From a virus, in the IMG/VR virus record IMGVR_UViG_3300008261_000296, positions 1 through 29,149 of that record: DNA of 29,149 bases. One strand, given 5' to 3'. A model generated the notes under the pieces. It had not been told where the DNA came from. It saw nothing but the letters and a program-made list of their open reading frames with translations, and searched no databases. Position numbers and translations under genes: made by a program. This document shows, in pieces, positions 1-29,149 of this stretch; position 1 is the first letter of the stretch, and every line of letters starts with the position of its first letter.

Positions 1-2997
1 TTTGTAGTCCTGCGCTGCTACTGTGGTCACACGGTTGCCTAGATTGAAGTCACGGCCCACTATCGAGTCTCTTATCTTGTAGCTCTCAGCACCATTACCG
101 AAGGAGAAGCAGTTAAAGAATCCTGTTTGGATGATGCCAGGGACACCTAATGCAATGTCTTGTGACTGGTCGCCAAAGCCACCATTCGACAAGTGATTGC
201 CATCGACATCAATCGGGAATGATAGTTCGTTCTCAAAGAAGACATCGGGTAGCGTATCCGTTGGCTCTGTTTCAAAAATAATGTTCTCAACAGCTCTAAA
301 CACTTGTATATTGGCAATTACTTTTGATTGTCTCTTTTTTGTATTTGCACCAGTACAAGGTAGTGTTCCTGACATTTGTAAAGTCAGCAATTGGGAAGAA
401 GGTATTCTATAAAATTTCCAATAATTTGTAACAAGGCTACAAGAACTTAAAGGAGAAGTTGTACCAGAGATAAATTGATTATCTATAAGGCCAGGCCCCC
501 CTGACCCTGTTGTTGTTCCAACAGTAGCAATACCATCATTTAATGTAGCGGCAATATTATCATTTATAAACCAATCATACATATTTATATAGCTATTGGC
601 TGCTACATATTGCTTTTTGAATAAATACCTTCTTGTTTCGCATGGATTGTCGCCATATCCATCTCTTATAAATTGAATATCAAAGATTATAATAGAACCG
701 GCAGGAACGTCATAATCTATATATTGTCCTGGTATTGCAGGATCAGGAATACCCATAGGGTAACTCAATTTCGGACAAGTATTACCTGCCGTCTGCATAG
801 CAGAAAGAGTACCTGGGGCGATTACTGCTAATGGATCTATTTCAGTAGAGAAGCCATCTGCTTTTATTTTCATGTAAACACCAGCCGGAGGGGCAGGTAT
901 TACTGTTGGTATAAATCCACTTGCCTTCGATTCTTTTTCTAATACAGTTGCATAGGTACATTGTTGCGTAGGACCCTCTGAGTCAGCTTTTACAATAAAT
1001 CTATCTCCTTCCTCTACTTTTCTTGCGTTTTCTCCTTGCAATAAGAAATATGTTTCTTGTGTTAATGGGTCTAAAAATAATATATTTGAATATATTGTCT
1101 CGTATCTATGTTGGTCTGCCTTGCATACAAACTTATACCATTTAGCCCAATAAGGTGCTTTCTGTGATGTAGGTATAGTTACAGTGATTGAATTTGCATA
1201 TTGTGAATTTCTACATGGGACGTGTTCGTTATTAAATAAGCTAACATTTGCTGGACTAGCTCTTAAATACTCATCCATGTACACAATGCCAATCTCATAG
1301 TCCCTATTACTATGCAAGCTTTTTTTAATATTAGAATTTACTGATTGAACAGATACTACCGCAGTGGTTATTCTATAATATATATAATTATTATTAAAAC
1401 TTGGATTTGAAAATAATTGAGTATATCTTGTTGTAGTAAATTGAAGACTTATAACATTACTTGAAGGAGATGCAGTTATAGCAATTGGCTCTAATGGACC
1501 ATTTATTCCTCCTTCATACTTTTGTAATACTCCAAAAGTATTGTTTACAACACAATTAACTGCATCTGTCATTGTATATCCATCGCAAGATGTATCACCT
1601 CCTGGAATAGGATTATATATAGGCTTAATATTCAAAACGGTACCTATTGCATCTTGAAACTCTGTACTTGATGCCATTTGGTACACAGATGTATAATCAG
1701 CTGGCAATACAAATGAAAATGAAATATCAACAAATCCATACGGTGGTGTTACGGGAGGAATATTTGTGGAATAAACACCCTCTAAAGTTGCATCTATTAT
1801 TAACGTATTTCCTTGTTTTAATGAAACTCCAGATAAATCTATATTTAAGACACAATCATTTATCTCTGTGACCAATTGCGTAGAATAATCAAAATTAGTT
1901 GGATATCCATTGACATCAACCAAGTCATAACCATCAACATAGTTACCATACATGAGTCTATTGCCCATAATTGTCTGAGCCTTAGCTAGTCTTGGCACAT
2001 TATCATACAATCTAAGCAGCTCTGACTCAGGTAGGATTGTGTAGATTTTGCTATTACTAAATAGATATGACTGAGTGACATTATCAAGCCATCCAACATC
2101 TTGCTTGTTGTATTTCTCAATGACTTTAATGACGTTTGCTGTTGCTTCTTTAAATAGTAAGTCAATGCCAATTACTAATGGACCACCTGTATTGAAAAAT
2201 ACATTAACTCCATTATATCTATTTATCATCCCTTCATTCAAATAACTATCAGGGCTAAATTGAAAGTCATTTGGGAAGAATGCTATCTCCGTCCATTGTG
2301 ACGTTGCACTATATTGGCTATCAGCATAGCGGTATCTATAAGCAAAGCAAATAAATCTTTCCTCTAAGAAGTTTGACTGGTCATCTAGCTCAACAAGCGT
2401 TATTGTAGGCGCTGAGGTAGGTGGCTTCTTAATAACCTGGATTGTCTCATACAGCAGGTCAGGCTGACCATTGTAGTCAATGCCTGCCCCATCAGGATTA
2501 GCGTAGCCTGTCTTGACATTTATGAACCTCGGAGGATTATAGTCGTCAGTCCAATACAGCAGGTCCTCAATCAAATTGACACCAGTAATGACATACTGCT
2601 CGTTGAAATTCAAAGTAGTGTCAACACCACCTCCATTGTCAACACTGATGATATGATATATAATGACTTGAGTGACAACATTAAATGACACTATTAGGTC
2701 AAGTTTCTTGGTATTTGAATTAAAATCAGGGTCATGGACAAACCAATAGATTGTCTCTCTTGCGCTATCCTCAATGGCACCGATACATCTTGCGTATGAG
2801 CTTAATGGCTTTCCTGTATACTCAAGAGCTGTAAGCGGAAGATTGCCATTGGTGTTCTCAATAATGCCTGCCTCTGACTTCTCGGTAGAACCCATACGGA
2901 CATTCATTGCGTCAATGTATTCGCCCTCAGGCACAACTCGCTCATCGAATGTTTTATTCATTCTACCAGCAACAAAATTCCTCGTAAAGTTTGCCAT
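1..2997 (-). CDS. crAss-like tail stabilization protein (partial, C-terminus cut by window edge)
   Basis: I read this frame by hand: it opens with ATG at 2997 and stays open through base 1, giving at least 999 residues. The start overlaps the stop of the upstream ring-protein gene as TAATG, which suggests translational coupling. The N-terminus (MANFTRNFVAGRMNKTFDER, then VPEGEYIDAMNVRMGSTE) and the later LLYWTDDYNPPRFINV segment resemble the large 'stabilization' proteins of crAss-like phages, which sit at the head-tail connector/tail end of the virion. The position at the end of the terminase-portal-capsid-ring series agrees. The family assignment is from remembered sequence pattern plus gene order; the exact place in the tail is inference. 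The C-terminal end lies outside the window. Confidence 0.8.
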   Translation of the reverse strand, partial: MANFTRNFVAGRMNKTFDERVVPEGEYIDAMNVRMGSTEKSEAGIIENTNGNLPLTALEYTGKPLSSYARCIGAIEDSARETIYWFVHDPDFNSNTKKLDLIVSFNVVTQVIIYHIISVDNGGGVDTTLNFNEQYVITGVNLIEDLLYWTDDYNPPRFINVKTGYANPDGAGIDYNGQPDLLYETIQVIKKPPTSAPTITLVELDDQSNFLEERFICFAYRYRYADSQYSATSQWTEIAFFPNDFQFSPDSYLNEGMINRYNGVNVFFNTGGPLVIGIDLLFKEATANVIKVIEKYNKQDVGWLDNVTQSYLFSNSKIYTILPESELLRLYDNVPRLAKAQTIMGNRLMYGNYVDGYDLVDVNGYPTNFDYSTQLVTEINDCVLNIDLSGVSLKQGNTLIIDATLEGVYSTNIPPVTPPYGFVDISFSFVLPADYTSVYQMASSTEFQDAIGTVLNIKPIYNPIPGGDTSCDGYTMTDAVNCVVNNTFGVLQKYEGGINGPLEPIAITASPSSNVISLQFTTTRYTQLFSNPSFNNNYIYYRITTAVVSVQSVNSNIKKSLHSNRDYEIGIVYMDEYLRASPANVSLFNNEHVPCRNSQYANSITVTIPTSQKAPYWAKWYKFVCKADQHRYETIYSNILFLDPLTQETYFLLQGENARKVEEGDRFIVKADSEGPTQQCTYATVLEKESKASGFIPTVIPAPPAGVYMKIKADGFSTEIDPLAVIAPGTLSAMQTAGNTCPKLSYPMGIPDPAIPGQYIDYDVPAGSIIIFDIQFIRDGYGDNPCETRRYLFKKQYVAANSYINMYDWFINDNIAATLNDGIATVGTTTGSGGPGLIDNQFISGTTSPLSSCSLVTNYWKFYRIPSSQLLTLQMSGTLPCTGANTKKRQSKVIANIQVFRAVENIIFETEPTDTLPDVFFENELSFPIDVDGNHLSNGGFGDQSQDIALGVPGIIQTGFFNCFSFGNGAESYKIRDSIVGRDFNLGNRVTTVAAQDYK

Positions 2998-3971
2998 TAT
3001 TTAATTATCTTGTCCATACCTCTCAGATTCATTAGAAGTCTGCCAGGATGGATGTTACTGATTCTTATTTTTGCATTTCTCAATAGCGCACCACGCTCTT
3101 TTCTAGCCCTATTGACAATGTACTCCTGTACGCCAAATTTACTATTCAATATCTCATATCTGATAGCAGCGTAGATATACTGCTCAAATAGCTTATTGAC
3201 CGATATGGCTGAGTCATTCCCATTCTCCATGCCATCGCTCACATACTCAAGGATAACTGTTGCAGAGAGATTGTGATGGTGATTTGGGTCATTATTATTA
3301 TTATGGTGGTTATATCCCAAGATTGCGCTGTCAAAGTTTATGACACCTGCCTTCTTATCAATATTGAACGTAGGGTTGCGGTTAGCCGTCTCGGTATTGA
3401 GTCCAAATCTAGCTCCTATGCCATGCTCAAAGTACCAATTACCATCGCAGCAGTATCCCTCGTGTCCGTGGAACTGATGCCCTTGGTTGAGGTAAATACT
3501 CTTCTTGGTTCCTTTGATTCGCTCGTAGTCAATATTTGAGTACTGCGGCTCCAGGATATTACCATTTTGGTCGAAGAGGATATTGCACTCATGGTCTTGC
3601 AAGTATGCCTTGGCTGACAATGTCTGTATGTTCTCGGTAAGCGGATAAAGCACACCATTATGGTATAGCGAGATGCGCACCCAGTTGACATAGTCTGATG
3701 GTAGCACATAGCGCAGTTGATCGCAGACACTAAGCTCAAGAGCTTTAATCTCCTTGAATGCGTCATAGTTCAGCTCCTGGATAGCTCGCTTGGCGTGGAA
3801 TAACACCTTGTACCGCTCCTCATTGTTTACCAATGAATGGTTGCCGGTGTACATTAGCTGAAAGTTATTGACAATGTCAAATAGGCTCACATACTGATAT
3901 GACCCCCAATTAGCATCTGTCGGGTTGTTACCATTATTGGTATAGTATTGATACTGAGATATATATGGCAT
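2997..3971 (-). CDS. crAss-like ring / tail-adaptor structural protein
   Basis: 324 residues. The central segment (about residues 55-105: FHAKRAIQELNYDAFKEIKA, then LRYVLPSDYVNWVRISLY) and the C-terminal segment (NAKIRISNIHPGRLLMNLRG) are typical of a conserved virion protein found between the capsid and stabilization genes in crAss-like phages, probably one of the connector rings under the portal. An Asn/His-rich stretch near residues 218-235 (YNHHNNNNDPNHHHN) is low-complexity and looks like a surface loop. The gene follows the other ring-type gene by 11 bp and overlaps the stabilization gene by one base. I am sure it is structural; which ring it forms is inferred. Confidence 0.75.
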   Translation of the reverse strand: MPYISQYQYYTNNGNNPTDANWGSYQYVSLFDIVNNFQLMYTGNHSLVNNEERYKVLFHAKRAIQELNYDAFKEIKALELSVCDQLRYVLPSDYVNWVRISLYHNGVLYPLTENIQTLSAKAYLQDHECNILFDQNGNILEPQYSNIDYERIKGTKKSIYLNQGHQFHGHEGYCCDGNWYFEHGIGARFGLNTETANRNPTFNIDKKAGVINFDSAILGYNHHNNNNDPNHHHNLSATVILEYVSDGMENGNDSAISVNKLFEQYIYAAIRYEILNSKFGVQEYIVNRARKERGALLRNAKIRISNIHPGRLLMNLRGMDKIIK

Positions 3972-3982
3972 TGTATATTATT

Positions 3983-4945
3983 TTAAGTATTAGCGTCTCT
4001 TCCTGCTTCCTGCCCTATTGCGTACTGTACTACCTCAGTCTCTCTGATTGTCATACCACAGTATTGCAGTATTTTCTGAGCAAGTTTATATTCCTCTTCA
4101 AGTGGCAGCTCAAAATCTTGGTAGTCAGGCTGTGATTGGTCAAATAGAGGCTCACCGCTCGCCAAAGTGATATATGTCCACTTAGGGTCTAATGGGTATC
4201 TAAAGTAGGTTGCATTGACAGCACCATACCCTTTTATGCTGTTCGGGTAGGTCGTTATGGTTCCTAAATTATTCAATGTATAGACAGGGAATGTTGTCGA
4301 TGGAGCAGTGAGTAGTGAGTTGTTGAGCATTGTTATCTTGCCTACTGATACCTTCTCAGCATCTACTGCTGATGCTCCTGCATACACTGCATATTTATCA
4401 CCGATTACTAGAAATATATTTGCCGATAAGTCAAGCGCTGTGGCAGTTACTGCCATCACTGTTGCGCTCTCTAATGTCGTTAAGTTAACAACAACATCAC
4501 CATACACCACTCCTGCATTGACAAAGCTTGCGCCTGAATCAATCAATTGGTTTAATGGAACAGTTGCTGTGTTCTGACCTGTTGCTCGCTTTAGCGTATA
4601 GCATAACAACTTGTTAATCATGTAGTAGTCATTGCCTACTGTTACAAGCGATGGAGCGAAGAACTGATTGACGGTGAATCCTGATGGGGTGACAACAGGA
4701 ACTAAAAAATCAGAGATAAGGAAATACTCAAGAACCTCAGCAAGTGGCTGCTCAATATCAGCATAGTCAGTACCTGCAACACGCCCATTCTCCATGTTAA
4801 TCACCTTGTTGTAGGCGGTGAAGTACTCTTCAAATATCTCCATCTGTGCCTGCTTGGCATAGAGATTAAAGTCCTGCGGAGAGATGTATCCGTAGTTGTT
4901 CTTATTCAGGACACCCTGTACTGTATTCCTTACTGAGTTTATCAT
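3983..4945 (-). CDS. crAss-like ring / tail-tube-type structural protein
   Basis: 320 residues. The N-terminus (MINSVRNTVQGVLNKNNYGY, then SPQDFNLYAKQAQMEIFEEYF) matches a virion protein family of crAss-like phages encoded just after the capsid genes, likely part of the neck or tail barrel. The middle (about residues 120-230) is a beta-rich, Thr/Ala/Val-rich region like an inserted domain. It is the first gene after a terminator (4966-4998) and has its own candidate -7 element (4959-4966), so it probably starts a separate transcript for this gene, the second ring protein and the stabilization protein. Function in detail is inferred from neighbours. Confidence 0.72.
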   Translation of the reverse strand: MINSVRNTVQGVLNKNNYGYISPQDFNLYAKQAQMEIFEEYFTAYNKVINMENGRVAGTDYADIEQPLAEVLEYFLISDFLVPVVTPSGFTVNQFFAPSLVTVGNDYYMINKLLCYTLKRATGQNTATVPLNQLIDSGASFVNAGVVYGDVVVNLTTLESATVMAVTATALDLSANIFLVIGDKYAVYAGASAVDAEKVSVGKITMLNNSLLTAPSTTFPVYTLNNLGTITTYPNSIKGYGAVNATYFRYPLDPKWTYITLASGEPLFDQSQPDYQDFELPLEEEYKLAQKILQYCGMTIRETEVVQYAIGQEAGRDANT

Positions 4946-4958
4946 CCGTATTTTTTTA

Positions 4959-4966
4959 CAAATATA
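4959..4966 (-). promoter_or_regulatory. candidate Bacteroidota -7 element TATATTTG
   Basis: On the minus strand TATATTTG fits TAnnTTTG and lies about 13 nt before the ATG at 4945, directly behind a terminator hairpin. No TTG -33 box is visible at the usual distance, so this is moderate support only. Confidence 0.45.
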
Positions 4967-4998
4967 AAAAAAAGAGGGTATATATTTACACCCTCTTT
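4966..4998 (-). terminator. rho-independent terminator after the 5011-5743 genes
   Basis: Read on the minus strand, the arms AAAGAGGGT and ACCCTCTTT (4990-4998 and 4971-4979) pair perfectly around a roughly 10-nt loop and run into a T tract. It sits 13 bp past the stop at 5011. Confidence 0.8.
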
Positions 4999-5010
4999 AT
5001 GTTTTTTGTT

Positions 5011-5271
5011 TTACGATTCAGAAAATGTTTCTAACATCTTGAGTGAATCTAAGCCCTCATCGCTTTGCAGAAACTGACCGGCAAAATCGTATGGGTCATT
5101 ATTATATGGCACTGAACACATTTTCTTTTTGTTGGTTGGCGTATTGAACCATATTTCTCTACCATTATTCCTAATGGCAAGTAATTTATCTTCAAAGAAC
5201 GATCTGATTTTAGCTTGGTATTTAAGCTCAGGGTCATTAAACGCAGTTTTTAGCAAATACCAATATATCAC
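5011..5271 (-). CDS. C-terminal part of a phage protein split by a frameshift
   Basis: 86 residues, beginning only at a GTG (5271) that lies inside the end of the preceding gene. The sequence from NDPELKYQAKIRSFFEDKLL through VPYNNDPYDFAGQFLQSDEG looks like the C-terminal half of the upstream 168-residue protein: helical, then a short beta hairpin and the 'DPY..... FL.SDEG' ending seen in related phage proteins. The two frames differ by +1 and overlap for 35 bp, so this is most likely one gene broken by an indel rather than an independent gene with a GTG start. A terminator follows at once. Function unknown. Confidence 0.55.
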   Translation of the reverse strand: MIYWYLLKTAFNDPELKYQAKIRSFFEDKLLAIRNNGREIWFNTPTNKKKMCSVPYNNDPYDFAGQFLQSDEGLDSLKMLETFSES

Positions 5272-5743
5272 GCTTTAACTCAGCTGTTGTAATGGTGGTA
5301 GGGTCCTTACCGAATAGCACCCTTGTCATCATCTCAAGCTGCTCAATTGTAAGACTTCTCGCTTGGATTAAAGCGTCAACCTCTAGATTAAGCTCTTCTA
5401 CTTGGTCCTTAGCATCTTTCTCATAGTCAACCACTTCAAATACCTTTCCATTCATTGGGTGGTAATGCAAGAATGATTGAAGAACCGGATTTGTTCTTGG
5501 AACGGTTAAAAAACCGTCTTCAAATACAATTGGCTCAAGTATTACATTTGAGTCCTGCTCATCCTCAAAAGGCGACTTTTGATTTGGTGCATATCTCAAT
5601 GCTCTATTTACGCCCTTATTTTCATCAAACCACATCAATGGATATTTTGGATTATTCCTTGATACCAATGTGTATGACAATGGAGTCCCATTTTTTAATC
5701 GATATATCTTATCGACATACTTTTTCTCTGACATATTATTCAA
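5237..5743 (-). CDS. conserved phage protein downstream of capsid gene (N-terminal part)
   Basis: 168 residues. It has a beta-rich N-terminal half (RLKNGTPLSYTLVSRNNPKY, then RTNPVLQSFLHYHPMNGKVF) and a helical second half (YEKDAKDQVEELNLEVDALI) ending abruptly at ELKRDILVFAKNCV. It lies between the capsid and ring genes, directly behind the capsid terminator. The C-terminus appears cut: the expected continuation (NDPELKY...) is in the +1 frame as the 5011-5271 reading frame. I recognise the type as a small conserved protein of structural regions in environmental phages, but I cannot assign a role. Confidence 0.6.
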   Translation of the reverse strand: MNNMSEKKYVDKIYRLKNGTPLSYTLVSRNNPKYPLMWFDENKGVNRALRYAPNQKSPFEDEQDSNVILEPIVFEDGFLTVPRTNPVLQSFLHYHPMNGKVFEVVDYEKDAKDQVEELNLEVDALIQARSLTIEQLEMMTRVLFGKDPTTITTAELKRDILVFAKNCV

Positions 5744-5757
5744 TTTAATTAGATTTT

Positions 5758-5788
5758 AAAAAAGGAGGGCGCTATAGTAACGCCCTCC
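5758..5788 (-). terminator. rho-independent terminator after major capsid gene
   Basis: On the minus strand, GGAGGGCG (5781-5788) pairs with CGCCCTCC (5764-5771) across a 9-nt loop and is followed by TTTTTT. It begins 14 bp past the capsid stop, as expected for a highly expressed gene. Confidence 0.85.
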
Positions 5789-5802
5789 AAAGCAACAAGA
5801 TA

Positions 5803-7260
5803 TTAACCGTATCTGAAAAGTACAAAGTTGTTTGCACCTAAGGTACATACGCAACGCTCAGAAAGGAAGTTTACTTCCATTGCATCCAAGTCGCTAGTTT
5901 GCGCACCACCAGCAGAACCTGTAATCCAAGTTTTGTAACGACGGTCTTCTGTTTCAGTTGCACGGTAGCGGACGTGTAAGAACGGACGTTTAGCGTTTTT
6001 GCCCATAATTTGGTCATAAACTGAAGTAGAACCGGCAGGAACCATAAGACCTGTGATTGTACCAGTAGCAGTAGCAGCAACAGATGAAAGACCGCCACGC
6101 ATAGTTGGGTCGTTCAAGTATTTCCAGTCAGACTTGTAGAAGTCATAACCACGACGGAAGCCTGAGAAACCAAGGTTCAACGCCATAGTTACGTCATTGT
6201 CAAATAGACCGTATGAAGCACCATAAGAAGGAGCGCCAGTTACAGTAGATGCACCGTTAAGACCTGCAAGCATACCATCAATGGCGAAGCTAAGGTCACG
6301 GTTACAGAATACTACGTTCTCCTCAATAGCACCTTGTTTGTCAAGACGTTGTACGATTGTGTCCCAATCAGCAAGAGATGTTGGTACACCACCACCCCAT
6401 ACGTTACCACGATTCTCAACAGCGTAGAATACCCCTTGAGAACCTGCCTCATTAGCAAGACCATTCGCAAGGAAGGTAGCAGCACCAGAACCGGCAGCAG
6501 CAGGAACAGCTTCAATCATAGCAGTCTCCATATAATCTTCAAAACGAAGACGAGTCTCATGTTCGGACTTTAGGTACCAAAGGTAGCCAGTAGCACCATT
6601 CTCAGTTGTTACTTCAACCCAACCAATTTGAGCCATGTCAGACCCGCTGATAGCATATCTGTCCTTTAGGATGATTGGTTTGTTAGAGAAGAACTCATCT
6701 TCTGATTCCAAAGACCCCACCATACCTGTAGTTCCTTTCTTGAACTCAGAACCGTAGATGAATACAGTACAAACATCTGCATTTACAATAACTACTGTTG
6801 CTTCATAAAATGCAACTGTAAAAGTATAAGGACCACCAGTAGGGCTTGTGATAGCTGTAACAATAGCTTTATTGTAAACACCTGTAGCATTCACTTGAAT
6901 GAATACAGTTTGGTTTACTCTAATAGCTGTTGATGTTATACCAGATGTAGGACCAGCAGTAATTGTAAATGTACCAACACCAGCCGCAACAGCTGATGCT
7001 ACAACATTCGTGTACTTGATGTGCAAACGACCTTGCTCAGCCCATTTGATTTGGTCAGAGTTTGAAGGCATCTCAGCACCTACAAGGCGAAGGAATGATG
7101 CAATGGTACGATTACCGTAACGCTCAAATTCTTTCTCGTAAGTATCAGGAAGATACTGGTTCAAGAAGTCGAAGTTGGTAATATAGTTTGTTGATAGAGC
7201 CATTCTTTCTGCTGCTGGTTGCAGCTGATAAGTAGGCGTGTTTAATAAAGCACTTGGCAT
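5803..7260 (-). CDS. major capsid protein, crAss-like
   Basis: 485 residues, close to the usual length of crAss-like capsid proteins, which adopt the HK97 fold. The N-terminal region (LNQYLPDTYEKEFERYGNRT, then SFLRLVGAEMPSNSDQIKWAEQG) and the later GVFYAVENRGNVWGGG and LDKQGAIEENVVFCNRDLSF segments are characteristic of the family. A Thr/Val/Ala-rich beta segment (about residues 85-170) looks like an inserted domain. The gene lies between the scaffold-like protein and a strong terminator, in the standard terminase-portal-scaffold-capsid order. Confidence rests on family resemblance and gene order together. Confidence 0.88.
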   Translation of the reverse strand: MPSALLNTPTYQLQPAAERMALSTNYITNFDFLNQYLPDTYEKEFERYGNRTIASFLRLVGAEMPSNSDQIKWAEQGRLHIKYTNVVASAVAAGVGTFTITAGPTSGITSTAIRVNQTVFIQVNATGVYNKAIVTAITSPTGGPYTFTVAFYEATVVIVNADVCTVFIYGSEFKKGTTGMVGSLESEDEFFSNKPIILKDRYAISGSDMAQIGWVEVTTENGATGYLWYLKSEHETRLRFEDYMETAMIEAVPAAAGSGAATFLANGLANEAGSQGVFYAVENRGNVWGGGVPTSLADWDTIVQRLDKQGAIEENVVFCNRDLSFAIDGMLAGLNGASTVTGAPSYGASYGLFDNDVTMALNLGFSGFRRGYDFYKSDWKYLNDPTMRGGLSSVAATATGTITGLMVPAGSTSVYDQIMGKNAKRPFLHVRYRATETEDRRYKTWITGSAGGAQTSDLDAMEVNFLSERCVCTLGANNFVLFRYG

Positions 7261-7280
7261 TTTTTTAAGAATTTAATGTT

Positions 7281-7380
7281 TTACAATCTTTTTGCACTCT
7301 TGATTTTTAGACTTTTCCCATGATCAGGAGTTAATTCCTTTACTTGGAATCCATCATTACCCTTAGTTGGCTCTACGCTC
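7281..7380 (-). other. probable out-of-frame C-terminal extension of the scaffold-like gene
   Basis: After the stop at 7363 the +1 frame, open from 7388 to the TAA at 7281, encodes about 30 residues ending KSLKIKSAKRL. It has no ATG, GTG or TTG start before this segment, and it fills the otherwise empty gap before the capsid gene. This supports a one-base indel near 7370-7380 rather than a separate gene. Confidence 0.45.
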
Positions 7381-8349
7381 TGACATATTTATGTTTTTTG
7401 TCTTACGCATAAAGTCATCTGCTGCATCAGCCATGCCCTGCTCGTAAAAGTGCCTGGCAAACCTCTCAGGGTTCATAGCCACAGATAATGCTTTATGATA
7501 CCCTTCTGCGTCTTTAATCATTCCACTGTCATCCAGGAACTTTCCAATAAAACTGGATGGATTAGAGTGGAGTCTTTTTAACTCAGAGGCATCACCTGGG
7601 TTGAAAACTAACTTCTTGTTATTGACATTGAACTCAAAACCTTTGAATCCTGAGCCAAACACCTCATTGGTTTTTTGTTCAAACCATTGACGCTTGCGGT
7701 TGTTTTCTTCCTCGTATGTCTTAGCTTGGCTAATATACTGACGATAAGCATCGATTTCCTCCTTCTCTTCCTGAGAAACACCAGCCGTACTTGACTCAAG
7801 GGGCATTTTATATTTCTCTTTCTGAGTAGTAAAGAATTTCTTTGCTTCATTTACAGCTTTCTTCCTTGCGACTTTAGCTTTTTTGATATAGCTTTCATCA
7901 TCAAGGTCCTCATCGTATCTGTACTCATCCATCATCATGTCAACGTCATCTTCGTCGAGACCTTCTTGAGTTGATAACAGATACTCTTTTAAAAGCTGTT
8001 CTTCCGGCACGGACTCAAAGTCCTTATTCAACTTGAGAAAGTCCTCAAAGCCCCTGCCTGTTTCTTTTCTATATTTCATGTAAGCAGCCACATCCTCTGG
8101 CATATCCTCGGCGCCTTTGCGCTCAGACATAAGCTCATCGAATGAGTTGATCTGCTTGTTGTATCTTTTCCCGATATATGAAAGAACGTCTTCCTCTCTT
8201 AGGTCAATCTCTTGCTGCGGCTCAGGGATATAACTATCCTGTGGCGCATCTTGAAATTGTTGTTCGTGCTTAGCTAAAAGCTCTTGTTCTACTTCCTGAA
8301 CACTTTTCTGTTCACCGGTTTCGACTAATTTTACTGATTTGAATTCCAT
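7363..8349 (-). CDS. scaffold-like protein between portal and capsid
   Basis: 328 residues, highly charged and mostly helical, with strongly acidic stretches (YLLSTQEGLDEDDVDMMMDE about residues 123-142; YRYDEDLDDESYIKKAKVAR next) and coiled-coil-like Lys/Glu-rich segments near 160-230. Position between portal and major capsid genes plus this composition fit a capsid scaffolding protein that acts inside the procapsid. The reading frame stops at SERRAN, but the +1 frame stays open to 7281 and encodes VEPTKGNDGFQVKELTPDHG followed by KSLKIKSAKRL, a basic tail of the sort scaffold proteins use to bind the shell. I suspect the true C-terminus is there and an indel has cut it. Confidence 0.65.
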   Translation of the reverse strand: MEFKSVKLVETGEQKSVQEVEQELLAKHEQQFQDAPQDSYIPEPQQEIDLREEDVLSYIGKRYNKQINSFDELMSERKGAEDMPEDVAAYMKYRKETGRGFEDFLKLNKDFESVPEEQLLKEYLLSTQEGLDEDDVDMMMDEYRYDEDLDDESYIKKAKVARKKAVNEAKKFFTTQKEKYKMPLESSTAGVSQEEKEEIDAYRQYISQAKTYEEENNRKRQWFEQKTNEVFGSGFKGFEFNVNNKKLVFNPGDASELKRLHSNPSSFIGKFLDDSGMIKDAEGYHKALSVAMNPERFARHFYEQGMADAADDFMRKTKNINMSERRAN

Positions 8350-8369
8350 TTGAGTAGATTTATTTGGTG

Positions 8370-8377
8370 CAAAAATA
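8370..8377 (-). promoter_or_regulatory. candidate -7 element TATTTTTG before scaffold-like gene
   Basis: TATTTTTG on the minus strand fits TAnnTTTG and lies about 20 nt before the ATG at 8349, in the 50-bp gap after the portal gene. No TTG box at the right spacing is seen. Confidence 0.35.
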
Positions 8378-8399
8378 TAAAAAAAGAATTATATTCATA

Positions 8400-10835
8400 T
8401 TATCTTGGGTTAAATTCTGCTAAATCAAAGCCATCTAAGCTATCTTCGTTGGACTCAAAGTTCACTGGAGGTAGGTTATTCTTTCTTTGGTTTATCAGTT
8501 TTGACTGCTGAGTGTTCTGAATGCTGATACGTTTGTTCTTCTCTTCCTCTTTGTTTTTCTCACGCTGAGCAAGTGTACCGTATTGCATCTCATGCAGCTT
8601 CACGCTATATTGGAACTCCTCTGCCATTAGTCTTGATTTGATACCTGCTTCGAATTCCATCTTCTTCATTGACAACTCTGCTTCTGTCTGTATCACTTGG
8701 GCTTTTGCCTGCGCCTCCAACTGTATCTTTTGTATTGCAGTTTGTGCTGCCATTTGCTGTGACTGCATTTGCTGCTGAGATACCATTGCTTGCTTTTGCA
8801 TTTGCATTTGCTCCATCTTCTCGGCAGTCTTTATACGCTTGACCTTGAGTAGTTGGTTGGCAAGTTTTAAGTTTTTAAGCTCTCGAATATCAATAGCATC
8901 CTCAAGGTTAATGTCACCTTTCGATAAGGCCATGTTGATGTTCGCTTCGAGTTGTGCTTTTTGCTCTTCATCCGGAGCAATCTCAATGAATATACCAAAG
9001 TCATATAGATAAAGTTCCTTAATGTCATTGAGAATTGATACGTTGTACTTACCTATTCTTGTGGCAAAGTCCTCTTTGAAGTCAGCATACTCTAATATGT
9101 CACCTACACGGTATGTGATAGCCTCAGCAAGGCTACGGTAGATAAACAGACCACTCTCAAGGATATGCCTTGTTGCTGTGTTTGAGTTGAGTGCCGCAAG
9201 CTTCTGCAATCCTACCAATGAGTTTGGATCAGGCATTGAGCCATCTCTTGCCTCGTTAAGACCTGTTACGGTCCTAATCATGTCCATATAGTGCTGGTAG
9301 TTGGCCAATAACATCTGTGTCTTTGCCGCTCCTGAGTTTGACGTGAGCTGCGTAATTGGCACCCTTGCATTATTGAACTCACCATCCTGGGTGAAGCTAC
9401 GCCCGATGACACTACCTGTTTGGAAGTATAGCCTCAGTGCATCCTCAGGGTTATAGGCAGCGCCTGTACCAAGGTCAACCTCATTAAGACCGTCAGCATC
9501 AATGAACACACCATCAGGTACAACTCGGTTGATGACCTGTTGTAGCTTTAGGTGGGTGATTTGGATGAGGTCAGCAAATGGTATCATCCTACGAACTAAG
9601 CTCTCAATAGCACCTTTGTACATCCTTGGGGCGCAAGCTACGAACATTGGCATAGCGTGTTGAGCGGATGACTTAGGGCGAACCATATTTTGAGCCATCT
9701 CCCACTTGAGTAGGTAGTTGGTCCCCATTACCATGATGCCTTCATACCATACGTCAATGGTCTTCTCTACTTTCTCAAAGTTGCCATCCTCCATCATCTC
9801 TGCCGGAGGATTGAAGCTATCGTCTTTGGGAATCATTTTTGTCCCACCGGTCTCTAATGACTTTCTTTTATAGACAATTTTTTTGGTTGTCTTATAATTA
9901 AAATACAGCAGAGTGCAAGTGTCACGAGAAAATAAACTATTTTCATAAAATCTGGCTACGTTATAATAGTCATACCAAGTTTGACTATACGTTGAGATTT
10001 GGTATAGGTCGTCCTTGGTAAGCTTTGGATTTATTTTGTAAAGTTCTGTGAGCGGCACTGTCTTGATTTCGCCCCAGTAGAACACATCTTTGAAGAATGG
10101 GTCCTCAGTATAGCTGAATACCATATTGGCAGGGTCAACGTAAGATACCTTTACGCCTTCACCAAGTAAGAACTCGTGCTTGGCTACTGCTATACCAAGT
10201 ACAGTCATGTCATAGTCAAGGCGCTTTCTGATGTCATAGTAGTGGTTCTCATCAAAGATGGTGTTGATGGCAACCTCTTCAGCAATCTCAATTGCAGGTT
10301 TGTAATTGATTTGCATATATAATGATAGTTCTTCATCATTCTCAGGAAGCTGCTCAGGGTCCATCATAAATGGATTGGCACCTGTAAACTGTTGAATTTT
10401 CTCGAAGATTGGCTTGCCGACCATCTGCGTCTCTATCATCTCTTGATACTTATTGCGCTTTGCAAGCGACATAGCGTCCTGGGCGTATGCTTTAACTTTG
10501 AAGAGTCGGTCTGCCATACCGTTCACAACGATGTCAACGAACTTTGGAATGACAGGAACAGGTGTCCAGTCGATATTCAGATAGGAGAGGTCTCCATCGA
10601 TAGCAAGCTCATTTTTATACTTCGCTACTGACTGCTCTCCCCTTGCATAGAGCCTCAGCCTATGGTAGTCTCTCCAACGGTTATAGTACCTGCAAGAGGT
10701 ACCATCTTTTCTAAACCATTCGTATTGTATGGCTTGACCAACCTGAAGACCATAGCCCTCAGAGGCTTTCTCAGCATCTGTTGCCCATTGGTTAGGAAAG
10801 TCTGAGTACTGGATGTCTATTATTATATCTTTCAT
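8400..10835 (-). CDS. portal protein, crAss-like
   Basis: 811 residues. The portal forms the dodecameric ring at the capsid vertex through which DNA is packaged. Segments such as VVNGMADRLFKVKAYAQDAM (about residue 110) and RTVTGLNEARDGSMPDPNSL (about residue 520) resemble crAss-like portals. The C-terminal 130 residues are Gln/Met/Lys-rich (QMQMQKQAMVSQQQMQSQQM) and should form long helices, like the barrel/crown of long portals. The start overlaps the terminase stop as ATGA, so translation of the two is coupled. A TAACTTTG sequence inside the terminase end (10876-10883) could be an internal promoter but may be chance. Confidence 0.88.
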   Translation of the reverse strand: MKDIIIDIQYSDFPNQWATDAEKASEGYGLQVGQAIQYEWFRKDGTSCRYYNRWRDYHRLRLYARGEQSVAKYKNELAIDGDLSYLNIDWTPVPVIPKFVDIVVNGMADRLFKVKAYAQDAMSLAKRNKYQEMIETQMVGKPIFEKIQQFTGANPFMMDPEQLPENDEELSLYMQINYKPAIEIAEEVAINTIFDENHYYDIRKRLDYDMTVLGIAVAKHEFLLGEGVKVSYVDPANMVFSYTEDPFFKDVFYWGEIKTVPLTELYKINPKLTKDDLYQISTYSQTWYDYYNVARFYENSLFSRDTCTLLYFNYKTTKKIVYKRKSLETGGTKMIPKDDSFNPPAEMMEDGNFEKVEKTIDVWYEGIMVMGTNYLLKWEMAQNMVRPKSSAQHAMPMFVACAPRMYKGAIESLVRRMIPFADLIQITHLKLQQVINRVVPDGVFIDADGLNEVDLGTGAAYNPEDALRLYFQTGSVIGRSFTQDGEFNNARVPITQLTSNSGAAKTQMLLANYQHYMDMIRTVTGLNEARDGSMPDPNSLVGLQKLAALNSNTATRHILESGLFIYRSLAEAITYRVGDILEYADFKEDFATRIGKYNVSILNDIKELYLYDFGIFIEIAPDEEQKAQLEANINMALSKGDINLEDAIDIRELKNLKLANQLLKVKRIKTAEKMEQMQMQKQAMVSQQQMQSQQMAAQTAIQKIQLEAQAKAQVIQTEAELSMKKMEFEAGIKSRLMAEEFQYSVKLHEMQYGTLAQREKNKEEEKNKRISIQNTQQSKLINQRKNNLPPVNFESNEDSLDGFDLAEFNPR

Positions 10836-13078
10836 TTAAGCAATTGACTTGTTGTTCCGTCGTTTGAATATCTAGCAAAGTTAATAATAATTTTTGTTTT
10901 TTCTTTCTCAGGAATATAAAGGTGTTTTTGATTTGCCATTATTGCAAGGCCTGAGCTTATTGTTGCGTCAAATCTTGTCCTGTCATTTATGTCAAACTTT
11001 GCCCAATCCTCTAGTGTTCTTATAAAAGGCATAGTACCAATTACATCAGGGTCTCTATATGCTCCTGTATAATCAAATCCGATATACTTCTCTATATATG
11101 ACTCAATCGCTGCTGCGTGAGACTGCTTGACATCCTCTGATGAGTTGGGGATGCCTCCAAGTTCACGCTCGGTTTTTGTAAGCTTAGTAAAGTTTTTATC
11201 CGGTCTGTTCATACAGAATCCTCTATATCCTCTGTTTTTAAAATGGTATAATAACCTTGGTTTGTTGTTCTCTATCAGCACTGGCATTCCGTAATAAATA
11301 CAGGCCATCAGTACTTCTTCAAAAAATATCTCTGCTGTTTGTGGTCTTGCTACATATTCTAGGAAAAATTCATTTGTCGGTGCATCATCCATATGAAACT
11401 TCGTCATTCCGTGTAGTGATCCGCAGGACCCTCTTCCTCCTACTACCGCTGATATGTCGTATGGGTCACACCCGAATGACCCTAAGTGTTCATTTCCTGG
11501 GTACTTGATGCCATTCTTGACATATACATTGTTCGCATAATGCGCAGGTGGGAACCAGCTCAATAAAAATCTTCCACTTTTATTTGGGTTCCATACAACC
11601 TTACTGTCTTTTATTCCGTCTTTCCAAGAGAATGACCCACGAGTAACGTACTGCTCTGTAATTAGCGAATCGTTAAAGTCAATCTGTTGGTATATCTTTG
11701 TCAGGTTAAATAGCGCCTGCTTGCTCTCATCTCTAAATGCGTGGGACTCTGTTCGAGGAAACTGTCGGTAGAACTCGTTAAGTGCATCAGCATCATTTTT
11801 CAGCGAGTCAACCTCATTCTCCCAATAGTCAATAGCACCGTTTGATATCTTGCCTCCATCAACCCCTGTAATTGCTTTCTCGGGCTTTTTAAACACTGGC
11901 ATCCCATATCTATCGATGAAGCCTTCCATATTCCACTCCATCGGGATAAATAAGGCGTATAGCCCACTCTTTGTCTGTCCGTTGGCATTCCTTACTGTTA
12001 CGTCAGAGTCGTAGTATAGTGACTTGAAATTCTCACCACCTTTATTGAGTGCATTTGAGGTTGACCCCATCATGCACTTGCCTATGATTTTACTACCTAG
12101 GCGCAAGCAAGTTTTTGTTACACGCCAGTTGTTGAGGATATTATTTGGTTTGACCCACTTTCCACTCTCGTCATGCGCGAGGAATAATAGCTTCTCACCG
12201 TCATAAGAGTTCTCCTCAGTATTCTTCCAGTCTATAGTGGTATCGAGACCTAAGATGTCATTCTCGCCTATCTCGTGCATATTCTTTTTTGTTATCTTGG
12301 ATGCCGGCACTCTGAACGCCAACTCTGTCTTTGGCTTGTCCATACCATCCATAATAGGCTTGAAGAAGAACGGCAGTTTGTTGTTGATTGGGACCACCTT
12401 ATCGGTAAACATCTTCTTAGCATCAGCACCGGTCTTTGACAGGATGCCAAGTCTTGCATCTCTTGCGAGTGTGCCTAGATTGACACATTCTGCTGATGTC
12501 ATAAATGAGAACCCTGAGCGTCTTATCTTGAGGTATATCATCCCGAATGACCTTGGGTCTGCTTTGCAAGCCTCCCAAAAGAGGAATAGTATTCTATTCG
12601 CTTCACGGAAGTCAGGATAGCCTACGTCAATACTTGACCATTGCAGGTACATATAATGGGAGCCTGTTATGTAACAGGGCTTCCCATTATTGTAAAACCA
12701 AAAACCAAACTCCCTATGGTCAAACTGTTTCTCTATGTAGTCAACCCACTTGTTTTTAAACTCAGCAGGCTTCTCGTTCCAGTTGAATATAGAGGGGATT
12801 TTCTCAAGCTCCTTTGGCACTGGTTGTCGCTCCCAATATTGCTCTGATGACGTATCGCTTCTTTTGTAGCAATCGCTTGGCACCTGAGGCAGGGCGATGT
12901 GTAAGCCTGCAATGTTTATTACCTCGCCTATCTGACCTGTCTTTGAGATTACGACAACGTCATATTGCTCATTATAGCCATACACCCATGACCTACCTCT
13001 GTTTTTATTTGTCAGGGTTTGCTGTGATATATAGTCTTTTGCGACATAGTATAGTTTATTTTGATCTTCTTTCCGCAA
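10832..13078 (-). CDS. terL: terminase large subunit, crAss-like
   Basis: 748 residues. The packaging motor and DNA-cutting enzyme. An atypical Walker A (KIRRSGFSF, about 184-192) lies in the ATPase half, followed by a Walker B with catalytic acid (LLFLAHDE, about 297-304). The RNase H-like nuclease half shows a first acidic motif (GCDPYD, about 536-541) and a second (VLIENNK, Glu near 603); a later DPD near 690 could supply the third acid. The R-rich Walker A variant is typical of crAss-like and related large terminases. It overlaps the upstream 93-residue gene by 23 bp and the portal gene by 4 bp. Confidence 0.92.
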   Translation of the reverse strand: MRKEDQNKLYYVAKDYISQQTLTNKNRGRSWVYGYNEQYDVVVISKTGQIGEVINIAGLHIALPQVPSDCYKRSDTSSEQYWERQPVPKELEKIPSIFNWNEKPAEFKNKWVDYIEKQFDHREFGFWFYNNGKPCYITGSHYMYLQWSSIDVGYPDFREANRILFLFWEACKADPRSFGMIYLKIRRSGFSFMTSAECVNLGTLARDARLGILSKTGADAKKMFTDKVVPINNKLPFFFKPIMDGMDKPKTELAFRVPASKITKKNMHEIGENDILGLDTTIDWKNTEENSYDGEKLLFLAHDESGKWVKPNNILNNWRVTKTCLRLGSKIIGKCMMGSTSNALNKGGENFKSLYYDSDVTVRNANGQTKSGLYALFIPMEWNMEGFIDRYGMPVFKKPEKAITGVDGGKISNGAIDYWENEVDSLKNDADALNEFYRQFPRTESHAFRDESKQALFNLTKIYQQIDFNDSLITEQYVTRGSFSWKDGIKDSKVVWNPNKSGRFLLSWFPPAHYANNVYVKNGIKYPGNEHLGSFGCDPYDISAVVGGRGSCGSLHGMTKFHMDDAPTNEFFLEYVARPQTAEIFFEEVLMACIYYGMPVLIENNKPRLLYHFKNRGYRGFCMNRPDKNFTKLTKTERELGGIPNSSEDVKQSHAAAIESYIEKYIGFDYTGAYRDPDVIGTMPFIRTLEDWAKFDINDRTRFDATISSGLAIMANQKHLYIPEKEKTKIIINFARYSNDGTTSQLLK

Positions 13079-13337
13079 AGCCTTGTTTTGAATCTACCTT
13101 ACTAATACCTTTATCCGCGTATTCAATTGTCTCTCTTTCTGATTCTATCTTGTTGAGGATGTCGAATGCGTCAAATATGGCTAATTTTTTCGTTGCAGCT
13201 GCATTTTTAAGCTTATCTGCTGATAGGTCATCTCCGCTGTCTGGAGCGATTATCTTCTCTTCTGCAACCTTTATTAGTTCCTGGACAGCTTTATGTCCGG
13301 CTGCTATTATTCTGAGTTTTACTTCCCTATTGTTCAT
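13056..13337 (-). CDS. small protein before terL, candidate small terminase subunit
   Basis: 93 residues, mostly helical (VKLRIIAAGHKAVQELIKVA, later KNAAATKKLAIFDAFDILNK), overlapping terL by 23 bp. Position and size would suit a small terminase subunit, the DNA-recognition partner of TerL, and the helical N-terminus could be a DNA-binding unit. I do not recognise a definite helix-turn-helix, so the role is inferred from location. It follows the oxygenase gene with an 11-bp overlap. Confidence 0.6.
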   Translation of the reverse strand: MNNREVKLRIIAAGHKAVQELIKVAEEKIIAPDSGDDLSADKLKNAAATKKLAIFDAFDILNKIESERETIEYADKGISKVDSKQGFAERRSK

Positions 13338-13812
13338 GCTGATTTGCTTTTAAGAAAATAACCTGAATAAGCCTTGCCTCTTCTCCATCCCCAAAATTCT
13401 CAAATATACTTCTTGAATGTGGCATCCTTGATAAGAAGGCAACCATCCTATTGAACTTCGAATATACCCTGCATAGCGGTTTATGGTCGTTGTCATAGAT
13501 TATGGTGCCATCCTCATCAGGACTAAGTTTATTGAGATAAAGTATAACTGTTATATCGCCCATCATCTCATCGGTGTGAATAAAATTCGGTTCCGCTTGA
13601 TTAAATGGAGATTTCCTTACAAAATTATATGCTACTTTATATTCAGGGAATGCAAATTTTACGGCTTTTGCAAACTCGTCATTATTGTCTCTTGGCTGTA
13701 TATTTTTGAACGTCTGTTCACCTAGTGTAATATCTTGGAATCCAATATCGAATATGTCTCTGACATAAACCTTTGGCTCTTTTATTACATCATCAATAGT
13801 AACGAGAGTCAT
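13327..13812 (-). CDS. 2-oxoglutarate/Fe(II)-dependent oxygenase-like protein
   Basis: 161 residues. The segment FIHTDEMMGDITVILYLN carries the HxD iron motif (His79, Asp81) of the prolyl-4-hydroxylase-type cupin fold; a distal histidine is in SRMPHSR (His132), and an Arg (147, in ARLIQVIFL) is placed to bind 2-oxoglutarate. These enzymes hydroxylate protein, nucleic-acid or small-molecule substrates; the substrate here is unknown. It sits between a GroES-like gene and the terminase genes in what looks like one late transcript, so a virion protein or DNA could be the target, but that is a guess. Similar small oxygenases occur in several marine and freshwater phages. Confidence 0.75.
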   Translation of the reverse strand: MTLVTIDDVIKEPKVYVRDIFDIGFQDITLGEQTFKNIQPRDNNDEFAKAVKFAFPEYKVAYNFVRKSPFNQAEPNFIHTDEMMGDITVILYLNKLSPDEDGTIIYDNDHKPLCRVYSKFNRMVAFLSRMPHSRSIFENFGDGEEARLIQVIFLKANQHEQ

Positions 13813-13814
13813 AA

Positions 13815-14381
13815 TCAGTTTAATTTCATTGTCACGAAATGATCGAACATCCTATATAGCTTTTCACCATCAATGTCAAATTCGTACTCCCCATTTGGAG
13901 CGAAGCAGACTGTATCACCTTCGTTGACACCCTTACTTCTTAAATATTCATTAGGGTACATCATCGTCCCCATCAATGGCTCTAAACTGAACGGTTTCTT
14001 TATATAGCTCTCAGTTGCCGGTAGTGGCTTGACGAAGCAATACTTGTCATAGGCGTTCCACTTGCCTTCACTTTTGTATAAAAAAAACTGCTCCTCATCA
14101 ATGAAGAACAGGTCATCTTTAAAGAAGCTCTTGCCGCTTTTACGTCTTCCTTTTATATCGTTATAGAACTTGAAGACGTTGTGGTGAACTATTAAAGTAT
14201 CCCCATTCTTAATTGGCCCCTTGTAATTTAATGGTGTCTCTATAACTTCAGCATAGCGGTTCGAGAAATTATAATCCTCTTCGGAAGTGTTTATAATGAA
14301 CTCAATTCCGGCTATTAGCTTTGTGTTGTTATATCGACTTCCATTTACAGGTTTCACTATAAATTGAGTCGGTGATTTCAT
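13815..14381 (-). CDS. tandem double GroES-like protein
   Basis: 188 residues. I read it as two GroES-type folds in series. Domain 1 (about 5-103): FIVKPVNGSRYNN, a GIEFI stretch like the co-chaperonin mobile loop, AEVIETP, then GDTLIVHHNVF and DDLFFIDEEQFFLYK. Domain 2 (about 108-188): YCFVKPLPATESY, GTMMYP, then NEGDTVCFAPNGEYEFDIDG and EKLYRMFDHFVTMKL, closely parallel to the GroES ending (GDxVxF, IDGEE-Y-I, DILA). GroES normally has one such domain of about 95 residues and caps GroEL as a heptamer. A canonical GroES (21737-21994) and GroEL (23332-24975) are elsewhere in the window. The start overlaps the upstream stop as TAATG. The fold is from pattern matching by eye. Confidence 0.6.
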   Translation of the reverse strand: MKSPTQFIVKPVNGSRYNNTKLIAGIEFIINTSEEDYNFSNRYAEVIETPLNYKGPIKNGDTLIVHHNVFKFYNDIKGRRKSGKSFFKDDLFFIDEEQFFLYKSEGKWNAYDKYCFVKPLPATESYIKKPFSLEPLMGTMMYPNEYLRSKGVNEGDTVCFAPNGEYEFDIDGEKLYRMFDHFVTMKLN

Positions 14382-14608
14382 TAAAAATCTATATTAAATT
14401 CGATTGAAGTTGGAATCGTTTGATTAAATTCTTTCCAAAGGACTATCTCGCCCTTTTTGTTGATTATGTATATCTTGATGGAAGAGCTGATATGGTCCCT
14501 CTTAATAAGATGAATCTCATTGCTATCGCCAAGCACTTTCTGCCCAACGATATAATGGATTGCACCAGATTTGTAATCGGGACCTATCGATATCTTCCTT
14601 ATGTCCAT
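14381..14608 (-). CDS. small conserved phage protein, unknown function
   Basis: 75 residues: MDIRKISIGPDYKSGAIHYI, then VGQKVLGDSNEIHLIKRD and a beta-rich remainder. No catalytic motif or membrane segment is visible. It overlaps both neighbours by one base (TAATG on each side), between the tail fibre and the tandem GroES-like gene, so it is translated with them. This type accompanies structural genes in related phages, but I cannot name a role. Confidence 0.6.
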   Translation of the reverse strand: MDIRKISIGPDYKSGAIHYIVGQKVLGDSNEIHLIKRDHISSSIKIYIINKKGEIVLWKEFNQTIPTSIEFNIDF

Positions 14609-15696
14609 TAACCTACTTTATTGACTGTTAGTATTACTGATGGTACATCATCTATCGGAGGTGCTACTACATTAATAGATTTAAGTTGTACGTTGGCATT
14701 TGTTGTATACCAAACAATCTCTGCATACTGCCCTGCATTGAGCGAAACAAATATATTCCAAGCCGCAACAACATAGTGGTTATTATTCGCTAATGTTACT
14801 ATTGTATTTGATGAACCTATATTAACTCCGTTCTTTTTAAAGTATATATTTACATCTCCTACTGTGCCGCCTGTTTTTGTAAGCTGTGCAGAGAACTGAA
14901 TATTATAAACTCCTGTTTGAGCTACAGTTATCTGTGTTGGATTACCTAAGGCATTGTTCGCAATAGTTACACCTGAAGCCCCTGCTGATGATCCGAACTG
15001 CATATACTCCTCAACTGACCCTAAAGTCGAATAAGTGTTAATATCATAGAATGAGCCATAAACAGGTGCAGGCGCAGAAGCCCATGTTGCAGGAAGTCCT
15101 GCTCCTTGACTTGTTAATACCTGACCTGATGTCCCTTCACTACCATTTGTATAGATACCTTTGCTTAGCTCTATCCTTGAATTGGCATCGTCAATTTTGA
15201 TATAAGTGCCATTGCTTTGAGAGAGGTAATCGCCAAGCGAATAAACTCCTGTTAAAAACTCAAGCTTTAATCCTACGCCATCAAATGGCGTTGGAGACAA
15301 ATAAAGTATTTGAGTACTTGCTCTTGCTAAGATTGCATCTGCTGTTAGTCTATTAACACCCAAGTCAACATCTCCTGTCGCTCCGGTATAAGGAACAAGT
15401 CCGGTTATAGATGACGCAAGAGCATAGGCATTGCTATCTATTGATCCATCTGCTTTAAGAAACTGCGATGATGTTCCTCCGTAAACAACAAACTCATTGG
15501 CATAAAATCCATACCCAAGTAGAAATACGTCATTATTCCCACCAGTATATGGCACATAAGTACTTGACCCAGCGACAGATATAATGTCACTTATGGTAAA
15601 GTTTTTAGTCATAAGCATATCGTTAAGGTCAGTGCCGATAAGTTTATCTGACAATGTCGGTGACGAAGGGAATGGGTATGTACTTATTTTAGCCAT
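14608..15696 (-). CDS. tail fibre / receptor-binding-type protein
   Basis: 362 residues. The N-terminus (MAKISTYPFPSSPTLSDKLI) is a short attachment-type segment seen in many phage fibres, with GTDLNDMLMTKNFTISDII next. The middle holds repeated fibre-like Gly/Thr-rich units, with VPYTGGNNDVFLLG and VPYTGATGDVDLG as two copies, and the common fibre phrase SEGTSGQVLTSQGAGLPATW (about 185-204). The C-terminal 130 residues (GVYNIQFSAQLTKTGGTVGD, then NIYFKKNGVNIGSS) look like a C1q/TNF-type beta sandwich, a common receptor-binding head. It probably projects from the virion and binds the host surface. Confidence 0.75.
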   Translation of the reverse strand: MAKISTYPFPSSPTLSDKLIGTDLNDMLMTKNFTISDIISVAGSSTYVPYTGGNNDVFLLGYGFYANEFVVYGGTSSQFLKADGSIDSNAYALASSITGLVPYTGATGDVDLGVNRLTADAILARASTQILYLSPTPFDGVGLKLEFLTGVYSLGDYLSQSNGTYIKIDDANSRIELSKGIYTNGSEGTSGQVLTSQGAGLPATWASAPAPVYGSFYDINTYSTLGSVEEYMQFGSSAGASGVTIANNALGNPTQITVAQTGVYNIQFSAQLTKTGGTVGDVNIYFKKNGVNIGSSNTIVTLANNNHYVVAAWNIFVSLNAGQYAEIVWYTTNANVQLKSINVVAPPIDDVPSVILTVNKVG

Positions 15697-15697
15697 T

Positions 15698-15925
15698 TTA
15701 TTGTTTTTGTGTTACTTCTCCTGTTTGTAAATTTATTACTGAGTCTTGACCGTATTTTGCTATCAGCATTTTCTCGTACTCAAAAAACTCTTGACGCATT
15801 GCATTGATTTGATTCAGGATGCCCTGCTTGTTGAGTTCTAATTCTCCGAGTGCCATTTTCGCTTTTGAAAATTCGGCATTCATGCCTTGGATTTTTTCTA
15901 GTTCTTCTTTTGAAACGTAAGTCAT
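15698..15925 (-). CDS. small coiled-coil protein
   Basis: 75 residues, almost entirely helical with heptad-like spacing (EFSKAKMALGELELNKQGIL, then NQINAMRQEFFEYEKMLIAK), and a short polar tail. One base separates its stop from the fibre start, so it is likely a fibre-associated protein or assembly helper; similar small coiled-coil proteins precede fibre genes in Bacteroidota phages. It is preceded by an A/T leader with TAAATCTAAT and a candidate -7 element at 15951-15958. Function unknown. Confidence 0.6.
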   Translation of the reverse strand: MTYVSKEELEKIQGMNAEFSKAKMALGELELNKQGILNQINAMRQEFFEYEKMLIAKYGQDSVINLQTGEVTQKQ

Positions 15926-15950
15926 AATTGATTAGATTTAATTTAATTGG

Positions 15951-15958
15951 CAAATATA
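15951..15958 (-). promoter_or_regulatory. candidate -7 element TATATTTG before 15698-15925
   Basis: Minus-strand TATATTTG fits TAnnTTTG, about 25 nt before the ATG at 15925, in the short gap after the holin-like gene. No TTG box at 19-20 bp is visible, so support is limited. Confidence 0.4.
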
Positions 15959-15963
15959 AATAT

Positions 15964-16416
15964 TTAATTTGAATTTCTTTTAATTGAACTACCAAAGTAA
16001 TAACCAAATATTGAAATTACAATCCCCTCGGTGATACCGATTAGGTGAATCCATACCTCTTTATTAGCTTCAGGTATTGACAGGTACACTATTGCATAAA
16101 TCATAAAGCAGAAAGAGGCAAGTCCTGTGAAACCGGTGAGGTAAAATAAAAAGTCATACTTATGAATTTTTGCTATCTCTATCTCTCTGTTCCTTGCAGA
16201 TTCTCTGTCTTTAACCTCAAGCTCCTCAAGCTTTAAAATCTCTTGTGAGAGCATTTCTTTATCTTCAGGGGATAAGTCATCGGACAAGTTGATTAAGTTC
16301 TTTACAATGCCTAATGCGCCCTTATCAGGGAGTACATCTCCTATTGTCTGTAAAATCTTTGGCGCTTTCTCGGATAAGAACTTTCCAACCTTGGTGTCTT
16401 TGAATTTTTTTCTCAT
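15964..16416 (-). CDS. holin-like membrane protein
   Basis: 150 residues when started at the ATG at 16416, which overlaps the endolysin stop as ATGA; an upstream ATG at 16566 would lie deep in the endolysin gene and is unlikely. The N-terminal half is soluble and charged (residues 1-90, with KLEELEVKDRESARNREIEI). Two membrane segments follow: YDFLFYLTGFTGLASFCFMI (about 94-118) and IHLIGITEGIVISIFGYYFG (about 127-146). The soluble N-terminus plus two membrane segments, directly after an endolysin, resembles phage holin proteins that open the inner membrane at lysis. Confidence 0.6.
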   Translation of the reverse strand: MRKKFKDTKVGKFLSEKAPKILQTIGDVLPDKGALGIVKNLINLSDDLSPEDKEMLSQEILKLEELEVKDRESARNREIEIAKIHKYDFLFYLTGFTGLASFCFMIYAIVYLSIPEANKEVWIHLIGITEGIVISIFGYYFGSSIKRNSN

Positions 16417-17039
16417 AGTTCGATTAGGGTAAAGTTGATAAGTTGATTGGGTTTGAATATCTTGATAGCTTGGTACCAAATCTTGTCGGGTACAACTAGG
16501 CACCCTGCTGACCAATTGTCTACTGCATGACCTATACCACCCCGATGAAAGTTGATGCCATACCACCCCTTAGTTTTAACATTTTTATCAAGTTTTCGGT
16601 CTTTGTTGGCATCCCTCCAAATCTCAATTGCACCAGCTTGGAAAAAGTACGGAGCATTCAACCATAAATGCTTCCAATCAGGAGCAGTAACAAACTTATG
16701 ACTTCCGATTACTTGCTGCTCACAGGCAACTGCACTACCTGTAATGCCACCAACGGTTAACGGATTGAACACGATGTAATCGCCTGGTGTAGTTGAGCAT
16801 GATATAATCATATCGGCTACGCGGTTATTGAATCTCACAACGTAGTCTGCAAACTTATTATCGAAGCTTTGATCTGTTCTAATCCAAACAAAATCGGTAA
16901 CAGGCTTCACCCATCCTCTTTGGTCCATTTCTGCGTCTATCCATTGCTTTGCTCCTCCGAGTGTCAATGGGCCTACTATGCCATCAATATTGCCTTGGTA
17001 GTACCCTCTATCTTTGAGTATCTGTTGAAATCCTTTCAT
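16413..17039 (-). CDS. endolysin with peptidoglycan-binding and YkuD-like domains
   Basis: 208 residues. Residues 4-34 (FQQILKDRGYYQGNIDGIVG then PLTLGGAKQW) are a peptidoglycan-binding type 1 repeat. The C-terminal half has GINFHRGGIGHAVDNWSAGC (about 161-180), matching the His...SxGC signature of YkuD-type L,D-transpeptidase/carboxypeptidase domains, with His165 and Cys180 as the expected catalytic pair. In phages this architecture cleaves host wall peptides at lysis. No signal peptide, so it would need the neighbouring holin-like proteins for export. It overlaps both neighbours by four bases (ATGA). Confidence 0.75.
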   Translation of the reverse strand: MKGFQQILKDRGYYQGNIDGIVGPLTLGGAKQWIDAEMDQRGWVKPVTDFVWIRTDQSFDNKFADYVVRFNNRVADMIISCSTTPGDYIVFNPLTVGGITGSAVACEQQVIGSHKFVTAPDWKHLWLNAPYFFQAGAIEIWRDANKDRKLDKNVKTKGWYGINFHRGGIGHAVDNWSAGCLVVPDKIWYQAIKIFKPNQLINFTLIEL

Positions 17040-17344
17040 TTTTCTAATTTTTCGACTAAGTTTAACAGCTTTTTCATTAGTGCTGTATTGTTCTCGATAA
17101 CATGGTTATTCGAGCTAAGTGTTTCCATCAAGGTTGTTCTGTCTTCAACGAGATAGTTCTCAAGTCTTTTTTCTAGGTCAACTATTCTTGTCTCGTTCTT
17201 TCGGTGCCATATAAAGAACTGCTTGCCCATGAAGTAGATAATTCCGATCATCAGTATGGCGAATAGTCCTAAGATTCCGTAATTTGTAAGATAGCTTACT
17301 TCTTGGGGTACTTGCAAAAACATGGGTCTAGTGTTTGTATTCAA
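17036..17344 (-). CDS. single-span membrane protein with coiled coil (holin or inner-membrane spanin candidate)
   Basis: 102 residues. One membrane segment near residues 21-44 (YGILGLFAILMIGIIYFMGK), then a basic patch (IWHRKNETR) and a long helical coiled coil (IVDLEKRLENYLVEDRTTLM to the end). It is next to the endolysin (ATGA overlap), in the lysis block. The topology suits an inner-membrane spanin or a small holin; I cannot tell which, and I see no lipoprotein partner. Confidence 0.55.
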   Translation of the reverse strand: MNTNTRPMFLQVPQEVSYLTNYGILGLFAILMIGIIYFMGKQFFIWHRKNETRIVDLEKRLENYLVEDRTTLMETLSSNNHVIENNTALMKKLLNLVEKLEK

Positions 17345-17519
17345 CTATTGGTAAGTATCTTACCCACCAACAGTCTAAATTTTTGTTTTCAAATATTTGG
17401 TACAGTGGTAAAATCCAATTCTTTTCTGCGTCTAGCAATGGTGTAAATGGCTTGAACTCATCGTAGTGCTTGCCATGTAAATACTTTCTTTCATCCTCAT
17501 CAAGTATTCCACCCAGCAT
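17328..17519 (-). CDS. small protein, paralogue of 17521-17745
   Basis: 63 residues. It aligns along most of its length with the next gene upstream: both have L-DE/TE near the start, a K-W/N-W motif followed by hydrophobic residues, and end in a W-VR/VK-YLP/DLP-I-Y pattern. The two genes are one base apart, so this looks like a tandem duplication. It overlaps the membrane-protein gene by 17 bp. Position between the adhesin and lysis genes suggests a fibre-associated or chaperone role, but I do not recognise the family. Confidence 0.6.
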   Translation of the reverse strand: MLGGILDEDERKYLHGKHYDEFKPFTPLLDAEKNWILPLYQIFENKNLDCWWVRYLPIVEYKH

Positions 17520-17520
17520 T

Positions 17521-17745
17521 TTATTGTATTTCTGGGTCTGGAGGTGATGGTTTTGGTTCGTATGGAATCATCGGCAGGTCTTTTACCCATTGAAATTCAG
17601 GATTTACGCAAAAGTCAATTTCTTCAACGCTGATTATCCAGTTATCGTTAAGGTCTTGTATTGGGTTAAAATAGCTGTCTTCATCATAAAGTTGACCGAC
17701 AAGCTCATTTTTTTGCGATTCTGTTAAAAGTCCTACTTCTATCAT
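17521..17745 (-). CDS. small protein after the Ig-repeat adhesin, paralogue of 17328-17519
   Basis: 74 residues: MIEVGLLTESQKNELVGQLY, then DEDSYFNPIQDLNDNWIIS and FQWVKDLPMIPYEPKPSPPD with a Pro-rich tail. The DSYFNPIQD...NWIIS...EF-WVKDLP pattern occurs in small proteins beside tail-fibre genes in other phages, as far as I recall. Its ATG overlaps the adhesin stop as ATGA, so the two are probably translated together. Function unknown; a fibre-assembly partner is a reasonable guess. Confidence 0.6.
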   Translation of the reverse strand: MIEVGLLTESQKNELVGQLYDEDSYFNPIQDLNDNWIISVEEIDFCVNPEFQWVKDLPMIPYEPKPSPPDPEIQ

Positions 17746-19097
17746 ACTTGTCTACCTAAAGTTGTTTGAAATGCCTGCACGGCTGTATAAAAATTCTGCA
17801 TTTCAGTACTAATCAATGGCTCACCATAAAAGGCAAAAGCTATTTGTTGTGTGCTAAATTGAGAAATAATGCCTACATCGTTATATGCACCAAGTGAAAA
17901 TGTTTGCACAGTTTCAGGTGATAATGCACTTGCAGTTACACTTCCAGCTTGAATTGTTGAATTATTATTTACGTACCATTGTGTTGTTGTACTTCTTGAA
18001 TTACCAATTAAACCTGTAACTCCAGCTATGCTATCGTTCCTATTTCCAGACCTAATATTTGAAGTAGTAGGCAATGTATTTATTACTCTAATCCAATAAA
18101 TGCCATTTCTTAATCCTGTTGATGTTTCAGTAGTACTTACTGCAAATGTTGGATTTGTTCTTAAATAAACACCATAGGATTGCAATCCAACAGATGTAGT
18201 ATCATCTGTATTAAAAAATGTATCTGCGTAGCCATTTGTTCCATTTGGCAGCGCCCCTGTACTACTATGCGTCCAACCCCCACTAAACACTAACCTAAAA
18301 GCTGCATTTGTATCTTGTGGGTCTTTCAAATTCCATTTATGCAATGCAGCCGTACCCCCGATAATCGGGTAAATGGCTTTCATCTTTGTCCAAATACCGA
18401 AGCCTTTAAGCGCCACAACTAAATTATTTATGGCTGTTAAATTTGTCGCACCCGTTAAACCACTTGCCGTGAAAAATGCTTGTGCGTCTGCATCAGTAAT
18501 TGTAAGTGAGTTACTTGTTGCTTCCGCTGAGCCTGCTATATTTGTTGCTGTTACAGCGCAGGTTATTGCAAATGTTGCATCAGCTTGGACGAGTGTATAT
18601 GTTGATGAGGTAGCACTTGCTATGTTGCTCCCATTTCTTTTCCATTGGTAGGCATAAGTTATTGTTGGAGTTCCGGTCCATGTACCAGTGGTACTTGACA
18701 ATGTTTGACCTACTACGGCTGTACCTGATATAACAGGAGCAACTGTGTTAACTGGCGCTGTTGCTGTTCCAGTTATTGAATTGCTAGTAGCGCTTGCAGC
18801 TCCAAAGGCATTTGTTGCTGTTACTTCGCAAGTAATTGCTTGATTGTAATCAGCTGCTACAAGTACATAGGTTGAATTTGTTTCACCTACAATGTCAACA
18901 CCTGCTCTTTTCCATTGATAGCTATATGTTATTACCGGATCTCCTACCCATGTTCCGGTGGTACTGGATAGGGTAGAGCCAATTACGCTACTACCTGAGA
19001 TGACAGGAGCGACAGTATTTGACGGTGGTATTCCTCCACCGCCTCCTGCGTTCCTTGTCTTTGACATTATTGTATTTGTAATTGTTACTGTTAGCAT
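17742..19097 (-). CDS. virion adhesin with two Ig-like repeats and a lectin-like C-terminus
   Basis: 451 residues from ATG 19097. A second ATG (codon 11, 19067; MSKTRNAGGGGG) follows an A-rich leader and may be the true start. After a Gly-rich linker, two Ig-like repeats of about 83 residues (about 28-109 and 118-200) share the phrases NTVAPVISG, LSSTTGTW and YQWKR, ending in AITC-VTATN. The remaining part (about 205-451), with ALHKWNLKDPQDTNAAFRLV and a beta-rich run, resembles a LamG/concanavalin-type carbohydrate-binding domain. This is likely a surface fibre or decoration that binds host glycans. The near-identity of the two repeats suggests recent duplication. Confidence 0.75.
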   Translation of the reverse strand: MLTVTITNTIMSKTRNAGGGGGIPPSNTVAPVISGSSVIGSTLSSTTGTWVGDPVITYSYQWKRAGVDIVGETNSTYVLVAADYNQAITCEVTATNAFGAASATSNSITGTATAPVNTVAPVISGTAVVGQTLSSTTGTWTGTPTITYAYQWKRNGSNIASATSSTYTLVQADATFAITCAVTATNIAGSAEATSNSLTITDADAQAFFTASGLTGATNLTAINNLVVALKGFGIWTKMKAIYPIIGGTAALHKWNLKDPQDTNAAFRLVFSGGWTHSSTGALPNGTNGYADTFFNTDDTTSVGLQSYGVYLRTNPTFAVSTTETSTGLRNGIYWIRVINTLPTTSNIRSGNRNDSIAGVTGLIGNSRSTTTQWYVNNNSTIQAGSVTASALSPETVQTFSLGAYNDVGIISQFSTQQIAFAFYGEPLISTEMQNFYTAVQAFQTTLGRQV

Positions 19098-19586
19098 TTA
19101 CCAAAGAGCTAATATGTCAGCAGATGTTCCTGTATTCCATACTTTTACTACCTGAACAGGTAAGAATGAGCCATTTTGTACGTCAACAAAAGTCACCTTA
19201 TCATTCCCTGCTGTTGTTACCTCAACATCACCACCTGTGCCTACATAAAGCACACAGCCTGTGTTTTGACCACCTGCCATTGGGCTTGACTGATAGATGA
19301 CATAAGCCTCTGGTGAAGCTGTAAAGATGTTATCATTCAGTGTCAATATTGTTGGTGTAGCCGGAGATACATCTGTAATTGTGGCAGAGGCTCCTGTTGC
19401 TGTGTTATAGACAATATTACCAGGATAAATTTGCAGCGCAGGAAAATTTTTAGTTCCATCAATCAATTGGTTCAATGCATCTGCTGATGTTGTTCCTGAC
19501 GTAGCTACTGCCGGATATGGAATGTCAGCATTATCTGATTTATATACCTCAAGCGCTCTGCTTGGTTGTATTCTTACGTTTGCCAT
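19098..19586 (-). CDS. virion structural protein, decoration or head-fibre type
   Basis: 162 residues, beta-rich. It starts MANVRIQPSRALEVYKSDNA, then IPYPAVATSGTTS, and ends TFVDVQNGSFLPVQVVKVWN, TGTSADILALW. This small beta protein type, with the 'GSFLPVQVVKVW' ending, is widespread among environmental phages and is usually annotated as structural; capsid decoration is a fair guess. The stop abuts the ATG of the adhesin gene. Confidence 0.65.
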   Translation of the reverse strand: MANVRIQPSRALEVYKSDNADIPYPAVATSGTTSADALNQLIDGTKNFPALQIYPGNIVYNTATGASATITDVSPATPTILTLNDNIFTASPEAYVIYQSSPMAGGQNTGCVLYVGTGGDVEVTTAGNDKVTFVDVQNGSFLPVQVVKVWNTGTSADILALW

Positions 19587-19589
19587 TTT

Positions 19590-19754
19590 TTATTTTTTAT
19601 CGTATGGAAATATTCTGTTTAATGTATCTCTTCGCTCTTCGCATCCGCAGTCCTCTATGCCAATTCCATTTATTACTGTCTTGACTACTGTTTTTACGCC
19701 TGTAGCTCTTAGTATTTTCTCTACAGTATCACCTAGTCCTTTGCTCTTGCTCAT
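19590..19754 (-). CDS. small basic protein with CGC motif
   Basis: 54 residues, found by reading the sequence: MSKSKGLGDTVEKILRATGV, KTVVKTVINGIGIEDCGCEE, RRDTLNRIFPYDKK. Its ATG overlaps the stop of the 111-residue gene as ATGA, and its stop is three bases before the next ATG. The DCGC-ERR-LN..FPY ending is typical of small proteins in Bacteroidota phages, where the cysteines may bind a metal. Function unknown; probably virion-associated like its neighbours. Confidence 0.65.
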   Translation of the reverse strand: MSKSKGLGDTVEKILRATGVKTVVKTVINGIGIEDCGCEERRDTLNRIFPYDKK

Positions 19755-20086
19755 GCTTTTGATATTTTGTTACCCATACCAACTCTTGACTTCTCAGCTT
19801 TCTTCGCTCTTAGCTCTGATGCTGTCATCTCGCCTTTGGTCTTTGGTGTCTGTGATGAAATCTTCTTTGTTGGTCGGCAGTACTCATTCTTCCCTCCTGC
19901 ACCGCAAGGTTTATTTGTCTTTGTGTCAACCCAGTTCTCCTTATCCCATCTCTTCAGGCTTGTACCCTTCTCTGACTTCACCACATTGCCACTTGCTTTG
20001 CGGCACTTGGCTATTGCCTGTGACGCTCTTGCCGATGGAAATACATCGTACTGTGCTTTGACTTTATTGTAGCAGGAGTCTTTCAT
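19751..20086 (-). CDS. DUF5872-like small basic protein
   Basis: 111 residues, Lys-rich. The first 30 residues (MKDSCYNKVKAQYDVFPSAR then ASQAIAKCRKASG) are a short helical unit found in many phage and giant-virus proteins, followed by GTSLKRWDKENWVDTKTNKP and CGAGGKNEYCRPTKKISSQT, which resembles DUF5872. The conserved cysteines (CGAGG...YC) suggest a small zinc- or disulfide-stabilised module. It overlaps both neighbours (ATGA and TAATG). Role unknown; high charge suggests nucleic-acid binding or packaging inside the virion. Confidence 0.65.
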   Translation of the reverse strand: MKDSCYNKVKAQYDVFPSARASQAIAKCRKASGNVVKSEKGTSLKRWDKENWVDTKTNKPCGAGGKNEYCRPTKKISSQTPKTKGEMTASELRAKKAEKSRVGMGNKISKA

Positions 20087-20376
20087 TAGTATTTGCCTTG
20101 TCGTCCTTTAGGGTTACTTGCTGTGCTACCACCTGGTCCGGCCCATAGCTTTTTGCAGGCCCAATATTTTGGTGTTAGCTTATCGTCAGCCTCAGCGCAT
20201 CCATGTCTCGCTTTAAAGCTCTTTCGTGCTGCCGCTGAGTAGTTATGGCCATAGCCTTTTGCTCCAAAATGTAGCAGCTTCTCCTGGCCATTGGCGCAAG
20301 CCTTGACCATCATCTTCTTGCCAGGTCTATCTGAGGACACCGGCTTATTGCAGCTCATTTTGGATTTGTTGGCCAT
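20086..20376 (-). CDS. small basic Cys/Lys-rich phage protein
   Basis: 96 residues. The core LLHFGAKGYGHNYSAAARKS then FKARHGCAEADDKLTPKYWA, CKKLWAGPGGST is a recognisable module found in many phages and some giant viruses, often next to DUF5872-like proteins as here. It is strongly basic, with five cysteines. I know of no established function; DNA-binding or virion-internal roles are plausible. One-base overlaps (TAATG) join it to both neighbours. Confidence 0.65.
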   Translation of the reverse strand: MANKSKMSCNKPVSSDRPGKKMMVKACANGQEKLLHFGAKGYGHNYSAAARKSFKARHGCAEADDKLTPKYWACKKLWAGPGGSTASNPKGRQGKY

Positions 20377-20531
20377 TACTTCTTGTACTTTAGGCTTGTA
20401 TATGCTCTGTCTGTGATGCCATCTTCTCCTTGTGGTACCTTTGGAGTCTCCTCAACCACAACTTCTTGTACAGTCTCTTCAACTTGTACTGTCTCCTCTA
20501 CAGCTTCCTCGATTTTTTTAGTCTTTGCCAT
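20376..20531 (-). CDS. short acidic/basic protein with Glu-Val repeats
   Basis: 51 residues, found by reading the sequence: MAKTKKIEEAVEETVQVEET, VQEVVVEETPKVPQGEDGIT, DRAYTSLKYKK. The N-terminal part repeats EETVQ/VEET units, while the C-terminal DRAYTSLKYKK end is basic. It shares a TAATG overlap with the next gene. I do not recognise a family; it is probably a virion-associated or assembly protein like the rest of the block. Confidence 0.55.
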   Translation of the reverse strand: MAKTKKIEEAVEETVQVEETVQEVVVEETPKVPQGEDGITDRAYTSLKYKK

Positions 20532-20536
20532 GATAT

Positions 20537-20800
20537 TTATTTTAATGTTGCTCTATTTGTTAATGGGTTGTACTTATACTCTGATGGGCTATGCTTTGTT
20601 TTCTTCGATGCCCTATCTATTGCTCGCTCTGCGGCTGTCATAGCATTTCGCTTTTGACCCTTCTTTGTGAGCGTTCCGTTTTGGTTCATGTCGCCTCTCT
20701 TTTTTAAAATATCGACAGCCAATTTCATAGATCCTACCTGCGATGCCAATCTACTGACTAATTGATTCTCGCCCATATACTTTTGACTGTCGATTTTCAT
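20537..20800 (-). CDS. small basic protein with AERAIDRASK motif
   Basis: 87 residues. The C-terminal half (MTAAERAIDRASKKTKHSPS then EYKYNPLTNRATLK) is a short basic module found in many phage proteins beside the DUF5872-type genes. The N-terminus is helical (MKIDSQKYMGENQLVSRLAS). Strong positive charge suggests DNA binding or packaging in the capsid. Its start overlaps the stop of the preceding gene (TAATG). Confidence 0.6.
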   Translation of the reverse strand: MKIDSQKYMGENQLVSRLASQVGSMKLAVDILKKRGDMNQNGTLTKKGQKRNAMTAAERAIDRASKKTKHSPSEYKYNPLTNRATLK

Positions 20801-20955
20801 TAGTATCCCTTTTTAGAAGGCATTGCTTTCTTAGCAGCGCCTGCCATTACCTTTTTGGTAGCGCCTTTTTTAGGCATAGCCTTTGGCATTTCCTTTGCAC
20901 CACCTGGAGCCTGCAAGCGAGAAGACATTGGTAGGTTTGGAGTTGACTTTTTCAT
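20800..20955 (-). CDS. short Lys/Pro/Ala-rich basic protein
   Basis: 51 residues, found by reading the sequence: MKKSTPNLPMSSRLQAPGGA, KEMPKAMPKKGATKKVMAGA, AKKAMPSKKGY. It has no hydrophobic core and would be disordered, with a histone-tail-like composition that suggests DNA binding in the virion. Repeats of K-x-MP-K are visible. One-base overlap with the next gene. Function unknown. Confidence 0.55.
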   Translation of the reverse strand: MKKSTPNLPMSSRLQAPGGAKEMPKAMPKKGATKKVMAGAAKKAMPSKKGY

Positions 20956-20978
20956 AATAATTCGAATTTTATGGTTAA

Positions 20979-21248
20979 TTATTCTTCAGATCCACCTCTG
21001 AATTGCATACCGAGATTGCCCTTTAAAGTACCAAGACCTTGGATTTTTGGCATACCTGCCTGTCTAGCTTTGCCTCTACCGGCCATTTCCTTCAATCTGA
21101 CGTTCTCATTCTGCAAATCCCTGATCATTTTGACCTGATTGTTCTTAAATGAGATGTCATTAAGGCCTGTGCCTAAGTCAATTTTGTCATAACTATATGA
21201 TTTTGACTCAGTTTTCTCCTCTTTCTTGGTTTCTTTTTGCTTTCCCAT
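20979..21248 (-). CDS. small charged protein at the head of the small-gene operon
   Basis: 89 residues, Lys/Glu-rich N-terminus (KQKETKKEEKTESKSYSYDK), a central coiled-coil-like helix (VKMIRDLQNENVRLKEMAG) and a Gly/Arg-rich tail ending FRGGSEE. Not recognised. It is the first gene of a minus-strand transcript whose candidate -7 element (21271-21278) is one arm of an inverted repeat shared with the divergent winged-helix gene. Confidence 0.55.
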   Translation of the reverse strand: MGKQKETKKEEKTESKSYSYDKIDLGTGLNDISFKNNQVKMIRDLQNENVRLKEMAGRGKARQAGMPKIQGLGTLKGNLGMQFRGGSEE

Positions 21249-21270
21249 GACAAATTATATTTATTGGGGT

Positions 21271-21301
21271 CAAATATAATAAGTTTTTCTGATTATATTT
21301 G
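21271..21301. promoter_or_regulatory. divergent promoter with perfect 10-bp inverted repeat
   Basis: CAAATATAAT (21271-21280) and ATTATATTTG (21292-21301) are exact reverse complements separated by 11 nt. Each arm contains a TATATTTG that fits the Bacteroidota -7 consensus: the left arm faces the small-gene operon (start 21248), the right arm the winged-helix gene (start 21328). No good TTG boxes are seen. The symmetry suggests an operator as well as two promoters. Confidence 0.6.
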
Positions 21302-21327
21302 TAAAAAATTTCATAAAATTTAATCTA

Positions 21328-21771
21328 ATGAACGAAGCATCAAAAAATTACCTGAAATACTGGAAAGTTATACGCCAGTATTACAAAGCTAAGCACAAAG
21401 TTAGCCAAGCGGACCTAGATGTCCTGCTTTTTATGTACTCAGAGAACTATTTTACCAGGGAAAGGTTCGATAGATACAATAGAATCCTCACATGGGACCG
21501 ATATCGCTTTGATAAGATGCTCAAAGATGGTTGGTTTGAGGTATTTAGGCCCAAGGAGGGCAAGAAAAGGACTGTCTATAAGATGACAGGCAAGGGAAGA
21601 CACCTTGTGAGTGACATTTACAGGAAGCTTAATGGAGAAGAGATACCAACAAGCAAGAGTAACAACCCCATGTTTTTGAGGAAGGTCAGATATACCCACA
21701 AGGTGTACAAGAATATGATAATAGAGATGAATGAGTTTATTCAACAACAACGACGTCAATCTCCCGAATGA
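21328..21771 (+). CDS. winged-helix DNA-binding-type protein
   Basis: 147 residues, the only plus-strand gene left of the control region. It has helical YLKYWKVIRQYYKAKHKVSQ, then ADLDVLLFMYSENYFTRERF, a likely recognition helix around DRYRFDKMLKDGWFEVFRPK and a wing-like KKRTVYKMTGKGRHLVSDIY. This arrangement fits a MarR-like winged-helix fold. The leader TTTAATCTAATG is A/T-rich without Shine-Dalgarno. It faces the small-protein operon across an inverted repeat, so auto-repression or control of that operon is a natural inference. Its 3' end overlaps groES by 35 bp in opposite orientation. Confidence 0.65.
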   Translation: MNEASKNYLKYWKVIRQYYKAKHKVSQADLDVLLFMYSENYFTRERFDRYNRILTWDRYRFDKMLKDGWFEVFRPKEGKKRTVYKMTGKGRHLVSDIYRKLNGEEIPTSKSNNPMFLRKVRYTHKVYKNMIIEMNEFIQQQRRQSPE

Positions 21772-21994
21772 TGGTATGCTGCTCATTGTTGATGATCATC
21801 GTGAATGAGTGACCTTTGTCGTAGTACACTACATCGCCTTCTTTGATGACGGTCACGTCAGTACCTGGCTTGATAACTTTACCCTTTTTATATCTGAACT
21901 GGCTCGCATCTTCTCCTGATAGAATGATGCCTGAGTCAGTTTTTATCTCCTCGTCAATAGCGGAGACCACTATGTATTTGCCAATTGGTTGCAT
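21737..21994 (-). CDS. groES: co-chaperonin GroES
   Basis: 85 residues, slightly shorter than the bacterial 95. N-terminus MQPIGKYIVVSAIDEEIKTD, then the mobile loop SGIILSG that binds GroEL, KGKVIKPGTDVTVIKEGDVV and the ending NEQHTIIREIDVVVVE match GroES throughout. It would cap the phage GroEL ring to allow folding. It lies two genes downstream of groEL in the minus-strand direction, with the SleB-like gene and a terminator between, and overlaps the winged-helix gene tail to tail by 35 bp. The acidic-hydrophobic roof loop is short (YYDKGHS). Confidence 0.88.
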   Translation of the reverse strand: MQPIGKYIVVSAIDEEIKTDSGIILSGEDASQFRYKKGKVIKPGTDVTVIKEGDVVYYDKGHSFTMIINNEQHTIIREIDVVVVE

Positions 21995-22004
21995 TTGATT
22001 AAAT

Positions 22005-22511
22005 TTATGGTAATAAGAAAAATGTTACGTCACCTATTTTTTTGTATTGCCTCAGTGTTTTGAACCAGACTCTAGCCTTTTGTGATATGATACCCATATT
22101 GCAGAAGGCATATATCCTTGGCTCCCCCTTTCTGATGCCATTCTTTACAATGTCAATAGCTATCTTTTTGTGCGTGACTGTAGGCTCAGCCTTCCACCAA
22201 ATATAGTTCTCTTTATTTACACCGGAGAAAGCTTTAGGCCGAAGGATTGCCTTTGTGATGCTGATGCCATACATCTCGGCATGGACCACTGCCGTTATCG
22301 CCATCAGGCGCAGCCCCTCTGTATCTGTCGAGTCAGGTGTCTCTGACATGAGCATCTTTGCTAGCCAGTCAACGTCAGTCCATTTTGACTTTGGCTTTTT
22401 GTTGATAGACCAATTCTTAAACTCTGCTTTTATGAAAATAGCTGGGGCAGGTCTTGAATTGGATAGAGATGATGTCGCAATAAGCAGGATAAATAATAGT
22501 ACATTTCGCAT
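22005..22511 (-). CDS. secreted SleB-like cell-wall hydrolase
   Basis: 168 residues. A signal peptide is clear (MRNVLLFILLIATSSLSNS). The remainder (from about residue 45) follows the cell-wall hydrolase SleB fold: WLAKMLMSETPDSTDTEGLR with the catalytic-type Glu, LMAITAVVHAEMYGISITKA, and KAFSGVN, then RIYAFCNMGIISQKARVWF. These enzymes cut the glycan strand of peptidoglycan. A signal peptide means it can be exported without a holin, unlike the YkuD-type endolysin of the lysis block. It begins 19 bp past a terminator and has a leader with TTTAATCTAATG. Confidence 0.7.
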   Translation of the reverse strand: MRNVLLFILLIATSSLSNSRPAPAIFIKAEFKNWSINKKPKSKWTDVDWLAKMLMSETPDSTDTEGLRLMAITAVVHAEMYGISITKAILRPKAFSGVNKENYIWWKAEPTVTHKKIAIDIVKNGIRKGEPRIYAFCNMGIISQKARVWFKTLRQYKKIGDVTFFLLP

Positions 22512-22530
22512 TAGATTAAATTTAAATTAG

Positions 22531-22560
22531 AAAAAAAAGGGCTGGGCATTGACCCAACCC
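22531..22560 (-). terminator. rho-independent terminator after the synthetase-like gene
   Basis: On the minus strand GGGTTGGG (22553-22560) pairs with CCCAGCCC (22539-22546), with one G-T wobble and a 6-nt loop, followed by eight T residues. It closes the groEL transcript before the SleB-like gene. Confidence 0.85.
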
Positions 22561-22583
22561 CCTTCACTTTAAAAACCGAAAAA

Positions 22584-22772
22584 CTAATCAATAAGTTTGC
22601 TCATCTCCATCGCTCTGATGAGTCGGGTTATCCCGATGCCACCGCCTACGCGTGGGATGAATTTATTTTGCAAGAACTCCTCAAGCTCAGCCATCACTCT
22701 GCTATAACTGAACAGGTCGAATAGCTTCTCAGCGTATTTGCCTCCCTCGATAGAGAAGAATGTTGTCCTCAT
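22584..22772 (-). CDS. C-terminal fragment of class II aminoacyl-tRNA-synthetase-like protein
   Basis: 62 residues from an ATG overlapping the preceding stop (ATGA). It contains the class II motif 3 (PRVGGGIGITRLIRAMEMSK), preceded by SIEGGKYAEKLFDLFSYSRV. The same frame continues upstream of the ATG as TDSAERSCDIEQ, matching the segment expected just before it in the family, so this is the rest of the 22769-23329 protein in another frame and not a free-standing gene. Confidence 0.6.
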   Translation of the reverse strand: MRTTFFSIEGGKYAEKLFDLFSYSRVMAELEEFLQNKFIPRVGGGIGITRLIRAMEMSKLID

Positions 22773-23329
22773 CTGCTCGATGTCGCAGCTGCGCTCAGCA
22801 GAATCAGTAGTACTGCGTCAGATACGTCTTGGTAAAGCTTTGTCTCTGTGTCATCCTCAATGATGCTGACACCATACTCATCGCATATGTCCTCGTAGTT
22901 TCTGATAGCATGGTCTTTGAAGCCAAGAAACTCAATAAGCTCGATCTCCATTATTGCCAGCTCAGTTATTGTCCCATGAAACTCAAACTCAAACATCGGG
23001 AATATCATGCAGTGCCTACCCTCAATTGGGTCCTCCTCATTGCGGTAGCTTGTTGATAGACAGTAGAATCCTCTTTGCTCCGGCTGTGTCAGCAGCTCAT
23101 GCTCTAACCACATCTGCCCCGTCTGCGGTAGCGGATAGATGTTGTGGTTGTAGGTGAATTGAGCAATGCTATGCGGATTCTCGCAAGCCGCAAGTATTGA
23201 CAACCTGTTCTGCGTATGCACCTCAAGGAAGCCCTTGCTGTCAAAGAACTGTCTGAGCTTCTTAACAACAGCCGTAAATTTTTTCGCATCAATATGCGGA
23301 TAGAAAGACGAATGGAGTGAATGTTTCAT
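22769..23329 (-). CDS. class II aminoacyl-tRNA-synthetase-like protein, N-terminal part (broken gene)
   Basis: 186 residues. It resembles the catalytic core of the AsnRS/AspRS/LysRS type, without the anticodon-binding domain. Motif 1 region: VVKKLRQFFDSKGFLEVHTQ (21-40). Motif 2: TSYRNEEDPIEGRHCMIFPM then FEFEFHG (about 93-119), including the Arg that grips ATP. The last 15 residues after VSDAVLL are out of frame, and motif 3 lies in the following frame (22584-22772). Compared with the family, about 30-40 residues seem to be missing at the junction. It could be an asparagine-synthetase-A-like amidotransferase relative or a tRNA/peptide ligase. It lies just downstream of groEL. Confidence 0.7.
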   Translation of the reverse strand: MKHSLHSSFYPHIDAKKFTAVVKKLRQFFDSKGFLEVHTQNRLSILAACENPHSIAQFTYNHNIYPLPQTGQMWLEHELLTQPEQRGFYCLSTSYRNEEDPIEGRHCMIFPMFEFEFHGTITELAIMEIELIEFLGFKDHAIRNYEDICDEYGVSIIEDDTETKLYQDVSDAVLLILLSAAATSSR

Positions 23330-23331
23330 TA

Positions 23332-24975
23332 TTATTTTTTTACATTGGTTATCTCAAAGCTACGACCCATTGTGATAATAGCATTGGTGCTTAAAATAGT
23401 TGATGCCACACTAACTGCATTTTGCAGCGCACTTCGAGTCACTTTCAATGGGTCAACAACACCCATTTTGATGAGGTCCCCAAACTCACCGGTCTTGACA
23501 TTATAGCCATGCCCATCAGGCACCTTGTCTTCTCCCTCAGGGACATACCTGCAATACACTGCGTCAAAGTCAAGCCCCACATTGGTGAGTATCTGCCTGA
23601 TTGGAGCCTCAAGCGCTGCGTCCATGATATGCCATGCCACATTCTGGTCATGGTTATTGCCATCACCTAACAACCTCGTATGGTCAATCTCAAATAGTGC
23701 TTTGCCGGCCCCTGGCAATATCCCCTCCTCCAAAGCAGAGCGCACTGCACAGACCGCATCGTCAACACGGTCATACAGCTCCTTTTGCTCCAGGTCAGTA
23801 TTACCACCGACATAGATGACACCAATACCCCCTGTCAGTGACGCAATGCGCTCCAGCAGGAAGTCCTTGTCAGCTTTGCGCTTAGCAATGGCGTGAGCCA
23901 TCCACAGCTGCTTGACTCTCTCCTCAACCACGTCAACCTTAACCCTCGCATTTGACTTCAGGATTATTGTCTTGTCATTTGACACAATGACCTTGGCCGC
24001 ATGGCCCAAGTCACCATAGTTGATAAGCGACAGATCGTCACCGGTCTTCTCACTGAAGTATGTCGCACCAACACTTGTCGCAATGTCCTGCATCAGCTCG
24101 TGCTGCTTATACCCAAAATTAGGTGGAGGCACCGCACAAACTTTTATATTCCCCTTCACGACATTTGCCGCAAGGGTATTGACCACATTGGTCCCACATG
24201 GCGCAATGATGAGCAGCTTTTTGCCCTCAGAGATAATTGGCTTTAGCACTGCCTCAATCTGCAAGATATTACTTATCTCAGTGTCAGCAACCAATACCAT
24301 CACATCCTCAAACACACACTCGTCCTTCTTCTGGTCATTGACGAACAGATTGGACAGATAGCCCCTGGCAAACTGCAAGCCCATAGTCGTCTCAGAGTAC
24401 GTCTCACTCGTCTGCGACTTCTCAACAGTGACAATACCAGTGCGCCCTACCTCTCTGTACAGCTCAGCAATAATCTTACCCAGCTCCTTGTCATTATTCG
24501 CTGATATTGTCGCCACGTCAACAAGCATTGCATTCGTCACCTTCTTAGCCTTTGAGGCCAATTGCCTAACCACCTCGTTGCACATAACACTCAAGTGTCT
24601 CAACACCGCAGTGCGGTTCACCTCAGGTGTCAATAGCCTTGTCCCCTCAAGGACCATAGCCTCCGTTAAAATAATACTGGTGGTTGTCCCATCCCCTGCA
24701 TTGGTAGCGGTACGCTCAGCTGCCTCTTTCATCATCCTGACCGCAAGGTTCTCAACCGGATCAAACAGGTCAACCGCCTTGGCGACAGTGACACCATCCT
24801 TCGTAACCGTAATGCTATGCGTGTGATGCGGTGACTCAATGAGCACCGTGTTGCCCCCAGGGCCTAAAGTGGACTTAACAGCAGCGGCAATCTTCTTGAT
24901 GCCATCTATCAATCGCTCTCGTCCTTCATCCCCAAAGACTAAGTCCTTTGGAGTGTAACCTGAATTGTCAAACAT
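23332..24975 (-). CDS. groEL: chaperonin GroEL (phage-encoded)
   Basis: 547 residues, full length. ATP-binding NAGDGTTTS (92-100, with the catalytic-type Asp95) and the hydrolytic Asp in DRVDDAVCAVRSALEEGIL-type sequence are kept; the STLGPGG P-loop (36-42) is present. The apical domain has the expected hydrophobic helices. The GGM-rich C-terminal tail of bacterial GroEL is missing (ends SFEITNVKK), which changes the floor of the folding cavity. It starts a transcript from a consensus promoter (25009-25039) with leader TTAAATCTAAT. Phage chaperonins usually fold capsid proteins; that is inference here. Confidence 0.93.
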   Translation of the reverse strand: MFDNSGYTPKDLVFGDEGRERLIDGIKKIAAAVKSTLGPGGNTVLIESPHHTHSITVTKDGVTVAKAVDLFDPVENLAVRMMKEAAERTATNAGDGTTTSIILTEAMVLEGTRLLTPEVNRTAVLRHLSVMCNEVVRQLASKAKKVTNAMLVDVATISANNDKELGKIIAELYREVGRTGIVTVEKSQTSETYSETTMGLQFARGYLSNLFVNDQKKDECVFEDVMVLVADTEISNILQIEAVLKPIISEGKKLLIIAPCGTNVVNTLAANVVKGNIKVCAVPPPNFGYKQHELMQDIATSVGATYFSEKTGDDLSLINYGDLGHAAKVIVSNDKTIILKSNARVKVDVVEERVKQLWMAHAIAKRKADKDFLLERIASLTGGIGVIYVGGNTDLEQKELYDRVDDAVCAVRSALEEGILPGAGKALFEIDHTRLLGDGNNHDQNVAWHIMDAALEAPIRQILTNVGLDFDAVYCRYVPEGEDKVPDGHGYNVKTGEFGDLIKMGVVDPLKVTRSALQNAVSVASTILSTNAIITMGRSFEITNVKK

Positions 24976-25008
24976 TGTGAATTAGATTTAAGTTTTAAAA
25001 TGATACCA

Positions 25009-25039
25009 CAAAGATAGTGTTAATTTTTAGACCACCAAA
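25009..25039 (-). promoter_or_regulatory. groEL promoter, Bacteroidota type
   Basis: On the minus strand TTTG (25036-25039), exactly 19 bp, then TATCTTTG (25009-25016) match the TTG/TAnnTTTG consensus. The groEL ATG is about 34 nt downstream. A TAGTGTTAAT sequence overlaps the upstream edge of the -7 box. Confidence 0.8.
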
Positions 25040-25374
25040 TACACTTGCTACATTTTTGTAGCTAGTGGGTTGAGTGCATTGATGGGTTGAGTGCTGATTG
25101 AGGACTACCCTATCAACACAGCAAGCTGTGTCGATGTGACAATGTCATTTCCCTATTCTCTCTCTATATATTTATCATGCGCAACTATTTTTTTAAATAT
25201 CAAATCGTTTCTATTTTCGACATTTTCGACATTACTCTTTATTATCAATTACTTATATCAATATAATTGACATTATATTGACATTTTAATGTCGATTATT
25301 GACATAAAATAAAAGAATAATAATAAAAGTATAAGAAAAGGTACACGACATCCACTACAAAGTATGTATTATTC
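25040..25374. other. gene-free stretch with palindromes and GACAT repeats (candidate origin/operator region)
   Basis: No convincing gene. Contents: hairpin GCTACA-TTTT-TGTAGC (25047-25062); 12-bp direct repeat TGGGTTGAGTGC at 25066-25077 and 25083-25094; palindromes ACACAGC-AA-GCTGTGT (25116-25131) and TGACA-A-TGTCA (25137-25147); then an A/T-rich stretch with GACAT repeats (25218-25305). It separates a terminator on the right from the groEL promoter on the left. Origin or operator function is inferred. Confidence 0.5.
25218..25305. repeat. cluster of GACAT repeats in A/T-rich DNA
   Basis: CGACATT at 25218-25224 and 25227-25233, TTGACATT at 25267-25274 and 25278-25285, inverted AATGTCGA at 25288-25295, and TTGACAT at 25299-25305. 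Spacing of 9-11 bp within pairs puts sites on one helix face, as for iterons or operators. Confidence 0.55.
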
Positions 25375-25405
25375 TCAAAAATAAAGGAGGGATTTTACCC
25401 CTCCT
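25375..25405 (-). terminator. rho-independent terminator after the holin-like gene
   Basis: Minus strand: AGGAGGG (25399-25405) pairs with CCCTCCT (25385-25391) across 7 nt, followed by a T-rich tract (TTATTTTT). It ends the 25926-25487 transcript. Confidence 0.75.
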
Positions 25406-25486
25406 AAATTTGAAAAACGACGTAATCGTATATGGTCTTTAGACCGAATACCTCCTTTTTAAATACCAAAAACCAATACGCTACGC

Positions 25487-25654
25487 TTATACTTTGGTCT
25501 TAGAAATAACAGACCATATTCCACCAATTGCAGTCATTACTCCACCTACTATCTCAGTAAGCAGTCCCTGCTCAAGTATGCCCTTAGCTACCAATACACC
25601 ACCAATAAAAGTCAATGCATGGCGTACAACCCCTAATGCACCCTCCCTGCTCAT
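25487..25654 (-). CDS. small holin-like membrane protein
   Basis: 55 residues, found by reading the sequence: MSREGALGVVRHALTFIGGV, LVAKGILEQGLLTEIVGGVM, TAIGGIWSVISKTKV. Two Gly-rich membrane segments (about 9-27 and 32-51) with RH near the first and a short basic end. The pattern 'VRH-LTF-GG-LVAKG ... GA-M---G-IWSVISK' is shared by small phage membrane proteins of the Pam3-gp28/holin type, as I recall them. It overlaps the preceding gene as ATGA and is followed by a terminator. It is far from the endolysin, so a second lysis-related protein is possible. Confidence 0.65.
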   Translation of the reverse strand: MSREGALGVVRHALTFIGGVLVAKGILEQGLLTEIVGGVMTAIGGIWSVISKTKV

Positions 25655-25926
25655 AACTTCAACTTAAAAGGTTTAGACATAGCATCCATCATCATCTCCC
25701 TCGCCTCAGCCATCATCTCGCCCCTTGAGTAACCCTCAGCAATCATACTAACCTTTTCCTCACGCTTCGCCTCCTTCCGGAGCTTCGCCATCTGCGCAAT
25801 GCCAGACTGGCCATCAGCCCTGTTGTTAATCAGACGACCATCCTTTACAGTCAAGCCATCCCCTCCTGCATATCCACCCTGGTAGATACTGTTGCCAATT
25901 CCTAATTTTCTTCCAATCATAATCAT
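25651..25926 (-). CDS. small charged Met-rich protein
   Basis: 91 residues from ATG 25926; an ATG two codons later (25920) is equally possible. N-terminus is Gly-rich (RKLGIGNSIYQGGYAGGDGL), followed by a helical Lys/Glu/Met-rich region (MAKLRKEAKREEKVSMIAEG, then MMAEAREMMMDAMSK). Not recognised. It is the first gene of a two-gene transcript with the holin-like protein and lies at the left edge of the control region, with a candidate -7 box at 25946-25953. Confidence 0.55.
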   Translation of the reverse strand: MIMIGRKLGIGNSIYQGGYAGGDGLTVKDGRLINNRADGQSGIAQMAKLRKEAKREEKVSMIAEGYSRGEMMAEAREMMMDAMSKPFKLKL

Positions 25927-25945
25927 ATTTTTAAAAGGTGAATCA

Positions 25946-25953
25946 CAAAGGTA
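25946..25953 (-). promoter_or_regulatory. candidate -7 element TACCTTTG
   Basis: Minus-strand TACCTTTG fits TAnnTTTG, about 20 nt before the ATG at 25926, and is preceded by a run of T. No TTG -33 box at the usual spacing. Confidence 0.45.
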
Positions 25954-25987
25954 AAAAAAATTATTAGATGAGTGTAGTATTTGGGTA

Positions 25988-26011
25988 CTATAGCGAGCCT
26001 GCGAGCTATAG
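25988..26011. repeat. inverted repeat CTATAGC...GCTATAG
   Basis: Perfect 7-bp arms (25988-25994, 26005-26011) around a 10-nt G/C-rich spacer. The CTATAG core recurs four more times in the control region. Confidence 0.6.
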
Positions 26012-26036
26012 CCGGATCCGGAAACGGCTTTTTTTT
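26010..26036 (+). terminator. terminator-like hairpin with no upstream plus-strand gene
   Basis: AGCCG (26010-26014) pairs with CGGCT (26025-26029), followed by eight T residues; an inner palindrome CCGGATCCGG (26012-26021) offers an alternative stem. The nearest gene upstream is on the other strand, so it may end a small RNA or block antisense transcription into the control region. Confidence 0.5.
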
Positions 26037-26117
26037 CGAGGGGTGGGGGTCTGATTTGGGTCGGACGTCTACGATTTTTTAGGCTTTTTGCTGCCGTCGT
26101 TTACGTCGCATATCGCT

Positions 26118-26151
26118 GCCGTTGCTGCGCTATAGTAGTGCCGTTGCTGCT
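26118..26151. repeat. direct repeat TGCCGTTGCTGC
   Basis: Exact 12-bp copies at 26118-26129 and 26140-26151, 22 bp apart, within the G/C-rich patch. A CTATAG lies between them. Confidence 0.6.
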
Positions 26152-26156
26152 TTTCC

Positions 26157-26221
26157 GTATACGTCCCATGTCACACGTTCTTCGTATACGTCCCACGTCC
26201 CTCCGCTGCTTTCGTATATGA
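26157..26221. repeat. direct repeat CGTATACGTCCCAYGTC
   Basis: 17-bp copies at 26157-26173 and 26184-26200 differing at one base, plus a third partial copy (CGTATATG) at 26214-26221. Spacing is about 27-30 bp. Confidence 0.65.
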
Positions 26222-26250
26222 AATAAAACTATATTGTTTATAATAGTTAC

Positions 26251-26299
26251 TTAGTGTTATATTGACACGAACTACCTTAGTGTTAAATATACACTAAGC
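26251..26299. repeat. CTTAGTGTTA repeats with an inverted arm
   Basis: CTTAGTGTTA at 26251-26260 and 26277-26286; the second forms an 8-bp inverted repeat with ACACTAAG (26292-26299). TAGTGTTA also occurs at 26566-26573 and at 25015-25022 beside the groEL promoter. Confidence 0.6.
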
Positions 26300-26309
26300 A
26301 ATTCATTGT

Positions 26310-26324
26310 TGCAACATTGTTGCA
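26310..26324. repeat. 15-bp palindrome TGCAACATTGTTGCA (copy 1)
   Basis: Perfect 7-bp arms around one central base. The same palindrome with the other central base is at 26491-26505. Typical dimension of a dimeric repressor site. Confidence 0.7.
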
Positions 26325-26326
26325 TT

Positions 26327-26367
26327 TAATAGTAATACTATCTTTCTGTAATAGTAATACTATCTTT
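26327..26367. repeat. tandem 19-bp repeat, each with palindrome ATAGTAATACTAT
   Basis: TAATAGTAATACTATCTTT occurs at 26327-26345 and 26349-26367, a 22-bp period (about two helical turns). Each contains the 13-bp perfect palindrome ATAGTA-A-TACTAT. Confidence 0.7.
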
Positions 26368-26441
26368 TACCAGGCGAAGCACTTTTTTAAAATTTGCACT
26401 CAAAACGCTATTTTTTTTTGTCTCAGTACCTTTGCACTTCG

Positions 26442-26460
26442 CTATAGATTTTGTCTATAG
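26442..26460. repeat. inverted repeat CTATAGA-TTTTG-TCTATAG
   Basis: Perfect 7-bp arms (26442-26448, 26454-26460), with another CTATAGAT at 26473-26480. Part of the CTATAG set of the control region. Confidence 0.6.
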
Positions 26461-26490
26461 TCAAGCCCAAAACTATAGATAAAACCTTTA

Positions 26491-26505
26491 TGCAACAATG
26501 TTGCA
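26491..26505. repeat. 15-bp palindrome TGCAACAATGTTGCA (copy 2)
   Basis: Second copy of the palindrome at 26310-26324, 181 bp away, about 190 bp before the early promoter. Confidence 0.7.
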
Positions 26506-26620
26506 TCTTTACGTTTTTCAAAAAAGATCTAATTTTGCCCTACTTTTATAAATTCAGCCCAAACGTAGTGTTAATCGAGCTTTTGGAATATTTTATTTGT
26601 TTTGGTGGACAAATCAAATC

Positions 26621-26635
26621 TTAACAAAATGTTAA
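26621..26635. repeat. inverted repeat TTAACA-AAA-TGTTAA upstream of early promoter
   Basis: Perfect 6-bp arms, about 37 bp before the -33 box of the early promoter, a position suited to an activator or repressor. Confidence 0.45.
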
Positions 26636-26671
26636 AATTTAAAAAGATTTAAAAAAAATACGGTTAAAAAT

Positions 26672-26701
26672 TTGCAGAAATAAAAACCCGCCCTATCTTT
26701 G
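26672..26701 (+). promoter_or_regulatory. early-operon promoter, Bacteroidota type
   Basis: TTG (26672-26674), exactly 19 bp, TATCTTTG (26694-26701): the same boxes and spacing as the groEL promoter. The first gene starts 88 bp downstream, leaving a leader of about 80 nt. Confidence 0.8.
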
Positions 26702-26788
26702 CTACCGTTCTGATACAAACACGATACACAAACGGCAATATCAGTATACACAAAAAGTTATTATATAATATTAAAACAATTTACAACT

Positions 26789-26932
26789 ATGTTTGAAAAA
26801 AAATTTAATGACTTAATAAGTCAGCTAGACGAAAAAAAACAATTGCAATTTAAGGCATTATATAATAGTGCAACAAATTTGCAAAGGTTAGAACTAATCG
26901 CAATTTTAGAGCAATATTTAGAAACACTATAA
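26789..26932 (+). CDS. small helical protein, first early gene
   Basis: 47 residues, found by reading the sequence: MFEKKFNDLISQLDEKKQLQ, FKALYNSATNLQRLELIAIL, EQYLETL. Almost entirely helical and amphipathic. The leader is A-rich (TTTACAACTATG) with no Shine-Dalgarno. As first gene after a strong promoter it may be a host-takeover or regulatory peptide, but no family is recognised. Confidence 0.55.
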   Translation: MFEKKFNDLISQLDEKKQLQFKALYNSATNLQRLELIAILEQYLETL

Positions 26933-26945
26933 AACACTTTACACA

Positions 26946-27050
26946 ATGGAAACACTAACAGTCTTTTTGATCATTGCATTTTTTGCAGCATTATTTTTTA
27001 ATCCTTATTTTAAGGATGTTACACACACAAACGACACAAATTTATTCTAA
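26946..27050 (+). CDS. 34-residue single-span membrane peptide
   Basis: Found by reading the sequence: METLTVFLIIAFFAALFFNP then YFKDVTHTNDTNLF. One membrane segment (about 4-20) and a short polar tail. It follows the first early gene by 13 bp with an ACACAATG start context. Short, so it could be chance, but the start context and tight packing support it. A membrane-acting early peptide (for example in superinfection exclusion) is a guess. Confidence 0.45.
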   Translation: METLTVFLIIAFFAALFFNPYFKDVTHTNDTNLF

Positions 27051-27068
27051 TCTAACACACACAACAAC

Positions 27069-27773
27069 ATGAAAGTAATATTTAAAACTTTAGACGCAAT
27101 CCATATTTTTAGATATGGCACAACTACCAATGACAAAATCGAAAGCGACAAAAAACGTAAAATAGTTCAAAGCTATACTTTCAGCCGCAAACAATACGAG
27201 TTTATAAGGGACAAAAAACAAGGCATGCAAGACTTTTTTAATATTGCGGACTCAAATTGTTTAGATTGTCCATACAATGAATTCGGTAAATGTTATACTC
27301 ACAAATTTAGCCAATATATGGGCTTTCGATCCATGTTAAGGAGTACACTAAGAAAATACGAAACTTTTGACGATATACCTTTTTTCGATGAAATAGCACA
27401 CCACCAAATATTATACATATGTAAGGGTACATATGTCAGATTTGGGACATACGGTGAACCGTCATTGCATCCATATGAACTGATAAGCGACATTGTCAAA
27501 ATTGCTGACAACTGGACTGGCTACACCCACCAGTGGAAAAAGAAAATTAATTTGAGTCCCTTTTTTATGGCATCAACACACACTGATACTGAGGAAAAAG
27601 AAGCAAAATTTGTCGGGTTTCGGTCATTTATTGCGACTGATGAGGCAATTAAAGGGGCTGTAAATTGTCCCGCATCGAAAGAAGCTAACTATATATCAAC
27701 TTGTTCAAAATGTGGACTCTGTTCGGGCACTGAGGGCAAAGGAAAGAAAAGTATATACATATTCAACCACTAA
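27069..27773 (+). CDS. conserved phage protein with cysteine clusters
   Basis: 234 residues. N-terminal cluster CLDCPYNEFGKCYTHK (C-x2-C-x7-C, about 78-93), then QYMGFRSMLRS, the segment YVRFGTYGEPSLHPYELISD (about 120-140) and TGYTHQWKK, and a C-terminal cluster CPASKEANYISTCSKCGLCS (about 200-219) with GTEGKGKKSIYI. Cysteine pairs suggest zinc or Fe-S binding. The 'GTYGEPSL' phrase and the CPxx...C-x2-C-x2-C ending are seen in a phage family of unknown function. It resembles the radical-SAM GEP motif but lacks the CxxxCxxC cluster. It is the largest early gene here. Confidence 0.7.
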   Translation: MKVIFKTLDAIHIFRYGTTTNDKIESDKKRKIVQSYTFSRKQYEFIRDKKQGMQDFFNIADSNCLDCPYNEFGKCYTHKFSQYMGFRSMLRSTLRKYETFDDIPFFDEIAHHQILYICKGTYVRFGTYGEPSLHPYELISDIVKIADNWTGYTHQWKKKINLSPFFMASTHTDTEEKEAKFVGFRSFIATDEAIKGAVNCPASKEANYISTCSKCGLCSGTEGKGKKSIYIFNH

Positions 27774-27785
27774 TCAAACATAGGT

Positions 27786-27810
27786 TTGCAGTGATCCTAC
27801 AAAACTGCAA
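27786..27810 (+). terminator. hairpin after 27069-27773, possible attenuator
   Basis: TTGCAGT (27786-27792) pairs with ACTGCAA (27804-27810) across 11 nt and is followed by TTTTAT. The stem is A/T-rich and the T run short, so partial termination or an mRNA-processing structure is as likely as full termination. Confidence 0.4.
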
Positions 27811-27839
27811 TTTTATAAACATCTCAAAAATATCTTACA

Positions 27840-28007
27840 ATGAAAAATCAAAAAACTGCATGGCATATGCTAACAATTGACCAAAAAATAAAGGTCAAAC
27901 AACACTTTATAAACAAGTACGGAAAGCAAGTACATTGGGGCAAACCCGATGCATTTAAGGAACTGACTGAGACGCAACTATATTATTTACTCGCAACAAA
28001 AAACTAA
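27840..28007 (+). CDS. small early protein, unknown
   Basis: 55 residues, found by reading the sequence: MKNQKTAWHMLTIDQKIKVK, QHFINKYGKQVHWGKPDAFK, ELTETQLYYLLATKN. Helical and basic in the first half, with a short acidic helix at the end that looks like a small DNA- or protein-binding domain. Leader TATCTTACAATG is A-rich. Not recognised. Confidence 0.55.
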   Translation: MKNQKTAWHMLTIDQKIKVKQHFINKYGKQVHWGKPDAFKELTETQLYYLLATKN

Positions 28008-28011
28008 TCCA

Positions 28012-28188
28012 ATGATTAACATCAAAACAATATCAGCAGCAGAGTTAAAAACTTTGTCCCTCAATGACCTTGTGGCAATCTGCAAGGCATTAGACAACGG
28101 CAACGGCAACTGGCAAGGCGTCACGTCCGATGAATATGACTATATTTTAGAGACTGCAACAAATTTAATTAACGAATATCAAAATTAA
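28012..28188 (+). CDS. small early protein, unknown
   Basis: 58 residues, found by reading the sequence: MINIKTISAAELKTLSLNDL, VAICKALDNGNGNWQGVTSD, EYDYILETATNLINEYQN. Mostly helical and acidic. The start is four bases after the previous stop (TAATCCAATG), so it is co-translated. Not recognised. Confidence 0.55.
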   Translation: MINIKTISAAELKTLSLNDLVAICKALDNGNGNWQGVTSDEYDYILETATNLINEYQN

Positions 28189-28192
28189 AACT

Positions 28193-28333
28193 ATGCTAAA
28201 CAAAAGCCTTATTTTTTCCAGATCGTGGGCAGTCTACAAAGTAAAGTTAAACCATGGTATAAAAGCAGATTTTGCAACTGAGTTAAAACACTGCTATAAA
28301 ATAGCTAAACTTTTACAAAAATATAAACACTAA
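28193..28333 (+). CDS. small basic early protein, unknown
   Basis: 46 residues, found by reading the sequence: MLNKSLIFSRSWAVYKVKLN, HGIKADFATELKHCYKIAKL, LQKYKH. Basic, helical second half. Four bases separate it from the preceding stop. The family 'SW-YK---..F---LK--Y--AK' is familiar from small phage proteins but I cannot assign a role. Confidence 0.5.
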   Translation: MLNKSLIFSRSWAVYKVKLNHGIKADFATELKHCYKIAKLLQKYKH

Positions 28334-28337
28334 TCAC

Positions 28338-28571
28338 ATGAGACCAGAAAATTGGATCAAAAAGAATGCAACCTGCCCGACAATAGCAGCAGAAGCAATT
28401 GACCTATTCCATAAAAGAATAGACCTATACCAATCTTACAACGACGAGATAAGACAAGACTATATTAAGCGAGTAAAAGAGTCGGTAAAATGGTCAGAGA
28501 TATTTTACAATGAAAAGTTTGCATTATCAGATAAAGCATTTTTAAAATACTATTCAAAAACCTCGGAATAG
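28338..28571 (+). CDS. small helical early protein, probably frame-broken at its end
   Basis: 77 residues: MRPENWIKKNATCPTIAAEA, then IDLFHKRIDLYQSYNDEIRQ, DYIKRVKESVKWSEIFYNEK. Helical and charged. After an A5 run (28556-28560) the -1 frame is open to 28675 and adds an acidic tail; the natural protein may be about 112 residues. The start follows TAATCAC, a leader shared with the gene at 28687. No family recognised. Confidence 0.55.
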   Translation: MRPENWIKKNATCPTIAAEAIDLFHKRIDLYQSYNDEIRQDYIKRVKESVKWSEIFYNEKFALSDKAFLKYYSKTSE

Positions 28572-28675
28572 ACTATCTCCCATATTGGGACGATGAGACC
28601 GACATAGACAATACCGACTCAGAGACAAGCGACTCAGAGACAACAGAGTTAAACAATATTGACCTACCATTTTAA
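28559..28675 (+). other. probable -1-frame C-terminal extension ending DLPF
   Basis: The -1 frame from the A run encodes NLGIDYLPYWDDETDIDNTD, then SETSDSETTELNNIDLPF and TAA. It has no start codon of its own and fills the gap between two packed genes. The acidic tail with a D-L-P-F end resembles the protein-binding tip of single-stranded-DNA-binding proteins. Confidence 0.45.
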
Positions 28676-28686
28676 AAACTAATCAC

Positions 28687-28932
28687 ATGAACTACGCATC
28701 AATGAAAAAGAAAATTGATCTGCTCAAAAAGTACGAGCAAACAAGACAAATTTTATTTGTATATACCGAACAATTCTATGACTCAATCGGCTTCGATATT
28801 GAAGGGTATTGGGAAGAGATCGAAAATCTGGATGAGTCCGACATCAAAGAACTAGAAAAGAAAATTAAAAATTTTGAGGCACTTGCAAAAATCCATGCAG
28901 AAATATACAAGATAGACTTTAAATATTGCTAA
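28687..28932 (+). CDS. small helical acidic early protein
   Basis: 81 residues: MNYASMKKKIDLLKKYEQTR, then a central YTEQFYDSIGFDIEGYWEEI and a helical KELEKKIKNFEALAKIHAEI. Coiled-coil-like and acidic, a common composition for phage early proteins. It begins after CTAATCACATGA, the same start context as 28338. Not recognised. Confidence 0.6.
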   Translation: MNYASMKKKIDLLKKYEQTRQILFVYTEQFYDSIGFDIEGYWEEIENLDESDIKELEKKIKNFEALAKIHAEIYKIDFKYC

Positions 28933-28952
28933 TCATTAAATATCACAACACC

Positions 28953-29149
28953 ATGTTAACACAAAATCAGCAACAGACAATCGAATTCCTTACGGCACAA
29001 TTCGAAAAGTTAAACGGATCACAACAACCGAAAACAAAATTCAACCTTGTGGACATCAAGCCACTAGAAGACAAAGCAGAGCGAATAAGACAGCTAGACG
29101 AGGAGCACGAGACCGAAGATAAAGCATGGGCAGAACTGCGAAAAAATGA
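28953..29149 (+). CDS. small charged protein, truncated by right window edge
   Basis: At least 65 residues, found by reading the sequence: MLTQNQQQTIEFLTAQFEKL, NGSQQPKTKFNLVDIKPLED, KAERIRQLDEEHETEDKAWA. The frame is still open at the last base (the final TGA is in another frame), so the C-terminus is missing. Gln-rich start, helical acidic end. Leader AACACCATG. Function unknown. Confidence 0.55.
   Translation, partial: MLTQNQQQTIEFLTAQFEKLNGSQQPKTKFNLVDIKPLEDKAERIRQLDEEHETEDKAWAELRKN

Follow-up and report, generated by a model that had tools for sequence, protein, structure and literature searches.

Whether a single ring can sustain a natural GroEL-GroES cycle has long been asked, and work on it has relied mainly on the engineered mutant SR1, mitochondrial Hsp60 and jumbo-phage chaperonins without GroES. 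The stretch of viral DNA analysed here (IMG/VR record IMGVR_UViG_3300008261_000296, 29,149 nucleotides; hereafter, the window) carries genes for both GroEL and GroES (Table 1), and raises the question of what such a phage-encoded pair does and in which ring form it would work.

Table 1. Features of the groES-groEL locus and their positions in the window.
Feature	Position	Strand	Evidence
Convergent gene of unknown function, 147 aa	21328..21771	+	No Pfam match
groES, phage co-chaperonin, 85 aa	21737..21994	-	PF00166, alignments, AF2 model
Weak cell-wall-hydrolase-like ORF, 168 aa, directly upstream of groES	22005..22511	-	PF07486 20.9 bits, below cut-off 27
Intrinsic terminator between synthetase-like gene and downstream gene pair	22534..22565	-	14 pairs counted, loop of 4, then T run
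Class II aminoacyl-tRNA-synthetase-like gene, broken	22584..23329	-	Alignment to relative L002 and others; PF00152, PHROG 29758; homologues in cyanophages
groEL, phage group I chaperonin, 547 aa	23332..24975	-	Pfam/PHROG/NCBIfam, residue table, tree, dN/dS
Bacteroidota-type promoter of groEL, TTG-N19-TATCTTTG, 33 nt 5' of ATG	25009..25038	-	Sequence motif

Both genes are genuine, intact, viral and under purifying selection (groEL dN/dS ~0.11-0.13). GroEL matched Pfam PF00118 (E = 6.6e-59, 200.3 bits; cut-off 34.3) and PHROG 5725 'chaperonin groEL' (E = 1e-130), and scored above the cut-offs of the NCBIfam subfamily models NF009487 and NF000592. Against TIGR02348, the NCBI equivalog for canonical GroEL, it reached 457.2 bits, below the equivalog cut-off of 582.1, and the protein is therefore a group I chaperonin but not a canonical GroEL. 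The three-domain fold is complete, with PDB matches spanning the whole length, an N-terminal extension (GYxPKxL) is present, and all equivalents of the ATP and hydrolysis residues T30, G32, D52, D87, T89-T91, S151, D398 and D495 are kept. The original prediction of a full-length groEL with ATP-binding and hydrolysis residues, lacking the GGM tail and accompanied by a groES with a clear mobile loop, was thus borne out: the C-terminus reads ...ITMGRSFEITNVKK, the GGM tail is absent from all 82 lineage members examined as well, and the GroES loop is TDSGIILSGEDASQFRYKKG. GroES matched PF00166 (E = 1e-10, 41.8 bits; cut-off 21.1), and its AF2 model (pLDDT 90) had best PDB matches that were all Cpn10/GroES (GroES Z 10-11). 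An AF2 model of GroEL (pLDDT 60) was dropped from the interface analysis because its confidence was too low.

The window is a fragment of a virus infecting Bacteroidota. Its terminase (TerL) was 77% identical to that of the unclassified podovirus MW202828, 45% to those of the elemo phages and 37% to that of phi38:1 (Pervagoviridae), while the two human-gut crAss-type records among the matches listed gave 23-25% over 25-40% of the length. Judged by terminase alone, the window is a relative of crAss outside Crassvirales; the earlier term 'crAss-like' holds as to kinship but not as to membership, TerL being nearer to Pervagoviridae, Elemovirus and MW202828. The GroEL falls inside no bacterial genus, and its closest cellular counterparts are ~40% identical. 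The idea that the groEL was recently taken from a host, or that the contig is contaminated, can call on homology to bacterial GroEL and nothing more, and is highly improbable given that the viral GroELs form a clade with 100% support, that a clade of the window lineage with Bacteroidota cellular GroEL was rejected (p-AU 0.008), and that there are hundreds of viral relatives, with synteny common to the best 80. GroEL matches of 60-69% in bacterial genome records, which might have suggested a cellular source, sit on small phage-like contigs in MAGs, and where such a contig has a groES it is of the short phage type. A phage lineage without recent host capture, as first suggested, is the outcome. 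The tree was rebuilt without the worst long branches, which the first tree had joined, and in its rebuilt form fixes no order among phi38:1, elemo and cr108_1.

Among relatives with GroEL-selected loci, groES lies downstream of groEL in 81 of 81, and when records were picked by terminase, all eight that measure 54 kb or more carry both genes. Possession of the pair thus belongs to the core of a podovirus lineage with genomes of ~60-65 kb, related to Cellulophaga phage phi38:1 and the Flavobacterium elemo phages. GroEL searches matched 277 phage records in GenBank and at least 443 stretches in IMG/VR; phages with an annotated GroEL include phi38:1, elemo, Maribacter phage Panino and a true member of Crassvirales, cr108_1 (Steigviridae). 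Nishimura et al. 2017 (PMC5332604) reported GroEL for the phi38:1/IAS-virus group (Group 2 marine Bacteroidetes viruses), where 36 of 78 environmental genomes have it. The statement that phage groEL is rare was hence too strong, and chaperonin carriage in the phi38:1-related group is already known; how the pair has changed seems new.

Within the window the two genes are 1,337 nt apart. The original prediction placed one gene and a terminator between them; the terminator is there, and is a strong one, together with two genes. The proposal that groES and groEL are expressed from different transcripts is right as to the terminator, and groEL has its own Bacteroidota-type promoter, but a promoter of this type between the terminator and groES was looked for and not found, which leaves that conclusion short of established. 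Of 80 relatives, 71 carry a TAnnTTTG element within 200 nt upstream of groEL, and 33 carry the complete TTG-N17-20-TAnnTTTG. The synthetase-like gene is broken by a 103-nt deletion and a frameshift into ORFs of 186 and 62 aa (282 aa in the nearest relative); an exact search of other viral contigs for the deletion junction gave no match, so that a real deletion and an assembly error are not distinguishable, and a PDB sequence search with the intact protein of relative L002 returned nothing at E 0.001. The hydrolase-like ORF is found in most of the L002-L014 subclade. The convergent gene comes next after groES in every relative, and in the window the 3' ends of the two overlap by 35 nt. An alternative genetic code, considered for ORF-poor stretches, was unneeded, positions 1-2997 being a 999-aa ORF that runs off the end.

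Residue conservation was counted in 49 non-redundant GroEL sequences of the lineage. The ATP-site residues are invariant but for rare single exceptions and G415, which is mostly A. At the apical GroES/substrate surface, L234E, E238K, V263A, V264A and R268K are fixed in 48-49 of 49 sequences, Y203L/M and L259V/I are also fixed, and only L237 is kept from the canonical set of Y203, L234, L237, L259, V263 and V264. On the evidence of these alignments, the apical GroES/substrate-binding surface is replaced in concert and then fixed. L237, N265 and F204 are invariant and Y199 is mostly kept, and some binding to the GroES of the host would therefore be possible.

Infected cells produce the GroEL of phi38:1, and preparations of free virions contain it at detectable levels (PMC13288928). 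Its peptides in those preparations would suit a chaperone-like protein that forms no folding cage and has another role, for example as a virion component or a decoy titrating host GroES; yet an invariant ATP site and a dedicated GroES that is always present (81/81) make such a role improbable, and an abundant complex co-purifying with virions is the simpler reading.

In 80 of 80 lineage members the phage GroES has no roof hairpin of the kind seen in bacterial GroES, and its mobile loop, which is two residues longer, is fixed for S26, D29, R34 and Y35, again in 80 of 80. The IIL motif of this loop resembles the IVL of E. coli. Bacterial loops vary too ('IP' in Bacteroidota, 'LTG' in E. coli), and the loop change alone is therefore no proof of private pairing.

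Contacts between GroEL rings are made by A109, E434, R452, E461, S463 and V464 (PMC2741606). All six positions are hypervariable in the lineage, and five of them (A109, R452, E461, S463 and V464) are conserved in bacteria. Of the 344 columns that bacteria conserve, just 25 are hypervariable in the lineage, and these include all five conserved ring-ring contacts (hypergeometric p ~1e-6; 2e-5 within the equatorial domain). Entropy at the ring-ring columns reaches 3.5 bits (lineage median 0.39), while the intra-ring hairpin is near-invariant. An opposite-charge pair at R452-E461 is present in nine of 49 lineage sequences against 26 of 27 bacterial ones, and in place of A109 most have P, E or D; the window GroEL has P at A109, R-D at R452-E461 (R452 kept, D at 461), D at S463 and A at V464. 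R452, E461, S463 and V464 are the four positions that define the single-ring mutant SR1. We propose that selection has been lost on the contacts holding two GroEL rings back to back.

Against this, the same hypervariability could come from two rings that join through different residues or in a shifted register, and the window GroEL itself still has R452 and a D at 461. An ordinary double-ring GroEL-GroES that has merely diverged, its inter-ring interface rebuilt with lineage-variable residues and its apical changes tuned to phage substrates with partner specificity unchanged, would fit the full-length three-domain fold, the invariant L237, N265 and F204 and the likeness of IIL to IVL. We consider it unlikely, though well worth weighing, as the ring-ring columns are unconstrained where intra-ring columns are fixed, and A109 has mostly become P, E or D.

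Taken together, the swapped apical surface, the re-fixed mobile loop and the lost ring-ring selection point most likely to a mainly single ring with a private lid. We lean slightly towards a phage-owned folding pair, largely a single ring with a private co-chaperonin acting on phage substrates, of which we infer the single ring, the exclusive pairing and the capsid substrates; the invariant ATP site, the constant co-occurrence (81/81 and 8/8) and the low dN/dS speak for this reading, as do the production of phi38:1 GroEL during infection and the service of the roofless T4 gp31 to a capsid protein. The phage would make its own ATP-driven chaperonin pair during infection from a host-type promoter, its GroEL having kept everything that group I chaperonins need for ATPase activity and ring formation. 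The new lineage-fixed apical surface would go with the re-fixed mobile loop of the roofless GroES, and GroEL would for the most part act as one heptameric ring with that co-chaperonin as its cap, not as a host-type double ring; its substrates would be phage proteins, the 485-aa capsid protein and the portal protein being the likeliest. More tentatively, and with somewhat less than even confidence, the whole Bacteroidota phage lineage may have an obligate single-ring GroEL in which ring-ring coupling is permanently lost and which accepts only the phage's roofless GroES, evolved along with it. This would be an 'SR1-like' cage that arose in nature, needs no host partner and takes larger phage capsid proteins.

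These many divergent phage sequences appear as a natural experiment in which the ATP site was kept, the partner surface swapped and the ring-ring interface released. If true, they would offer single-ring chaperonins, each with a lid of its own, that can be put to the test, and would explain why these phages carry a 1.6-kb groEL despite the host copy.

The nearest known system is Podoviridae sp. ctfjg026 (MW202828, Manatee Spring), which besides TerL shares an MCP-like protein (67% identical), GroEL (60%) and GroES (56%), with groEL then groES on one strand and the same apical replacements; unlike in the window, groES directly follows groEL (4 nt), with no synthetase-like gene or terminator between. 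Phi38:1 and the elemo phages (Elemovirus) are flavobacterial podoviruses that also have GroEL, GroES, no GGM tail and MCP-like homologues (45% in elemo), but their GroELs are only 34-35% identical and have different apical residues; cpn10 lies upstream of groEL in phi38:1 and groES directly downstream in elemo. For the Group 2 genomes of the 2017 study (PMC5332604), the passages on GroEL do not take up the ring interface, the apical surface or a co-chaperonin. T4 gp31, which serves the capsid protein gp23, also has no roof loop and a longer mobile loop (PMC6318259), and matches the window GroES in structure (Z 8.2-8.4) at 12-14% sequence identity; its partner is host GroEL, whereas the window phage supplies GroEL itself. 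The phi-EL and OBP jumbo-phage chaperonins, also homologous to GroEL, have single-ring states (PMC5934643, PMC7185714), but are very divergent and have no co-chaperonin, in contrast to the window lineage, which always has GroES. Single rings that still bind GroES are formed by E. coli SR1 (R452E/E461A/S463A/V464A), which is engineered; human mitochondrial Hsp60, which uses Hsp10, has single-ring states and also forms double rings.

The window is an IMG/VR virus record of 29,149 bases. Its chaperonin genes groEL and groES are accompanied by the structural block of a tailed phage, which makes up the rest of the sequence and, by PHROG matches, holds further virion proteins besides those tabulated. 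They are separated by 1,337 nt containing a synthetase-like gene, a terminator and a hydrolase-like ORF.

Features of the window
Feature	Coordinates	Strand	Size	Basis or remark
groEL	23332-24975	-	547 aa	Pfam Cpn60 6.6e-59; PHROG 5725 1e-130
Conserved N-terminal extension of phage GroEL	24933-24975	-		consensus GYSPKDL; precedes E. coli GroEL start
Class II aminoacyl-tRNA-synthetase-like gene	22584-23329	-		broken; intact copy at 11659-12507 of L002 (nearest relative)
Terminator	22534-22565			strong; between groEL and groES
Hydrolase-like ORF				weak match; between groEL and groES
groES	21737-21994	-	85 aa	Pfam Cpn10 1e-10
TerL			748 aa	PHROG
Portal			811 aa	PHROG
Capsid-like protein			485 aa	PHROG
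Bacteroidota promoter-like site	26468-26498	-		TTG-N17-20-TAnnTTTG
Bacteroidota promoter-like site	26672-26701	+		as above
Bacteroidota promoter-like site	27037-27067	-		as above
Bacteroidota promoter-like site	27775-27802	-		as above

GroEL relatives are encoded in at least 443 IMG/VR stretches, of which the best 80 formed our set of relatives; MW202828 (Podoviridae sp. ctfjg026) was added for the synteny check (n=81). In all 81, the two genes share a strand, with groES 4 to 2,095 nt downstream of groEL and followed by a convergent homologue of the window's 147-aa ORF. Among records selected by terminase, every one that reaches 54 kb has both genes (8/8), and the three records with neither are all 40-43 kb fragments. 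The pair is under purifying selection, as measured on groEL (dN 0.028/dS 0.25 against L002; dN 0.10/dS 0.81 against L003, another relative).

GroELs of the lineage form a single clade in our trees (100% support), on one side with phi38:1, elemo, cr108_1 (Crassvirales) and immuto and apart from bacteria; long branches leave the branching order within this phage group unsure. The best cellular GroELs are ~40% identical to that of the window, and a clade uniting the lineage with Bacteroidota cellular GroEL was rejected (p-AU 0.008). Terminase similarity places the virus near MW202828 (77% TerL identity), the elemo Flavobacterium phages (45%) and Cellulophaga phage phi38:1 (Pervagoviridae, 37%); human-gut crAss-type records among the matches listed gave weak, partial similarity. 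This phage-type GroEL/GroES also turns up on small contigs in public MAGs that bear the labels Chthoniobacterales, Aliivibrio, TMED88 and Bacteroidetes (L100, L101, L102, L104, L113). Several different ones sit together in the 'Aliivibrio sp. Ust_30' bin, which indicates that phage contigs have been binned with the MAGs.

GroEL is already known in this phage group. Among 78 genomes of the phi38:1/IAS-virus group, Nishimura et al. 2017 reported it in 36 (PMC5332604), a phage DNA polymerase study reports GroEL/GroES-family genes near the polymerase gene in one set of phages (PMC11348598), both proteins are described for Maribacter phage Panino (PMC11590407), and GroEL is annotated in GenBank for phi38:1, elemo, Calle and cr108_1. 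The gene pair itself is therefore not new; its remodelling may be.

This remodelling was examined in 49 non-redundant lineage GroELs against 27 non-redundant bacterial ones, mostly Bacteroidota (E. coli numbering). The ATP site is invariant in the lineage and the GGM tail is absent from every member examined. Apical helices H and I, the GroES/substrate surface, are near-unchanged in bacteria and have been replaced and re-fixed in the lineage (Y203L/M, R231L, L234E, E238K, E257N, A260N, V263A, V264A, R268K; most in 46-49 of 49), with L237, N265 and F204 retained; GroES contacts include L234, L237 and N265 (PMC7289027). The ring-ring contacts A109, E434, R452, E461, S463 and V464 (PMC2741606) are hypervariable columns in the lineage. 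Only 25 of 344 bacteria-conserved columns are hypervariable there, and all five bacteria-conserved ring-ring contacts fall among them (p ~1e-6; 2e-5 within the equatorial domain; 5e-4 under stricter redundancy removal). The opposite-charge pair R452-E461 occurs in 9/49 lineage versus 26/27 bacterial proteins. General decay would not account for this, since the intra-ring hairpin is near-invariant, and misalignment is unlikely because the key columns adjoin invariant anchors (e.g. APLxQIL, NRT).

In lineage GroES the roof hairpin is absent (80/80) and the mobile loop is longer by two residues. S26, D29, R34 and Y35 of this loop are invariant; their Bacteroidota counterparts are P, D, K and P. 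The window GroES model (pLDDT 90) gave Z ~10-11 to GroES structures and ~8 to T4 gp31.

Across the relatives (L002-L082), the space between groEL and groES is a hotspot for insertions, ranging from 4 to 2,095 nt and holding the synthetase-like gene, a 119-120-aa protein that looks like MazG by eye or other short ORFs; groES directly adjoins groEL (≤60 nt) in 10/81. Compared with L002, the window's synthetase-like gene is broken by a deletion of 103 nt; in L007, a further relative, it is broken too. The intact 282-aa protein weakly resembles the models for EpmA, asparagine synthetase A and AsnRS. Its homologues occur in huge phages and in cyanophages P-SSM2/P-SSM5/P-SSM7 (annotated 'tRNA ligase'); in two cyanophage records the matched stretch also bears a tRNA-Asn annotation.

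A textbook Bacteroidota-type promoter, TTG-N19-TATCTTTG, lies 33 nt 5' of the groEL start and points to a Bacteroidota host. Of 80 relatives, 71 have the TAnnTTTG element in the 200 nt preceding groEL, and 33 have the full TTG-N17-20-TAnnTTTG form; in the window, the stretch from the terminator to groES showed no promoter of this type. The window has nine promoter-like sites, overlapping ones included, against ~2.7 expected from shuffles. The tabulated sites group near 26.5-27.8 kb, where genes switch to rightward reading.

The simplest account of these sequence patterns would be a mostly single-ring GroEL7-GroES7 cage, with both oligomeric state and partner specificity as predictions: the chaperonin would still work, ring-ring coupling would no longer be under selection, and the partner surface would have co-evolved with the phage's own GroES lid. 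The homologous GroEL of phi38:1 is produced in infection and detected in free-virion preparations (PMC13288928). By analogy with gp31, whose client is the 56-kDa capsid protein (PMC6318259), phage head proteins are the likely clients. Single rings are known from mitochondrial Hsp60 and the engineered E. coli mutant SR1, and from jumbo phages phi-EL and OBP, which have no co-chaperonin; the novelty of the present lineage, if the account is true, would be that of a natural single-ring phage lineage retaining GroES.
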